Of a DNA stretch of 64,000 nt, positions 1-64,000 are shown in pieces. The DNA is taken from positions 124,001 to 188,000 of the forward strand of contig NZ_JACKZA010000001.1 in NCBI RefSeq assembly GCF_015100155.1, read 5' to 3'. Below the pieces are notes generated by a model that saw only the letters and a program-made list of their open reading frames with translations, ran no database searches and was not told where the DNA came from. The DNA is from Acidithiobacillus sp. HP-2. GTDB lineage: Bacteria > Pseudomonadota > Gammaproteobacteria > Acidithiobacillales > Acidithiobacillaceae. The position numbers and the translations under genes are program-made. How positions within the stretch are numbered: the first letter of the stretch is position 1; the number at the start of each line of letters is the position of its first letter.

Positions 1-1995
1 ATCCCGATTGAAAGCATCCAGATCCTGATGGGACAAGTCGAGTAGCGGCAGGGCCAGAGCGACGCGCAGGCGTTGGGTGTTTTCCGGATCGGCAACGGCT
101 TCCAGCCAGAGCAGCAGTTGCTGTGCTTCGGGGCTGTCATATACAGATTGTTTTTCCGCGAGGAAAACACTGCGTACGCGCCGCCGTTGCAGGGCTTCGC
201 GGATACAGGCAGCCTCATGACGGTCACGCACGAGAATGGCGATGTCTCTCCCGCTTACCCGTCGTATTTGTTTAGCGTTTTCCTGGCGAAAACCGGTTTC
301 AGGATCAGCGAGTATCTGGACAATGCATTCTGCTGCCTGTTCGGCGGCATGGTACAAATAATCCGCTTTGTTGAGAGATTCTGCAGCGGACCAGATGGTC
401 AGGGCGGGCCCGGGTTGCCTGTCGAGTTGCCAGTAGGCGTTTTTGCCTTTGGCCTGGACGGGCCAGTAGGGCAAAGGATTGTCTGCACCCGCTTTGGCAT
501 AGGCAAATGCGCCTTCGGATAGTTCTGCTTCGGCTTCGTCATAGAGCGCATTGAGCGCGGCTACCAGTGGCTTGCTGGAGCGGAAATTGGTGTCGAGCTG
601 GTAGTGCCGGCCTGCAGTCAGGCGTCGTGCCTGCAGATAACTCAGGATGTCGGCGCCGCGAAAACGATAAATGGATTGCTTGGGATCACCAATGAGCAGC
701 AGGAGGCGCTCGGGGGTGTTGCTTGCCGTGGCGTAAATGGCGTCGAAAATCCGGTATTGCAGGCTGGAGGTATCCTGAAATTCATCGACCATGGCCACCG
801 GATACTGATTTTGCAGACGGCTTTTGAGTTGTTCGGCCCGGGCCGGATCACCCAGCGCGTCGGCGAGGCGACGTTGATAATCGTGAAAGCTGACCTGATG
901 ATGCATGGCTTTGAGGGTTTCCAGGCGTTGCTGAATCCAGGCGGCAGCATGGCTTTGAATATCATGATGAATTTTTTGGAATTGCGCTTTGGGGGTCTCC
1001 AGTTCGTCAAGAACGGCTTCCAGTATCCGGGCCGAAGACGGTACTTCGATAGTTCGACCTTTGTTGCAGTTTTTCTGGAGGCTGCTGGCGCGGAGTAACT
1101 GACATTTCTCCAGATTGGCGGGCAGGATTTGTTCGGGGCTATCCAGCCAGTCCTGCAAGGCTTCGAAAACCGCTTCCATGGCTTCGGGTTTGTATTTTCC
1201 GCCATTGAGCGGGTTGTCTGCCTTCGGACCATTCAGAATCTGGAGGATGTAGCTACGCAAGTCTGCCTGCTGATCAGACCAACGTTGTTTTAACATTTTA
1301 ATCTGCTGTTGCAGCGCCGTTATGGATTGCGACAGCAGTGCCTGCAGAGGCCGGGAAGGCTGGCCAAAAGTCGCACCATTACCAAGCAACGGAACGATTT
1401 TACTCTGGACCTGATCGGGATCAGCAAACACCGCCAGCACCGGCTCCAGCAGGTGTTCCGGGAGTGGATATATTTCCTGCCGCCAGAAGTCGCGGATGGC
1501 ATCGGCGCGGAGATCATTGTCGTCCTGCAGCAGGCTTTCGCGCAGATCACTGCCGGTCAGAAAGGCGTGTTCGCGCAGGCTGCGTTGGCACCAGGCATCA
1601 ATGGTGAAAATGGCACTTTGGTCCATGGCATCGGCGGCCAGAGATAGTCGCCAGGCGGCATGCTGACGTGCGGCTGGCTCTGCATAGTCCTCTGACAAGG
1701 TCTGCAAAAATGGATCAGCTGGCTGCTGCTCCGGATCACGAAAATACGCGGCAGCCTCCTGCAGACGCTGGCGGATCCGTTCTTTCAGTTCCTGGGTCGC
1801 GGCCCGGGTGAAGGTCATCACCAGAATGTTTTCGGGGAGTAGCGGCATCAGCACGGGCTGACCGACCTGCCCATGACCGAGAATCAGGCGCAGGTACAAT
1901 GCCGCAATGGTCCAGGTTTTTCCGGTGCCAGCACTGGCTTCGATGAGACGACTGCCCCAGAGTGGCATCTCCAGAGGGTTTAGCGCCGTACTCAT
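1..1995 (-). CDS. recB: RecBCD exonuclease V beta subunit RecB, partial (C-terminal part outside window)
   Basis: This is the N-terminal 665 residues of RecB, the 3'-5' helicase and nuclease subunit of RecBCD that processes double-strand ends. The ATG at 1995 overlaps the recC stop (ATGA, 1992-1995), so the two are translationally coupled. Near the N terminus lies the Walker A loop EASAGTGKT, followed by superfamily-1 helicase motifs: a VDEFQDTS Walker B box, GDPKQSIYRFRGAD and LDTNFRSS. The frame stays open to the left edge, so the rest of the helicase and the nuclease domain lie outside, and recD would be expected beyond. Family assignment is firm from the motifs and the recC neighbour. Confidence 0.95.
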   Translation of the reverse strand, partial: MSTALNPLEMPLWGSRLIEASAGTGKTWTIAALYLRLILGHGQVGQPVLMPLLPENILVMTFTRAATQELKERIRQRLQEAAAYFRDPEQQPADPFLQTLSEDYAEPAARQHAAWRLSLAADAMDQSAIFTIDAWCQRSLREHAFLTGSDLRESLLQDDNDLRADAIRDFWRQEIYPLPEHLLEPVLAVFADPDQVQSKIVPLLGNGATFGQPSRPLQALLSQSITALQQQIKMLKQRWSDQQADLRSYILQILNGPKADNPLNGGKYKPEAMEAVFEALQDWLDSPEQILPANLEKCQLLRASSLQKNCNKGRTIEVPSSARILEAVLDELETPKAQFQKIHHDIQSHAAAWIQQRLETLKAMHHQVSFHDYQRRLADALGDPARAEQLKSRLQNQYPVAMVDEFQDTSSLQYRIFDAIYATASNTPERLLLLIGDPKQSIYRFRGADILSYLQARRLTAGRHYQLDTNFRSSKPLVAALNALYDEAEAELSEGAFAYAKAGADNPLPYWPVQAKGKNAYWQLDRQPGPALTIWSAAESLNKADYLYHAAEQAAECIVQILADPETGFRQENAKQIRRVSGRDIAILVRDRHEAACIREALQRRRVRSVFLAEKQSVYDSPEAQQLLLWLEAVADPENTQRLRVALALPLLDLSHQDLDAFNRD

Positions 1996-4900
1996 GCGTG
2001 TGGCTCCACTTCCAGTTTTCCCAGCCAGTCGGCAAAGGGCCGGTACAGGGCTTCGGCATATTCCTGAAAGCCCCACTGGCGAGGCCCACAGCGCTGGCTG
2101 CTCAGGCGGGCAAAATCCGGATAGTCCCGGGCCAGGCCGGGGTAACGCTGTACTTCTCCGTCGCTATGCTGATTCCCTTCATAGATTGCAGCGGGGTTGG
2201 CGTTGTGGAATGCGGCCACTGCTGTTTTCAGGGTGACGGGCAGGGGCTGGAGGAGGCTTTCTCCCCAGAAATCCAGCAGTTCTTTGAGAATGTCGGAGGC
2301 ATTTGCAATGGGCTGGGTGCTGTGGATCACGGCATCCTTGCCCAGCACAATGGCGCGGCTGGCAATACCCAAATCTGCGGCCAATAATTGCTGTATCCAA
2401 ATATCCGCCATTTTGTCAGCCTGAATCTGGTTTTTATCATTGAGCAGGCGACTGGCACGGCACTGCAGAAAAGCCCGATGCTGGTCGGCATCCAGATACA
2501 AAGGCGGCAGCCAGTCATCCAGCAACACATGCCCCGCTTCATGATAAAGCGCATGGCGTTGATGGTCGGGCTGCCAGCTTTGCATCAGGGTTTGCCAGAC
2601 GCTGAGAATGGGCACGGCGCTGCTGCGCAAGGTTTCCGCCTGCCGCTGTCCCAGAATCCCGAAGGCATATTGACCACTGCGCAATTGTGCGGCGATTTTT
2701 TGCGTCACAATGGGCAGCAGATTTTCCGTCGATTCCACAGTTGTTGCCGCTTCCAGTACGTCGTTAAGCAGACTGTATTGATCCAGTCCATTCAGGACAA
2801 AAGTTTCATTGTCTTCGCTGTCAGCCGGCGCATCCCCAAAAAATGTATCGAGACGCTGCCGGTAAAAGGCGCGTGCCGGACAACGGAAAAATTCGATGAA
2901 ATCTCTCAGGGTTCTGGTCGCTGTTTCCGGAACGGCAAGTGCCGGAACGGGCTGGGCCAGATCAGATCGGGCTTCTTCTTCCGGATCAGGGAACCATTCG
3001 CGCGCCCATGTGCGGTATTTTTGTGGATGCTCCAGATATTTCCGGCTGAAAGCCTGCAGCGGGTGTTCCCGGGTGATGCGGCGGAGCACGCGGTTTTTTT
3101 CGGGCGCGGGGTCGTCGGCGGGATATTTATCCGGCCAGCCCGTGGCGATGGCATCGCGCAACTGGCTGATCATTAAGGCGGGCTGACGCAGCTGGTTATT
3201 GCGCGGGTCCCGACCCGTCCAGCTGATATACAGGATTTGCCGTGCCGCCAACAGAGCTTCCAGCATCAGGTAATGATCATCATCCCGGCGTGAGCGGTCA
3301 CCCGGACGACTCATGCCCGCCAGGGCCATCAAATCATAATCCGGGCGCGGATTGCGACGCGGATAGTCCTCCTCGTTCATGCCCAACAGGCAGATCATGG
3401 CGAAGGGAACCGCCCGCATGGGTAGCAAGGTGCAGAAGGTGACTCCACCACCGAGAAAATGGCGATGTAATTCCGGCAGGTTGAGCATGTCCAGCCAGTT
3501 GGCGCGAAATACTGCCAGGGGCAGGTCTTCGGCAAAATCCGCCAGGGCACAATCTTCCAGCCACTGCTGCAGGGCGGCGTCCAGTTGTTGCATGATTTCA
3601 GCGTCATCTGCGTCTTCGGCACTGAAAAAATCGGCGAGCAACTGCCGGGCCGCTTCAGCCCAGGCCTGCGGACTCCGCGCCGTGCTCAGAGCGTGTTGCC
3701 AGTTTTCCAGACGTTCCAGCATCTGATTGAGAGGACCCAGCAGTGCTGCGTCGAGCCCCCCGGCCTCGCCGTAGGCCTCGATATGGGCGAAGTGACTGTC
3801 ATGGCCATTGGCATAACCGAGATTCAGCCGCTGCAGGGCAAAAGCGCCGGTATTTTGCGCGCCGCAGTAGGACATACCCAATGCGTGGCGATGTTCTGCC
3901 GATAAACCCCAGCGCCACCCGGATTCTTCAAGCCAGGATTCGAGCAGGGGCAGATCACCGGTTTCCAAGCCAAAACGTCGACGGAAGGCCGGGCAATGCA
4001 GCAGATCACGGATTTCACTTTGCTGACAGCGCTGTTCCGGTAATTGCAGCAACCAGTCCAGTGCCTGCAGCAGGGGAGATTCTTCGCGCGCCTGCAAATC
4101 CACAATATGGTAGGGAATATAGCGTGCATCTTCGCGGTCGTACTGATCAAAAGTGGCGCGAATCAGCGGCGCAAAGCGGCTGATTTCCGGGACCATCACA
4201 ATGATATCCCGAGGCTGCATGGAACCGGTGGCGAGATGGTCCAGTAGCTGGTCATGGAGAACCTGCAACTCGCGCAGGGCGCTGTGGGCGACGTGAAAAA
4301 CAATGGAACGGTCGGTTTCGCAGACTGGCTGACAGTGTTCCGGAGTAATGACTTCCTGCTCGCGGATCAGTACCTGCAGTTGTCTGAGCAGGGTCTCGCC
4401 CCAGTCTTCGCTAAACAGGTCAATACGCGGGATGGCCAGCGCGCTTTGTCTGGCCCGGGTATCATCCCATTGCTCCAGCATGTTCAGAAAATCCCGACCC
4501 TGGCGACCCCATTGGGCGAGTAACACATTACATTCACTGTGCAGATTTTCGGGCGCTATCTGGCTGAGGTCCCGATCCTGGCGCAAGGGCTGGCGGCGGC
4601 GTTCGCGGCGGAGCAGTTCCCGTCCTGAAATGATGTCTCCCCAATAAAAGCGGCAGGGATTAGGTACCGCGAGAATCACCTGCACGCTTTGCCCCAGTGC
4701 AGCCAGGGCGCTCAGGCTTTGTTCGGGCAGTGTGGCCGCCCCGAACAGGACGACCCGGCGGGGCAGGGTCGGACGCGGTGTTGCTCCGTTTATCATGGCC
4801 TTTATGAAAGCCTGGTGCACTTCGGCCCGGCCCATGACGGCGCTTTTATTCTGTAGCAGCAGATCCTGCTGGACAGCCTGCCAGAGTCGAGACTGCCAAC

Positions 4901-5453
4901 GCTGATCTGCCGGTATGCTGGCGGTTTGTCCCTGCGCGTTGCGCAACGTCTCCCGGCCCTCAGCCCAGTCCTGCAGCCAGTCACTGCGATAAACCTGATA
5001 TTGGTCGAAAAGATCGGCAATTTGCGCGGCCATCTGCCAGCGGCGTTCCATGGCAGTGCTGCCGTTGCCGTTGAGATAATGCTGCAGGGGGGCAAAATCA
5101 TGGGTGGATAGCAGCTGCGGAAGCAGCCGTATCAGTCGCCAGGTAAGTGCCTGTTTATCAAGAGGAGAACGGCTGGCGACCTGCTCCCGGCCCAGTACCC
5201 TGGCGTAACTGTCCCAGAGAAAACGTCCCGGCAGCATGACCTTGACGGCCGCACAAATCCCCTCGTGCTCTGCCAGGGTCCACTGCAGCCATTCGGCAAT
5301 GCCGTTACTCTGGACCAGAAAAATTTCTTCTTCGAGAGGCTGCAGCGGGTGATTGCGCAGCCATTCGAGGACGGCATCACGAAGCCATTCCAGGCGGTCG
5401 CCCTGGAGGACAATAAAACCGGGCTCCAGGGAGCCGGCCAATGTTTCAGTCAT
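1992..5453 (-). CDS. recC: RecBCD exonuclease V gamma subunit RecC
   Basis: RecC is the Chi-recognition and scaffold subunit of RecBCD. The roughly 1153-residue length is close to the E. coli protein (about 1120). The N-terminal region (IFLVQSNGIAEWLQWTLAEH, then a GRFLWDSYARVL block) matches the start of the inactivated helicase domain of RecC. I chose the ATG at 5453 because GGA lies about 7 nt upstream; an in-frame ATG at 5471 has no ribosome binding site. Either start overlaps the end of the DUF2063 gene upstream, and the stop overlaps the recB start. This places DNA repair genes in the same transcriptional unit as the bufferin-like cluster. Confidence 0.94.
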   Translation of the reverse strand: MTETLAGSLEPGFIVLQGDRLEWLRDAVLEWLRNHPLQPLEEEIFLVQSNGIAEWLQWTLAEHEGICAAVKVMLPGRFLWDSYARVLGREQVASRSPLDKQALTWRLIRLLPQLLSTHDFAPLQHYLNGNGSTAMERRWQMAAQIADLFDQYQVYRSDWLQDWAEGRETLRNAQGQTASIPADQRWQSRLWQAVQQDLLLQNKSAVMGRAEVHQAFIKAMINGATPRPTLPRRVVLFGAATLPEQSLSALAALGQSVQVILAVPNPCRFYWGDIISGRELLRRERRRQPLRQDRDLSQIAPENLHSECNVLLAQWGRQGRDFLNMLEQWDDTRARQSALAIPRIDLFSEDWGETLLRQLQVLIREQEVITPEHCQPVCETDRSIVFHVAHSALRELQVLHDQLLDHLATGSMQPRDIIVMVPEISRFAPLIRATFDQYDREDARYIPYHIVDLQAREESPLLQALDWLLQLPEQRCQQSEIRDLLHCPAFRRRFGLETGDLPLLESWLEESGWRWGLSAEHRHALGMSYCGAQNTGAFALQRLNLGYANGHDSHFAHIEAYGEAGGLDAALLGPLNQMLERLENWQHALSTARSPQAWAEAARQLLADFFSAEDADDAEIMQQLDAALQQWLEDCALADFAEDLPLAVFRANWLDMLNLPELHRHFLGGGVTFCTLLPMRAVPFAMICLLGMNEEDYPRRNPRPDYDLMALAGMSRPGDRSRRDDDHYLMLEALLAARQILYISWTGRDPRNNQLRQPALMISQLRDAIATGWPDKYPADDPAPEKNRVLRRITREHPLQAFSRKYLEHPQKYRTWAREWFPDPEEEARSDLAQPVPALAVPETATRTLRDFIEFFRCPARAFYRQRLDTFFGDAPADSEDNETFVLNGLDQYSLLNDVLEAATTVESTENLLPIVTQKIAAQLRSGQYAFGILGQRQAETLRSSAVPILSVWQTLMQSWQPDHQRHALYHEAGHVLLDDWLPPLYLDADQHRAFLQCRASRLLNDKNQIQADKMADIWIQQLLAADLGIASRAIVLGKDAVIHSTQPIANASDILKELLDFWGESLLQPLPVTLKTAVAAFHNANPAAIYEGNQHSDGEVQRYPGLARDYPDFARLSSQRCGPRQWGFQEYAEALYRPFADWLGKLEVEPHA

Positions 5454-6252
5454 GTAAGGTCCGGCAGTCATTGCTGTTCACAAAGTCTATCATCTGCAGA
5501 TCCAGCATCTGGCGCAGGAGCCCCTGCATTTGCTCGGCAACTGTTTGGGCATTCCCGTCAATCTTCCCGTGGTCTTGCCAATGCTGGAAGATGGCGCTTC
5601 CAGATTGCGGGTCTGCATCCAGACTGACCAGTATTTGCAGGCTCAAGGCATCAGGCTCCAGCATCTGGACAGCGTCGACCCGATCCCGATAAAGGTACAG
5701 GGAAACCGGATTCGGGTCGAGAACGGGGGCTGCGGAGAATGTTGGCCGCAATATCAGTTGCTGGACAGGATAGGCATACTGAACCAGCGCATGAACCGCG
5801 TTCAGCCGTAGCGGGGTGGTCCAGGGATCCTGCGCTGCTGATCCACTGTGCTCGGGGAGTGTGTCGGTCTGGGCAACACCCAGAGCCAGTTCCAGCCATT
5901 CCAGGTGCGCCAGTTCCAGAGCATAAGGCAGATCCTGCTGAAGACGTTGCGGATTTTGGCTCAGATAGGCCATAAATTCATCGGGAATCTGGCGAAAAAA
6001 CGGACTGCGACAGGCGTGTTCAGCAATGAACGCATCTCGCCAGCGCACATATTGGTCTTCACCCAGACAGCGAATCCACAGAGGAAAACAGGCACGCAGG
6101 GCAGCATCAAAATTACCCACCAGCAGTTCCCGGTAAAGATCTACCGCCTGGGCATCCATAAAGACTGGACGGGGTTGCTTGACCGGATTGCGCAGATGGG
6201 CAGTCAGTATCCTGAGCCGGTCCGGTTCATTGGCCGTATCAGAAATCTGCAT
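5446..6252 (-). CDS. bufC: DUF2063 (BufC/HvfC-type) partner protein of the MNIO enzyme
   Basis: This 268-residue protein has the DUF2063 layout of BufC/HvfC, which helps the DUF692/MNIO enzyme bind or present its precursor peptide. Recognisable in the N-terminal domain are the DLYRELLVGNFDAALRACFP block and the following EHACRSPFFRQIPDEF and LAHLEW elements. The ATG at 6252 is preferred over an in-frame start at 6417 because the extra 55 residues would be antisense to the bufB end and are low quality. It overlaps bufB by 14 nt and recC by 8 nt, implying coupled translation. The C-terminal domain is less conserved. Function is inferred from the family and the bufA-bufB-bufC order. Confidence 0.88.
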   Translation of the reverse strand: MQISDTANEPDRLRILTAHLRNPVKQPRPVFMDAQAVDLYRELLVGNFDAALRACFPLWIRCLGEDQYVRWRDAFIAEHACRSPFFRQIPDEFMAYLSQNPQRLQQDLPYALELAHLEWLELALGVAQTDTLPEHSGSAAQDPWTTPLRLNAVHALVQYAYPVQQLILRPTFSAAPVLDPNPVSLYLYRDRVDAVQMLEPDALSLQILVSLDADPQSGSAIFQHWQDHGKIDGNAQTVAEQMQGLLRQMLDLQMIDFVNSNDCRTLHD

Positions 6253-7087
6253 GAGCTGCTGTTTGCTGTGCAATTTTTCGGGCCTCGCGCAATAAATCCG
6301 CCAGGGGCGGGATCTGGTTATCCCATTCCAGCAGAGTGGGCTTGGGGCCAAATTTCTCCCGACTGTGTTGCAGCAGTTTCCATACGGCAGGGTCCACAGC
6401 AGCATCGTGGGTATCAATCAGCCAGCCGTTCACATGCTGCTGGTGTCCGGCAATGTGTTGATAAACGATGCGTTCTGCGGGCAAACACTGCATAAATTCC
6501 AGAGCATCGTAGTGATGGTTGCAACTGTTCACATACAGGTTGTTGAGGTCCAATAACAGGTTGCAGCCGGATTTTGCCAGCAGCCCCAAAAGAAAGTCCT
6601 GCTCGCTCATGGTGCTGTGTGTGTAATCACCATAGTAGGCCGTGTTTTCGATAATCAAGGGCATTTTCAGGAAATCCTGGACCTGCATCACCCGCTGCGC
6701 GACATATTCCAGCATTTCTTCCGTCAGCGGCAGGGGCAATAAATCGTAAAGTTGACCCCGGTCGGAGCAAAAAGCCAGGTGCTCGCTGTAGTGCTGAATG
6801 CCGTGCTCTTGCATGAAGTCGCCCACGGCTTCCAGGAGATCCATATCGAGCGGTTCCGGCCCGCCGATGGATAGGGAAAGACCGTGACAAATAAAAGGAT
6901 ATCTATCCGTCAACTGACGGAGCTGCTGTTCCGGGCGGCCGCCAAAGCCAATCCAGTTTTCCGGAGCCAGTTCAAAAAAACGGATATCACTCTGGGCAAG
7001 GGCCAGTAAGTCGTCCAGAAACTCCCTGCGCAGGCCAAGGCCAATGGCATTTTCAGGCAGGTTGGCGGCGGCATGTGCTCCCGTCAT
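6239..7087 (-). CDS. bufB: DUF692 / MNIO family multinuclear iron oxidative enzyme
   Basis: BufB/HvfB enzymes are TIM-barrel multinuclear non-haem iron oxygenases that modify cysteines of a co-encoded precursor, for example to thiooxazole or oxazolone/thioamide. The 282 residues are typical for DUF692. The sequence shows GLGLRREF near residue 17, FFELAPENWIG near 38, HGLSLSIGG near 68, HYSEHLAFCSDRG near 99, LIIENTAYYG near 145, LLLDLNNLYVNS near 177 and HIAGHQQHVNGWLIDTHDAAV near 212-232. The His, Glu and Asp in these blocks are the family's expected metal ligands. The start codon lies within a 12-bp inverted repeat (7081-7141). It follows bufA and overlaps bufC. Confidence 0.93.
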   Translation of the reverse strand: MTGAHAAANLPENAIGLGLRREFLDDLLALAQSDIRFFELAPENWIGFGGRPEQQLRQLTDRYPFICHGLSLSIGGPEPLDMDLLEAVGDFMQEHGIQHYSEHLAFCSDRGQLYDLLPLPLTEEMLEYVAQRVMQVQDFLKMPLIIENTAYYGDYTHSTMSEQDFLLGLLAKSGCNLLLDLNNLYVNSCNHHYDALEFMQCLPAERIVYQHIAGHQQHVNGWLIDTHDAAVDPAVWKLLQHSREKFGPKPTLLEWDNQIPPLADLLREARKIAQQTAAHADF

Positions 7088-7141
7088 TTATGCGGCTTCG
7101 GGCAGCGCTGAGTGGGCTGACGCGGGCTTCATAAATGACGG
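7081..7141 (-). promoter_or_regulatory. Intercistronic hairpin burying the bufB start codon
   Basis: The arms at 7081-7092 and 7130-7141 are perfect 12-bp reverse complements (CCGTCATTTATG / CATAAATGACGG) around a 37-nt loop. In the minus-strand mRNA the 3' arm contains the bufB ATG (7087-7085), and no clear Shine-Dalgarno sequence precedes it. The structure lies between the bufA stop and the bufB start. It could lower enzyme translation relative to the precursor or act as a processing or attenuation site. The repeat is seen directly; the role is inference. Confidence 0.6.
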
Positions 7142-7152
7142 AAGCGGTGTAA

Positions 7153-7497
7153 TCAGGAATGCATGGCCGACATGTGCATTTTTTCCATGGTTTTTTTGCC
7201 GCATTTTCCGTCATGGGCCTTGATGGCGGCTTTACTGACGCAATGTGCCTCCTTCGCCTTGGCGTTATTGGAAGCTTTGGGGGCCATCTTGTTCATGCCT
7301 TTTGAGCAATTGCCTTCCTGTTGACCTTTGCCCATCATCTGCGAGCAATTCCCTTCATTTTTGGCGCTACTGCCCATCATGGCAACTGGCTGCAGAGTTG
7401 CCATGCCCGTGGTAGCGGCAATGGCGGTTGCCGGCAATGCCGCCATGGACAAAGCAAAAGCGGAACCGAGCGCAACAGAAACATAGGTTTTTTTCAT
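7153..7497 (-). CDS. bufA: Bufferin/HvfA-like RiPP precursor, putative copper-binding secreted peptide
   Basis: This is a 114-residue precursor with a Sec-type signal peptide (residues 1 to about 27, AIA at 25-27). The mature part holds four cysteines at 51, 64, 86 and 99. Three lie in related motifs: EGNCS at 48-52 and 61-65, and DGKCG at 96-100; the fourth is in AHCVS. The tail is Met/His-rich (MEKMHMSAMHS). This resembles the DUF2282/HvfA precursors whose Cys residues are modified by MNIO enzymes to bind copper, but EGNCS differs from the common EGKCG. The ATG at 7497 follows GAGGATTTGTC. It is followed by bufB and bufC; no DoxX-type bufD gene is seen. The core modification is inferred. 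Confidence 0.85.
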   Translation of the reverse strand: MKKTYVSVALGSAFALSMAALPATAIAATTGMATLQPVAMMGSSAKNEGNCSQMMGKGQQEGNCSKGMNKMAPKASNNAKAKEAHCVSKAAIKAHDGKCGKKTMEKMHMSAMHS

Positions 7498-7575
7498 GAC
7501 AAATCCTCAACAAAGTGGGTTTTTAGGGAGCAGGCCATGGTGACGCCCACCCGCAGTTTGACTAAGAGCAATCTC

Positions 7576-7983
7576 TCACAGCACATGAAATCCTGCAACT
7601 TTATGGTGAATAAAGGTAATCTGAATCAGAACCTGCTGGCCGTTAGCCATGGTCAGGCGCCATATTCCGCTCCGGTATTTTCCTTCGTTCAGGGTGGTCA
7701 CATAATTCGCCGTCCAGTGTTTTTGCAGGTCCAATTTTTCATCAAGCCGGGCCGCCATTTCCTTAAAGCTTTGCGCTGAGGCTGCGGTCGTGAACTGGGT
7801 ATCTGCATTTTCTGTCCAAAGATTGAAATCCTTGTGAACCAGGGCTGTCATCAGACGATCAAATTGTTTCTGGCTATGGTCCGGCGCCGAAATGCTGCAG
7901 TCGCCGGAACCTGCCGCCCATGCACTTTGAAAGATAAACGGCGAGGTGCTGCACAGTAATATCAGTAAAGCTCTTTTCAGCAT
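7576..7983 (-). CDS. Hypothetical secreted protein
   Basis: This 135-residue protein has a signal peptide (hydrophobic residues 5-20, Ala-rich end SAWAAG near 20-25) and is probably periplasmic. The mature part contains one cysteine (GDCS) and an alpha-then-beta pattern reminiscent of small NTF2-like proteins, but I recognise no family. The ATG at 7983 is chosen because AAGGA lies just upstream and the signal peptide starts there; the longer frame to 8115 would run into the lipoprotein gene. It sits 31 nt after that gene and 78 nt before bufA, so it may be co-transcribed with the bufferin cluster. No function is proposed. Confidence 0.75.
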   Translation of the reverse strand: MLKRALLILLCSTSPFIFQSAWAAGSGDCSISAPDHSQKQFDRLMTALVHKDFNLWTENADTQFTTAASAQSFKEMAARLDEKLDLQKHWTANYVTTLNEGKYRSGIWRLTMANGQQVLIQITFIHHKVAGFHVL

Positions 7984-8014
7984 CCTGTTTTCCTTTATGT
8001 TACAAAGAAGAGGC

Positions 8015-8560
8015 TTACCACCGACCCCGAGGCCAATATCCCCAACCGGGTCCGTACCATCCGGGAAAGAAACCAAAGCCGGTGCCAACAAAAACCTGTT
8101 GCTCCACCTGTGCACGGGGCGGTTCTATAGGCCACAAATACACGGTACTCGCTGCCAGTTTGGGATAGGTATAACTGAATTGACCCACATCATGGTGCTC
8201 AGTGCCGGTAATCATTCCGATAAAAGTGACCTCACGGTCGGGTCGATAAAGCATGGGATCATAAAAACCGGGTGCACAGGCCACAAAGCGGCCAATATGC
8301 GCCTCACCTTCTTCCGACTGGGGCCTGCCATTATTATGCAGGGGCTCACCCAGCACGGTGAAGCAGGTTTGTTGGGTTTCAGGTCGGGTTTCAATGATTT
8401 TCCCACCCCAGCGCACCTGATGACCATTGTAGTTACCGCTTTGGGCGGCGGCAGGGGTAATATTCGGAAAAGTACCGCTGACCGGAGTGACCGTGGCGCA
8501 ACCGGAAAGGCAGGCGGCACTGATCAGGGTGGTCCAGAAAGCCAGGCGTTGCTTCGTCAT
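8015..8560 (-). CDS. slp: Slp family outer membrane lipoprotein
   Basis: A 181-residue lipoprotein related to E. coli Slp (starvation/acid-inducible). It has a lipoprotein signal peptide with the lipobox LSGC near residue 18. The body carries the family blocks VRWGGKIIETRPETQQTCF and FYDPMLYRPDREVTF. The C terminus is rich in Gly, Trp and Pro (FFPGWYGPGWGYW). The ATG at 8560 has GGAG upstream and gives a clean lipoprotein signal; a TTG at 8575 in the same frame is less likely. Slp proteins are linked to outer membrane stability under acid or stationary stress, which suits an acidophile. The precise role here is unknown. Confidence 0.85.
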   Translation of the reverse strand: MTKQRLAFWTTLISAACLSGCATVTPVSGTFPNITPAAAQSGNYNGHQVRWGGKIIETRPETQQTCFTVLGEPLHNNGRPQSEEGEAHIGRFVACAPGFYDPMLYRPDREVTFIGMITGTEHHDVGQFSYTYPKLAASTVYLWPIEPPRAQVEQQVFVGTGFGFFPGWYGPGWGYWPRGRW

Positions 8561-8651
8561 GATTTTGCTCCGCAAAAATGAGACTGACCCGCATATTGAC
8601 CGACACGATCCTGGATTGGTTCAAAGCCAGTCCAAGCCCTTGAATTTTAGC

Positions 8652-9020
8652 TTAACGGGAAGTTCCCGGTCTACCGTCATGGGTTTTGCTCCGACTCCCC
8701 CAGTAGCTGACAGCAAACAGAATGACAGCCATGACCAGTTCCTGCGCAGCCGGGATCAGCCATCCTCTGGGCCAGGACTGAAACAAAACCATGGCAATGG
8801 TCAGCACACCGAGGAGAATCATGACTCCGGCCAGTCGTGACAACACCATAAACACATTTTTAGCGGTGAATACGCCGATGCCGCGATGAACGCCGATTCC
8901 GCGCAGAAAGCTGTCCAGTTTTTGCGGTGAAATCAGATAAACCAGTGCCAGGACCAGAAAGGCAAGGATGCCCAGTGCAATGATGACTCCAATGATACTC
9001 ATGATATTGACCATGGGCAT
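8652..9020 (-). CDS. Small hypothetical membrane protein
   Basis: A 122-residue protein with three predicted transmembrane segments: residues about 7-31 (rich in Ile, Leu and Ala), about 55-80 and about 90-110. The C-terminal tail is basic and polar. The ATG at 9020 is favoured by a strong GGAGGAG 6-7 nt upstream. It is the first gene of the minus-strand series leading to the lipoprotein and bufferin cluster, with a 91-nt gap to slp. I do not recognise a family and propose no function beyond an inner membrane location. Confidence 0.7.
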   Translation of the reverse strand: MPMVNIMSIIGVIIALGILAFLVLALVYLISPQKLDSFLRGIGVHRGIGVFTAKNVFMVLSRLAGVMILLGVLTIAMVLFQSWPRGWLIPAAQELVMAVILFAVSYWGSRSKTHDGRPGTSR

Positions 9021-9111
9021 GACGGCTCCTCCATGTGGATTCTTCCTGAACAGTATACCCCATCTGACCATATCCCGAGCCAAAAGTTGGTTCCAATTTT
9101 AATGGCGTCGG

Positions 9112-10029
9112 CTAAAAATGAGTACTGTCTTCCTGCAGTTCGGCAAAACGCGCTGCGAGAAAATCTATCAGGGCGCGTACGGCAGGGAGCAATCCCCGTC
9201 GCGAAGGAAATACGGCGTGGATAAGCTCCGGATGTGGGGCCCACGCGGGTAATATGCGCATCAAAGTGCCCGTCGCCAAAGCTTCGCGCACCATCAGTAG
9301 CGGCAGCTGGACAACTCCCACCCCGGCTATGGCTGCATCCCGCAGGGCAATCATGTCCGTAGTGACGAAGCGGGGCTGATGCGTCCGGATGACGACGGCA
9401 TTTTGCGGTCCGGACAACTCCCAATGATGATTTTGCTGGAGGCTTCCCAGACCCATGCTCGGTAATTTTACCAGATCGTCGGGTTGCTGGATGCGTCCTG
9501 GCTGAAGCACCAGGGTGGGGCTGACCACCAGGCATTGACTGCGCTCGGCCAGAATACGCTGGATGAGTTCACTATCAGGCAATGGCGGTGGCCTGACCCG
9601 GATGGCGACATCCACGCCTTCACCCAGTAAATCTACCCGCCGGTTGCTGGCTTCGAGCAGTAAGGTGACCCGAGGATACTGCGCCATGAAATCCGCGAGC
9701 ATGGTGCTGACCTGCAAATGCAGCAGGGCTACCGGACAGGTGAGCCGCAATACGCCTGCGGGTTCCGCCCTGACGGAATCAATGGCCTCCTGAGCCCCTT
9801 CGGCTTCCACCAGCATGGCTTTACAGTGGGTATAGTAGATTTGCCCGATTTCCGTCACGGTGAAATGGCGCGTAGAGCGTTGGATCAGGCGTACACCCAG
9901 GCGCTCTTCCAGCCCGGCGACGCGCCGGCTGAGTTTGGATTTCGGCAGGTTGATGGCACGTGCCGCCGGAGCGAAACCGCCATGCTCTACTGCCTGGACA
10001 TAATAATAGAGGTCGTTCAGGTCTTCCAT
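9112..10029 (-). CDS. LysR-type transcriptional regulator
   Basis: A 305-residue LysR regulator with an N-terminal winged helix-turn-helix (residues 1-60: MEDLNDLYYYV, then FAPAARAINLPKSKLSRRV) and a periplasmic-binding-like effector domain. The sequence around the HTH resembles the AaeR/YhaJ/DsdC-type subgroup often found beside pirin or quinone-handling genes. It is transcribed divergently from the pirin gene at 10146, with a 116-bp shared region holding a near-palindrome. LysR regulators usually control the divergent neighbour and themselves, so pirin is the likely target. The effector is unknown. Confidence 0.92.
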   Translation of the reverse strand: MEDLNDLYYYVQAVEHGGFAPAARAINLPKSKLSRRVAGLEERLGVRLIQRSTRHFTVTEIGQIYYTHCKAMLVEAEGAQEAIDSVRAEPAGVLRLTCPVALLHLQVSTMLADFMAQYPRVTLLLEASNRRVDLLGEGVDVAIRVRPPPLPDSELIQRILAERSQCLVVSPTLVLQPGRIQQPDDLVKLPSMGLGSLQQNHHWELSGPQNAVVIRTHQPRFVTTDMIALRDAAIAGVGVVQLPLLMVREALATGTLMRILPAWAPHPELIHAVFPSRRGLLPAVRALIDFLAARFAELQEDSTHF

Positions 10030-10093
10030 GGATGCATTGTCCTATATATGAGACGCTGACAAGCGAATTTGGCCACTACTCATGTTTTGGATC

Positions 10094-10105
10094 AATATCT
10101 ATATT
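10094..10105. promoter_or_regulatory. Possible LysR operator between lysR and pirin genes
   Basis: AATATCTATATT is a near-perfect inverted repeat (5-bp arms, 2-bp centre) in the divergent intergenic region, 41 bp upstream of the pirin ATG. Its AT-rich dyad form fits LysR-type binding sites. The assignment rests on position and symmetry only. Confidence 0.4.
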
Positions 10106-10145
10106 AACAGCGTAGCCAGTATGGACGCTTTTCAAGGAGATCGGC

Positions 10146-11012
10146 ATGAAAAAAGTATTGGGTATTTATGATGCACCGCCTTCCCATTGGGTCGGAGATG
10201 GCTTTCCGGTCAGTTCGATGCTTTCTTATCATCAACACGGCAAAATGTTGAGTCCTTTTCTGCTGCTGGATCATGCCGGGCCTATGCATTTTACTCCCAG
10301 CCAACAGCCGCGTGGCGTAGGTACCCATCCCCATCGGGGTTTTGAGACGGTCACCATTGTTTATAAGGGCGAGGTCGCCCACAAGGATTCAACCGGTCGT
10401 GGTGGAATAATCGGCCCCGGCGATGTGCAGTGGATGACTGCGGGCTCAGGAATTTTGCATGAGGAATTCCATTCGCCAGCCTTCACGGCAGCCGGGGGCG
10501 AGCTGGAGATGGTGCAGCTCTGGGTGAATCTTCCGGCGCGAAACAAAATGACGACGCCTGCTTATCAGACCATTGTGGATGGAGATATTCCGCAAGTAGC
10601 TTTGCCGGAACAGGCTGGATCATTACGGGTGATTGCGGGTGAATATGCCGGAGAAAAAGGCCCGGCCCATACTTTTTCGCCGCTACAGGTCTGGGATATT
10701 CGTCTGCAGGCCGGGGGGCGCAGTCAATGGACGCTGCCCGAAGGATGGAATGTGGCGCTGGTGCTGTTGCAAGGAGAATTGACGGTGAACGGTGAAAATG
10801 TGCTAAGGGCCGCGCAGATGCTGGTGCTGGATGCTGCGGCCCGGGATTTTTCCATTGAAGCCCACAGTGATGCGGTGCTTTTGCTGCTCAGTGGCGAACC
10901 GCTGGATGAGCCTATTGTCGGATATGGTCCATTTGTCATGAACACGGAAGCGGAAATTCAACAGGCCATTGCAGATTTCAGAAGTGGCCGTTTCGGGCAG
11001 ATGGAACAATGA
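10146..11012 (+). CDS. Pirin family protein (YhaK/quercetinase-like bicupin)
   Basis: A 288-residue pirin, a double cupin binding a single metal in its N-terminal domain. The expected ligands are visible: HPHRG gives H61 and H63, and ILHEE gives H105 and E107. Pirins of this group act as quercetinases, redox sensors or responses to electrophiles. The ATG has AAGGAGATCGGC directly upstream. It is divergent from the LysR gene and convergent with the TMEM175-type gene, whose end lies 3 bp away. The substrate cannot be read from sequence. Confidence 0.92.
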   Translation: MKKVLGIYDAPPSHWVGDGFPVSSMLSYHQHGKMLSPFLLLDHAGPMHFTPSQQPRGVGTHPHRGFETVTIVYKGEVAHKDSTGRGGIIGPGDVQWMTAGSGILHEEFHSPAFTAAGGELEMVQLWVNLPARNKMTTPAYQTIVDGDIPQVALPEQAGSLRVIAGEYAGEKGPAHTFSPLQVWDIRLQAGGRSQWTLPEGWNVALVLLQGELTVNGENVLRAAQMLVLDAAARDFSIEAHSDAVLLLLSGEPLDEPIVGYGPFVMNTEAEIQQAIADFRSGRFGQMEQ

Positions 11013-11015
11013 ATA

Positions 11016-11594
11016 TCATTCTTTGCTGTCGACAAGAAGATTTTCGATGCGGCGATCTGGAATCAACCATAAAAAAGCGAGTCCCAGATAAATAAGTTTG
11101 GCGGCTGTGGGTGACCATTGAGCGGAAATAATGCCTATGAAATAGAAGATGGGCGAGACTTTTCCTTTCCAGTCCCGACCAATGGCGCGCCGCAGGGTCG
11201 GTGCTCCGGCTGCGATAATGCGCTGCTGAAGGATGAAATAGGCAATGGCAGCCATGAAAAGGACCACGCCGTATAATTCTGTAGGTGCTGTGGCGAAATG
11301 GTTTTCACCCATCCAACTGGTGACGAAGGGAAAAAGTGATAACCAGAACAGCAGATGCAAATTGGCCCAGAGAATACTGCCGGTGATTTTCCCACTGGCT
11401 TGCAGCATGTTGTGATGGTTGTTCCAGTAAATACCGACGTAAATAAAGCTCATTATGTAGCTGAGAAATACGGGCAGCACGGGTAACAGTGCTGCCATAT
11501 TTTCCCCGTGAGGGACCTTCATTTCGATGACCATGATGGTGATGATGATGGCAATGACACCATCACTGAAGGCTTCTAAACGGTTTCTGCCCAT
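11016..11594 (-). CDS. TMEM175-family potassium channel (DUF1211)
   Basis: A 192-residue integral membrane protein with about six transmembrane helices. The N-terminal helix carries the family hallmark RLEAFSDGVIAIIITIMVIE; the Phe-Ser-Asp motif lines the pore of TMEM175 channels. Bacterial members assemble as tetramers of single-repeat subunits and conduct K+ with modest selectivity. The ATG at 11594 is preceded by GGGAGAAAGC. It stands alone between pirin (convergent) and cfa (73 bp upstream). A role in K+ or membrane-potential balance in an acidophile is plausible but inferred. Confidence 0.88.
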   Translation of the reverse strand: MGRNRLEAFSDGVIAIIITIMVIEMKVPHGENMAALLPVLPVFLSYIMSFIYVGIYWNNHHNMLQASGKITGSILWANLHLLFWLSLFPFVTSWMGENHFATAPTELYGVVLFMAAIAYFILQQRIIAAGAPTLRRAIGRDWKGKVSPIFYFIGIISAQWSPTAAKLIYLGLAFLWLIPDRRIENLLVDSKE

Positions 11595-11667
11595 GCTTTC
11601 TCCCTGACTGTCTGCAGTTAGTCAGGGCATATTAAGCATGATTATTCCGTCAGGGAATATTTCGGGC

Positions 11668-12921
11668 TTACAAATCCCCCCAATCCGGTTCAGCCAGACG
11701 GTATTGATCATTTTCATATTGATAGCGCCGTTCCCAGGGGCGCGGAGTGAGTTCCTCCCCGGTCTGCTTGATAGCCAGCACCTGATGCAACGCCGACCAG
11801 TTGCGCCAGAAGGCATAAGCGCAACCCGCCATGTAAATGGCCCAGATCCGGTAGCGTTTATCCCCGACCATGGCCGTAGCTTCGTCCTTATGGGCTTCCA
11901 GACGGTCCACCCAATGAATCAGGGTTTGGGCATAGTGTGGCCGCAGGTTTTCGACATCAATCACCTCAAGATTCTGTCCGGCCATATCCCGGACGAGGCG
12001 CCAGAGGTGGGGAATTTCACCATCGGGAAACACATATTTATCCATGAAATCACTGCCGGAATGATGTCCCGCCTCGTCGTCCTGCTGGCTGGCGGTAATG
12101 CCATGATTCATGACCCAACCACCTTCCTTGAGCACCCGGTTGATGACCTCAAAATATTCGGGTAACTTGGCCCGACCCACGTGCTCGAACATGCCGACGG
12201 ATGACACCTTGTCAAAATAATCGCGTTCGGGAATATCGCGGTAGTCCTGCAGACGAATTTCTACCCGATCGGCGAGGCCTTCCTTTTCAATACGCTCTTT
12301 GGCAAAGGCAAACTGCTCCTCACTGAGGGTAACGCCCACCCCCTGAATGCCATAGTGTTTGGCGGCCCAGGTCAGCAGGCCGCCCCAGCCACAGCCAATA
12401 TCCAGGAGTTTTTCACCAGGCTGCAGATGGAGTTTGCGGCAGATGTGATCCAGTTTCTGCTCCTGGGCAACATCAATATCTTCTTTGCCGGTTTTGAAAT
12501 AGCCACAGGAGTATACCATGTTGCGATCCAGCCAAAGCTTGTAGAAGTCGTTGGAGACATCGTAATGATAGTGAATAGCTTCCCTGTCCTTGGCTTTGCT
12601 GTGTAAGGCCTTGTGGAGAATGCCGGTTTTGGGCTTTTTGACTGGAAATGCGTCGCTGAGGCCTTCGGCAACAGCAAGAATGTCCTGGTAGCGTCCTTCA
12701 ATGCCGATAGTGCCTTCCACATAGCCTTCGCCCAGTACATCCAGAGCGCTGCCGGTGAGGAGCTGGGTAATGACGCTCGCTGATTTGAGATGCATGGTGA
12801 CCAGTGTGGGTTCATCGAAAGCATATTCGTGACCATCCCAAAAAATGACCCGTAAGGGCAGCGCCTTGTCATTGAGGCCTTTTTTGACATGATCCAGAAA
12901 GTTACTTCGTAAGTCTTTCAC
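11668..12921 (-). CDS. cfa: Cyclopropane-fatty-acyl-phospholipid synthase
   Basis: A 417-residue SAM-dependent enzyme that adds a methylene bridge across cis double bonds of membrane phospholipid acyl chains. The N-terminal lipid-binding region is followed by the SAM motif LLDIGCGWGG at about residues 172-180, the FEHVG block, and a C-terminal YRIWAIYMAGCAYAF segment typical of the family. Translation starts at a GTG (12921) with GGGAGGA about 8 nt upstream. Cyclopropanation lowers proton permeability and is a known acid-stress response, consistent with an acidophile. It appears monocistronic; a 150-bp gap with no clear element separates it from the HEAT-repeat gene. Confidence 0.95.
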   Translation of the reverse strand: MKDLRSNFLDHVKKGLNDKALPLRVIFWDGHEYAFDEPTLVTMHLKSASVITQLLTGSALDVLGEGYVEGTIGIEGRYQDILAVAEGLSDAFPVKKPKTGILHKALHSKAKDREAIHYHYDVSNDFYKLWLDRNMVYSCGYFKTGKEDIDVAQEQKLDHICRKLHLQPGEKLLDIGCGWGGLLTWAAKHYGIQGVGVTLSEEQFAFAKERIEKEGLADRVEIRLQDYRDIPERDYFDKVSSVGMFEHVGRAKLPEYFEVINRVLKEGGWVMNHGITASQQDDEAGHHSGSDFMDKYVFPDGEIPHLWRLVRDMAGQNLEVIDVENLRPHYAQTLIHWVDRLEAHKDEATAMVGDKRYRIWAIYMAGCAYAFWRNWSALHQVLAIKQTGEELTPRPWERRYQYENDQYRLAEPDWGDL

Positions 12922-13071
12922 GTGAAATTTCCTCCCGTATCTGGAGATGAATGATGACGATCAATGTGGCTGTATACACAACCCTCAACCATTTCTTGAT
13001 TGTAGAACAAATTCCTCCGTTCTGATTTTGGAGATGAATCCAAACCCTTGGTGCTGACTGCTGTGTTATTG

Positions 13072-13473
13072 TTATGCAAGGCGCAATGATGTTGATGTAT
13101 TCAACGCTTCTTCTGCGGCGACCCTGACGGCATGTGCTGCGTGATGGCTTAATCCCTGCAGCGCGGAAACTTTTTCCGGGCTATCCGGGACACTTTTTAT
13201 GGCGCGGATGACGGCCAGCCCCTGTATAACATCTACGGGGTAAGACATTGCGCATTCAGCAAGAGGGCCTGCCGCTTCCGCATGGTTCTGATTGGCGAGA
13301 CTGAGTATGGCCCCCATTCTTACTTCCGAATGGGGATTTTTGAGTGCCCAGATCAGACGATCATAATAAGGGGTTTGTCGTTCCCAGGCCTCAATGTTGC
13401 GACCACAGGCCGGACAAATCTCTACAGCAACCGGAATTTCAGCGAAGCAGAGCGGGCAGTAATGATGATTCAT
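13072..13473 (-). CDS. Zinc-ribbon HEAT-repeat protein
   Basis: A 133-residue protein with an N-terminal zinc ribbon (CPLC near residue 6 and CPAC near 20) followed by HEAT-like helical repeats (LIWALKNPHSEVRMGAILSL, then Ala-rich helices up to the end). Such small HEAT proteins are usually protein-protein adaptors. Its ATG overlaps the DUF190 stop (ATGA), so it is the last gene of the hyf-crcB unit. No specific function is known; a role in assembly or regulation of the preceding complex is only a guess from position. Confidence 0.8.
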   Translation of the reverse strand: MNHHYCPLCFAEIPVAVEICPACGRNIEAWERQTPYYDRLIWALKNPHSEVRMGAILSLANQNHAEAAGPLAECAMSYPVDVIQGLAVIRAIKSVPDSPEKVSALQGLSHHAAHAVRVAAEEALNTSTSLRLA

Positions 13474-13787
13474 GCGCAGCCGCAGTCAGCTTCCCAGCGC
13501 AGAATGTGATTGCCGGGTACCAGTTCGAGCAGGTGGGGCATGACCGCATCGACGGTCTCCGGCTCGTCGAAAAACTCCAGTACCAGGGGCAGATGCACGT
13601 TCAGACGCAATACATCATCGGCATGCACCACGCCCTTGCTGCCAAAGCCGGCAATACCCCGGAAGGCGGTGACCCCATGCACTTTGTACTGATCGTGGAG
13701 CATACGAAATATCTCCTCCATCAAATTGTGGCCATCGTGTTTATCGCCTTCTTTGATGTAAATACGGACTACGGAAACGCTGGTCAT
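13470..13787 (-). CDS. DUF190 family protein
   Basis: A 105-residue protein of the DUF190 family, which has a PII-like ferredoxin fold and is frequently encoded beside crcB. Visible blocks are VVRIYIKEGDKHDG at the N terminus and KVHGVTAFRGIAGFG in the middle, both characteristic. It ends in Cys-Gly-Cys-Ala. The ATG at 13787 follows AGAGGTGAAAATC. It lies 14 nt after crcB and overlaps the HEAT gene by 4 nt. DUF190 proteins may act as nucleotide-binding regulators of the fluoride channel, but this is not proven. Confidence 0.88.
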   Translation of the reverse strand: MTSVSVVRIYIKEGDKHDGHNLMEEIFRMLHDQYKVHGVTAFRGIAGFGSKGVVHADDVLRLNVHLPLVLEFFDEPETVDAVMPHLLELVPGNHILRWEADCGCA

Positions 13788-13801
13788 GATTTTCACCTCT
13801 C

Positions 13802-14179
13802 TTAAATACTGCGGGATACCCAGGCACCGGCAAATGCCGCTGCCACACACAGGAACAGTGAAGAAAACATATAGAGCAAACCTTTCAGTGCTTCGCCGTT
13901 TTCAAAAAGAACGAGAGTCTCCAGGGAGAAGGTCGAGAAGGTGGTGTAAGCGCCAAGGCCCCCGGTAAGCATGCCTGTACGTAATTCCGGACTGAGAGAA
14001 ATACGTTCGAGAGTTTCAAAAAAAAGAAAGCCCATGATGAAACAGCCCATGACGTTGATACTCAGGGTTGCCCATGGAAAACCCCGCCCGAATACCGTTT
14101 GGACCAGCAGACTCTGTCCGTATCGTGCCCAGGCACCCAAAACGGCAAATATGGCGATGAAGCCGAAAGTGGCAAACAT
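13802..14179 (-). CDS. crcB: Fluoride channel CrcB/Fluc
   Basis: A 125-residue, four-helix dual-topology fluoride channel that exports F- and so protects against acid-driven HF uptake. The family blocks GAWARYG near residue 16, TLSINVMGCF near 38 and GGLGAYTTFSTFS near 73 are present; the Asn and the Phe/Thr-Ser residues line the pore. AAGGAGTAGAA precedes the ATG. It follows hyfB by 17 nt, so it should be expressed from the hyf promoter. No fluoride riboswitch lies in that gap. Confidence 0.95.
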   Translation of the reverse strand: MFATFGFIAIFAVLGAWARYGQSLLVQTVFGRGFPWATLSINVMGCFIMGFLFFETLERISLSPELRTGMLTGGLGAYTTFSTFSLETLVLFENGEALKGLLYMFSSLFLCVAAAFAGAWVSRSI

Positions 14180-14196
14180 TTCTACTCCTTAATTAA

Positions 14197-16161
14197 TTAA
14201 ATATAAAAAACACTCGCAAAAATAATGATGAGCATTACTCCGATATAGGCCAGATAGGCATTCAGGGAACCATTTTGTAAGGCCAGTCCCAGCCGGTCAC
14301 TCATGATCTGCACAAAGCGCACCACAGGACGAAATAACCAGGGACCGAATACCGGGGCCTGACTGTAATCAAAGCGCAATTCCCGCACAAAATAATCCCG
14401 CTCGGTATGGCTTCTTCGGGTATTGGTACGGGGACGGTAGACAAAGCTGTAGAATTCACGCAAAGCGTTGGAAAAAGCCAAAGCCGTGACCGCATTATTG
14501 GCCGGTATCTGGCGTAATCCGTGACCCCAGACCGGCACCCGTTTGCGCCCCTGACGAAGATGGCTCCAGCCCAGCATGGCTAATGGAATCAGGGATAGTA
14601 GCAGTCCCATCAGCAGCAGCAGCGGAGGTGAAATAAAGGCAAAATGAAAACGCAGAGGGATCAGGATTGGTCCTTTCACCATGCTGGCCAGGGCGGCGGG
14701 AACAGCGGGCCAGTTATCGTCGGCGAGAAAGCCGAGGGTCCAGGGCAGTGCTGCAGCATACCCCAGAACCAGCAGGCCCAAAGCAAGAATGGGCCAGCGT
14801 CCGGTAATACGGTGTTGATTTTCCTCGCGACCCAGTAAACCCAGGCCGAAAACCTTGATCATGGTGGCCAGGGCGATGGCGGCAGTCAGTGCCAATCCCG
14901 CTCCACCCAAAGCCAGGGTGACTCTGGCGGCAGAACTGGTCAGATGAAAATCCTGAAAGACCGTCTGGAATAAATACCATTCTCCCGCAAACCCGGCAGT
15001 AGGCGGCATGGCGGCCAGACTCATGGCGCCCAGCAGTGCGCCGATGCCCAGGGTCCAGGGAGCGAGTGCCAGCACCCGGCTCTGCGCTATGTGGTAATCG
15101 CCACGCACACTGGCGACCCGGTCGGCACTCAGCATCATGCTGCCTTTGGCCAGGCTGTGACCGCCCAGATGAATGAGACCTACGGTCCAGGCCAGGGTGC
15201 TGAGCATATTCAGACCGTCAGCCCGGAACAGGGAGGCGGCACCCAGCGCGACGACCGCTAATCCGGCGTTTTCAGCCGTGGAAAAAGCCAGCAGGCGGCG
15301 CCAGTCTTCCTGCTGAAAGGCATATAAAATGGCCAGAATAGCGGTGATGGTGCCCAATGCAACCAGTAAAATACCGGTGCCGGTAGCGCTGCTCCGGGGT
15401 AGCCAGTCGAGCACGGCCCGGCCCAGGGCAAAATAGGCCACATTGAGGATGATACCGGATAATAATGCCCCCGATGCGCCACTGCCGCTACTGTAGGCAC
15501 CGGGATACCACTCGTAGAAGGGCAAAATGCCCAGCTTGGCACCAAAGCCAATGATGAACAGAATGGCAATGCCAAAGGCCGCTGATCCATAAGTTGCCCA
15601 GGACCCCGCCCAGGCCGTAAATTCAGTATTCCTGGCTCCCAGTAAGAGCAGGCACAGCAATAAAGCGACAGCGCCAATCTCGAGCAGGGCCAGCATATAC
15701 AAATTGGATTGACCGCTTTTTTCACGATTCTGCAGTCCGTCGGCAAGCAGCATGATGGCGCCGCCAAAACTCAAAAATTCCCAGGCAATCAGAAAGGCGA
15801 TCCCTTCCTGTAAACCGGCAACCCCGAGACTTCCCAGTAAAGCCAGCCCTGCCCCGGACATCCAGATGCCGGGATTTTTGGCGCGGCTGGGGGAAAGGAA
15901 GGCGGCCAACGCGGCGAGTCCACCCCAGAAGACCAGCCAGGCGGCAGCCGCCTGCAGGTGCCAGGTCACGGGAATGCTGCCCAGGGACCAAAGCTGTCCA
16001 GTGTCAGGGCCAGATCCTGCTAGCAGACTGAGGACGCTGCCCACCAGTATCGCCACGGTGCCAAAAATGAGGGCAATCCGTGCGCCGGAACTGAGACGCA
16101 GCAGACCGAGAATAATGGCGAGAACAAAAAGCAGTGCGCCCAGCAGGAAACTATTGAGCAT
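14197..16161 (-). CDS. hyfB: HyfB/HycC-like proton-translocating antiporter subunit
   Basis: A 654-residue polytopic membrane protein of the NuoL/M/N (Mrp antiporter) superfamily, comparable in size to E. coli HyfB. It has more than a dozen hydrophobic segments; the central region holds the antiporter-type block KLGILPFYEWYPGAYSS, followed by LLAFSTAENAG and HLGGHSLAKG, where lysines and histidines serve the proton path. The ATG has CAGGAGG upstream and overlaps the hyfI fusion gene by 11 nt. It is the second antiporter-like subunit of the complex with HyfF. Ion specificity cannot be read from sequence. Confidence 0.92.
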   Translation of the reverse strand: MLNSFLLGALLFVLAIILGLLRLSSGARIALIFGTVAILVGSVLSLLAGSGPDTGQLWSLGSIPVTWHLQAAAAWLVFWGGLAALAAFLSPSRAKNPGIWMSGAGLALLGSLGVAGLQEGIAFLIAWEFLSFGGAIMLLADGLQNREKSGQSNLYMLALLEIGAVALLLCLLLLGARNTEFTAWAGSWATYGSAAFGIAILFIIGFGAKLGILPFYEWYPGAYSSGSGASGALLSGIILNVAYFALGRAVLDWLPRSSATGTGILLVALGTITAILAILYAFQQEDWRRLLAFSTAENAGLAVVALGAASLFRADGLNMLSTLAWTVGLIHLGGHSLAKGSMMLSADRVASVRGDYHIAQSRVLALAPWTLGIGALLGAMSLAAMPPTAGFAGEWYLFQTVFQDFHLTSSAARVTLALGGAGLALTAAIALATMIKVFGLGLLGREENQHRITGRWPILALGLLVLGYAAALPWTLGFLADDNWPAVPAALASMVKGPILIPLRFHFAFISPPLLLLMGLLLSLIPLAMLGWSHLRQGRKRVPVWGHGLRQIPANNAVTALAFSNALREFYSFVYRPRTNTRRSHTERDYFVRELRFDYSQAPVFGPWLFRPVVRFVQIMSDRLGLALQNGSLNAYLAYIGVMLIIIFASVFYI

Positions 16162-16942
16162 ATTGGCCTCCTGTTACTTTTTGCGGCATGCGTTCTACCA
16201 GAAGCAGCAGGGCATGAATGAGTGCTGCCGGATTGGGTGGACAGCCCGGCAGCCAGATGTCCACCGGGAGAATGCCTTCCAGTCCCGATCCTCCGGCATA
16301 ACCCTCATCCATGGGCGCGCCTGAGACGGCACAGGTGCCGGTAGCCATGACACTACGTGGTTCGGGCATGGCTTCCCAGGTGGCCAGCAGTACGTCGTGC
16401 ATGGGTGCGGTTACGGGTCCCGTGACCATCAGCAGGTCGGCAAAACGCGGTGAGGGCGTAAAGAAAATGCCCAGTCGGTGCAAATTATAAAAGGGATTGT
16501 CCAGCGCACTGATTTCGGACTCGCAGGCATTGCAGGAACCGGCGTCCACATGGCGAATGTGCAGACTGCGGCGCTGGCTGGCCGCAATGCGTTTGCGAAG
16601 GTCTGCGGCCTCAGCACTTTCCAGTGCCGCTGACCAGATGAGATCACTGCGCTGACGCACGCCAAAAGCCCAGTCGTAGGAACTTTGCATGGCCCCCTCA
16701 GGGCATTCCTCCACGCAACGCTGGCAGACAATACAGCGCCCATAATCGATCACCGGTTCGCCATCCACCTGATGAATGGCCTGAGTGGGGCAGCTCTCCA
16801 CACAAAGATCACAACCGCTGCGGCAGGCCGCGATATCCAGGCGCGGCATTCCCAATACCCCTTCCTGACCATCGGGTCCACTTTGGGGCCAGCGGGTAGC
16901 AGCCTTACCGGCTTTAAGTCCTGTCCAGGTCCATAATGGCAT
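16151..16942 (-). CDS. hyfI: Ferredoxin-HyfI fusion: 2x[4Fe-4S] domain plus NuoB-like small subunit
   Basis: A 263-residue fusion of two proteins that are separate in E. coli hydrogenase-4 (HyfH and HyfI). Residues about 33-90 form a two-cluster ferredoxin: C-x3-C-x2-C-x3-CP in the first site (an extra residue versus the usual spacing) and CIVCQRCVEECP in the second. From about residue 125 the NuoB-like domain follows, with the proximal cluster ligands in SCNACESE, TGTCAVSG and PGCPPNP, all four Cys present. It should pass electrons within the peripheral arm. AGGAGA precedes the ATG. It follows hyfG by 9 nt and overlaps hyfB. Confidence 0.9.
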   Translation of the reverse strand: MPLWTWTGLKAGKAATRWPQSGPDGQEGVLGMPRLDIAACRSGCDLCVESCPTQAIHQVDGEPVIDYGRCIVCQRCVEECPEGAMQSSYDWAFGVRQRSDLIWSAALESAEAADLRKRIAASQRRSLHIRHVDAGSCNACESEISALDNPFYNLHRLGIFFTPSPRFADLLMVTGPVTAPMHDVLLATWEAMPEPRSVMATGTCAVSGAPMDEGYAGGSGLEGILPVDIWLPGCPPNPAALIHALLLLVERMPQKVTGGQYAQ

Positions 16943-16951
16943 GATTTTCTC

Positions 16952-18445
16952 CTAGCGGTCGCAACCGGCAATGGTGAGGCCGAAGCTTGCTTCGTTAATG
17001 GCGTAATCCATCATGTTGGTACCGTGTACCGTCAGTGGAAACACCCGCCAGTTGGAAAACGAGGGCGATTTGATTTTGACCCGTTGCAGGCGTCCATCCT
17101 CAATGCGGACGGCGTAAATCAGCGTGCCTCGCGGGGTTTCGGCCCAGCCCAGGCCCTGCTGTGCTCCGCCTGGCACGTCGAATTCCGCATGCACAGGACC
17201 GGCTTTGAGACGACCCGAAGCCTGTACCAGCAGGGCAATGGCTTCCCGCAGGGCTTCCCCACGAACATCACTACGGGCCATGGCATCACCTTTCTGGCGC
17301 ACTGGTACGTTGAAACGTAATTTGTGGTAAGCCGCATAAGGATGGTCCCGGCGCAAATCACGATCGAGCCCGGAAGCGCGGGCGACGGGACCGGTAGCCC
17401 CCTGATCAAAAGCGGCACTTGGCGAAAGTACGCCGGTGCCCATCAGGCGATCCAGGTGGGTCGCCGTTTGCTGCAACCGATCCAGATAAGCCTCGCCTTC
17501 ATCAATGATGGGCTCCAGAGCATGGGCCAAATGCTCGGCCTGCAAGTCCCGGCGGAGCCCACCTACCCGCAGCAGGCTACGTAAATAGCGGGAACCCGTT
17601 AATTCTCCGGCCAGTTGTTTGACTTTTTCTTCCATCAGGAAGCCGGTGGCGGCACCGACTTTGAGGGTCGTGGTTTTGGACAGCTGTCCAAAATAGTGGA
17701 AATGGTTATAGAGACGCTCCAGTTCCACAAGGATCACCCGCAGCAGTTGCGCCCGGGGCGGGACTTCAATGCCCCAGGCATTTTCAACGGCCTGACAATA
17801 GGCGAGAGCATGGCAGGCACTGCCCACTCCGGAAACCCGCTCGGCCAGGTAAACACTGCGCTGCGCGTCCTGGCCGGCAAAACGGGCTTCCATGCCCCGG
17901 TGCTTGAAAAACAGGCGCGGATGGTAGTGAAGAATGGCCTCACCAATATAGGAATAGTGAAATTCACCAGTTTCCACCACATCAGCACGCACCGGCCCCC
18001 AGTACAAATCCTGCACCTGATCCCCCTGCACTTCGGGCATGGTGGGGGGCTGGTAAAGGCCGCTCAGGTGACCTGAACTGCCGTTTATGCCGAGGGGCGG
18101 CTGGGGAATGCTGAAACCTTCGTGAATAATGAGGGGAAAGGGTTCGGGATGCCCGGTAAAATGCAGACCGCCCAGGTCCTGCATTTCCCGTTCGTACCAG
18201 CCCAGGAGCGGTACAAGCGCTGCGAGCGAAGGAATGGTATCCGTGCCGCGTAATTCCAGCAGGACAAATTCGGGATTGTCTTTCTGGCTCAACAAATAAC
18301 GCACGACGCATTGCTGCCCTTCCCAGTCATGCCAGGCCATGAGGAAACGCATCTGCTGATCCAGGCATTCCTGAGCGACTGCTGCAAGCTGCCCCGCAGT
18401 GACAGAGCGAATGCTGCAATTATTCATGGGACTGTGCATATTCAT
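16952..18445 (-). CDS. hyfG: HyfG-like large subunit (NuoCD-like) lacking the NiFe site
   Basis: A 497-residue protein with an N-terminal NuoC-like domain and a C-terminal NuoD/HycE-like domain. The family block at about residue 200 reads ERVSGVGSACHALAYCQAVE; in hydrogenases the S and second G here are the cysteines of the L1 CxxC motif. At the C terminus NEASFGLTIAGCDR replaces the DPCxxC motif. All four Ni-ligating cysteines are therefore absent and the protein should not activate H2. The ATG at 18445 overlaps the hyfF stop (ATGA); a longer frame to 18535 would intrude into hyfF. This pattern fits the Ehr (energy-converting hydrogenase-related) complexes. Confidence 0.92.
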   Translation of the reverse strand: MNMHSPMNNCSIRSVTAGQLAAVAQECLDQQMRFLMAWHDWEGQQCVVRYLLSQKDNPEFVLLELRGTDTIPSLAALVPLLGWYEREMQDLGGLHFTGHPEPFPLIIHEGFSIPQPPLGINGSSGHLSGLYQPPTMPEVQGDQVQDLYWGPVRADVVETGEFHYSYIGEAILHYHPRLFFKHRGMEARFAGQDAQRSVYLAERVSGVGSACHALAYCQAVENAWGIEVPPRAQLLRVILVELERLYNHFHYFGQLSKTTTLKVGAATGFLMEEKVKQLAGELTGSRYLRSLLRVGGLRRDLQAEHLAHALEPIIDEGEAYLDRLQQTATHLDRLMGTGVLSPSAAFDQGATGPVARASGLDRDLRRDHPYAAYHKLRFNVPVRQKGDAMARSDVRGEALREAIALLVQASGRLKAGPVHAEFDVPGGAQQGLGWAETPRGTLIYAVRIEDGRLQRVKIKSPSFSNWRVFPLTVHGTNMMDYAINEASFGLTIAGCDR

Positions 18446-19905
18446 GGCTGCACCATAAATGCCTGTTGGAAAAATCCCCACAAGCCACTGGGCCACCAAA
18501 GTCCCAGTACCAGCACAGGAATCAGGGCCAGCCACATGGGTAGGCTATTCCACAGGGATAAATTGAGGGTGGGCACTTCATCGGGTTCCGGTTCCGGACC
18601 CCAGATCATGCGCCGGAAATGATTCATGAAGGCAATAAATATGAGAATGAGCAGAATGGCCATCACCCAGACTGCCCAAGGGTTGGGGCTGAGAATGCCA
18701 CCCCGCAAAATGGTCAGCTCCGATAAAAACAAGCCGAAGGGCGGGGCTCCGGTAATAGCCACAGCACCCAGTAACCAGAGAGCGCCCGTCACCGGATAGT
18801 AGCGCAGTACCTGACGCATTTTACTCATGGACTTGGTGCCGTAAGCACGCATCATGTTGCCCGCCCCGAAAAACATCAGGGATTTATTCATGGAGTGATT
18901 GACCATGTGATACATGGCTCCGGCAAAGGCAATGGGGCCACCAAAGCCGAAACCAATGGCCAGTACTCCCATATGTTCCAGGGAGGAATAGGCCAGCATG
19001 CGCTTGGCGCCATCCTGACGAACGATAAACAGGCCTGCCACAAAAAGGGATATTACGCCCAGTACCAGTAGTGCAGTGTGCCCCATGAGGCTGTAACCGC
19101 CACTGTCGACAATGGATAAAAACCGATAAATCCCCAGCAGGGCAATGTTGAGCAAAGCACCGGAAAGCATGGCGGACACCGGGGCCGGGCCTTCGCTGTG
19201 GGCATCAGGTAGCCAGGTATGCATGGGGGCGAGACCCACCTTGGTGCCAAAACCCACCAGCGTCAGGAGAAAAGCCAAAAACAAAAGGGTTTCGGGAACC
19301 TTGGGGGCGATTTCACGGAGATTGGCCCAGGTCAGGGCATAAGTCGGGCCGAGCACAAAGGTGCCACCCCAGTAAAAAAGGATAATACCCAACAGGGCCA
19401 GGGCCAGCCCCGCAGAAACGACAATCAGGTACTTCCAGGCCGCTTCGATGCATTCGGCTTCTTTCTCGAAACCCACAAGAAAAGCGCTGACAATGGTCGT
19501 GAAATCAATGGCAATCCAGAAAATACCGGGATTGTTCATCAACGGCGCAATGAGCATGGTCAAGGCAAAACCCGCCTGCAGGGCATAGTATTTGTGCAGT
19601 CGGGGTTTTTCTTCGGGCAGCAGGCGCATGTAGCCAATGGCGTAAATGGACGCCAGCAGATAAACCAGGCCCACGCAAAACAGCACCCAGGCCCCCAGAG
19701 GGGTCAATAAAATGTATTGCTCTCCGGTGACCAGAGCCTTATCGGGAACGGCCACGAGAATCGCCAGAGTCAGGCCGAAAACTGCTATGGAAGTCAGCAG
19801 GTTGAGATATTCGGCCAGATGCGGCAGACGCAGGGCGAGCATCAGAATGATGGCGACGGCGGGGATGATCCAAAGTGCGGCAATCAGTGCATCAAAATTC
19901 ACCAT
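18442..19905 (-). CDS. hyfF: HyfF-like antiporter-type membrane subunit
   Basis: A 487-residue NuoL/M/N-type membrane protein similar to HyfF of hydrogenase-4. It contains the characteristic block GLAPMHTWLPDAHSEGPAPV at about residues 222-241, SSLEHMG near 305 and HMVNHSMNKSLMFF near 332, with the histidines and lysines of the proton channel. About fourteen hydrophobic segments are visible. GGTGGG precedes the ATG. It sits 3 nt after hyfE and overlaps hyfG, as expected for stoichiometric assembly of one complex. Confidence 0.93.
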   Translation of the reverse strand: MVNFDALIAALWIIPAVAIILMLALRLPHLAEYLNLLTSIAVFGLTLAILVAVPDKALVTGEQYILLTPLGAWVLFCVGLVYLLASIYAIGYMRLLPEEKPRLHKYYALQAGFALTMLIAPLMNNPGIFWIAIDFTTIVSAFLVGFEKEAECIEAAWKYLIVVSAGLALALLGIILFYWGGTFVLGPTYALTWANLREIAPKVPETLLFLAFLLTLVGFGTKVGLAPMHTWLPDAHSEGPAPVSAMLSGALLNIALLGIYRFLSIVDSGGYSLMGHTALLVLGVISLFVAGLFIVRQDGAKRMLAYSSLEHMGVLAIGFGFGGPIAFAGAMYHMVNHSMNKSLMFFGAGNMMRAYGTKSMSKMRQVLRYYPVTGALWLLGAVAITGAPPFGLFLSELTILRGGILSPNPWAVWVMAILLILIFIAFMNHFRRMIWGPEPEPDEVPTLNLSLWNSLPMWLALIPVLVLGLWWPSGLWGFFQQAFMVQP

Positions 19906-19908
19906 GGC

Positions 19909-20589
19909 TTAACCCACCAGCTTTTGCAGGCCACGACTGCTGGTTGTACCGGCATGGGTCTGGAGGAATCGGACCAGCATGCCGAAGGCCATGACGATTG
20001 TCAGCAAATCAAAGATGATCACCAGCTCAAGCAGGGCGGGCATACCCGGAACCAGAATCTGTGAGCCCAGAAATATTCCGTTTTCGATGACCAGCAAGCC
20101 AAGAATGTGGCTGATAGCCTCCGAACGCAAAATCATCATCAAAAAGCCGATGAGTTTCAGGCTGAACATGCAGGTCAGGGCCAGCACGGCAATATTGTCA
20201 GTCAGATGAAGGGCAACACCGAGTTGCCTGGATACCTCATAGGAAAAAATCACCAGTGCGGCACCGATAATCATGCTGGAAGAAGGTTTCAGCAGGGGGG
20301 TGAATTCGCGCTGAATATCCAGTCGTTTGACCAGTCGGAGGACCAGATAGGGTAAAAAGGTGCCCCGAAACAAGGCCGTCAATGCCGCAATAATATACAG
20401 CTCGGGATAATGTCCATAGTAGCCAATGGATGCAGAAATGGCCGCAATGGTCCAGGATTCCGCCGCAAAAGCATAAACATGATTTTTCAGCCAGTGTGAA
20501 GCGAGCATGACAAAAGATAAAACCAGCGCGAGGATCGCCAGCAGGCTGAATAATGAGGTGGCCAGCGGACCGAGATGAAATATCAGCAT
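19909..20589 (-). CDS. hyfE: HyfE-like membrane subunit
   Basis: A 226-residue hydrophobic protein similar in size and position to HyfE of hydrogenase-4 (about 216 residues). HyfE combines features of NuoK. The glutamates within hydrophobic stretches (FAAESWTIAA near residue 42, LVIENGIFLG near 167, ALLELVIIFD near 185) are typical of NuoK-type proton-path helices. GGAGCGACCC precedes the ATG. The gene is 9 nt downstream of hyfC and 3 nt upstream of hyfF. Identification relies on the operon order plus these motifs. Confidence 0.88.
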   Translation of the reverse strand: MLIFHLGPLATSLFSLLAILALVLSFVMLASHWLKNHVYAFAAESWTIAAISASIGYYGHYPELYIIAALTALFRGTFLPYLVLRLVKRLDIQREFTPLLKPSSSMIIGAALVIFSYEVSRQLGVALHLTDNIAVLALTCMFSLKLIGFLMMILRSEAISHILGLLVIENGIFLGSQILVPGMPALLELVIIFDLLTIVMAFGMLVRFLQTHAGTTSSRGLQKLVG

Positions 20590-20598
20590 GGGTCGCTC

Positions 20599-21540
20599 CT
20601 ATAGTTGGTCGGCAACAATGGCCAATACGGCAAAAAGAAAAGACAGCGCCAGGGGCTCCTGATAGCGATAAAAGCGCAGACGGGACTGCATGGTATCGAC
20701 GCCCACCATAAGCAGGCCGATCACGCCGTATTTGGCCAGGATGATCAGCAGGGCCAGGAGCACTGACGGAAAGCTGCCAGTGGTGGACAAACCCCAGGGA
20801 AACAGAAATACATTGAGAAAAATCGTGTAAAAAATGAACTGTTTCATCCAGCTTGCCCATTTCAGCAGAGCCAGCAGGGGGCCGGAATATTCCAGGATGC
20901 GCGCCTCATCAATCATGTAGATTTCATAGGGGATCGTGGAATGAATGGGCAAGCGGTCAGTTTCTACGGTCAGCAGAATGAAAAAAGCCAGAATCAGGAA
21001 AATATGGGCGGGACTCCAGTAGGCTACCGGATTTTTGGCCAACAGATGATTGGCGACAAAAGGCAGCATGGAATGGTCCAGAAAAGTGATGCCTACAAAT
21101 ACCAGGATCAGCGTCGGTTCGGCGAGAATGCCGAGCATGACTGCGCGGCTGGAACCCAGGCCACCGAAGGGCTGGCCGGTATCCAGGCCGGCCAGCAGGA
21201 TAAAAAAGCTGCCCAGGGTCAGAATCAGCCCGCCCCCCAGAATGTCGCCCATGTCCGAAAGCGGCAGGGGGAAGTTGGTCAGCACCGGAATGAGCATCGG
21301 CACGATGAGCATGGCGGTGAACGCAACTACGGGTGCCCAGAAGAAAACCCAGGTGGCAGATTCGGGTACCAGCAACGACTTGTTGAACAGTTTCCAGAGA
21401 TCGCGATAGGGCTGGAAAATGGAAGGTCCCTTGCCGCGCTGGACACGCTCCTCCACGGTGGTGATGAAGCCATGCAGCAGTGGTGCCAGAAACATCACGG
21501 TGAGAACCTGCCCACACTGCAGGACGATGTCGCCAAGCAT
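20599..21540 (-). CDS. hyfC: HyfC/HycD-like NuoH-type membrane subunit
   Basis: A 313-residue NuoH-like subunit that connects the peripheral arm to the proton pump. It shows the hallmark RVQRGKGPSIFQPYRDLWKL at about residues 32-51, the conserved loop that meets the large subunit in complex I and group 4 hydrogenases. Other blocks are DTGQPFGGLGSSR near 120 and TVETDRLPIHSTIPYEIYMI near 207, equivalent to the NuoH quinone/E-channel region. AAGGGGAATCT precedes the ATG. It is the first gene of the operon, about 110 nt downstream of a good promoter. Confidence 0.94.
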   Translation of the reverse strand: MLGDIVLQCGQVLTVMFLAPLLHGFITTVEERVQRGKGPSIFQPYRDLWKLFNKSLLVPESATWVFFWAPVVAFTAMLIVPMLIPVLTNFPLPLSDMGDILGGGLILTLGSFFILLAGLDTGQPFGGLGSSRAVMLGILAEPTLILVFVGITFLDHSMLPFVANHLLAKNPVAYWSPAHIFLILAFFILLTVETDRLPIHSTIPYEIYMIDEARILEYSGPLLALLKWASWMKQFIFYTIFLNVFLFPWGLSTTGSFPSVLLALLIILAKYGVIGLLMVGVDTMQSRLRFYRYQEPLALSFLFAVLAIVADQL

Positions 21541-21659
21541 AGATTCCCCTTATAAGTTTAACTAACGACCAGTTACCCAACCTTGCAGTCGGGATCTGTA
21601 GGAGTCATTAGCCTATAAAGGCGGTTATTGGGCGGAATCCATCGCCATAATTTGTGTTG

Positions 21660-21688
21660 ATGATATGCAGAGACAGAAAACGGGTCAA
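21660..21688 (-). promoter_or_regulatory. Sigma-70-type promoter of the hyf operon
   Basis: On the minus strand TTGACC (21688-21683) and TATCAT (21665-21660) are separated by exactly 17 nt. They lie about 120 nt upstream of the hyfC ATG, leaving a leader of roughly 110 nt. The -35 box is only 14 bp from the left inverted repeat of the IS110-family element, so the insertion stopped just short of the promoter but may have displaced upstream regulatory DNA. Confidence 0.6.
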
Positions 21689-21701
21689 GCGCGTTTTATT
21701 C

Positions 21702-21718
21702 TAAAAACGGCAGTTGCC
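21702..21718. repeat. Left inverted repeat of the IS110-family element
   Basis: TAAAAACGGCAGTTGCC matches the reverse complement of 23427-23443 exactly over 17 bp. The similarity continues inward for about 10 more bases with a few mismatches (T-x-GGTG-x-TTT). Confidence 0.85.
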
Positions 21719-21769
21719 GTGGGTGTTTTGCAGCGACTTTTGTTCTGAGCCGTTGTTGTTCTTGGCGAA

Positions 21770-21832
21770 ATCCTGCGTCCGTCAGGAGATCTGTCTGAGC
21801 CCAAAGGGCGAGTTCTCTCCTGACAGCAGGAT
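21770..21832 (-). ncRNA. Candidate bridge RNA stem-loop in the transposase-downstream end
   Basis: Three nested helices are visible: a 7-bp stem (21770-21776 with 21826-21832), a 9-bp stem (21781-21789 with 21816-21824) and an inner 4-bp stem (21799-21802 with 21806-21809, loop AAA). They are separated by an asymmetric bulge (4 nt against 1) and an internal loop (9 nt against 6). All pairs are perfect Watson-Crick. IS110-family elements encode a guiding bridge RNA with internal loops in their non-coding end, downstream of the transposase in the IS1111 branch. Pairing is seen directly; the role is inferred. Confidence 0.6.
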
Positions 21833-21913
21833 GAGCCTTAATGTGAAAGAGATGGGATTACGGGCACAGAAGTCCCTGGCCTGTGAGGACCATTTGACGG
21901 GATCTGAAAGCGG

Positions 21914-23134
21914 TTATGCCGGATCGGGCAGGAATCCGAACTTGATCAGCTTTTTAATCCAGCGTGCGGCATTACGTTGTACGCTCAAGGCTTCATAATC
22001 GGTGGCGGCGTCCCGGTAATATGTGCCGCGAGAGAGCATGAAGTAGATGATGCGCAGCATTTTGTGGGCCAAGGCGATAATGGATCGTTTATGACCTCGG
22101 CGCACGACCAGGTTCTGGAATTTGGTGCGCAGGGCGCATTGGGTGCGACTGGCGGCATGGGCGCATTCGCACAAGACGCGGCGCACGTAAGGATTCCCTT
22201 TCCGGGTGCGACCACTTTTGCGCTTACCGGCCGATTCGTTGTTGCCCGGGCACAGACCGGCCCACGACGCCAGGCGATCGGCACTCCCGAAGGCCTTCAT
22301 ATCGTCCCCGATTTCCACCAGCAATAAGGCAGCACCTATAGTATCCACTCCCGGCAAGGTCTGCAGCAACGCCAGTGCATGCTGTTGCGGGGCCAAACCG
22401 TCCAGCAAGCGGGTATCGAAGCGCGCGATCTGCGCTTCCAGGGCTTCGATATGGTGCATCACTTCGTCCAGAACAAAACGATGGCAGGCACTCAAATCGC
22501 CCTGCAACGCATCCAGAATCTCCTCCCGGCTGGCCTTGAGGCGATGGCTCGCCAGGGACAGTACCTCCTGGGGCGTGGCGCCCTGAAACAGCGCTTTGAT
22601 CATGGCGCGTGCCGATTGACCATGAATGTCGCTGACCACCACGCCCAGGCGGATCCCCCCGTCGGTCAGCACCTTGTGTAGCCGGTTCTTTTCGGAGGCC
22701 AGCATGCCGACCAACTTCTGGCGTTGGCGGGCAATCAAGCGTAATTCCCGCAGTGGCGCCGGCGGGACAAAGGAACCGCGTAACAAGCCCGCGCGCGCCA
22801 GCATGGCCAGCCATTCCGCATCGCCAACATCGGTTTTGCGCCCGGGCACCTGTTTGACGTGACGGGCATTGACGACCTGGGCACGAATGCCGACCTGCTC
22901 CAAGGCTGCATAGGGGCTTTTCCAGTAAATCCCAGTACTCTCCATGACCACTGCATCCGGCTGCCAGGTCGCACACCAATCCGCCAAGGCCCGACGGTCT
23001 TTCTTGAAGCCGCCAAATTGACGGCGCTCTACCTCCACAGTGCCATCCGGGTTGCCTATGATGGCACAGGCCGTGACTTGTGCCTGATGAATATCCAGGC
23101 CGATCACACGTTGAAAAATGGGTTTCAGTTCCAT
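21914..23134 (-). CDS. IS110-family transposase (DEDD recombinase)
   Basis: A 406-residue IS110-type transposase. The N-terminal RuvC-like DEDD domain shows GLDIH near residue 13, VMESTGIYW near 63, and KTDVGDAEWLAML near 100-112 with the two conserved aspartates. A coiled middle region leads to the C-terminal Tnp domain with LASWAGLCPGNNESAGKRKS near 290-310, which contains the conserved serine of this family, and a following RRVLCECAHAA block. The frame is intact, so the element could be active. AGGAAAGCC lies just upstream of the ATG. It is oriented like thiC and hyf. Confidence 0.95.
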   Translation of the reverse strand: MELKPIFQRVIGLDIHQAQVTACAIIGNPDGTVEVERRQFGGFKKDRRALADWCATWQPDAVVMESTGIYWKSPYAALEQVGIRAQVVNARHVKQVPGRKTDVGDAEWLAMLARAGLLRGSFVPPAPLRELRLIARQRQKLVGMLASEKNRLHKVLTDGGIRLGVVVSDIHGQSARAMIKALFQGATPQEVLSLASHRLKASREEILDALQGDLSACHRFVLDEVMHHIEALEAQIARFDTRLLDGLAPQQHALALLQTLPGVDTIGAALLLVEIGDDMKAFGSADRLASWAGLCPGNNESAGKRKSGRTRKGNPYVRRVLCECAHAASRTQCALRTKFQNLVVRRGHKRSIIALAHKMLRIIYFMLSRGTYYRDAATDYEALSVQRNAARWIKKLIKFGFLPDPA

Positions 23135-23328
23135 TGGCTTTCCTCTCCATCTATACTGAAAACGCGGGAGGCAACGGATGCCGATGCCGAATCAACCTGC
23201 CTGCAGCAAGCCACAGGCGGTCCTCTTAATGTGCGCTCTCATGGAGGCAATCCGGGGTACGAGTCGGCCCGGCGGGTCACGTTAGAAACGGGATCAAGTC
23301 ACCAAAATTTCGCGCGATCTCAATCCGC

Positions 23329-23368
23329 CGCCACCCGCTCCCATTCTCTTTCATTCTCCGGGGTGGCG
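23329..23368 (-). repeat. Stem-loop in the transposase-upstream end of the IS
   Basis: The arms 23329-23336 and 23361-23368 are perfect 8-bp reverse complements (CGCCACCC / GGGTGGCG) around a 24-nt loop that contains a direct repeat of GAGAATG on the minus strand. It lies about 200 nt upstream of the transposase ATG. It could belong to an upstream bridge-RNA region as in the IS110 branch, or to recombination-site structure. Confidence 0.45.
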
Positions 23369-23426
23369 CGAGTCGCAATGGACGTTAGAACAACAGGCGA
23401 GGGACAACGGAGCAAAAAGCACCTAT

Positions 23427-23443
23427 GGCAACTGCCGTTTTTA
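23427..23443. repeat. Right inverted repeat of the IS110-family element
   Basis: GGCAACTGCCGTTTTTA is the exact reverse complement of the left end at 21702-21718. It stops 5 bp before the thiC stop codon (23448-23450). Confidence 0.85.
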
Positions 23444-23447
23444 TCAT

Positions 23448-25493
<2,046 letters not shown>

Positions 25494-25508
25494 TAATACA
25501 TTTTCGCA

Positions 25509-25537
25509 AACTAAGGGATATCGCACCTAACTGTCAA
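25509..25537 (-). promoter_or_regulatory. Likely thiC promoter
   Basis: A consensus -35 TTGACA (25537-25532) is followed after 17 nt by a weak -10 TTAGTT (25514-25509) on the minus strand. Transcription from here would begin about 10 nt before the TPP riboswitch, which is the right distance. Confidence 0.5.
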
Positions 25538-25932
25538 GCGGACGTCGCAGATAATAACAAACTGACGATTGCTTTCATGGGGCAGTAACGAGTCAGAAAT
25601 AAATAAAAAGCACCATTTTTGGGAGTGCATACACTATCTGTCCCCACATTGGTGCAGACCAAAATTTATGTGTAACAAAATTAGTACATACGGATTTGGT
25701 TAAAAAAATTTTCTATATTTATAATCATAGTGTTGAAAATTTATGTACCATTTATTTAACAGGTGATTAATAAAATTTCCCTCGAAGATATACGGCCCGA
25801 TTATTGCTTATAGTCTGCTTATGGTTCTGTGGTTAAAAAATTTAGCACCATAAAACTTTTTAAATTGTCATATAACTGTAACATTGCTGTGTTAATATCT
25901 TGCTAATAGGCTCTAATATGGGGATGTTTGTC
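25538..25932. other. AT-rich non-coding leader of the cellulose operon
   Basis: This stretch of nearly 400 bp contains no gene and is far richer in A and T than the rest of the window, with many A/T runs. Several TATAAT-like hexamers occur (for example near 25718-25726), but I cannot choose one promoter with confidence. AT-rich promoter DNA of this kind is a typical target of H-NS-like or other regulators, or a sign of acquired DNA. Confidence 0.5.
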
Positions 25933-28446
25933 ATGAGAATGCTATCTTCTTTAATATTTCAGCCTTTCCAGCTCATGTTGCAAAAATTTGAGCGCAGAGA
26001 AGCACCACTGATTACTTCTGTGAATCCATATAAAGGCCATTGGAATATCTTTTTAAGAATACCTCGTATTGAAAAGTTAAAACATATAAGTTCCGCAGCA
26101 TTAATCGGGATGATCGTGTTATTAGTGGTTTACCTGGCTGAAATTCAGATTCCGCTTGACAACCAACTCATTCTTTCCAGTGTATTGGTTACCATCATGC
26201 TTCTGCTTTACAACTGGGATCTCTGGCGCTCAAGCACCACCAGCAAGATGCTTGCGCGCTACACTATCATCTTCGCCAGTGCCTATTTTGGCTGGAAATA
26301 CCTCTACTGGCGAGCGACAGAAACCATGCCCTCAGGCTATGGAGCTGTTAGCGAAACCGCTGGCCTTATCTTACTTCTGGCCGAAGCCTATGGATTCATC
26401 ATGCTGATGTTTAATCACTTGGTAAACATTCATCCTATCGATCACCAGATTCCCCCTTTACCTGTTCGTGATAATGATTGTCCTAGCGTGGATGTGTTCA
26501 TTCCGACTTACAACGAAGAATATGAAGTGATCATTCCTACTTTGGCAGCAGCAGTTAACTTGGATTATCCCAAAAGCCGTTTTATCGTCTGGATTCTTGA
26601 TGACGGAGGCACCGACAAGAAATGTCATCAAAGCGACTCTCAAAAAGCGGAAGCCGCTCAGAAGCGGCGCAGCGATCTAGAACAGCTGGCTAATGAATAT
26701 GGAGCCCGTTATCTGACCCGCGCTGCAAATGAACACGCCAAGGCTGGAAACATTAACAATGGCTTGGCCCACTCCCAAGGCGATCTTGTTGCCATACTCG
26801 ATTGTGACCACATACCAACCAGGGATTTTTTACGCAATACCGTGCCTTTTTTCCTGGACGATTCCAAACTTTTTCTGGTTCAAACACCTCACAATTTTAT
26901 CAGTCAGGATCCCATCGAAAAAAATCTGGATATGCCAAGAGGCCCAGGAGAAAACGAATTGTTTTATGATGTTATGCAGCCAGGTCTCGATTTCTGGGGG
27001 ACATCTTATTTTTGTGGGTCAGCTGCAGTACTCCGAGCCCCTGTGTTGAAATCCTTGGGAGGAATTGCGGGACAGACTATCACCGAGGACGCTGAAACTA
27101 CTATCGACGCAATGCGGTTAGGTTATCGAACTTTGTACCTGAACAAGGCCATGGTAAGTGGTCTGCAGCCAGAAACTGTTACTGGCATGATTGTCCAAAG
27201 GGTCCGTTGGGGCACTGGCATGTTACAGATTTTCCTGCTAAAAAATCCCTGGTTACAAAAAGGATTAACCGTTATTCAGAAGCTGTTGTACACCAATTTA
27301 ATAGTTTACTGGCTGTTTGCTTACTCCCGGCTTGCCCTGTTAATGGCACCACCAGCCTATCTGATTTTTGGGGTTACGCTTTGTCATACCACGCCATCCC
27401 AACTCATGGTTTATCTGGCCCCCTATTTACTCAGCTCGTTAATAGTCGCCCAACATTATTATCGTCATGTGCGTTGGCCTTTCATATCCCAAGTTTACGA
27501 GACGTTACAAAGCATCTTCATCGCTATGTCAATGAGCAAGGTGCTGTTTCGCCCCAAATCACCAAACTTCAAGGTGACCCCCAAAGGGGAGTATCTGGAC
27601 CGACACTTCCTGTCAGTATTGTCATGGCCCTTTTACCTGCTTCTGGGAGTCAATATGCTCGCTATTGTTTGTGGAATAAACCTCTTGCAACAATCCGGTG
27701 CGCGTATCGACGCCATTATGTTTGTTCTGTTTTGGGCGGTTCTTGACACATTATTTCTCCTCGCTGTCCTGGGCGTCACCCACGAAAAGCCCCAGCGGCG
27801 TTCTTCAGCACGTATTCCACTGAGCAAGTCTTTGATACTCGAATACGAAAATGGCAATAGAATTCCGGCGCGCACGGTCAACATCTCTTGGCGAGGTGCA
27901 GCGGTAGCCATTGACCGCCAATCCGGAACCATTCAATTGGGCACACCGCTCGTTCTTGACTTTGGCGATGATCGATATATTCATTGCGAGATCAGTGCAT
28001 TACGTGATGCTTTTGCTGGGAACAATCTGCTCATTTCGGTACGCTACAAGCCTCAGTCTGCGGCAGACATCGTAACAGCCGTGGCCATCGCCTATGGATC
28101 CAGTAACGATCTGTTGGAGCTGACCAGATCGCGCCGTCATTCGCGAAGCATTTTTGGTTCACTTTTATTATTCATCCGGTTAGCGATGGTGTATGGCGTC
28201 AGACACCTTTGGCATCTTTTGAGTAATATTTCTATAGGTCGTTACTGGAGGAGTATGATCCAAGCCCTGGTTCGCGAACAGCAACGGCTTTTCTTCCGGC
28301 GAAACAAACGGCATGAGCTTTTAGAACCAATTATGGCACTTCCCGCATCCTCACTCACCAACATTCACTCAGTAGAGCCGGTCATACTGGATGAGGAATT
28401 AATCTGGGACAAAAAATCCGGTCTTCACGAGGAGATTATGGCATGA
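25933..28446 (+). CDS. bcsA: Cellulose synthase catalytic subunit BcsA
   Basis: An 837-residue GT2 family glycosyltransferase that polymerises UDP-glucose and extrudes cellulose through its own membrane channel. Hydrophobic N-terminal helices precede the catalytic domain, where ILDDGGTD, ILDCDH, TITEDAE and QRVRW supply the D, DxD, TED and QxxRW signatures; YFCGSAAVLR is the FFCGS-type substrate block. After further helices a PilZ domain follows with RSSAR and NISWRG (RxxxR and NxSxxG), so c-di-GMP activation is expected. The ATG at 25933 has GGGGA about 8 nt upstream; in-frame TTG/ATG codons at 25900, 25918 and 25924 are alternatives. The stop overlaps bcsB. Confidence 0.95.
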   Translation: MRMLSSLIFQPFQLMLQKFERREAPLITSVNPYKGHWNIFLRIPRIEKLKHISSAALIGMIVLLVVYLAEIQIPLDNQLILSSVLVTIMLLLYNWDLWRSSTTSKMLARYTIIFASAYFGWKYLYWRATETMPSGYGAVSETAGLILLLAEAYGFIMLMFNHLVNIHPIDHQIPPLPVRDNDCPSVDVFIPTYNEEYEVIIPTLAAAVNLDYPKSRFIVWILDDGGTDKKCHQSDSQKAEAAQKRRSDLEQLANEYGARYLTRAANEHAKAGNINNGLAHSQGDLVAILDCDHIPTRDFLRNTVPFFLDDSKLFLVQTPHNFISQDPIEKNLDMPRGPGENELFYDVMQPGLDFWGTSYFCGSAAVLRAPVLKSLGGIAGQTITEDAETTIDAMRLGYRTLYLNKAMVSGLQPETVTGMIVQRVRWGTGMLQIFLLKNPWLQKGLTVIQKLLYTNLIVYWLFAYSRLALLMAPPAYLIFGVTLCHTTPSQLMVYLAPYLLSSLIVAQHYYRHVRWPFISQVYETLQSIFIAMSMSKVLFRPKSPNFKVTPKGEYLDRHFLSVLSWPFYLLLGVNMLAIVCGINLLQQSGARIDAIMFVLFWAVLDTLFLLAVLGVTHEKPQRRSSARIPLSKSLILEYENGNRIPARTVNISWRGAAVAIDRQSGTIQLGTPLVLDFGDDRYIHCEISALRDAFAGNNLLISVRYKPQSAADIVTAVAIAYGSSNDLLELTRSRRHSRSIFGSLLLFIRLAMVYGVRHLWHLLSNISIGRYWRSMIQALVREQQRLFFRRNKRHELLEPIMALPASSLTNIHSVEPVILDEELIWDKKSGLHEEIMA

Positions 28447-30665
28447 TGAAAATGCTCATCGCGCGCTTGATTTTCATCTTCATGCTTTTTTGTGCTGGCT
28501 CATGGTCTGTCTGGGCAGTCACAAGTATGGCAACCGCAAAACCCACACCGAAAAATGCCACAGTTTCCGCTTCAGGGACTCCCGTGGCCTTACCATTCGC
28601 AACAACTATCGGCAACAAGGAAGCAATCCGCTTGCAGGGACATGGAGCGACGGTGAAAATACCTTTCTCCATACCCCATGGGGAAGATGTCACCCAGATC
28701 CAGGTGTCTCTACAGGGACGCATATCTCAGGGAATGAGTAGTTCGGTCCTGCTGGAAGCAGTTTCCAATAATCAGGTGATAGAACAAATTGCTTTGAAGC
28801 CCGGCAGTGACCTGAATAATCAATTCTCTATTCCCAGCTCACATCTGGATGCAGGTTTTCATACGCTGATCCTCAAACTCGTTGGCGTTGCTGGAGACTC
28901 TGATTCCAACTGGGTGCAGATTGATCCCCGAACATCTCTTTTCAACTATTTGAGCACTCCAAAGGCCATCGAACCCCGCCTCGACCATCTTGATTGGCTA
29001 TTTGACCGTGCATCTCTCGACTATGCCCCTGTTGTTCCCATATACGGTGTGGATTTTTCAGATTACACAGAGGCCCTGGCTTATGCTGCTCAAGGCATTG
29101 GGCTAAGATACCAGTTTCTGCCTACACACATTCAAGTCAAATCCCTACAGACGTTCCTTGGCAAAGCCTCAAACCCTCTGGATGCAGTGTTATCAGACTT
29201 GCCTGTTGGGAGCCGTAGTGCCTTGATTATTGGCACATCAACTGCGTTAGCCCCAGTGTTGCAGAATCTGGGCGTGTCAGCGATTAGAAATGCAACTATT
29301 CTGGTTCGACAGTTTCCTGGACATTCTCACTATAATCTGCTGATTCTGACTGGTAGAGATTCGCAGGAAGTACTAACAGCGGCCAGGAGCTTTGCCAACA
29401 TTCAAATAAATTATCCTTCCGTTGCGGAAATGGCGATCAAAAACTCCCGCATCGAAAACTCCGCTCACTCAGAACCGGTGCCCATTACCGCTTCGCCTTT
29501 TGCCTCTGCCTCTTTTCCGCTTCTGGCGACCGGATTCAAGACCACCACTCTCAGTGGGTTCAGTGGTCCGGTAAGCATGCAGATCTGGAATGGCGGATGG
29601 CAGAGAGAAGGAGAATTGAGCCTGAACCTGGTGTATTCAGCAGGCATGTCTGCCACCTCTGATGTCAACATACTTTTTAACGGGGCACTCGAAGGCTCGA
29701 TTCCGTTGAACGATCCGACCGGTGGAAAGTATGTGAAATACGCGGTCAGTATTCCTAGTACCGAAGTGAAATCAGGCTGGAATACTCTTACTCTCGTTCC
29801 CAATCTGATTCCGGCGTCCACCCATGATTTTCTCTTTAACTCCGAACGTGCCAATCTGCAACTCAGTGTATTTGCCAATTCCACTTTTACCTGGCAGGGC
29901 GGCAATGCTTTGCAGCACCTGGATCTGACCGCCCTGAGCACCGCTGGTACGCTGAACATTAGACATGGCCAGACGGTAAATCTTTTCGTGCCGAAAAAGT
30001 ACAGCAACCACACCCTCTCAGCCATGACCACGCTGATCGGCAAAACCGCGCAGCGCTATGGCGCCCCATTTTCAGTACATACCGGGGGCCTGGATAATTT
30101 ACATTCGGGGCCTATTCTTGCAGTAGCACCCCTACGGCAATTACCCCAATCTTTACTGAATCATCTCGGCTTGACTGAGCCATCCGGGAGTAACTCGGAC
30201 TGGGGAATATCTCGATCCTTGCAGGATAGCTTGGGGAACGAAGATGATCAGCCAAGTCATTACGAATTTTCTTTGACAAACAATGGTTTGGCTTTCAGTT
30301 CCAGTTATGACGGCCATCCTCTCATCGTATTTTCGGCACTGAATGATGGCACTTTGAATAAGGCCATCAATACCCTGATCGGCTTTGGGCTGTGGTCACA
30401 ACTGCGAGGATTTACGGATTGGTGGGAAATTCAAGGAAAAACCATCCATGCCGTTGGTATGGAAAGTGTCCCCTTCTACGCCTTCGGAACCAGTGGCGGC
30501 ATAGGCGTATGGGCAGGCCACCATCTCTGGTGGGCAATCGTCATTTTGTTGATCTTCGCCACAATGGTATCCGTACTTATCTACGCAATGGTGCGCAGAC
30601 GCTATCATCGCTTACCCAAGGAGTCCGCAGTACGCCCAGCAGGTTCGCAAACGGGAGGTGAATGA
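28443..30665 (+). CDS. bcsB: Cellulose synthase periplasmic subunit BcsB
   Basis: A 740-residue periplasmic partner of BcsA that guides the nascent glucan. It has an N-terminal signal sequence (hydrophobic residues about 6-25), two repeats of carbohydrate-binding-like and alpha/beta domains (IPFSIPHGEDV near 80, then VKSGWNTLTLVPNLIPAS near 445), and a C-terminal transmembrane anchor (HHLWWAIVILLIFATMVSVL, about residues 693-712) that docks on BcsA. The ATG overlaps the bcsA stop (ATGA), and its own stop overlaps the next gene in the same way. Length and layout fit BcsB. Confidence 0.94.
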   Translation: MMKMLIARLIFIFMLFCAGSWSVWAVTSMATAKPTPKNATVSASGTPVALPFATTIGNKEAIRLQGHGATVKIPFSIPHGEDVTQIQVSLQGRISQGMSSSVLLEAVSNNQVIEQIALKPGSDLNNQFSIPSSHLDAGFHTLILKLVGVAGDSDSNWVQIDPRTSLFNYLSTPKAIEPRLDHLDWLFDRASLDYAPVVPIYGVDFSDYTEALAYAAQGIGLRYQFLPTHIQVKSLQTFLGKASNPLDAVLSDLPVGSRSALIIGTSTALAPVLQNLGVSAIRNATILVRQFPGHSHYNLLILTGRDSQEVLTAARSFANIQINYPSVAEMAIKNSRIENSAHSEPVPITASPFASASFPLLATGFKTTTLSGFSGPVSMQIWNGGWQREGELSLNLVYSAGMSATSDVNILFNGALEGSIPLNDPTGGKYVKYAVSIPSTEVKSGWNTLTLVPNLIPASTHDFLFNSERANLQLSVFANSTFTWQGGNALQHLDLTALSTAGTLNIRHGQTVNLFVPKKYSNHTLSAMTTLIGKTAQRYGAPFSVHTGGLDNLHSGPILAVAPLRQLPQSLLNHLGLTEPSGSNSDWGISRSLQDSLGNEDDQPSHYEFSLTNNGLAFSSSYDGHPLIVFSALNDGTLNKAINTLIGFGLWSQLRGFTDWWEIQGKTIHAVGMESVPFYAFGTSGGIGVWAGHHLWWAIVILLIFATMVSVLIYAMVRRRYHRLPKESAVRPAGSQTGGE

Positions 30666-31396
30666 TGGCGAACAAGAACTCATCCGCTATTTGCCGGTTA
30701 CAGATGGGTCTTATAGTGACACTGTTCATAAACGTCCTGCTTCCTGCTAGAGCAGAAGCTCAAACCCTGTTACTGGGTGGAATCCAGCGCTCTGCACAAA
30801 GTTCCTACGATTACCTTGGGTTGATACAGCCCATCGCTGGCGGTGATCTTGGCCATGGCTTTTATATCCAGGCTTTTGCCAGTTATTTGCAATATCAGTA
30901 CCAGACTAGTGCCGAAGGAATTGGTGTGCTCGTCCACGCTCGCTCCCCTGGGATTTCAGCAGGATTAGGTTACGACTTCACCGCCGGGCCACTACAGCTT
31001 AGTGTTTCTGGAAGCGTCGCTTATCAATATTTTTCTCTGACCCCACCCATTCCGGCGGGTGGGCCTTTCCAGAGCAGTGTCACTTTCATTCCGCAATTAC
31101 AAGTCCACTTGCCCATTGGCGATGGCTTTTATTTTTCGGGACTGGGCAGTTATGCCTTTGGTCAGGGGTCATACTGGTCGAGGATGAGATTGGGTATACC
31201 AACCCTGCCTTGGCTGCACTTTGGACCAGAATTTATCCCTTCAGGAGGAAGAACTTATAGCATCCGGCAGTATGGAGCTTTTGTTGATGCAAATTTGTCT
31301 GGAGGTTGGGGGGTCACGTTAGAGGGAGGTTTGCAACGACAGAAAAATCTGCCCGATGTGGGCTATGCAGCATTATCAGTGAGCAAAACTTTTTGA
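30662..31396 (+). CDS. bcsS: BcsS-like cellulose biosynthesis outer membrane protein
   Basis: A 244-residue exported protein with a signal peptide (hydrophobic residues about 14-33 ending RAEA). The mature part is a series of alternating Gly/aromatic beta strands (GHGFYIQAFASYLQYQY, LSVSGSVAYQYFSL, GFYFSGLGSYAFGQG) ending in Phe, the signature of an outer membrane beta-barrel. It resembles the BcsS family found in bcs clusters of other proteobacteria. It overlaps bcsB by ATGA and precedes bcsZ. Because bcsC is missing, it may form or assist the outer membrane exit. The family call is moderately sure; the role is inference. Confidence 0.7.
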   Translation: MMANKNSSAICRLQMGLIVTLFINVLLPARAEAQTLLLGGIQRSAQSSYDYLGLIQPIAGGDLGHGFYIQAFASYLQYQYQTSAEGIGVLVHARSPGISAGLGYDFTAGPLQLSVSGSVAYQYFSLTPPIPAGGPFQSSVTFIPQLQVHLPIGDGFYFSGLGSYAFGQGSYWSRMRLGIPTLPWLHFGPEFIPSGGRTYSIRQYGAFVDANLSGGWGVTLEGGLQRQKNLPDVGYAALSVSKTF

Positions 31397-31450
31397 GTAT
31401 CAGTGGGAGGACATAGCTGACGGGTGGGAAGAGCCCATCTGGGGGTAGAA

Positions 31451-32671
31451 ATGGGCAAGGCTTTGAACTGGGTAACCGTAGGGCTTTTTTGTGTGAGTTT
31501 ACCGATGAGCCATAGCACTGTGGCAAAAGTCCTGTCCCCGCCACTGGTGCCCATTTCGGTGGCACATTGGCGCAGCTACTGGGTTGACTATACTCGTGCT
31601 TTCATTGACGACCAAGGGCGTGTCATTGATCACCACCAACACCAAGATAGCACTTCCGAAGGGGAGTCCTATGCACTCTTCTTCGCCCTCGTCGCCGATA
31701 AACCTGAACAGTTCGCGAAAATTCTTTCCTGGACCAACAACAATCTGGCTGCGGGCCAACTGGGCACTCAGCTACCAGGCTGGTTATGGGGCCAGAATCC
31801 GAGCGGGAAATGGACGCTGCTCAGCCAGCACTCCGCTGCCGATGCAGATCTCTGGCTGGCATACACACTGATACAGGCAGGAAAGCTCTGGCATCGGCCG
31901 GATTACATGCACCTGGGCCTGGAATTGACTCAGACTATTGTGAGGGAAGAAGTGGTCATGATTTCTTTTTCCAACCGCATTAATGACCGCAGTATTCACT
32001 TGAGTTTCACGCCAATGCTTTTGCCCGGCTATTTTGGCTTTCACATCGCAGCTAAACGGTATGTCTTCAACCCCAGCTATTTACCATTACCACTTTTGCT
32101 GGGACTGGCTCAGGCTGACCCCCATGGACCTTGGCAGCAGATGGCCTCGCAGTTACCCGATTTTCTGCATGCCGTTTCCCCCCATGGATTCGCACCGGAT
32201 TGGATCGGACTGGACGATGGTCGAAGCTTCTTTGTTCCGTCCCAGGGAGTGGACGGCAGCTACAATGCCATCCGTGTCTATCTTTGGGCAGGTATGGCGA
32301 CAAAAGAAATGCCTTTTGGGCCGGAAATACTCGCCGCCCTTTCTGGCATGCAAAAGTATTTGCAGCAGCATAACGTGCCCCCTCTGGCAGCAGATGCAGC
32401 AACCGGGCAAGCAAGAGGAAGCGGGCCAGTAGGCTTTTCCGCCGCTCTTCTCACCTATCTTTCAGCAAAGCATGATCAGATCGCATTCAACCGGCAACTG
32501 CGGCGTATACAGGAAGCGCAGATTCCAAGCACAGGATTACTGGGTGAACCTGCCTACTACTATGACCAGAACCTGGCTCTTTTTGCCTTAGGCAACCTTA
32601 GCAAGAGTTTTACTTTTGAACGGAATGGTGATTTGCATACATGGTGGTCACATTCAGGGCTGCACGGTTGA
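31451..32671 (+). CDS. bcsZ: BcsZ-type endo-beta-1,4-glucanase (GH8)
   Basis: A 406-residue periplasmic cellulase of glycoside hydrolase family 8, common in bcs operons and needed for normal cellulose fibre formation. The signal peptide spans residues 1 to about 24. The catalytic Glu lies in STSEGESYALFFAL near residue 70, and the aromatic/Asp block SAADADLWLAYTLI near 130 carries the second acidic residue. The ATG at 31451 has GGGGG 5 nt upstream and begins the signal peptide; a GTG at 31424 has no such support. It ends the four-gene bcs operon. Confidence 0.93.
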   Translation: MGKALNWVTVGLFCVSLPMSHSTVAKVLSPPLVPISVAHWRSYWVDYTRAFIDDQGRVIDHHQHQDSTSEGESYALFFALVADKPEQFAKILSWTNNNLAAGQLGTQLPGWLWGQNPSGKWTLLSQHSAADADLWLAYTLIQAGKLWHRPDYMHLGLELTQTIVREEVVMISFSNRINDRSIHLSFTPMLLPGYFGFHIAAKRYVFNPSYLPLPLLLGLAQADPHGPWQQMASQLPDFLHAVSPHGFAPDWIGLDDGRSFFVPSQGVDGSYNAIRVYLWAGMATKEMPFGPEILAALSGMQKYLQQHNVPPLAADAATGQARGSGPVGFSAALLTYLSAKHDQIAFNRQLRRIQEAQIPSTGLLGEPAYYYDQNLALFALGNLSKSFTFERNGDLHTWWSHSGLHG

Positions 32672-32762
32672 CCAACGGTTTCAATTTACAATTGGATTAG
32701 GACCGTCATAACCATTCAGTGCTATCATCGCGCCCATTCATTATCGCGTATTGGAGTATGCC

Positions 32763-34388
32763 GTGCTCAGTACCCATCAACTGACCATGCAGTTTGGTTC
32801 AAAACCATTGTTCGAGAACGTGTCCGTGGACTTCGGGGACGGCAACCGCTACGGTCTGATTGGAGCTAACGGTAGTGGCAAGACCACTCTCATGAAAATC
32901 CTGGGTGGCGACCTCGAACCCAGCGCCGGAAATGTCAGCTTGAGCAGTGGCGAGCGACTGGGCAAATTGCGCCAGGATCAGTTTGCCTTTGAAGAATATA
33001 CGGTACTGGATACGGTCATGATGGGGCATGGCGACTTCTGGAAGGTGAAAATGGAACGCGATCGCCTCTATTCCCTGACGGAAATGAATGAAGAAGATGG
33101 CATGGCGGTAGCCCACATTGAAAGTGATTTTGCCGAACTGGGCGGTTATTCGGCTGAAGCCCGAGCCGGGGAACTGCTTATTGGCGTGGGCATTCCTCTG
33201 GAGCAGCACGACGGCCTGATGTCGGGGGTGGCGCCGGGCTGGAAACTGCGCGTGCTTTTGGCCCAGGCATTATTTGCCGATCCTGACATCCTTCTCCTGG
33301 ATGAACCTACCAACAATCTGGATATTCATACCATTCAGTGGCTGGAAGAATTACTGAGCAGCATCAAAAGCACCATCATCATCATTTCCCATGACCGGCA
33401 TTTTTTAAATAGTGTTTGCACCCACATGGCCGACCTGGATTACGGCGAACTGCGTGTTTATCCCGGTAATTATGATGACTACATGCGCGCATCCACGCTG
33501 GTCAAGGATCAATTACTGGCCGATAACGACAAGAAAAAGGAAAAAATGGCAGAACTGCAAAGTTTTGTCAGCCGTTTTTCGGCGAATGCCTCCAAAGCCA
33601 AACAGGCTACTTCCCGCGCCCGTCAGCTTGAAAAAATCCAGTTGGAAGAAGTCAAACCTTCCAGCCGCCAGAATCCCTATCTGGTTTTTCAACAGGACCG
33701 CAAGTTATATCGCTATGCCCTGGATGCCAAAGATTTATCAAAGTCTTTCGGTGAGTTGCGCCTTTTCCAGAAGCTGCGGCTGCATATTGAAGCAGGTGAA
33801 CGTATTGCAATTATCGGTGCCAATGGTCTGGGGAAAACGACTTTATTGCGCTGCCTGATAGGTGAAACGGAACCGGATGCCGGGGTGATCAAATGGGCGG
33901 AAAATGTGAAGATCGGGTATTTTGCCCAGGATTATGCGCCGGAATTTGCGGAAGATCTGACCCTTTTCGACTGGATGTGCCAATGGCGCAGCGAAAAAGA
34001 CGATGATCAGGCCATTCGTGGGGTTCTGGGTCGTCTGCTCTTCGGTCAGGATCAGGTCGGGCGCTCCGTCAAGGTGCTTTCGGGTGGCGAAAAAGGTCGG
34101 ATGTTATTTGGCAAGCTTACCCTGCAAAAACCTAATGTCCTGATTCTGGATGAACCCACCAACCATCTGGACATGGAATCCATCGAATCCCTGAACAACG
34201 GGCTGGAAAAATTCGATGGAACCCTGATTTTTGTCAGCCATGATCGCGAGTTTGTCTCTTCGCTGGCGACTCGGATTATTGAATTCACCGCTCAGGGCAT
34301 TGAAGATTTCAAAGGCAGTTATGAGGATTATCTGCTCAGCCAGATCAGCGTCAGCGACGCCGGGAAAAAGAGCGCCAAAAACCGATAA
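32763..34388 (+). CDS. ybiT: ABC-F family ATPase, YbiT-like
   Basis: A 541-residue soluble ABC-F protein with two tandem ATPase domains, thought to act on ribosomes. Domain 1 has Walker [10 protein letters not shown] and Walker [13 protein letters not shown]; a charged linker rich in Lys and Glu (near residues 250-300) is the P-site tRNA interaction motif; domain 2 has [18 protein letters not shown] and [11 protein letters not shown]. The N terminus [20 protein letters not shown] closely resembles E. coli YbiT. The start is a GTG at 32763 with GGAG 7 nt upstream. It overlaps the facing membrane-protein gene by 38 bp. Confidence 0.93.
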
Positions 34389-34650
34389 GCAGGAGGAGGA
34401 CACCCAGCACAAGAATTCCTCCAATCCATTTCCAGCGCACCATGTTCAGAATATTGGCCAGATGCAGGAGGCTTCCGGCTTCCGCATCCACCCCATGATG
34501 GACTGCCAGCACCGCTACGGCGTTGGTTTTGAAAACCACCCCCAGATATCGCAGCACCATCAGGAGCAGGTCGAGAATAATCAGTCCGGTTCCTGCATAT
34601 ATCCACAATGCACGGGAAAGGCGCGGCAACAATTTAATGCCGCCAGCCAT
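34351..34650 (-). CDS. Small hypothetical membrane protein
   Basis: A 99-residue protein with two clear transmembrane segments (about residues 13-35 and 73-92: [18 protein letters not shown]) and a basic C terminus (WRSFSRRR). The ATG at 34650 overlaps the end of the phosphohexomutase gene by 17 nt, pointing to coupled translation. Its end overlaps the ABC-F gene tail to tail. I recognise no family. The hydrophobic pattern and overlap make it more likely real than random, but this is not certain. Confidence 0.6.
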
Positions 34651-36085
34651 GCATAATCTGCAAAGTGGCACGCAACATGCGCTCGGCTTCTTCAGGCGAA
34701 TCCGCTTCGCTGTAACATCGCAATTCCGGCGCATTTCCCGAAGGACGCAAGTGAATGATGGTGCCATTTTCCAGAGTCACACGCACCCCGTCGGTGTGAT
34801 CCAGACTGCCTGCCGGGCCTGCCACTTTTCCAAAAGTGCAGCTGAATGCTGCCAGATTCTGGACATTGTCAGTTCCCCTGAAAGCATCCAGATGCTGCTG
34901 ACTCAAGCTGGTAGGAAAATCCTGCAGCCGGTCACTGGCGGTATAACGCGGGGGTAAACGGTCCATCAGTGCAGCAAGTCTGTTCCCTTGCTGTTTTGCC
35001 GCTGTCAGAACGGTGAGCATGGGTAGGATTGCATCCCGGGTTGGAAGCGGCTGCAAGGTTTGTCCATGCCGCTGCAGAGGACTGCCCAGCAAGAATCCGC
35101 CGTTGGCTTCATAACCCACTACGGGCCCCTCACCCGCAGCCAGAGCAGCCTGCATGGTTTCAATGACATAGGGAGAGCCAATGCGGGTACGGTGAATCCG
35201 GGTAAATAATCCCGACAACTCCAGCGCAGTATTACTGCTGACCGGGGTGACAACACTTTGCGCACCCAGAGCATGGGCTGTAAGTACACCCAGCACATCA
35301 CCGCGCCACCAGCGCCCCGTAGTGTCCGCAATCATGGGGCGATCAGCGTCTCCATCTGTCGTCAGTAAGGCATCCAGTTGATGCCCGGCCACGGCCTGTT
35401 GGGCAAACACGGTATCTTCAGGGCGCAATGCTTCCGTATCCAAAGAAACAAATTCTGCAGAACGGCCCAGTGGCAATACTTCCGCGCCCATAGCAACCAA
35501 AATATCGACCAGCAGATCCCGGGCCACTCCGGAATGCTGATACACGCCGAGCCGCAAGCCTGCCAGACTTTCTTTGCCAAAAAAATCCAGATAACGATTC
35601 TGGTAGCTTTGCAGATAATGCGGGTCGGCATCAGGCAACAGCGGCGGATGCAGCAGGGCGCCCTGTTCTGTAAATAAATTCGATGCAACTTGCATGTCCT
35701 GGGCGAGAATCCCAGCTTCGTCAGCCTTCATCAGTTCGCCGTGCGGACGATTGAATTTGATGCCGTTACGATTGAAGGGAATATGACTGCCGGTTACCAT
35801 CAGCGAAGGGACTCCTGCCGAGATTCCGGCAAAAGCCAGTGCTGGTGAGGGCAGATAACCGGCAAATTGGGGGTTGCCCTCCTCTGCCAGCACCGCAGCC
35901 CAACTGGCAGCCAATATTCGCGGGGTACTGGGTCTTAAATCTCCGCCGAGAATCACTTTCTCGCCGCTCTGATATTCGCCTATGTCGCGGAGATAACGAA
36001 GAAATGCCCGCACATGGGTAAAAACCAGTTGATCGGTTAAATCGCTGACCAGGCCTCTTAATCCACTGGTACCAAATGCTGCCAT
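34634..36085 (-). CDS. Phosphohexomutase (phosphomannomutase/phosphoglucomutase type)
   Basis: A 483-residue alpha-D-phosphohexomutase that interconverts hexose 1- and 6-phosphates, feeding nucleotide-sugar synthesis. All four active-site loops are visible: TGSHIPFNRNG (phosphoserine) near residue 98, DGDADRP (metal) near 244, GYEANGGFLLG (sugar) near 323 and RPSGNAPELR (phosphate) near 453. The protein is a little longer than GlmM and starts at FGTSGLRG. GGAGGAGTAGGA precedes the ATG. It could supply UDP-glucose or GDP-mannose precursors; the exact substrate is not set by sequence alone. It diverges from the helicase gene. Confidence 0.9.
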   Translation of the reverse strand: MAAFGTSGLRGLVSDLTDQLVFTHVRAFLRYLRDIGEYQSGEKVILGGDLRPSTPRILAASWAAVLAEEGNPQFAGYLPSPALAFAGISAGVPSLMVTGSHIPFNRNGIKFNRPHGELMKADEAGILAQDMQVASNLFTEQGALLHPPLLPDADPHYLQSYQNRYLDFFGKESLAGLRLGVYQHSGVARDLLVDILVAMGAEVLPLGRSAEFVSLDTEALRPEDTVFAQQAVAGHQLDALLTTDGDADRPMIADTTGRWWRGDVLGVLTAHALGAQSVVTPVSSNTALELSGLFTRIHRTRIGSPYVIETMQAALAAGEGPVVGYEANGGFLLGSPLQRHGQTLQPLPTRDAILPMLTVLTAAKQQGNRLAALMDRLPPRYTASDRLQDFPTSLSQQHLDAFRGTDNVQNLAAFSCTFGKVAGPAGSLDHTDGVRVTLENGTIIHLRPSGNAPELRCYSEADSPEEAERMLRATLQIMHGWRH

Positions 36086-36241
36086 ATTCCTACTCCTCCG
36101 ATCCTGTTCAGGGGTTACGCCATGATAACCAGATAAATTCCAAAAAGGCAGTTGGCATGGATAATTTGCGCACTTTCCCAGAGGGCTACAGGCTGTGTAT
36201 CATGGTCCATTAGCATTCACAATGGATATCCAAGCAAAGCA

Positions 36242-39200
36242 ATGCCCAATAATGACGACTGGATGAACTGGCATCGCAGCAAACAAGCGCTACCCAGTCT
36301 GGACACCTATGACTACGACATGCTCCGCCAGTGGCTGGGTGACCTGGAGATCCGCAAGGCCCAGCCTTATCGACAGGCGGTCAGTCATCTCGAACGACCA
36401 ACCGACACGGAGCTCAGTGCATGGGTGCAAGGCAGCATCCGCAATCCTTATCATGTGGATATTCATCTTAGTCAGGGACATCTTATCAGTTTATGCACCT
36501 GCCCCGTTGGTAGTCGCTGCAAACATGTCGCAGCCGTGTTACTGGCTTATCTGGCCCAACGTGGTAGCCCACAACCGGTCAACAGCCCCAGGCCGCATGT
36601 GATGCAATGGCTGGGTGAACTGCGTTCACATCTGAATCCGCCGCCACGCAGGATTCCCACTTCTACTTATCGACTCCACTGGATTCTGGAAATTCGTGGT
36701 CATCAGCAACGTGTGCCCACCCTGAACTGCCTCAAAGCGCGCCTGAACAGGCAGGGTATTTGCAGCGAACTCACGCCCTGGAGTAATTTTGAAGCAGCCC
36801 TACGCCGTCCACCCGCTTTTCTGGATGAAACGGATCAGATGGTCATACGCCGTTTACTCATTGAAGATGTTTATGCCCAAAGAAGTGGATTTTTTACTCT
36901 GGGCCCACGCCATGGTGGCGCCGCTTTGGGCATGTTGGCTGCCAGTGAGCGCCTGTTTATGGATAAACCCGGTTCCTCTCCATTGCGAATGGGCGACATC
37001 CGTGCGGGTAAATTACTCTGGAAAACCCTCAAGGGTACGGAACAACATCCCATTCTGGAAACCGAACCACCCACCCAAACCTTGCTGACTCTGGACGTGC
37101 CCTGGTATCTGGATGCGGAAAATCTCGAAATCGGCCCGATTGACATCCCCATCAAACCCTCCCTGCTCAAGGATCTTCTTCAGGCGCCCCCCCTCAACAT
37201 TCAGGAGGCTGCATTATTGAGAAATATTCTGGAAGAATCGGCCCCCGACCTGCCTGCTCCAGTGGCCGACCCGGTGAAGGATCTTCGAGTCATTGCCGAG
37301 CCACTCCAGCCGTCCCTATGGTGCGATACCCTGGCATTGATGGGGATGCAGGCCTACCGGGATTATCCCGGCCAATGGAGTCCTAATTGCCGGTTTGATT
37401 ACGGGCAGCCGAGTTTTATCTATGGACCCGCGCATATTGCCATTGATGATGACAGCGAAACACAAACTCTCGCCAATGGCGAAACCGTGCATGTCCAACG
37501 CGATCGAAAGGCAGAAAAAAAAGCGCTGAAAATTTTGGCGGATACCGGCCTGAAAATCGCCAAAGCCAGCCTTTTCCATAGCCTCTCCTTGCTGCCACAG
37601 CCCATTTATGGACTGGCCAACGAAAAAGACTGGGATACCTTCATGAATGAAGGCGTGGAGGCTCTGCGCGGCGCAGGTTGGGGAGTCCACTGGCCAGATG
37701 GCTTCCGCCATCATTTTTTGCATATTGATGCCTGGGATATGCAGGTGGACGGGGAAGAAGAAGGCTGGCTCGGTCTTGATGTCGGCATAGTAGTCGAAGG
37801 CGAAAGGCTGGCGCTGGCGCCGCTTTTGGGTGGGCTGTTTGCCCGCGATCCACGCTGGCTGAGTCCCGGAGGCTTAATCCGTATTCCCGATGAAGAAGCT
37901 ATCCATTTGCACACACCTTCGGGAGTCCCCATTCAAACTGCTGCCCACCGACTCAAACCACTGGTAGGTACCCTTATTGACTTGTTCAGTCTCGGCACTT
38001 CGGGACCCATGCGGGTTTCCGCCTATGATGTCACCCGACTGGCCGAAATTACCGATAGTCAGCAATGGCGGAGTGAGGGCATGGATGCCATTCGCAGGCT
38101 CAGTAAACGCCTCCCGCAAAGTGGCGAAATACCTCCTGTAGAGCCTCCCCGGGGTTTTGCCTTGCCGCTGCGCCCCTATCAGCAGGAAGGTTTGGCCTGG
38201 CTGCAATTTCTCCGCGAGCACAACCTGGGTGGTATTCTTGCAGATGACATGGGGCTCGGCAAAACCGCCCAGACCCTCGCTCACTTATTGCTGGAAAAAG
38301 AAAACGGTCGCCTGCAGAAACCCGCCCTGATTATCATGCCGACTTCGCTGATTCATAACTGGCGGGAAGAAGCAGAACGATTTGCCCCCGAGTTGAGGGT
38401 GCTATCGCTCCATGGCAAGGAGCGACTGGATCAATTTTCAGAAATATCCCGTCATGATCTGGTACTGACCACCTACCCGCTGGTCTGGCGGGATATTGAA
38501 CTACTCAAGAACCAGCAATTTCATTTGCTGATTCTCGATGAAGCGCAGATGGTGAAAAACGCTCAAAGTCGCGCTGCCGAGGCGATTCGCGAAATACCTA
38601 CCACCCATCGCCTGGCACTGACTGGAACCCCTCTGGAAAATCATCTGGGAGAGCTCTGGGCGCAGTTTGATTTTCTCCTGCCCGGTTTTATGGGTGATTT
38701 GCGCACGTTTCAAAAAATCTGGCGTGGTCCTATTGAGCGCCATGGTGATGTGGAGCGACTGAACCTGCTGGCCAAACGCGTCCGCCCCTTCATTTTGCGG
38801 CGCAAAAAAGAGGAAGTAGCCCAGGAGCTTCCGGAAAAAACCATCATTATTCGTTCGGTGGATATTGAAGGGGCGCAACGCGATCTGTATGAAACCGTAC
38901 GCAGCGCAATGGACGAAAGAATTCGCCAGGAAATTGCTGCCAAAGGCTTTCAGCGCAGTCAGATTGTAATACTCGATGCCATGCTCAAATTACGTCAGGT
39001 TTGCTGCGATCCACGACTATTGAAAAGTGAAAAGGCCCGTAAGGTTCAGGAAAGTGCCAAACTCGCCATGCTGATGGAGATGATCCCCGAACTCCTTGCC
39101 GAAGGTCGCCAGATTCTGCTGTTCTCCCAGTTCACGGAAATGCTTGCCTTGATCAGTACACGTCTGGATAAAATGCATATTCCCTATGTACAGCTCACCG

Positions 39201-39577
39201 GAAATACCCAGGACCGCAAAACGCCGATTGATCGCTTTCAAAAAGGCGAGGTTCCGTTATTTCTGATCAGCCTCAAGGCTGGCGGTGTTGGCCTGAACCT
39301 CACAGCGGCCGATACGGTCATTCATTACGACCCGTGGTGGAATCCCGCTGCCGAAAATCAAGCCACAGACCGCGCCCATCGCATCGGGCAGCAGCGTCGC
39401 GTATTTGTCTACAAAATGATTGTAGCGGGCAGCATTGAAGAAAAAATCCTGGCGCTGCAGGAGAGAAAAGCCATTTTAGCATCCGGTGTGCTCGACAAGG
39501 CGCGCAAGGACAAGCTGCAATTTGGTCCGGATGATCTGGCCTCCCTGCTCGCTCCGCTTCCAGAAAGTCGGCGCTGA
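36242..39577 (+). CDS. SWIM zinc finger plus SNF2-family helicase (HepA/RapA-like)
   Basis: A protein of about 1111 residues. Near residue 80 a SWIM zinc finger (CTCPVGSRCKHVA, CxCx6CxH) is followed by a long middle region and a C-terminal SNF2 ATPase: ILADDMGLGKTAQT (motif I), LLILDEAQMVKN (motif II), LTGTPLENHLGELWAQFDFL (motif III), LLFSQFTEML (motif IV), SLKAGGVGLNLT (V) and HRIGQQRRV (VI). SNF2 enzymes translocate on double-stranded DNA and remodel bound proteins. The ATG at 36242 is favoured because the 30 upstream codons look non-coding, but its ribosome binding site is weak. No restriction or defence partner lies alongside. The cellular role is unknown. Confidence 0.88.
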   Translation: MPNNDDWMNWHRSKQALPSLDTYDYDMLRQWLGDLEIRKAQPYRQAVSHLERPTDTELSAWVQGSIRNPYHVDIHLSQGHLISLCTCPVGSRCKHVAAVLLAYLAQRGSPQPVNSPRPHVMQWLGELRSHLNPPPRRIPTSTYRLHWILEIRGHQQRVPTLNCLKARLNRQGICSELTPWSNFEAALRRPPAFLDETDQMVIRRLLIEDVYAQRSGFFTLGPRHGGAALGMLAASERLFMDKPGSSPLRMGDIRAGKLLWKTLKGTEQHPILETEPPTQTLLTLDVPWYLDAENLEIGPIDIPIKPSLLKDLLQAPPLNIQEAALLRNILEESAPDLPAPVADPVKDLRVIAEPLQPSLWCDTLALMGMQAYRDYPGQWSPNCRFDYGQPSFIYGPAHIAIDDDSETQTLANGETVHVQRDRKAEKKALKILADTGLKIAKASLFHSLSLLPQPIYGLANEKDWDTFMNEGVEALRGAGWGVHWPDGFRHHFLHIDAWDMQVDGEEEGWLGLDVGIVVEGERLALAPLLGGLFARDPRWLSPGGLIRIPDEEAIHLHTPSGVPIQTAAHRLKPLVGTLIDLFSLGTSGPMRVSAYDVTRLAEITDSQQWRSEGMDAIRRLSKRLPQSGEIPPVEPPRGFALPLRPYQQEGLAWLQFLREHNLGGILADDMGLGKTAQTLAHLLLEKENGRLQKPALIIMPTSLIHNWREEAERFAPELRVLSLHGKERLDQFSEISRHDLVLTTYPLVWRDIELLKNQQFHLLILDEAQMVKNAQSRAAEAIREIPTTHRLALTGTPLENHLGELWAQFDFLLPGFMGDLRTFQKIWRGPIERHGDVERLNLLAKRVRPFILRRKKEEVAQELPEKTIIIRSVDIEGAQRDLYETVRSAMDERIRQEIAAKGFQRSQIVILDAMLKLRQVCCDPRLLKSEKARKVQESAKLAMLMEMIPELLAEGRQILLFSQFTEMLALISTRLDKMHIPYVQLTGNTQDRKTPIDRFQKGEVPLFLISLKAGGVGLNLTAADTVIHYDPWWNPAAENQATDRAHRIGQQRRVFVYKMIVAGSIEEKILALQERKAILASGVLDKARKDKLQFGPDDLASLLAPLPESRR

Positions 39578-39655
39578 TGGCACTATACTGGGGTGCATGT
39601 AGATTATTTTCGGGACATTCATGCTGAATGATCTCTAACGTAGCAGGAAAAAAGC

Positions 39656-40027
39656 ATGAAACAGCAAGAAGAACAGCGTCGCGACCGCTTCATCATCAGT
39701 GGGGCCCTGCATGGGGTAACCGACTCGGCATTGGCAGAACTTAAAGTCTTTGAAGAAATGGGCGGGCATGTAGAAGTGCTACCGGATAAACACCTCGTCC
39801 TGATCCAGTATGATGGTCGCTGTGGAGCAGAAGCAGAGGCTAAAATGGTGCAGATTTTAAAAAAAGCCGGTGAAAATTGTGATTCCCATGGGGTTATCTG
39901 TCACGGCAAGGATCACTGCGAACCGCTGAATTTGCATGTTGGTCCGCTGGCGAAAGATCATCCGCAACGTTCAGACTCTCTTGCAAAACACCTCGGCCGA
40001 TGGCTTCACCTCAAAAAACAATCGTGA
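39656..40027 (+). CDS. Hypothetical protein coupled to lytic transglycosylase
   Basis: A 123-residue soluble protein of unknown family. The N terminus has short charged helices (DSALAELKVFEEMGGH) and strands, and the second half is rich in His and Cys (four Cys, with HGVICHGKDHC). A metal-binding role could be imagined but nothing proves it. AGGA lies about 8 nt before the ATG. Its stop overlaps the GTG start of the transglycosylase (GTGA), so the two are coupled. A short perfect dyad (CATTCA-TGC-TGAATG) lies upstream near 39618. Confidence 0.7.
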   Translation: MKQQEEQRRDRFIISGALHGVTDSALAELKVFEEMGGHVEVLPDKHLVLIQYDGRCGAEAEAKMVQILKKAGENCDSHGVICHGKDHCEPLNLHVGPLAKDHPQRSDSLAKHLGRWLHLKKQS

Positions 40028-41982
40028 AGAAAAAATTATTGCTGTGGGCGGCCTGCATTTTTGCCGTAGCAGGCAGTGCTTATGCAGACAATATTCCCCT
40101 TAGTTCGACACAGGAATCCCTGTTGCAGACAGCCGCAGAGGCTTTTTCACAAGGTAATTACAGGCCAGCTGCAGAGGCCCTTCCCGCACTGGAAAATACG
40201 TATATGGGTTCCTGGGTAGGCTACTGGTCTTTACAACCCCGCCTTAAAACCTTGACCCAGGAGCAGTATCTCCAATATTCCGCGCGTTTTCCCGATGGTG
40301 TTGCCCACCATCTGCTGCGTCGGCAATGGTTGATCCAACTGGCGCATCGTCAGGACTGGAATAACTTCACCCGCGTTTACCAATCCGGGCAAAAGCCGGA
40401 TCTCATCCAGTTACGCTGCGATGCCCTGCGTGATCCCGCCTTAGAAAATGAAAATGTGGTTTCTCCCTTTTTTCTGTGGAGTAGCGCACCAGCCAATAAT
40501 CATTCGTGTAATGCCATGGCCCGCGACAGCCTGCAACAAGGTCTGATTACCCAGGATCAACTCTGGCAGCGACTGCGGCAGATGTTTGAAGCATCGGCTT
40601 TTTCTGCGGCGCGCCATTTTGCGCCTTACCTGAATGGTCAGGCTGGAACAGAGCTGACTGCCACCATTGATCATCCCGATAGCTGGCTACAAACGCACAT
40701 CCAGCAAAACGGCACGGGATCATGGTCCGGGACGCAAACCCGTCTTCTTGAACTTGCCTTGTTGCGTCTGGCAACCATTCATCCCCTGCAGACTGTACAA
40801 TTTGTGCAGCAAATCCATACCCTCAATGCAGCACAAAAAGCACGGGTACTGTATAACTGCGCTTTTCAGGCTACCCAGACTTTTCGTCCCGAATCCGGAA
40901 GCTGGTATCAGTTGGCCTATAACACCGACCCACAGTTTCATCCCCAGCCGGAAATGCTAGCCTGGATGGTACGGACTGCTATTCGGGTGGGACGCTGGAC
41001 CATGGTGAACGATGCCGTCACCCTCATGAATCCTCCACAAAGCCAGCAACGGCAGTGGCAGTTCTGGAAGGCCGTAGCCATGCTGCAGCTGGGGCATACG
41101 GTGCAGGCGAAAGCAGAACTCGGCACCCTCGCTTCCCCCTGGACCTATTATGGGCAGTTAGCCATGGCAGCGTTGGGACAGTCCCTGGATCTCAATACGA
41201 ATACCGCCGCTGAACCAGAAGATGTTGCCCTACCCGTGTTGCAAGAAACCGCGTCTGAGCGGGCGGCCATCAAGCTCTATCAACTGGGCTTGTATTATGA
41301 TGCCTTGAGTGAGTGGGATCATGACCTGAGTACCCTCTCCACTCCCGGCCAGATCAAGGCGACAGCCCGTATGGCTTTTCAGCAACAGGCGTGGTTACTG
41401 GGCATTCATGCCAGCAGCCTGATCCCCCATGGCGGTGACTGGCGTCAGGGCTATGTCCTCCCCTATGCTCAGGAAATCAGCGGTGCGGCCAACCAGACGG
41501 GATTGCGCCGGGCTTTTCTGGCGGGCCTCATTCGCCAGGAATCGGGGTTTGCTTTTGGAATCCGTTCGGATGTTGGCGCGCAGGGACTGATGCAGGTCAT
41601 GCCCACCACTGCTGAATGGTTGCAATCACACATTCCCGCCGCCGCGAATGCCGATCTGCACAGCATCCGGGGAAATCTGGTGCTGGGTTCCAATTATCTC
41701 AGCCTGCAACAGCAAAGTTTTGGCGGATCAGAGTTACTCGCCGCAGCCGCCTACAATGCCGGTCCGGGAGCACCCAAGCGCTGGCTGAGTCGCTGGGATG
41801 GTCCCAACCAGGGACCCTGGGCGGGTCCTATTTTTACTGCCAACATTCCCTACCGTCAAACACGGCATTATGTTCAGAGTGTACTGACCAATACCATTAT
41901 TTATGCAGCCATACTGGATCGCCAGGCTCAGAACATCTGGCCGCAATGGCAGTTAAAAGCAACGACGCCCGGTGAACACTGA
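40024..41982 (+). CDS. slt: Soluble lytic murein transglycosylase (Slt70-like)
   Basis: A 652-residue periplasmic enzyme that cleaves peptidoglycan between MurNAc and GlcNAc with formation of 1,6-anhydro ends. A signal peptide starts at the GTG (KKKLLLWAACIFAVAGSAYA). A long alpha-superhelical U and L domain follows, then the catalytic SLT domain with IRQESGF (Glu is the catalytic acid), GLMQVMPTTA near residue 520 and AAAYNAGPGAPKRW near 575. The GTG is chosen because it starts the signal peptide and overlaps the upstream stop by 4 nt; an ATG at 40000 would place eight extra residues before it. Confidence 0.93.
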   Translation: MKKKLLLWAACIFAVAGSAYADNIPLSSTQESLLQTAAEAFSQGNYRPAAEALPALENTYMGSWVGYWSLQPRLKTLTQEQYLQYSARFPDGVAHHLLRRQWLIQLAHRQDWNNFTRVYQSGQKPDLIQLRCDALRDPALENENVVSPFFLWSSAPANNHSCNAMARDSLQQGLITQDQLWQRLRQMFEASAFSAARHFAPYLNGQAGTELTATIDHPDSWLQTHIQQNGTGSWSGTQTRLLELALLRLATIHPLQTVQFVQQIHTLNAAQKARVLYNCAFQATQTFRPESGSWYQLAYNTDPQFHPQPEMLAWMVRTAIRVGRWTMVNDAVTLMNPPQSQQRQWQFWKAVAMLQLGHTVQAKAELGTLASPWTYYGQLAMAALGQSLDLNTNTAAEPEDVALPVLQETASERAAIKLYQLGLYYDALSEWDHDLSTLSTPGQIKATARMAFQQQAWLLGIHASSLIPHGGDWRQGYVLPYAQEISGAANQTGLRRAFLAGLIRQESGFAFGIRSDVGAQGLMQVMPTTAEWLQSHIPAAANADLHSIRGNLVLGSNYLSLQQQSFGGSELLAAAAYNAGPGAPKRWLSRWDGPNQGPWAGPIFTANIPYRQTRHYVQSVLTNTIIYAAILDRQAQNIWPQWQLKATTPGEH

Positions 41983-42057
41983 TAATCAATCATCACAAAG
42001 AATGGGTTTATAATGCGCTACCCCATCCAGAATTTCTCAGCTGGCATAGGCTGTGCC

Positions 42058-42539
42058 TTAGCAAAACCCTGTAATACATTTACGCCAATGCAAAACTTCA
42101 TTCTGGGTTTTCAGCTTATCCCAGGGGAAATCCTGGGAAATAGCCTGCCTTTGATCGCTGGGAAGCGGTTCCAGACAAGCCAATAAAGTTGCCTTTCCGA
42201 GGCCATCCGGGGGGTCAGCAGGAAATTCCTGCCCTCCCCACTGCTCCCAGTTTTCGTCTTCCCAACCTGGCTGATCTATTCATCAATAGCCTGGTAGCGG
42301 ACAATAGCTGCTGCCCAAGCCATGGGAGCGCCCCAGCCCACCTGGCATTCTCCCGCCTTTAACCAGATTTTCACAAACGCATCCTGTAAAAAATCGGCCG
42401 CACGGCCCTGCTCTCTTAAAATACGCAAAGCCACGGGAAACAGATGCGCAGCCGTAGCATCGTAAAAATTACGGAAGGCTTGCTGATCAGCAAGCGCCAC
42501 TTTCCGCAGGAGTTTTCCCGGTTCGGTGACTTCAGGCAC
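42058..42539 (-). pseudogene. Broken ECF-type sigma factor gene
   Basis: The first 87 codons (from a GTG at 42539) encode sigma-70 region 2: QQAFRNFYDATAAHLFPVAL, DFLQDAFVKIWLKAG and the IVRYQAIDE core-binding end, then an early TAG. In a shifted frame the reading continues as a linker and the start of region 4 (ACLEPLPSDQRQAI), but the helix-turn-helix that should follow is replaced by unrelated residues before a TAA at 42058-42060. No anti-sigma gene follows. It seems to have lost promoter -35 recognition. Frame reading is direct; the decay history is inferred. Confidence 0.75.
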
Positions 42540-42700
42540 CGGTTATTACCGTAACCTGATAAACAAAAATTTACATTTTACATCTCGATTCATGGGACAA
42601 CACACCTTAATCTGTATTTCACAGGCAAAAGCATAGCGCAAAAATCTTGTCCTGTACCATGTAGACGCATTTTGAAGATTTTTCGGAGAGGATGATAATC

Positions 42701-43393
42701 ATGAAAAAATTGTGGATAAAAAGTCTTTTGACCAGCGCCGTGCTGGCGGGACTGGGATTGAGTAGTGCGGCCTTTGCTGGCCCCGTAGATATACAACTCA
42801 ATGTAGGAACCCAGCCAGTGTATGCAGCACCAGGATACCCCCCAGCCATTCTCACGGCGCCGCCCTTGATGGTCTGGCTGAGCAATCTTGGTGTTTATGC
42901 GGCCTATGGCGCTTCGCAACCCATTTTTTATCAGGGTTCCAACTACTATTATTATTACGGCAATCGCTGGTGGTCAGGTCCGGGCTATCGTGGTCCGTGG
43001 CGCCCCATAGCGGCTCCGCCGCCAGCATTGCGACATTGGAATCATCGCGATTGGCAGCGCGTCCAAAGAGATGCTGGCCGCTATTCCCGAGACCCGCATT
43101 GGCGGCATTTCCGTCCGGCAGAAAGGCCTATGCCAGGGCCGCAGCAGCGGCCGCAACCGGGGCGTCCCGGTGGTCCACAGTTTCAACATCCCCATCGTCC
43201 GCAGATGCAACAGCGACCGCAGCCCATTCAGCGTCCGGCCCCAGGACGTCCAGAGTTCAATCGCCCGGGAGGCAGACCCGGACAAGGACGTCCCGATAAT
43301 GGTCCGGGGCAGGGTCGCGGGCAGCCAGGTTCAAAACCGGACCATGGACATCAGAATCAGGGCAACAGCCAGCCCTGGCAGGGCAACCACTAG
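42701..43393 (+). CDS. Secreted Pro/Gln/Arg/Gly-rich low-complexity protein
   Basis: A 230-residue exported protein: a signal peptide ([20 protein letters not shown], Ala-rich cleavage near 28), a Tyr-rich patch ([14 protein letters not shown]) and a C-terminal 110 residues dominated by Pro, Gln, Arg and Gly repeats ([18 protein letters not shown]). The last part is likely disordered. GAGAGG lies 9 nt upstream of the ATG. It stands divergent from the broken sigma factor gene and ends in a CTAG shared with the alaS stop. It resembles cell-envelope stress proteins often under ECF sigma control; no function is known. Confidence 0.75.
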
Positions 43394-46023
43394 GCCAGCT
43401 TGTTTCTGACCCAATCGCGGGCGGCCTGGAGAGCATCATCCAGTGCCGCCGGATTCCCGGCACCAGCCTGGGCCATGTCGGGTCGGCCGCCACCTTTACC
43501 ACCCAGCGGCAAGGCTACCACATTCACCAGATCTCCCGCGTGAATACGACCTGCCAGGGTTTTTGCAACGGCAGCAATTAAGGCCACTTTTTCCCCTTCA
43601 ACTCCGGCCAGGACAATCACGGCTTCGGGAAGCTGACTGCGCAGACGATCGAGCGCATCACGCAAGGCCTTGCCATCCATACCCTCCAGACGGCTGATAA
43701 GAACCGGCACGCCAGCCACCTCTTCACTCCGGGCAGCGAGATCTGCACCGGCCCGCGCTGCTTCATCGCGCTTGATTTTCTCTAACTCTTTTTCAAGTTG
43801 ACGCAGACGCTCGAGGGTCTGAGCCAGACGCTGATCCAGATCCGCTGGTGCTACTTTGAGCAAGCTGGCAGCAGTCTGCAGACGTTGTTCATCGCGCTGG
43901 ATATGATCCAGAGCCGCTGCTCCGACTACGGCTTCAATACGACGAATACCCGCTGCTACGCCACTTTCGCTGAGAATCTTGAAAACCCCCATATCTCCAA
44001 GCGCCTGCACATGCGTACCACCACAAAGTTCCAGTGAAAAGTCGCCCATGCGCACAACGCGGACTTCATCGCCGTACTTTTCACCAAACAGCGCCATAGC
44101 GCCCAGAGCCTGGGCTTCGGCAATGGGCAGAACCTGCGTATCGGCAGCATAATTTTCACGAATCACCGCATTGACGCTGCGCTCTATCTCCTGCAACTGC
44201 GCCGAAGTCAGGGGTTCGGGATGGCTGAAATCAAAGCGCAGCCGCTCCGGATTGACCAGTGAACCTTTCTGCTGGACATGCGAACCGAGAATATTGCGCA
44301 ACGCCGAATGAAGCAGATGGGTGGCAGAATGATGGGCAGCGGTCGCCCGCCGGGCCAGCTCATCCACGCTGGCCAGCAAGGTGTCTCCTGTCTGGAGGCG
44401 ACCCGACTGCAGCACACCCACATGCACATGCAAACTGCCCATGGGTTTTTGGGTATCATTCACCAGAAATACGGCATGTTCTGATTGTAATTCGCCGCGA
44501 TCACCCGACTGCCCGCCCGATTCCCCATAAAAAGGGGTCTGATCCAGAATGACGATGCCCTTGTCCCCAGCGTCAAGAAAAGCGACTTCTTCACCATCAC
44601 GCAACAGAGCAAGCACTTTTCCCTCACCCACACATTGGGTATAACCCGTAAATTGGGTAGCGGCAAGACGCATGGCGAGGTCGTGATAAATGCGCTCGGT
44701 TTTGACTTCGCCACTGCCGCTCCAGGCGGCGCGGGAACGATTACGCTGTTCACTCATGGCTACTTCATAGCCTTCCATGTCCATGCGCAGGTTTCTTTCG
44801 CGGGCGATGTCGGCAGTTAAATCGACAGGGAAACCATAGGTATCGGCCAATCGGAAGATAATCTCACCAGGAATGGCCGCATCAGCGGGCAATCCGGAAA
44901 TGGCGTCTTCCAGCAGACTCAGGCCACGTTCCAAAGTTTCCCGGAAACGGGTTTCCTCACGCTCCAAAGCACGTTCTACATCACGCTGTGCCTGAGCCAG
45001 TTCAGGAAAGGCCGTCCCCATTTCGCGTACCAGTGGCGCAACCAGTTTATGAAAAAACACGTTTTCCATGCCCAACTTGCGACCATGCCGGACCGCCCGC
45101 CGAATGATGCGCCGCAGAACATAACCTCGCCCTTCATTAGCCGGCAGTACACCGTCCGTAATCAGAAAACTGCAGGCACGAATATGATCGGCGAGTACCC
45201 GCAGACTGGTATCCGTTGTGGCATCCTGACCATAGGTTGTGCCGGAAATTGCGGCCGCTGCCGCAATCAAAGGCTTGAACAGATCGGTGTCGTAATTATT
45301 ATGCACGCCCTGCAGAACAGCCGCGAGACGTTCCAGTCCCATGCCGGTATCCACGGAAGGTTTGGGGAGCGGGGTCAGTTTCCCGCTGCCATCGCGGTCA
45401 TACTGCATGAAAACCAGATTCCAGATTTCAATATAACGATCCCCGTCTTCTTCGGGGCTGCCGGGAGGGCCACCCGGAACATCCGGGCCATGATCATAAA
45501 AAATTTCCGAGCAGGGGCCGCAAGGTCCGGTATCTCCCATACTCCAGAAATTATCTTTCGCGCCACAACGGGAAATGCGTGCGGGATCAATACCCATTTC
45601 ATTGATCCAGATCTGGGCGGCTTCGTCGTCTTCTTCATAAACCGTAATCCACAGCCTGGCAGCCGGAAGCCCCAGTTTTTCCGTCAGAAATCGCCAGGCG
45701 AAAGCAATGACCTCGCGCTTGAAATAATCCCCAAAGGAAAAATTGCCGAGCATTTCGAAAAAGGTATGATGGCGAGCCGTATAACCCACGTTTTCCAGGT
45801 CATTATGTTTTCCGCCCGCCCGCATGCAGCGCTGGGAAGATACGGCGCGCTGGTAGGGACGTTGCTCCAGACCCAGGAACACGTCCTTGAAAGGAACCAT
45901 ACCGGCATTGGTAAACAGTAAGGTCGGATCATTGCGGGGAATCAGCGAACTGGAGGGCACAATCTGATGGCCCTGTTCCACAAAATAATCCAGAAAAGCT
46001 TGGCGAATGGCTTGCGCTTGCAT
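43390..46023 (-). CDS. alaS: Alanyl-tRNA synthetase
   Basis: An 877-residue class II synthetase that charges tRNA-Ala. The N-terminal catalytic domain has [25 protein letters not shown] and the [16 protein letters not shown] block. The editing domain carries [13 protein letters not shown] and the CGGTHV zinc motif, and the C-terminal C-Ala/DHHA1 domain ends in [14 protein letters not shown]. The ATG at 46023 has GGAAG 6 nt upstream; an in-frame ATG at 46041 lacks one. It lies 26 nt after recX. The stop shares CTAG with the opposing gene. Confidence 0.97.
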
Positions 46024-46049
46024 CGGTCTTCCGTCATCCATAAAAAAAT

Positions 46050-46526
46050 CTAGTCGTTAAAATCATCCGCATTGTTGCCCGGATCCGCCAGTACGCGTCG
46101 TATCTGTTCGGGCAAAAATCCCCGTCCCGCCAAAAAACGTGCACGCCGCGCATATTCCCGGGCATCTTCGGGGGCTGTGTTACCAAAACGTTTTCGGTAA
46201 GCGGCCTGCGCCTGTACCTGCCAGTTGACGCTTTGTGCTGCTGCCATGCCATCTTGCTCCTTAACGTCAACACCTGCCCGCTGTAAATCCTGACGCAGGC
46301 GTAAGGGCCCATGCCCCTGTCGCAGCCGGGTTCGGGTCAACATTTCCAGGTAACGCTGGTCATCCTGATAACCGGATGCCTTGAGGCTGTCGAGGACCAT
46401 ATGTACCTGCAAGTTATCAAAGCCCGCGTGCAGCAGTTTGTCCTGCAACTCCTTGCGACTGTACTCCCTGCGCGCCAGCAGGCGCAGGGCAATGGTCATG
46501 GGATCGACAGGAGAATGGCTGGACAA
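46050..46526 (-). CDS. recX: Regulatory protein RecX
   Basis: A 158-residue helical protein that binds RecA filaments and limits their extension. The repeated three-helix modules are visible, beginning with [20 protein letters not shown] and later [20 protein letters not shown]. The frame opens with a TTG at 46526 immediately after the recA stop; an ATG at 46499 is an alternative. It is in the recA-recX-alaS order common in gammaproteobacteria and is co-transcribed with recA. Confidence 0.93.
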
Positions 46527-47567
46527 TTATTCAACTACCGCAGGCTCCACCACATCATCCGTAAATGCCAGCGGATTACCGGCTGCAACAGCACGGACCT
46601 GTTGCTCGATTCTGGTGGCCAGTTCCTTGTGCTCCTTGAGATACTGACGGGCATTATCCTTACCCTGACCAATACGTTCACCCTGATAGGAATACCAGGC
46701 TCCACTTTTTTCAACAATATCAAACTTGACGCCCAGGTCCACCAGCTCCGAAAGGCGGGAAATCCCCTCGCCGTAATAAATGGCAAACTCGGCTTCGCGG
46801 AAAGGTGGTGCCACCTTGTTTTTGACGACTTTGACCCGGGTATCATTCCCCATGACCTCGTCACCTTTTTTAATGGCACCAATCCGGCGAATGTCGAGGC
46901 GCACAGAAGCATAGAATTTCAGGGCATTACCCCCGGTTGTGGTTTCCGGACTGCCATACATGACCCCGATTTTCATGCGAATCTGATTGATGAAAATCAC
47001 CAGGGTATTGGTTCGGGAGATATTGGCAGTGAGCTTGCGCAGGGCCTGACTCATCAAACGAGCCTGCAGGCCGACGTGCGAGTCGCCCATATCGCCTTCA
47101 ATTTCTGCCTTGGGGGTAAGGGCAGCTACCGAGTCCACCACAATCAGGTCCACGGCGCCGGAACGCACCAGCATGTCGGCAATTTCCAGGGCCTGTTCGC
47201 CGGTATCTGGCTGGGAAACCAGCAGATTTTCCAGATCAACCCCAAGCTTGTGGGCATAGCCGGGATCCAGGGCATGTTCGGCATCAATAAAAGCGGCAGT
47301 GCCTCCAGCTTGCTGACAACTGGCAATGGCGTGCAGAGTCAGCGTGGTTTTACCGGAAGATTCGGGTCCGTAAATTTCGACCACGCGTCCCCGGGGCAGA
47401 CCGCCAACACCCAAAGCCAAATCCAGACCCAAAGAGCCGGTGGAATAAACGGCAATATCCTTGATGGCGTTGTGGTCACCCAGGCGCATCACCGCACCTT
47501 TACCAAACTGCTTGTCAATCTGGGACAAAGCGGCCGAGAGGGCCTTGCTGCGTTGATCATCCATCAT
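46527..47567 (-). CDS. recA: Recombinase RecA
   Basis: A 346-residue RecA that forms filaments on single-stranded DNA for recombination and SOS signalling. Walker A is GPESSGKTT near residue 68, Walker [11 protein letters not shown], and the DNA-binding loop L2 region [20 protein letters not shown] is intact. Two adjacent ATGs (47567 and 47564) follow AAGGACAAC; the first gives the usual length. A longer frame to 47669 lacks homology to RecA. A likely promoter lies at 47685-47713. No LexA-type box of the E. coli form is visible in the upstream region. Confidence 0.98.
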
Positions 47568-47684
47568 GTTGTCCTTTTCTGAATTGAGAAGAGTATTCCA
47601 CTCGGGCATAACCCGTTTTTGCAGCGGCCTGCTCCAGGCATCCGGGTATTGACCGACCCGATTATTCAATCTACGTTTCCGGGC

Positions 47685-47713
47685 ATTCTACCTGAGCAAC
47701 TGGAATGGGCAAA
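47685..47713 (-). promoter_or_regulatory. Likely recA promoter
   Basis: On the minus strand TAGAAT (47690-47685) is preceded, with a 17-nt spacer, by TTTGCC (47713-47708; shifted by one, TTGCCC with 16 nt). The start would be about 110 nt upstream of the recA ATG, giving a leader that includes an early open frame. Confidence 0.45.
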
Positions 47714-47732
47714 GACGCCCGGGATAAATCTT

Positions 47733-48578
47733 TCATCCACACAGCAAACTCAGCAAACCACCCAACGCCACCGATCCGGATGCATACTGTACGTTCCAGC
47801 GATCGCCACGAAAATGGCAGGTTCGGACCTGCTGTTGACCATTGCGCTGACCCCAGGCAATACACACGGTACCAACCGGCTTGCCCGACACTGCCCCGCC
47901 AGGTCCGGCGATACCCGTAATCGCCGCGCCCAAATCGGCTTCCCGCAAGAGACCATTGAGCATTTCCAGAGCTGTTTCTTCGGATACCGCCCCATAGCGC
48001 ATCAGGGTTTTTGCCTGCACCCCAAGAAAGTGGCGCTTGGCGGTGTTGCTATAGGTCACTATACCGTGCTGCAAAAGCGCCGATGATCCGGATAAAGCGG
48101 TAATCCGGGCTGCGAGGCCGCCACCGGTGCAGGACTCAGCCAGGGCTAAACGCGGCCCACCCGCTTTGGGGCAATGTTGCAACAGCGCCCATTCTGGTGG
48201 CGCCATGGATAAATCGAAAGCGTCCGGCGTTTTTTCCTGAAGCCAGAATTCACCGGGTAAAATTTCTGTGCCCTGACTCTGATCGGTAAAGCGACTGAAA
48301 CTTTGTGGACAAGGCGGCAAATAATGCTCCGCCCAATTGCGCAGACCCAGCCAGTCGCCAGCCGGGACCAAGGCATGCTGCGGAATGACTTTCCAGGCAT
48401 CGGCGTTGACAAAAGCGCCGAGGCCCAGTGCCGTGCCCTCTATATCCGGCAGGACTGCTGTCAGCTCGATGCGCGCACGCACTCCACTCATTGCGGCCCA
48501 GGCTTCCAGGCGCTGAGCGTCGGGCAACACCGCTGGCCGCATGGGCAGAAAAATATGCAGTAATTCGCCGCTGTTCAT
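47733..48578 (-). CDS. cinA: CinA-type nicotinamide-nucleotide amidohydrolase with atypical N-terminal domain
   Basis: A 281-residue protein. The C-terminal half (from about residue 137) is the CinA/PncC amidohydrolase: RLALAESCTGGGLAARITAL, the SSALLQHGIVTYSN block, and TGIAGPGGAVSGKPVGTV. It deamidates NMN in pyridine nucleotide recycling. The first 130 residues do not show the molybdopterin-binding/ADP-ribose pyrophosphatase domain of standard CinA; they look like a degenerate or unrelated domain. The ATG at 48578 overlaps the pgpA stop (ATGA). Position between pgpA and recA is as in related genomes. Confidence 0.85.
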   Translation of the reverse strand: MNSGELLHIFLPMRPAVLPDAQRLEAWAAMSGVRARIELTAVLPDIEGTALGLGAFVNADAWKVIPQHALVPAGDWLGLRNWAEHYLPPCPQSFSRFTDQSQGTEILPGEFWLQEKTPDAFDLSMAPPEWALLQHCPKAGGPRLALAESCTGGGLAARITALSGSSALLQHGIVTYSNTAKRHFLGVQAKTLMRYGAVSEETALEMLNGLLREADLGAAITGIAGPGGAVSGKPVGTVCIAWGQRNGQQQVRTCHFRGDRWNVQYASGSVALGGLLSLLCG

Positions 48579-49063
48579 AACCAGCCCATCGCTCGCAGCC
48601 CCTGTAAAATCAGCCAAGCCGGAATCGCTGCCGCCATGTCATCCAGCATAATGCCCGTTCCACCATGAATATGTCGATCCAACCAGGAAATAGGCCAGGG
48701 TTTGAGCATATCGAAAAAACGGAACAGCAAAAAACCGATGCCCAAGGCTGCCCAACTGAACGGTATCCAGTACAGGGTCATCAACAGCCCCACCCATTCA
48801 TCCCAGACAATGGCGGGTGGGTCAAGGGCACGCTTGCCGGCTGCACCATGACGCAGGTCTTCGGCAGTCTGACCACAAAGCCAGGGCCCAACGGCGATCA
48901 TGATGAATATGACAGCAGCATATATCCAGAGATTGTGCAGTGCCAAAACCAGCAGCAGGTAAAGCGGAACAGCAGCAATGGTACCCATGGTTCCCGGAAG
49001 GATGGGCGCAAGACCACTGCCGCCACCAAAGGCCAGCCAGTGATACCAGGGCCTAGAAAACAT
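48575..49063 (-). CDS. pgpA: Phosphatidylglycerophosphatase A
   Basis: A 162-residue membrane enzyme that removes a phosphate from phosphatidylglycerol phosphate in phospholipid synthesis. Family blocks FGGGSGLAPILPGTMGTIAA near residue 13, DPPAIVWDEWVGLL near 85 and the C-terminal HGGTGIMLDDMAAAIPAW are all present; the aspartates bind Mg2+. It has four hydrophobic segments. Its ATG overlaps the thiL end by 11 nt, and its stop overlaps cinA. Confidence 0.95.
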   Translation of the reverse strand: MFSRPWYHWLAFGGGSGLAPILPGTMGTIAAVPLYLLLVLALHNLWIYAAVIFIMIAVGPWLCGQTAEDLRHGAAGKRALDPPAIVWDEWVGLLMTLYWIPFSWAALGIGFLLFRFFDMLKPWPISWLDRHIHGGTGIMLDDMAAAIPAWLILQGLRAMGWL

Positions 49064-50075
49064 GCTGATGGCCCCTTATGTCCGGCAGCGCCAAAGGCTG
49101 CTCCTGCCAGTAAACATCTACAGGCTCAGTGGCTTGCAGGTCTGCTGGCAAAATCTGTCCCACTGCCGTTATTGGCAAAGCACATCTATGCGCGATATTC
49201 ATCAATGATGGGGTCAGTGACGGCGGAGCACAAAAAATAAGTTCATAATCATCTCCTCCGGTCAGAGGCCAGCGTTGAAGGCGCGCCAAGTCATGATCAA
49301 TGCATGCACCCAGGCTCTGACTGAGGGGTAAATGCTCCAGATCAACCCGTGCCCGCAGCCCGGAGGCCTTGAGAATATGACTGAGATCAGCCAGAAAACC
49401 ATCAGAACAGTCCATAGCGCAGGCCACTCCAGCAGCCTGCGCCGCCCGGCCAAAGTCCAGACGCGGGAGCGGACGCAAGCGCCGGGCTTCCAGTACCAGA
49501 GCCTGAGCCGCCGAACAGACAAAATCATAGCCTGGCAGACCACGTGCCACAAAAGCCAGATCGAGGGCGGCGGCTGCATCCCCCAGCGTGCCGGTAACCC
49601 AGATCAGATCACCGGGACGGGCGGCATCGCGCCGCATGATACCCTGCTCCGCTACGCCCAATACGGTAACAGTCAAAGTCAGCGGGCCATCTGTTGCTAC
49701 CGTATCGCCGCCTACCAGCGCCACGCCGGCGCTTTCAGCCAGCATACGCCAGCCCTCGGCAAATGCTTGCAACCAGTATGAATAGCCTTCAGCACGCACT
49801 GGTAAAGCCAGACTGAGCAGGCACCAACGCGGCTGCGCACCCATGGCGGCCAGATCGCTGAGATTCACCGCCAAGGCTTTCCAACCCAAATCAGCAGGAT
49901 CCACATCGGCGAAAAAATGGCGTCCGGCAACCAGCGTATCCATGCTGGTCACCAGAGACTGTCCCGCCGGATCCAGCCAGGCTGCGTCATCCCCCATTCC
50001 CAGCAGCACATCCTTACCGCCGCCGCCCAGTCTGCTTTGCAACTGTTCGATGAGTGCAAACTCTCCAACCGCCAT
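49053..50075 (-). CDS. thiL: Thiamine-monophosphate kinase
   Basis: A 340-residue enzyme that phosphorylates thiamine monophosphate to TPP, the last step of the pathway begun by thiC. The N-terminal FALIEQLQSRLG, the Mg-binding LLGMGDDAAWL near 29, the SMDTLVAGRHFF near 56 and GGDTVATDGPLTLTVTVLG near 118 are characteristic. The family's GDDYEL block is also present near the C terminus (GGDDYELIF). It begins the thiL-pgpA-cinA overlap chain and is divergent from gluQ-rs. No second TPP riboswitch is seen in front of it. Confidence 0.95.
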   Translation of the reverse strand: MAVGEFALIEQLQSRLGGGGKDVLLGMGDDAAWLDPAGQSLVTSMDTLVAGRHFFADVDPADLGWKALAVNLSDLAAMGAQPRWCLLSLALPVRAEGYSYWLQAFAEGWRMLAESAGVALVGGDTVATDGPLTLTVTVLGVAEQGIMRRDAARPGDLIWVTGTLGDAAAALDLAFVARGLPGYDFVCSAAQALVLEARRLRPLPRLDFGRAAQAAGVACAMDCSDGFLADLSHILKASGLRARVDLEHLPLSQSLGACIDHDLARLQRWPLTGGDDYELIFCAPPSLTPSLMNIAHRCALPITAVGQILPADLQATEPVDVYWQEQPLALPDIRGHQHVF

Positions 50076-50247
50076 GAATGCTCCGATTTTAAACTGGTTC
50101 GCGCTTAAGCAGCGCTTTCGTGATGCCGGGACTGATCACCAAGCACCGGCCTGATTGTACAGTAATCCGAGATGAACCATAGTCTGATACAATGCCTTTT
50201 GCTCCATGCCCACTGCACCAATCATGACCATTATCAGGCCACCAACA

Positions 50248-51147
50248 ATGCCCCAACCAGAGGCCCGACAAAAGCCAGTCGTGGGGCGTTTTGCCCCCTC
50301 CCCTAGCGGTCCCCTGCATGCCGGTTCGCTGATTGCAGCCATTGGCAGCTATCTCAGCGCGCGCAGTCAGCGTGGGCTTTGGCTGCTGCGTATGGAAGAT
50401 GTGGACGGGGACCGGGTGCGGCCCGGAGCTGCGGACACGATTTTGCGTCAGCTGGAAGCACTCGGCCTTGATTGGGATGGCCCAATCTGCTGGCAGTCTC
50501 AACATCATGATTATTATCAACAAGCCTTGGACCATTTGATAAAGGAAGGTGATGCCTACCCCTGCGCCTGTACCCGTCAGGAAATCCGCCAGCACGGCGG
50601 CAATTATCCCGGCACCTGCCGCCATGGACTGGCAGCAGGTCGAACAGCACGCTCCTGGCGACTGCGCGTTCCCGAACAGTTTCCCGTCTGGAAAGATCGT
50701 TTTCACGGCCTTCAGAACACGCCTCCCGAACAGGGAGATCCCGTTCTGCTCCGCGCCGATAATTATTTTGCTTATCTACTGGCTTGCGTGGTCGATGACG
50801 GCGCACAGGGCGTGAGCGAGGTCATCCGTGGTGGCGACTTACGCACGTTTACTGGAGTCCAGCGCTATTTGCAAAGCCTCCTGCACCTGCCCCGTACAGC
50901 ATATGGGCACCTGCCACTTCTCTGCAACGCCGATGGCAGCAAGCTTTCCAAAAGCAGTCAGAGCCCGGCCTGGACAGGAAACCCCGGACAAGGCTGGGAA
51001 ACAACCCTGGGCCTGCTGGGCTGGGACACCCCCGCCGAACTCCACGGCGCACCCGCTGAACAGTGGCGTAACTGGGCGCTGGCGGAGGCACGGGGCAAGA
51101 CACCATTCTGGCATCCACCGGCTACAAGCGTTACGCTGCCCCTATGA
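50248..51147 (+). CDS. gluQ: Glutamyl-Q tRNA(Asp) synthetase
   Basis: A 299-residue GluRS-like enzyme that attaches glutamate to the queuosine base of tRNA-Asp. The catalytic domain shows GRFAPSPSGPLHAGSL (HIGH-type HAGS) near residue 13 and KLSKSS (KMSKS-type) near 235; CACTRQE plus a later TCR supply zinc-binding cysteines. The anticodon-binding domain of GluRS is absent, as expected for YadB. The ATG at 50248 has AGG 9 nt upstream; ATGs at 50206 and 50224 in the same frame are alternatives without clear sites. It is divergent from thiL across 172 bp. Confidence 0.92.
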   Translation: MPQPEARQKPVVGRFAPSPSGPLHAGSLIAAIGSYLSARSQRGLWLLRMEDVDGDRVRPGAADTILRQLEALGLDWDGPICWQSQHHDYYQQALDHLIKEGDAYPCACTRQEIRQHGGNYPGTCRHGLAAGRTARSWRLRVPEQFPVWKDRFHGLQNTPPEQGDPVLLRADNYFAYLLACVVDDGAQGVSEVIRGGDLRTFTGVQRYLQSLLHLPRTAYGHLPLLCNADGSKLSKSSQSPAWTGNPGQGWETTLGLLGWDTPAELHGAPAEQWRNWALAEARGKTPFWHPPATSVTLPL

Positions 51148-51223
51148 ATATTGACCCGATAGTGGTTCTGGAGGCTTTTCTGCGACTTTGGCCTGCGCCG
51201 TCAGGACGGCTGTCGGCGCAACG

Positions 51224-51922
51224 ATGAATTTACCGGAACTGGTCCCCGCCACCCTGATTCGTCGCTACAAACGTTTCCTGGCGGACTGCGAACTCGAAAC
51301 CGGCGAGCAAATCACCATACATTGCCCCAACTCTGGAAGCATGCGCAGTTGTGCAGAACCCGGACAAACCATTCTCATTTCCCACAGCAACAACCTCAAA
51401 CGCAAACTGGCCTGGACCTGGGAGCTTTACTGGAGTGGCAGCAGCTGGGTATGCATCAATACCCAACGCCCCAATCACATTGTGGCCGAAGCCATTGTCA
51501 ACGGGCAGATTCCCGCCCTGCAGAATTATGACGAACTGCGGCGCGAAGTGCCCTATGGCAGCCATGAACGGGTAGATATCCTCTTGCAGAATCCCCAGCG
51601 TCCACCTTGCTATGTCGAAGTCAAATCCTGCACCCTGCTCGACCCTGATGGCGTCATCCGTTTTCCCGATGCGGTCAGCACCCGCGCCCTGCGCCACCTG
51701 CATGCACTCCGCGAGGTCGTAGCCAACGGTGGGCGCGCCGTCATGTTTTTTTTGATTGGCCGCGAAGATGGTCAGGGTTTTGCTCCGGCCGACCGGGTAG
51801 ACCCGGCTTATGGACAGGCGCTCCGGGAAGCGCGCAGGGCGGGTGTGGAAATACTGGCCTACCGAACCCGGGTCAGTCCTGATAAAATAGTCATTGATGC
51901 GGCAGAGCAGCTACTTTTTTAG
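51224..51922 (+). CDS. sfsA: SfsA sugar fermentation stimulation family protein
   Basis: A 232-residue protein of the SfsA family, a fold combining an OB domain and a nuclease-like domain. Its biochemical role is not settled. Blocks RRYKRFLADCEL at the N terminus, HCPNSGSMRSC near 38, and PCYVEVKSCTLLD near 125 (Glu-x-Lys of the nuclease-like motif) are conserved. The ATG at 51224 is taken because the extra 12 codons upstream are not conserved-looking. It lies 76 bp after gluQ and just before map. Confidence 0.9.
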   Translation: MNLPELVPATLIRRYKRFLADCELETGEQITIHCPNSGSMRSCAEPGQTILISHSNNLKRKLAWTWELYWSGSSWVCINTQRPNHIVAEAIVNGQIPALQNYDELRREVPYGSHERVDILLQNPQRPPCYVEVKSCTLLDPDGVIRFPDAVSTRALRHLHALREVVANGGRAVMFFLIGREDGQGFAPADRVDPAYGQALREARRAGVEILAYRTRVSPDKIVIDAAEQLLF

Positions 51923-51950
51923 CCGCTTTGAGTCGCCCCAGGAGAATTTC

Positions 51951-52760
51951 ATGTTACAACGTCGAAAAAACCCCCCTCAGGGCAACATCAAAACCCCTGA
52001 AGAAGTCGTAAAAATGCGTACTGCCGGGCATTTGACCGCCATGGTGCTCAACATGATTCGGCCTCATGTCAAAGCCGGGATCACTACCGGAGAATTGGAC
52101 CGGATTTGTCACGATTATATTGTCAACGATTTACAGGGAATTCCTGCCCCGCTGAATTATCAGCCCAGTCCGGAATATCCACCCTTCCCCAAATCGGTCT
52201 GTATTTCCCTCAACCACGTCATCTGCCACGGTATTCCCGGCGACCGGGTTTTAAAAGATGGAGATATGCTGAACATTGATGTGACGGTCATCAAGGATGG
52301 CTACCACGGCGATAGCAGTAAAATGTTTACGGTTGGCGAAGTCCCCTTGCGTTCCAGAAGGGTGATGGAAGTTGCCCACGAGGCCATGGTGCGCGGCATT
52401 GAGCAAGTCCGACCGGGCGCCACCCTGGGCGATGTCGGCCATGCAATTCAGATCTATGCTGAAGCCCAGCACTGCTCGGTGGTGCGGGAATTCTGCGGGC
52501 ATGGCATCGGCCGGGTATTTCACGATGAACCACAGGTGCTGCATTACGGCAACCCCGGCGAAGGCGTGGAGTTGGTGGCAGGGATGACGTTTACCATTGA
52601 ACCCATGATCAATGCCGGCAAACGTCACATCAAGGCGTTACCCGACGGCTGGACCATTGTCACCAAGGATCACAGTGCCTCGGCGCAATGGGAGCATACC
52701 ATTCTGGTCACCGACGACAGCTACGAGGTATTGACCCAACTCCCCGGCGATCCCATCTGA
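51951..52760 (+). CDS. map: Methionine aminopeptidase type I
   Basis: A 269-residue enzyme that removes the initiator methionine. The pita-bread fold ligands are visible: HVICHGIPGD near residue 85 (His), LNIDVTVIKDGYHGDSSKMF near 105-124 (two Asp), EFCGHGIGRVFHDEPQV near 178-195 (His), MTFTIEPMINAG (Glu) and QWEHTILVT (Glu). GGAGAATTTC precedes the ATG at 51951; the longer frame to 51894 overlaps sfsA. Its TGA is 2 nt from the glnD ATG, indicating co-transcription. Confidence 0.96.
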   Translation: MLQRRKNPPQGNIKTPEEVVKMRTAGHLTAMVLNMIRPHVKAGITTGELDRICHDYIVNDLQGIPAPLNYQPSPEYPPFPKSVCISLNHVICHGIPGDRVLKDGDMLNIDVTVIKDGYHGDSSKMFTVGEVPLRSRRVMEVAHEAMVRGIEQVRPGATLGDVGHAIQIYAEAQHCSVVREFCGHGIGRVFHDEPQVLHYGNPGEGVELVAGMTFTIEPMINAGKRHIKALPDGWTIVTKDHSASAQWEHTILVTDDSYEVLTQLPGDPI

Positions 52761-52762
52761 AC

Positions 52763-55360
52763 ATGCCCGAATTCATGGCAGGCGAGAATCTGCCGGGCGT
52801 ACCGGAAACCCTGCGTCAGGAACGGTCTGTTTTACAGAGCCGTTTCTCCCTACGGCAGAGCAGTCGTTCGCTCTTGCGCCAACACTGTGCTTTGCTGGAT
52901 AAATCCTTGCGCAAAATCTGGCGTCAGACTGCAGCAGAGCATGAACAGAGCGTAACCAGACTCAGCCTGATTGCAGTGGGAGGTTATGGGCGCGGTGCCC
53001 TGTTTCCCGGCTCGGACCTGGACCTGCTGATTCTCACACCACCCGCACTTTCGGAAGCTGAAGAGCAGTTCATTCATTTTTTTCTGACGGCGCTGTGGAA
53101 TTTGCAAATGGAAGTGGGCTCCAGTGTTCGGTCGGTTCAGGAATGTCTGGAAAAGGCGCGAGAAGATCTCAGCATTGCTAGCACGTTTCTGGAGGCCCGT
53201 TATCTTTACGGTTCGCGGGAATTATTTGATCAGCTCAAAGAAACCCTCCACGCCAATCCGCCCTGGAAACCGGAAGTTTTTTTTGCTGCCAAACTCGCCG
53301 AACAGGAAAACCGCCATGCGCGCTGTAGCGATACGGCTTTTCATCTGGAACCCAACCTGAAAGAGGGCCCTGGCGGGCTTCGCGATATTCATCAACTGCA
53401 ATGGCTGACTGGCAGCGTTTTCGGAGACAGCAGCCTGCTGTGCCTGTGCCAGAAAAACCTGGTCACCCCGAAAGAATATCGGCAACTTCTCCGGGCTCAG
53501 TCTTTTCTGACGCGCCTGCGCATCACCCTGCACTATGCCACCGGCCGCCATGAAGACCGCTTGCGCCTGGAGCAGCAACGCCAACTCGCCGAGGTACTGG
53601 GTTACCAGGAGCATCCCGGCCGCAGTCCGGTTGAACAGCTCATGCAAAAGCTTTATCGCGCCTTTGCCGACATTATGCGTATTGCTGCCATTGCTCAGGA
53701 AAATATTGCCCTGTACCTGGCTGATCAGGGCAGCCTGAGCAAAGATTCGGCTCAACCTGTCCGGAACCTAGTGCCCCTTCCCCAGGCAGATGATCCGCAA
53801 TTATTGCAGAAAATATTACGCCTGTTTCGCGAGCTGGCCGAGAACCCACAGATCATTTCTCTGGATGCCTTGACCCAACGCGCGCTTTATAAGTTGCGCA
53901 GTAACATACAGGCCCGCAATCTTGAACAGGATCCCATCGCCAGAAATGAATTCCTGGCGCTGCTGGCGCAAGCAGATGGCGCTTATGACAGCCTGAAAAT
54001 CATGCATCAATGTGGCATCCTCGGGCGGCTGATTCCAGCTTTTGAACGCATTACCGGCCGCATTCAGCATGACCTGTTTCACGTATACACCGTCGATCAG
54101 CACACCCTGTTTCTGCTGCGTAACATCGGACTGCTTCATAAGCAGGAAGAAACCCGGATGTCTGTACTCAAACAGGCCTGGGCACAAGTGGATAAACCGG
54201 AACTGCTGGTTCTGGCCGGGTTATTTCATGATATTGGCAAGGGCCGGGGCGGCGATCATTCCCAAATTGGTGCTCAGGAGGCACGACGTTTTGCCCGACG
54301 CCTGCAGCTGTCAGCCAGGGACACGGAACTGATCATCTGGCTGGTGGAGCAGCACCTGCAGATGAGTACGGTCTCCCAACGCCGTGACCTGGAAGATCCT
54401 CAGGTCATCCGGGATTTTGCCAGAATGGTCGGTGATGAACGGCATCTGGCCTACTTGCTGTTACTGACCGTAGCAGACATGCGTGCCACCAATCCGGACC
54501 TCTGGAACGACTGGAAAGGCTTGTTGCTCAGCACCCTGTATCGCGCTACGGCTACCGAACTGCAGCAGGAAGATCGCAGCCGTCAGGACCTGCCTCACAT
54601 TGTCCGGGATCGTCAGGAAAACGCGTTGCAATGCCTGACGCAGGAAGAGCAAATCCGCGCCAGAGTATTCTGGCAGCATTTATCGGGGGCCTATTTTTCG
54701 CGTTACAGCGAAAATGAACTGTTATGGCACATTCAGCAGATTCTCGCCCATAAAAGTCGTAAAACCCTGGTAGCGGTGCGCGCCCACCAGCCTGAGGGCA
54801 GCGAAATCCTGATTTATGGTCCTGACCGTCCCGGTCTGTTTCAGCAAATTACTGGCGCCCTGGATCGCCAGTCCCTCAACATCATCGACGCGCGCATTGA
54901 TACCAGTGAAGATGGTCGAGCCATTGACACCTTTCTGGTCATTGACAACAGTCACGCCTTTGCACGAACCGAGCAGGCCGACCAGGATCTTGCGGTGCGG
55001 CTGCGCGCCATTATCGAAGGAGAAACCGAAAGCAAGCCACATTTTGGTCTGCGCCACCGCGACCCACGCCATCGTTTTTTTGCCCAGCGTCCTGCTGAAA
55101 TCCGTGTGGATAACCACGCCCTCTCCCGCTATACCCTGCTGGAAGTGCGTGCGGCCGATCATCTTGGGCTGCTTTATCGGGTAGGTGAGGTATTACGCGC
55201 CTTACAGCTGAATATTCATGGAGCCAAGGTGTCTACATTTGGTGAGCGGGTTGAAGATACCTTTTTTATTCTCAATGAAAGGGGTCGACAATTAACTGAA
55301 ACCCAAAGCAAAAAACTTACTGGCACGCTGGACGAAATGCTGAATGGACAAACGCACTGA
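52763..55360 (+). CDS. glnD: PII uridylyltransferase/uridylyl-removing enzyme GlnD
   Basis: An 865-residue bifunctional nitrogen sensor that uridylylates PII when glutamine is low and removes UMP when it is high. The nucleotidyltransferase core is GGYGRGALFPGSDLDLLIL at about residues 73-91 with its metal aspartates. The HD domain for UMP removal shows AGLFHDIGKGRGGDHS near 489. Two ACT domains at the C terminus (LIYGPDRPGLFQQITGALDR and LLEVRAADHLGLLYRVGEVL) bind glutamine. It follows map directly, so nitrogen control is tied to this operon. Confidence 0.96.
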   Translation: MPEFMAGENLPGVPETLRQERSVLQSRFSLRQSSRSLLRQHCALLDKSLRKIWRQTAAEHEQSVTRLSLIAVGGYGRGALFPGSDLDLLILTPPALSEAEEQFIHFFLTALWNLQMEVGSSVRSVQECLEKAREDLSIASTFLEARYLYGSRELFDQLKETLHANPPWKPEVFFAAKLAEQENRHARCSDTAFHLEPNLKEGPGGLRDIHQLQWLTGSVFGDSSLLCLCQKNLVTPKEYRQLLRAQSFLTRLRITLHYATGRHEDRLRLEQQRQLAEVLGYQEHPGRSPVEQLMQKLYRAFADIMRIAAIAQENIALYLADQGSLSKDSAQPVRNLVPLPQADDPQLLQKILRLFRELAENPQIISLDALTQRALYKLRSNIQARNLEQDPIARNEFLALLAQADGAYDSLKIMHQCGILGRLIPAFERITGRIQHDLFHVYTVDQHTLFLLRNIGLLHKQEETRMSVLKQAWAQVDKPELLVLAGLFHDIGKGRGGDHSQIGAQEARRFARRLQLSARDTELIIWLVEQHLQMSTVSQRRDLEDPQVIRDFARMVGDERHLAYLLLLTVADMRATNPDLWNDWKGLLLSTLYRATATELQQEDRSRQDLPHIVRDRQENALQCLTQEEQIRARVFWQHLSGAYFSRYSENELLWHIQQILAHKSRKTLVAVRAHQPEGSEILIYGPDRPGLFQQITGALDRQSLNIIDARIDTSEDGRAIDTFLVIDNSHAFARTEQADQDLAVRLRAIIEGETESKPHFGLRHRDPRHRFFAQRPAEIRVDNHALSRYTLLEVRAADHLGLLYRVGEVLRALQLNIHGAKVSTFGERVEDTFFILNERGRQLTETQSKKLTGTLDEMLNGQTH

Positions 55361-55392
55361 ATGACTTTTTCTCATAATAAAGGCAGAGTTAC

Positions 55393-56052
55393 ATGTGGGA
55401 TTTTCTGATTCCCAAAGCAGACCGCCGTCGCGATCGTACTTTGGCGCTGGCAGCTATTATCCGTAGCGCCCTGTTGGTACAGAACATTGCCCGCAATGGT
55501 GAACAACCGGGGCCACTATTGGCTACCTGTATTCACAGCATTCTGTCCCTGGATAGTGCCAGCACTCGTCAGGCACTGGGAGACATCCAGAGTTTACGAC
55601 AGGCACTGGCCCTGCTCTGCCCGCTCCTGCAACGCGGCCCCGCCAATGCCCAGGAAGCCGAACTGCTGCGCTATGCCATGGCGATGAGCAGCCTGAGTAA
55701 ACGCCTGTTAAAAAATGCGGCCGCTTCACAGCGCGTGCATGAAGGTATTCAGCAGGCCAAGCGGCAAATTCAGCATTTTGGTGATCCGCTGCAGAGCAGC
55801 GTCATTGCCGGTCTGGCCCAAACCTACACGGAAGCTATTGGCACCTTGCGCCCGCGCATTATCGTCAGCGGTGACAGCCGCTATTTAAGTGACGCTGACG
55901 ATGCCGCCCGTATCCGCACGCTCCTGCTCAGCGGTATTCGCGCTGCCGTACTCTGGCGGCAGGCGGGTGGTCACATTCCTGGAAGCCTGCTCGAACGTCG
56001 GGGTATTTGTCAGGAAGCCGAAGAATTGCTTTCTACGAACAATTCATGCTGA
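55393..56052 (+). CDS. hflD: HflD homolog
   Basis: A 219-residue all-alpha protein of the HflD (DUF489) family. In E. coli HflD lies beside mnmA and purB and affects phage lambda lysogeny by binding CII; its normal job is not well defined. Recognisable features are the Ala/Leu-rich helices AIIRSALLVQNIARNG near residue 21 and the C-terminal IRTLLLSGIRAAVLWRQAGG near 176. AAAGG lies 10 nt before the ATG. It follows glnD by 32 nt. The call depends on overall similarity. Confidence 0.82.
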   Translation: MWDFLIPKADRRRDRTLALAAIIRSALLVQNIARNGEQPGPLLATCIHSILSLDSASTRQALGDIQSLRQALALLCPLLQRGPANAQEAELLRYAMAMSSLSKRLLKNAAASQRVHEGIQQAKRQIQHFGDPLQSSVIAGLAQTYTEAIGTLRPRIIVSGDSRYLSDADDAARIRTLLLSGIRAAVLWRQAGGHIPGSLLERRGICQEAEELLSTNNSC

Positions 56053-56095
56053 AACCCTGCAACTCGCAGCAGCGGTCAGGTTCTGAGCATCCGAA

Positions 56096-58234
56096 TTAAT
56101 TTTGGAAACTATCGAGACCCGAAGCATCAGTACTCTGTCTCTGTGCCGGCACCGCATTGCTGACGACAGATGCCGTAGACGCGGTGCTCAGTGGCGCGAT
56201 GGTAAAGGATTTGATGCGGGTGGTAGGTAGCGGAGATTGGGTCTGGGGTTGAACTGAGACTGAGCGCGCGGGAGCCGTCGCCGACTGCGTACTTGCTGTA
56301 CTTGCTGTACTGGATTTAAGTGGCTTGGTGGCAACGAGATGCGCCTGACCTGATTGAACAGACTGCGCATGAGCAACCGGCTGAGGTTGTTGATAACCCA
56401 TGGTGTATAACTTTCCAAGCATCGCATTCACCAGGGCCTGGGCACCGTCCCAGGTCAAATGGACCTGATCAGGATCAAAGTAATTATATTGATCATGGCT
56501 GATACGATCCCAGTGCAACAAATAAACATTGGGATATTGTGCCTTGGCATGGAGATACTGTGCTTTGACTTCGTTTTCCCAGACTCTGGGAACATTGGGA
56601 ATAATCAGCATGACTTTGCGATTTCCGGCTTCGCGCATTACCCGATCCAGATCCTGGGTAAAGACATCGCCATTACTGCCCAGCTCCAGAACGATATAGC
56701 GAATATCTGCATTTTGAGGTTGAGCCAACTCTGCCTGCAGGACGGCTGGAGCACGCGAAAACTGTCGACCCACTTTACCGTCCAGTATGGCATTGGGAAC
56801 CTGATGAATCACAAAACCTGACCATCCCAGAAGAATGGAATCCGTAACAACCAATACCTGTTTTTCTGGATAGGCAGGATTCTGGCGGATTTCCTGTCCG
56901 TTATAGAGATACCCCGGTTGTGGATTGGGTTGCCAGGTCATGGAGCCAGCCGCCGGGGCAGACGTTGCGCCTCTGGCACTGAGGGCATTTCCCGCCGGTT
57001 CCGCCAGGGCCGCATTACCTGATTGACGGATTGCCAGTAACTGCTTCTGCAGCTGGGCAATTTTGAGCGCCTGGTAATGCTTGTATAACAGCAGGTGGAG
57101 ATTTTTTTCGCGTTCATGAATAAATTGCTGATTAACAACCACCGTATCATACCAACCGGCAATGCCCAAGCCCAGAATCAGAGCCACAGTAAAAGCTGTT
57201 TGCAGGGAAAAATGATGCCGCGCTTTCTTGCCAAAAGCATTCTGTATACTGACTTCAACCAAGGCATAGGTAAGCACCGACAACAACAGGATAATCAACA
57301 CAGAAAGTATCACTAAAACGTAATCAGTCGCGCCATGATAAAAATAATAGAGAAAAGAAATAACTGGAACATTCCATAAATACAAGGAGTATGACATCTC
57401 TCCCAAAGCCCCGCCCAATTGCCATTTCATCTGTGCAAAGACTGTGGATCGTTCCGCAGCATAAATATAAATTGCAGCAAGCAATAATACTGGTAAAGAA
57501 TATATGACATAATTTCGATAAGGAGCCAGCAGTAACAGACCAACAATACCCAGCACAGCCATGACCACCAGCAGATCAAAAACAAGGGGAACTTTTTTGG
57601 GCTCACGACCACTCAGAACCATGAAACCCAGAATCCCGGCAATATAGGAAAAACCATGCCAAGGTAAAACATAAGCAGCATTAAGCTGATGATGTACACC
57701 CAACCAGTATGCTCCTCCGACCGTAACCATCAGCAATAGCAACATCAGCACAAAATAAAAATACTGGTTACGAATTATTTTACGCAGCAAAAAATGCAAA
57801 ACATACAACTGCACCAACAATGAAATAAACCACATTCCAATAAAGGGGTGCGGCATCGCAAAGGTCTGAAAATAAGATATATGATGAAATATCAGATAAA
57901 AGTTATAGACAAAAAGCGATGAATAAACAGCCGGTTCCCAACTGGTCAGATGAAAGTAATAACCAAACAGAGCGACCATCCAGGTTACCACCAGCATGGG
58001 AATGACAATACGAGAAAGGCGCCTTCTGAAGAAAGTGCGCATACTGTTCAGAAAGCCAGAATCCGTCGCATGATGCATGGATCTCTCTATTAAATATCCA
58101 GAAACAAAGAGAAATACATCAACACCCAGATAACCACCAGAAAACCATGCGCTGCCAAAAGTAATGGTTTCATGCACATGAAACCCAATGACGCCGACCA
58201 TGGCGAGAAACTTCAGATAATCCAGATAGAGCAT
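56096..58234 (-). CDS. Membrane acyltransferase-3 fused to SGNH-like domain
   Basis: A 712-residue protein. Residues 1 to about 340 are an acyltransferase-3 domain with about ten helices, including YLDYLKFLAMVGVIGFHVHE (catalytic His of the family), VDVFLFVSGYLI and FFRRRLSRI. A linker leads to an SGNH-type domain: VVTDSILLGWSG carries the nucleophile serine but has Thr in place of the first Gly; LELGSNGD and YFDPDQVHLTWDG (DxxH) follow. The last 100 residues are Ser/Thr/Ala/Pro-rich repeats (TASTAST). Such fusions (OatA/OafA type) O-acetylate envelope polymers. The ATG at 58234 has GGGA nearby; a TTG at 58249 is the alternative. Confidence 0.88.
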   Translation of the reverse strand: MLYLDYLKFLAMVGVIGFHVHETITFGSAWFSGGYLGVDVFLFVSGYLIERSMHHATDSGFLNSMRTFFRRRLSRIVIPMLVVTWMVALFGYYFHLTSWEPAVYSSLFVYNFYLIFHHISYFQTFAMPHPFIGMWFISLLVQLYVLHFLLRKIIRNQYFYFVLMLLLLMVTVGGAYWLGVHHQLNAAYVLPWHGFSYIAGILGFMVLSGREPKKVPLVFDLLVVMAVLGIVGLLLLAPYRNYVIYSLPVLLLAAIYIYAAERSTVFAQMKWQLGGALGEMSYSLYLWNVPVISFLYYFYHGATDYVLVILSVLIILLLSVLTYALVEVSIQNAFGKKARHHFSLQTAFTVALILGLGIAGWYDTVVVNQQFIHEREKNLHLLLYKHYQALKIAQLQKQLLAIRQSGNAALAEPAGNALSARGATSAPAAGSMTWQPNPQPGYLYNGQEIRQNPAYPEKQVLVVTDSILLGWSGFVIHQVPNAILDGKVGRQFSRAPAVLQAELAQPQNADIRYIVLELGSNGDVFTQDLDRVMREAGNRKVMLIIPNVPRVWENEVKAQYLHAKAQYPNVYLLHWDRISHDQYNYFDPDQVHLTWDGAQALVNAMLGKLYTMGYQQPQPVAHAQSVQSGQAHLVATKPLKSSTASTASTQSATAPARSVSVQPQTQSPLPTTRIKSFTIAPLSTASTASVVSNAVPAQRQSTDASGLDSFQN

Positions 58235-58260
58235 ACCGTCATCCCGCAAAATTTTATGAA

Positions 58261-59061
58261 TTAGTTTTTGTCTTCAGTTTTTTTAATATCACGAGCAATG
58301 GCATGTACCATGACCTGAATTCCCTGCCAATTGGGATGAACCAGATCCGTCCAGAAGTATTGCGGATGATTTTTGCTGAGCAGATCCCAGCGCACCAGAT
58401 GCACATTCGGGTGTGTGGCGGCGGTTTGCAGATAAAGCTGTTGTACTTCATGTTCCCAGGACCGGGGCATTTCCGGCATCACCAGAAATACCTGGCGGTG
58501 GCCAAGCATTTTGAGTAGTTGCTGCATGTCCTCAGGATACACTTCACCATTCGTACCCAATTCGATGACGACATCACCTACCCCTTGGGTCATCCCGGTT
58601 TGTTGCATGGTCTTCCAGATGGGCAGGGCGCTGGAAAACTGTCTGCCCACCCGCCCACTGATGAGCGCATTGGGAAACACATGCGCAAAATATCCTGACC
58701 AGCCGGTCAAAATACTGTCACCAATGATGATCAGACCAACCGGATAAGTTTTAGGAAAACGCAGTACCGAACGAGCATCCAATACATAGCCCGGATCGGG
58801 GGATTCGGAAAAGTCCTTATGCGCATCAATAATTGCCATCTGATCCAGATAACGTTCAGATTTCTGCGGGGCGGGTGCCTTACGCGCCACAACGGGGGCA
58901 GGCAGAGTCTCGTGGATGGACTTCACCGCATAGGAAGTGTTTTCATCCATGCAGGCCGCGAGGCCCAGACAGACCCCGATCATCAAACTGAAGCGTACCA
59001 GACGGATAGGCTTTACTCCCGTAAAACAACTGGAAAGGTTTCGAAACACCTGATGCGACAT
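58261..59061 (-). CDS. SGNH-hydrolase-like lipoprotein, paralog of the neighbouring C-terminal domain
   Basis: A 266-residue lipoprotein with signal and lipobox (LGLAAC, Cys about residue 37). The SGNH domain shows IIGDSILTGWSGYFAHVFPN (full GDS), VGRQFSSALP, ELGTNGEV and TDLVHPNWQG (DxxH). The same blocks appear in the acyltransferase fusion next door, where VGRQFS is also exact, so the two arose by duplication. The ATG at 59061 opens the signal peptide; the longer frame is unlikely. It probably works with the acyltransferase on an envelope or exported polysaccharide. The substrate is unknown. Confidence 0.85.
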   Translation of the reverse strand: MSHQVFRNLSSCFTGVKPIRLVRFSLMIGVCLGLAACMDENTSYAVKSIHETLPAPVVARKAPAPQKSERYLDQMAIIDAHKDFSESPDPGYVLDARSVLRFPKTYPVGLIIIGDSILTGWSGYFAHVFPNALISGRVGRQFSSALPIWKTMQQTGMTQGVGDVVIELGTNGEVYPEDMQQLLKMLGHRQVFLVMPEMPRSWEHEVQQLYLQTAATHPNVHLVRWDLLSKNHPQYFWTDLVHPNWQGIQVMVHAIARDIKKTEDKN

Positions 59062-59115
59062 GACTATCCTTGATGTCTTTATTTTTTTGCTGGACGACTC
59101 TAACAATAAAACGAA

Positions 59116-59373
59116 TTACATGCCACGCTCAATTTCATAAACCCAGGCCAAAACTTCGGCTACAGCCTGATACAGCTGAGGTGGTATTTGTTGATCCAGG
59201 TCCAGCTGCATGAGCAGATTAACCAGCTCCTTGGATTCATGAACAAATATACCAGCCTCTCGCGCTCTGGCAATAATTTGCTCAGCTACCAGGCCCTGCC
59301 CCTTGGCAATCAGAGTGGGTGCTGCATCTTCTGCCTGATAACGCAGAGCCACTGCACTTTTAGGTTTATCCAT
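59116..59373 (-). CDS. Free FlhB C-terminal domain protein
   Basis: An 85-residue protein matching the cytoplasmic C-terminal domain of the flagellar export switch protein FlhB: SAVALRYQAEDAAPTLIAKG near the N terminus, ARAREAGIFVHESKELVNLL and IPPQLYQAVAEVLAWVYEIE at the end. The autocleavage NPTH motif and the membrane part are absent. Such stand-alone FlhB-like proteins are found beside fliK and may influence export specificity together with it. It overlaps fliK by 8 nt. Confidence 0.88.
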   Translation of the reverse strand: MDKPKSAVALRYQAEDAAPTLIAKGQGLVAEQIIARAREAGIFVHESKELVNLLMQLDLDQQIPPQLYQAVAEVLAWVYEIERGM

Positions 59374-60472
59374 GTACGGAATCATCTACCGGACGAATCT
59401 GCTGCGTAGAAACCTGCAAGCCCAAATCCTGAAGGGATTGGGTCAGCTCGCCTCCGTGAGCTCGCAGCAAAGCCGCCTGATCTGCAGTGAGAACCAGATG
59501 CAAGGTAGATTTCACTAATTGCAGACGGGCTTCCACGTGCCCCAGCTTGGGCAGATCCAGAATCAGGGTACTATCCCAGCGCCGGGAGGGAACCTCTTCA
59601 CCCGCTTGAGAAGGCTCTTCACCATCTCCATCACGACGCCTCACCAACCAGCTCACGTTCTGGCCCGGCCAAAGAGGCCCCGTCCAGACAAACTGCTGCT
59701 GATTCAACACCTGGATTTGTTGAGCCAAAATCTGCAGGGAGGCGGTATGAGCGTTAGTAGACAAGGCTAAGGCTCCCGATTTATTCAAATCGGCAATTTG
59801 GGTGTATGTTGCCACGTTCTGCTGGGCGATTTTGCTGGCATCACTGGCCAGGAGCGATGGCGACTCCGGTGCAACTGTCTGATTGAAAGACAAGGCAGCC
59901 TTACTGGTGGCGCTGGATCCTGTGTCAGTCATGGGTCTGCCCGCATTTTGTGGTTCAGCCAACAAGTTTTGTGTGGTCCATTGACCCTGGTTCCAGGCGG
60001 CCAGATGGCTTTCGTAAAAAACACCACTCTGCTGCAAGCTGCTCTGTAAAAAATTCGCAATATTGGCCGGAGACGCATCATTCGGCGCTAACATAGCCGC
60101 AGTATGAACAATTTGCGCAGCCGGTTTCCCAGTCTGGACCAGATCGCTTAAGGATTGCGCAGTATCCGATAAAGCCACCTGATCACTACGCACAGATGCC
60201 AAATGACTCATCAGCAAAAACTTGGGATTATTGCTGCCACCCAGGTAGGTCAACTGCACTTCCTGTCCTGCTGACCAGTGGCCTGGCAATTCAAAGGCCA
60301 GTGTTTTTCCTGCTACCGCAAGCATGGTTTGCTGATTGCCCGATTGTAACAGTTTTGCACTCAGCGTATTTCCTGGCAGCAAGCTTTGAGACAACGATGT
60401 TGCCGTGGCATTAATTAGAGCTGTTTCCACAACTCTGATAGTGTATGCCGTTTCCATAGTCGTGGAATTCAT
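59366..60472 (-). CDS. fliK: FliK-like flagellar hook-length control protein
   Basis: A 368-residue protein with a low-complexity Ser/Ala/Gln-rich N-terminal part and a C-terminal Flg_hook domain (VEARLQLVKSTLHLVLTADQ and AALLRAHGGELTQSLQDLGL near residues 310-350). FliK acts as a molecular ruler for the hook and switches FlhB export specificity. It overlaps the 52-residue gene upstream (ATGA) and the FlhB-like gene downstream. In this window it is one of few flagellar structural genes; the main flagellar cluster must lie elsewhere. Confidence 0.85.
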   Translation of the reverse strand: MNSTTMETAYTIRVVETALINATATSLSQSLLPGNTLSAKLLQSGNQQTMLAVAGKTLAFELPGHWSAGQEVQLTYLGGSNNPKFLLMSHLASVRSDQVALSDTAQSLSDLVQTGKPAAQIVHTAAMLAPNDASPANIANFLQSSLQQSGVFYESHLAAWNQGQWTTQNLLAEPQNAGRPMTDTGSSATSKAALSFNQTVAPESPSLLASDASKIAQQNVATYTQIADLNKSGALALSTNAHTASLQILAQQIQVLNQQQFVWTGPLWPGQNVSWLVRRRDGDGEEPSQAGEEVPSRRWDSTLILDLPKLGHVEARLQLVKSTLHLVLTADQAALLRAHGGELTQSLQDLGLQVSTQQIRPVDDSVHG

Positions 60473-60627
60473 GAGCGCTTTTCTTCATTCAGACGCCGAA
60501 TTAACCATTCAACATCGTCTTCACGCATCTGACAGGCACTGGCAATGAATCTGGCATCTCGACCCGCTTCTGCCAACAGTTGCAGTCGCAGTAGCATTAA
60601 CACCATCAGCAGAAGTATCCAGCACAT
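60469..60627 (-). CDS. Small membrane-anchored protein between ycgR and fliK
   Basis: An ATG at 60627 with a strong GAGGAG 8 nt upstream opens a 52-residue frame that ends exactly on the fliK start (ATGA overlap). Residues 2-18 form a Leu/Met-rich transmembrane segment (WILLLMVLMLLRLQLL), followed by a charged cytoplasmic part with CQMREDDVEWLIRRLNEE. The ribosome binding site, spacing and overlap argue that it is real. I recognise no family; location suggests a role in flagellar control. Confidence 0.75.
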   Translation of the reverse strand: MCWILLLMVLMLLRLQLLAEAGRDARFIASACQMREDDVEWLIRRLNEEKRS

Positions 60628-60646
60628 GCACAAGACTCCTCAACCT

Positions 60647-61441
60647 TCAGCCTTTCCACCAGCTTTTTATTTTACCGCCCCAAGAAGAAGGTTGCTGTTT
60701 TCCTGAACTGCGCAGTCCAATACCCAGCATCCTCAATATTTCCCGATCACGGGTTTGCACATATTGGGCCACTTTTTCCTGGTCAGCGGCCGGTGGATTT
60801 TGAAACTCCACACCCAGAATGACGCCGGTAGCTCCCGCAACATGATTGTCCACAAAACGAATGACTGCAGGCATGTGCAAAGGATCACTATCGCGAATTT
60901 TAAATACCAACTGAGATAAGATTTCGCTGGGCTGAAAAGGCAGATCCTTGGGGCAGCGACTCATAACCCGGATTCCACCAGCACTGATATCCTGCATACG
61001 TCCAGAAACCATCAAGGCACCCTGACGATAAATTTCCACCTCATCGGGATCCTGTATAGTGGGAGGCACCCGAAAAAGCTGACGACGCTGTAACTGATAA
61101 ATCGCATCGGGATAATTCAGAACAATGCCAGATTCTTCTTGACGCAATATTTGGCTCTGAAAACCACTGATTACCCCATCTACCCGGGAAAGTACCGTGA
61201 CTTGCAAGCCAGCATCAATCTGCTTAGGAAAATTCAAGGGCAAATCAATGTTTAATTCACTTTCCGACTTTATGTCCAGCAACAGCGTGTTATAACTCTG
61301 GATCTGGTCATCCAGCCATAAGGTACAGAAAATATGCTCCCGCAATAAATTTTCCAGGATACCTGATGCTTTCACCGAGGCTGTAACACGAAAACGTTCG
61401 GAAAACAGATGGCGACGCATTTCATGTATTTGTTCCGTCAT
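60647..61441 (-). CDS. ycgR: YcgR-like flagellar brake protein with PilZ domain
   Basis: A 264-residue two-domain protein: an N-terminal YcgR domain (residues about 1-115) and a C-terminal PilZ domain with RRQLFRVPP (RxxxR) near residue 122 and DISAGGIRV (DxSxxG) near 152, the c-di-GMP contacts. When c-di-GMP is high YcgR binds the flagellar motor and slows swimming. The ATG at 61441 has CAGGTG nearby. It opens the small operon ycgR-orf-fliK-flhB-like. The opposite wiring to BcsA (cellulose on, flagella off) is notable. Confidence 0.92.
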   Translation of the reverse strand: MTEQIHEMRRHLFSERFRVTASVKASGILENLLREHIFCTLWLDDQIQSYNTLLLDIKSESELNIDLPLNFPKQIDAGLQVTVLSRVDGVISGFQSQILRQEESGIVLNYPDAIYQLQRRQLFRVPPTIQDPDEVEIYRQGALMVSGRMQDISAGGIRVMSRCPKDLPFQPSEILSQLVFKIRDSDPLHMPAVIRFVDNHVAGATGVILGVEFQNPPAADQEKVAQYVQTRDREILRMLGIGLRSSGKQQPSSWGGKIKSWWKG

Positions 61442-61522
61442 AAACACCTGCTCTGACCCAGAATATGCATCATCTTATCAACACCCATGATAGCTGTCGT
61501 CAATGCTGGACTATGAATGAAT

Positions 61523-61927
61523 TTATTGCCAGAGACCAGCCATATCCTGGAGGTCTATCGTTCGTACCGAACGAAGAACTGGCGGGATCAAGCAAGATTG
61601 CCAGGTAAAAAAGGCATTTTCTGGCGGTGGAGGCGAAAGAAGGTATCCCTGAATATAGCGACCACCAAGTTGTAGCCACAAATGAAGCTCATCAGGAGTA
61701 GCAATACCCTCTGCAACCAAATCACAGTCCGTCAGTTGGCTGAGCAGGTGACTGACTCCCGCCAATGCTAAAAATCGTCAGGCCAACCAGACTCGAAAAA
61801 ACCAGCAAAATTGACATGACAAAAATACGCTGTCGTTTTTGAATGCGCCGCGACATCAGAATGAGCTTTTTCAATGGTTCCGGCATGACGAAATCTTCAT
61901 CAGCCAAGTCCTGAGAAGGAGTAATCA

Positions 61928-61928
<1 letters not shown>
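61523..61928 (-). pseudogene. Remnant of a membrane EAL-domain protein
   Basis: An ATG at 61928 begins a protein with an N-terminal cytoplasmic stretch and one transmembrane helix (IFVMSILLVFSSLVGLTIF). It then runs by a frame change into the C-terminal end of an EAL domain (CDLVAEGIATPDELHLWLQL, YIQGYLLSPP) that stops at 61523. The catalytic core (EAL and the metal motifs) is missing. The gene appears to have lost its middle by deletion. The start overlaps the CheB remnant stop (TGATG), as in an old chemotaxis operon. Confidence 0.75.
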
Positions 61929-62545
<617 letters not shown>

Positions 62546-63802
62546 ATGAGCCAAAACTCCCAAAACTCGCTTCCCCCTGAAGACGATCAAGAACTGGTGG
62601 CGCGGCAGGCCATACTCGGTCGCCAGGATGAGATCATCGGCTATGAGCTTTTTGCGCGTAACGAAAGCAGCGGACCGCTGGAAGACCCCTTTCTTTGCTC
62701 GGCACGGGTTTTGATAAAAACATTCAGTGTCTACAATCTTGAAAGCCTGCTGGGCGGGAAACCTGCCTTCATCAATTTTACCAATAGTAACTTTGATGAG
62801 AAAAGCCTGGAGTTGTTTCCTGCTCGTCAGGTGATTCCTGAGTTCACCATTACCGAAGCACCCAGTCGGGAATTCCTCGGGCATCTCCTTCATCTGCAGA
62901 AATTGGGTTTTCGTCTGGCCCTGGACCGCTTCGAAGCCTCACCCTGGCACCTGGCATTACTCAAAATTGTTGACTTCATCAAGATCGACTGTTTTAGCAA
63001 CGCACCAGAACAATGGGAAGTCCGGGTCAGGCAAATTAAAAACTGCAAGCTTCCCCGACAACCGGCAATAGTTGCCACGCGCGTTGAAACCGCCCTTTTG
63101 GCGCGTCGCTGCTTCGAGGCGGGCGTCGATTACACTCAAGGCTTCTACTATATGGAGCCCGAAGTCGTCAAAGGGAAAGCCCTGACCTCCAATCAACATA
63201 CCATTTTCGACCTGCTCAATTTGCTACTCGAAGAAAACCCTGTCTGTGATATTGAAGAAGCCTTCCACCGTGATCCGGGTCTTTCCTATCAGCTTTTACG
63301 CTATTTGAATTCTGCTGGAATGACTCGTGGTCAGGAAATAGAGAGTATCCGCCAAGCTCTTATTTTACTTGGTCGACAACCCTTGCAACGCTGGCTGACT
63401 TTGCTGTTGTTTGCCAGCAAGGGTACTCAAAAATCATCTGTTCTCGTTATGGCTACAACCCGCGCCAAATTTGCAGAAATTCTCAGAGAAAAATCTCCAG
63501 TCCTGGATGATCAGCCAGCTGCCCTTCATCGTAGCTTTCTCGCTGGCATGTTGTCTCTTCTGGATGTTTATTTAAAGCAGCCATTAGCCGATCTTTTGAG
63601 TGAACTGAAAATTTCAGATGAAATGCGCAAGGCTCTCATTAACCATGAAGGCGAGGACGGCGCAATACTGACGCTTATTGAAGCGGCAGAACATGGAGAT
63701 CTGGCCATAGTTAAAAAAATTGGTCAAACCCTGGCGTTAACGCTTGCCGAAATCACGGCTGCATCACTGGAATCGATGAACTGGTCTTCCAGTTTAAAAT
63801 AA
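62546..63802 (+). CDS. EAL-HDOD (YuxH family) signalling protein, degenerate EAL
   Basis: A 418-residue protein with an N-terminal EAL-like domain and a C-terminal HDOD domain. In place of the EAL motif the sequence reads GYELFARNESS, and the Mg-binding and catalytic residues of active phosphodiesterases are absent (LALDRFEASPWHLALLKIVD), so it should not hydrolyse c-di-GMP. The HDOD domain has DIEEAFHRDPGLSYQLLRYL near 245 and SIRQALILLGRQPLQRWL near 280. The ATG at 62546 gives a well-formed N terminus; the frame continues to 62507 without support. It likely acts by protein contacts in c-di-GMP or stress signalling. Confidence 0.88.
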   Translation: MSQNSQNSLPPEDDQELVARQAILGRQDEIIGYELFARNESSGPLEDPFLCSARVLIKTFSVYNLESLLGGKPAFINFTNSNFDEKSLELFPARQVIPEFTITEAPSREFLGHLLHLQKLGFRLALDRFEASPWHLALLKIVDFIKIDCFSNAPEQWEVRVRQIKNCKLPRQPAIVATRVETALLARRCFEAGVDYTQGFYYMEPEVVKGKALTSNQHTIFDLLNLLLEENPVCDIEEAFHRDPGLSYQLLRYLNSAGMTRGQEIESIRQALILLGRQPLQRWLTLLLFASKGTQKSSVLVMATTRAKFAEILREKSPVLDDQPAALHRSFLAGMLSLLDVYLKQPLADLLSELKISDEMRKALINHEGEDGAILTLIEAAEHGDLAIVKKIGQTLALTLAEITAASLESMNWSSSLK

Positions 63803-63844
63803 TTACATTATATAGAATTGATCAATAGAAGGATGCTTACAATC

Positions 63845-64000
63845 ATGCTCATTGAAGCTTTTTTACCTCAGCTAGATAAAGGCAATTGTCCTTCTCCATC
63901 GCAAAGTACATTAGCGCTCATGCAGTTGTTGCAAAAGGAAGATGCAAGCCTGGACGAAGCTGCGCGCCTCATTCGTCTTGATCCGATTTTGGTAGCGAAA
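63845..64000 (+). CDS. HDOD-domain protein, partial (N-terminal end only)
   Basis: The last 52 codons of the window, open to the edge, start with LIEAFLPQLDKG, then STLALMQLLQKEDASLDEAA and RLIRLDPILVAK, which resembles the start of an HDOD domain (helices before the DP-x-L motif). An ATG at 63833 is in the same frame, but AAGGA favours 63845. It follows the EAL-HDOD gene by 42 bp and may be a tandem partner. Confidence 0.65.
   Translation, partial: MLIEAFLPQLDKGNCPSPSQSTLALMQLLQKEDASLDEAARLIRLDPILVAK

Follow-up and report, generated by a model that had tools for sequence, protein, structure and literature searches.

Organization of the locus

The window (the whole stretch of DNA analyzed, 64,000 nucleotides) carries on its minus strand six close-packed genes in the order H-E-F-G-I-B that are separated by short gaps or overlap. 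They are preceded on this strand by a fluoride riboswitch aptamer (RF01734), 52 nt from the start codon of the leading, NuoH-like gene, which is the sole copy in the 3.2 Mb genome. At the 3′ end of the operon, the HyfB-like gene is followed by crcB, a DUF190 gene and then a HEAT-repeat gene. The features are as follows.

21660..21688 (-), sigma-70-like promoter TTGACC-17-TATCAT immediately 5′ of the riboswitch; a consensus match only (10/12), such matches being no more frequent in the region than in shuffles
21592..21655 (-), fluoride riboswitch aptamer RF01734, operon leader; Rfam 54.7 bits, cut-off 34, E 2.1e-12
20599..21540 (-), H, NuoH/HycD-like membrane subunit; PF00146; closest solved chain HycD 7z0s_D
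19909..20589 (-), E, HyfE-like membrane subunit; NF008556 hydrogenase 4 membrane subunit, below cut-off
18442..19905 (-), F, HyfF/NuoM-like antiporter-type subunit; PF00361; best solved match MbhH 6cfw_H
16952..18445 (-), G, HyfG/HycE-like large subunit, a NuoC+D fusion that lacks both the Ni ligands and the C-terminal maturation peptide
16151..16942 (-), I, HyfI/NuoB-like subunit with N-terminal 2x[4Fe-4S] ferredoxin domain; PF01058 and Fer4
14197..16161 (-), B, HyfB/HycC-like antiporter-type subunit; PF00361; closest solved chain HycC 7z0s_C
13802..14179 (-), CrcB/Fluc fluoride channel; PF02537 and TIGR00494 above cut-off
13470..13787 (-), DUF190 protein; PF02641; start inferred from sequence
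13072..13473 (-), HEAT-repeat protein; PF13646; recurrent neighbor
11668..12921 (-), cyclopropane fatty acid synthase; may belong to this fluoride island as well

An IS110-family transposase gene (21914-23134) is inserted between thiC and the operon, 5′ of the promoter match of the latter. The ThiC-like gene (25334-23448, minus strand) is preceded by an ordinary TPP riboswitch (RF00059, 25402-25498).

The large subunit has lost the Ni site

The HyfG-like large subunit is a 497 aa protein (18445 to 16952, minus strand) in which Pfam recognizes Complex1_30kDa, the L1 part of NiFeSe_Hases, and Complex1_49kDa. The closest sequence identified by phmmer was HycE of E. coli formate hydrogenlyase (2.1e-48), and HycE also was the closest structure to the AlphaFold model of the protein (pLDDT 87.7; 7z0s_E, Z 44.2, rmsd 2.3 over 490 residues). 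The Ni site was assessed by the alignment proposed in a preliminary description of the locus, using as reference genuine HycE/HyfG proteins encoded in other genomes (L079 and L085; DRVCGICGFTH ... GSLDPCYSCTDR). No Ni cysteine is left at either L1 or L2: the aligned residues are Ser205 and Gly208 (L1) and Thr491 and Gly494 (L2). The claim that all Ni-binding cysteines have been lost therefore is borne out. The preliminary description had given the ligand positions as Ser/Gly/Ser/Leu, of which the L1 pair is correct, whereas the L2 pair arose from misalignment. A cysteine near L2, C495, is not conserved among relatives.

One scan of 84,980 genomes recovered 63 relatives with 48-99% identity. 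The carriers belong to Acidithiobacillus, Thiomonas, Nitrobacter, Rhizobiales, Dyella, Fulvimonas, Rhodanobacter, Caballeronia, Paraburkholderia, Martelella, and Acidobacteriaceae. All 63 relatives show the Ni-less L1/L2 pattern, with the family motifs ERxSGxxSxxH and INEASFGL, and the L2 stretch MMDYAINEASFGLxxAGxDR is near-invariant across Proteobacteria and Acidobacteriota. A C-terminal maturation extension also is absent from 63/63: every sequence stops at the ..DR position, while L079 and L085 continue for ~30 residues. As the same motifs recur in orthologues of related genomes and in the 63 loci from two phyla, sequencing error at these positions is excluded.

Genome-wide checks were done as family searches in the window genome (3.2 Mb, 100% complete). 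The proposed search for NiFe maturation genes covered HypD, which is missing from this genome and 11 further relatives with an orthologue (12 of 16 in total). Of the 31 carriers that are not Acidithiobacillus, 27 likewise have no HypD. A search with PF00374 yielded no other [NiFe] large subunit in the window genome, and the operon includes no FdhF-type gene or formate dehydrogenase.

Related clusters have been named hydrogenases (PMC3826726, PMC2621215), and 'formate hydrogen lyase' is listed at face value among genes associated with fluoride riboswitches (PMC2864571, PMC11139923), with the second of these sources treating the gene set as a real formate hydrogenlyase of anaerobic metabolism. 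The window operon very probably is of the type listed under this name in both. The E. coli enzyme does provide the best sequence and structure matches for most proteins of the complex, and formate hydrogenlyase-1/hydrogenase-4 includes the closest solved homologues of the large, HycD-like and HycC-like subunits. However, the window complex differs from it in having no Ni site, no C-terminal peptide and no formate dehydrogenase in the operon, and most carriers are without maturation genes. Moreover, A. thiooxidans does not grow on H2; the same 2018 study described a six-gene cluster in this species with large subunits that have 'no L1 and L2 signature' (marked unpublished) and left the function open (PMC6002666). 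A genuine formate hydrogenlyase or hydrogenase-4 is barely credible against this evidence, and the earlier warning that either label would be wrong was well founded: there are no Ni ligands, no maturation peptide and no hypD. Judged from their sequences, the proteins described here are incapable of formate hydrogenlyase chemistry.

The redox chain and membrane arm are conserved

The HyfI subunit possesses four NuoB-type cysteines, as the preliminary description had observed, in addition to eight in the fused 2x[4Fe-4S] domain, and all 12 are invariant in 63-64 sequences. The proximal-cluster cysteines are C137, C140, C204, and C234, with the CxxC spacing hydrogenase-like. In the membrane arm, residues K222, H337, K341, and E396 of HyfF, K209, H335, K339, and E394 of HyfB, and the glutamates of NuoH are at least 95% conserved. 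The large subunit retains E158, which aligns with the proton-transfer glutamate of hydrogenases (MbhL E21 by residue numbering). The quinone-head residues of complex I, Nqo4 H38 and Y87, are missing: Val157 and Gly206 occupy the aligned positions. The conserved charged residues are no proof of proton pumping by the complex.

The dN/dS values of all six subunit genes are 0.01-0.17, indicative of strong purifying selection, and the order H-E-F-G-I-B is kept across the family loci. Taken with the conservation of the Fe-S cysteines and membrane-arm residues, these features indicate that the complex is retained as a working redox and membrane machine. Simple decay is ruled out by the dN/dS values and by conservation across two phyla, in agreement with the earlier view of the cluster as intact and well packed.

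The complex shares with complex I the common core fold and membrane arm (large subunit versus NuoCD, Z ~40), but has neither the NADH module (NuoEFG) nor the NuoD quinone residues; separate NuoD and NuoCD loci are present in the window genome. The MBS/MBX complexes of Pyrococcus furiosus similarly are Ni-less and without Nqo4 H38 and Y87 (PMC7684303). In MBS, two of the four Ni cysteines remain, the MbhL E21 position has no glutamate, and the proximal cluster has three cysteines (PMC7684303), whereas the window complex has no Ni cysteines and has kept both the glutamate and four cluster cysteines.

In a phylogenetic tree, the 18 family members included form one clade with support of 100/100. 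The sister clade (98/96) is another Ni-less type (ERFAGASAFAH / ILATWGLSIAEND). Several Acidithiobacillus genomes carry it in tandem with the window type, and in these it is equipped with a separate fluoride riboswitch. Such tandem complexes are found at L040:1699-9833 and in L041, L042, L049, L050, and L087-L092, where a DUF211 gene and a riboswitch of their own often accompany them; the L040 copy has a HyfI ferredoxin domain that has lost several cysteines. The tandem complex is missing from the window genome.

Separate from the window family is the clade of the common Ni-less type (SGDSTVAY / NKSFNxSYSGHDL), which had no riboswitch nearby. A second Ni-less complex of the window genome (G000), on contig C11, falls in this common clade (SGDTTVGY / NKSFNLSYSGHDL; L053:12357-18823 and L007:1625-8782). 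It sits 3′ of genes read from their sequence, and not by family search, as cbbM-cbbQ-cbbO (form II Rubisco). A CO2 or bicarbonate role (DAC or NDH-1MS-like) was suggested by this Rubisco-linked complex and by the hyf cluster of A. caldus, which adjoins a carbonic anhydrase gene (PMC3826726). The idea was rejected for the window complex: genes for carbonic anhydrase or Rubisco were not observed in the vicinity of the operon, and the riboswitch suggests a different role. DabA is encoded elsewhere in the genome. The C11 complex may fit the idea, and a CO2-linked role for it is possible.

The family is linked to fluoride riboswitches

Eight of the 63 relatives are cut by a contig end before the first gene, leaving 55 whose 5′ end is intact. 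In 53 of these 55 loci a fluoride riboswitch is located 41-496 nt upstream of the first gene (median 99), and in the remaining two, L108 and L129, it is ~1.3 kb upstream on the same strand. The riboswitch model R1 was used for this count. RNAalifold gave only six pairs for the model, which therefore acts mostly as a sequence model, and Rfam scans of 13 loci agreed with it. No match at E<0.1 was obtained in 27 control sequences (best E 0.23) that comprised 18 Ni-less non-family clusters, two HycE-type operons, and the Rubisco-linked Ni-less complex and nuo loci of the window genome. Ten genomes have both a riboswitch and a non-family complex, and in all ten these are located apart. A chance occurrence of the riboswitch in the window is ruled out by its being the one copy in the genome and by its conservation.

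The covariance model match suggests that the window riboswitch would bind fluoride. In the predicted fold of the free RNA, which outperforms shuffles by no more than a modest margin (z -2.1), the 5′ strand of the aptamer pairs with the ribosome site and AUG, a fold such as a translational ON switch would need; the riboswitch may be a switch of this type. It is very likely that the complex is both fluoride-controlled and Ni-free.

The genes that neighbor family loci encode CrcB, DUF190, enolase, CLC, and cyclopropane fatty acid synthase. Elsewhere in the islands, genes located 3′ of fluoride riboswitches specify enolase, a CLC channel, DUF190 (immediately 3′ in L137), cyclopropane fatty acid synthase, and a dynamin-like GTPase; a HEAT protein gene is in this position in L123. 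The cyclopropane fatty acid synthase of the window groups with the CMAS proteins encoded at other family loci, and perhaps effects a membrane change against HF. The CMAS gene is immediately 3′ of a fluoride riboswitch in L103 (L103:1070-2518) and adjoins the operon in the window (11668-12921). Proteins of ~580-700 aa likewise are encoded immediately 3′ of fluoride riboswitches at L116:4695-, L121:8451+, L126:1329+, and L134:5101-; Pfam identifies the L121 and L126 proteins as dynamin-like GTPases, and the L116 and L134 proteins look alike in sequence.

The preliminary description matched the complex to the Ehr idea of an electron-driven, proton-pumping complex with a substrate yet to be assigned, a reading that involves no special link to fluoride. 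Ech-hydrogenase-related (Ehr) complexes have been described from Geobacter, Nitrospira, and Margulisbacteria (PMC6349859, PMC7894505, PMC10284858, PMC12342949). The resemblance is real: the Ni-less group-4-like large subunit and the NuoL-, HyfE-, and NuoH-like membrane subunits match the published descriptions. However, the window family is its own clade in a tree whose comparison group was the common SGD/NKSF type, and it is set apart by the ERxSGxxSxxH / INEASFGL motifs, the fusion of ferredoxin domain and small subunit, and riboswitch adjacency in 53/55 loci as against none of the controls. With fluoride-resistance genes as neighbors in addition, an Ehr complex devoid of any such role is very unlikely.

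A proposed role in fluoride tolerance

Not only in Acidithiobacillus but also in dozens of further Proteobacteria and Acidobacteria, the operon follows a fluoride riboswitch, and the complex therefore probably helps cells to survive fluoride rather than to make hydrogen. We consider it reasonably likely that this member of the complex I/formate hydrogenlyase superfamily is a fluoride-inducible, Ni-free, redox-driven proton pump that offsets the proton influx associated with HF. The proposal builds on directly supported features, namely the Ni-free large subunit, missing HypD, conserved redox-chain and proton-path residues, and conserved riboswitch linkage, to which it adds a presumed electron donor and acceptor, the direction in which electrons would flow between them, the pumping of protons, and a benefit to cells exposed to fluoride.

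At low pH, HF would diffuse into the cell and release H+ and F-. Fluoride would bind the riboswitch and turn on translation of the NuoH-HyfE-HyfF-HyfG-HyfI-HyfB genes, and then that of the CrcB gene. As HF enters and CrcB or CLC expels F-, each cycle would bring a net gain of one proton. A low-potential donor, probably ferredoxin-like, would pass electrons to the 2x[4Fe-4S] domain of HyfI, from which they would move via the N2-type cluster to the former NiFe pocket and most likely to quinone. Most carrier genera are aerobes, which is the reason for this guess at the acceptor. The energy released would export protons via the HyfF/HyfB/NuoH membrane arm, and the pumped protons would counter the acid load and the loss of proton-motive force from HF entry plus fluoride export. 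In line with this scheme, HF acidifies the cytoplasm, the need of fluoride exporters for upkeep of pH and proton-motive force has been made as a general point, and Na+/H+ antiporters are the next commonest riboswitch-associated genes after the exporters (PMC11139923). A proton pump serving fluoride tolerance is our best guess and appears moderately likely.

Two other roles under fluoride were weighed. The complex might instead act as a redox bypass that keeps electrons moving, for example from ferredoxin to quinone, while fluoride blocks enolase, phosphatases, and ATPase, with any pumping secondary. Enolase is a recurrent neighbor, every Fe-S cysteine is conserved, and metabolic shifts do occur under fluoride (PMC11139923). 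Nevertheless, the membrane arm is fully kept with its conserved proton-path residues and no conserved dehydrogenase partner is encoded adjoining the family loci, which makes a bypass doubtful.

The complex itself also might be a primary redox-driven exporter of F- or HF in which the antiporter-type subunits and the vacated NiFe pocket couple electron flow to export. The tight riboswitch coupling and the presence of two antiporter-type subunits would suit such a pump. Furthermore, a passive Fluc channel would perform poorly in an acidophile whose membrane potential is weak or reversed. However, the lysines and glutamates of the membrane subunits are the same as in ordinary proton paths, and CrcB already is encoded beside many copies of the operon. 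We know of no fluoride-binding signature in antiporter-type subunits. To our knowledge no primary active fluoride pump has been described previously, and the complex, if it were one, would be the first and would give the complex I superfamily a new function. This reading is improbable.

A fluoride microarray of A. ferrooxidans reportedly was produced by Ma et al. in 2016. Within the literature searched, the coverage of which did not extend to Baker et al. (2012), no paper joined the missing Ni site with the riboswitch, and an earlier notice is possible. The results correct two published readings, that of the Acidithiobacillus clusters as a group 4 hydrogenase or formate hydrogenlyase and that of the riboswitch-associated 'formate hydrogen lyase' as part of anaerobic metabolism. 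Hydrogenase-like complexes without Ni are widespread and have no known role, and here a whole clade is labeled by its trigger: as a fluoride riboswitch accompanies nearly every copy, the function is directly testable. If the complex is a proton pump as favored above, fluoride tolerance in acid environments, including bioleaching operations and acid soils, would make use of a dedicated respiratory complex.
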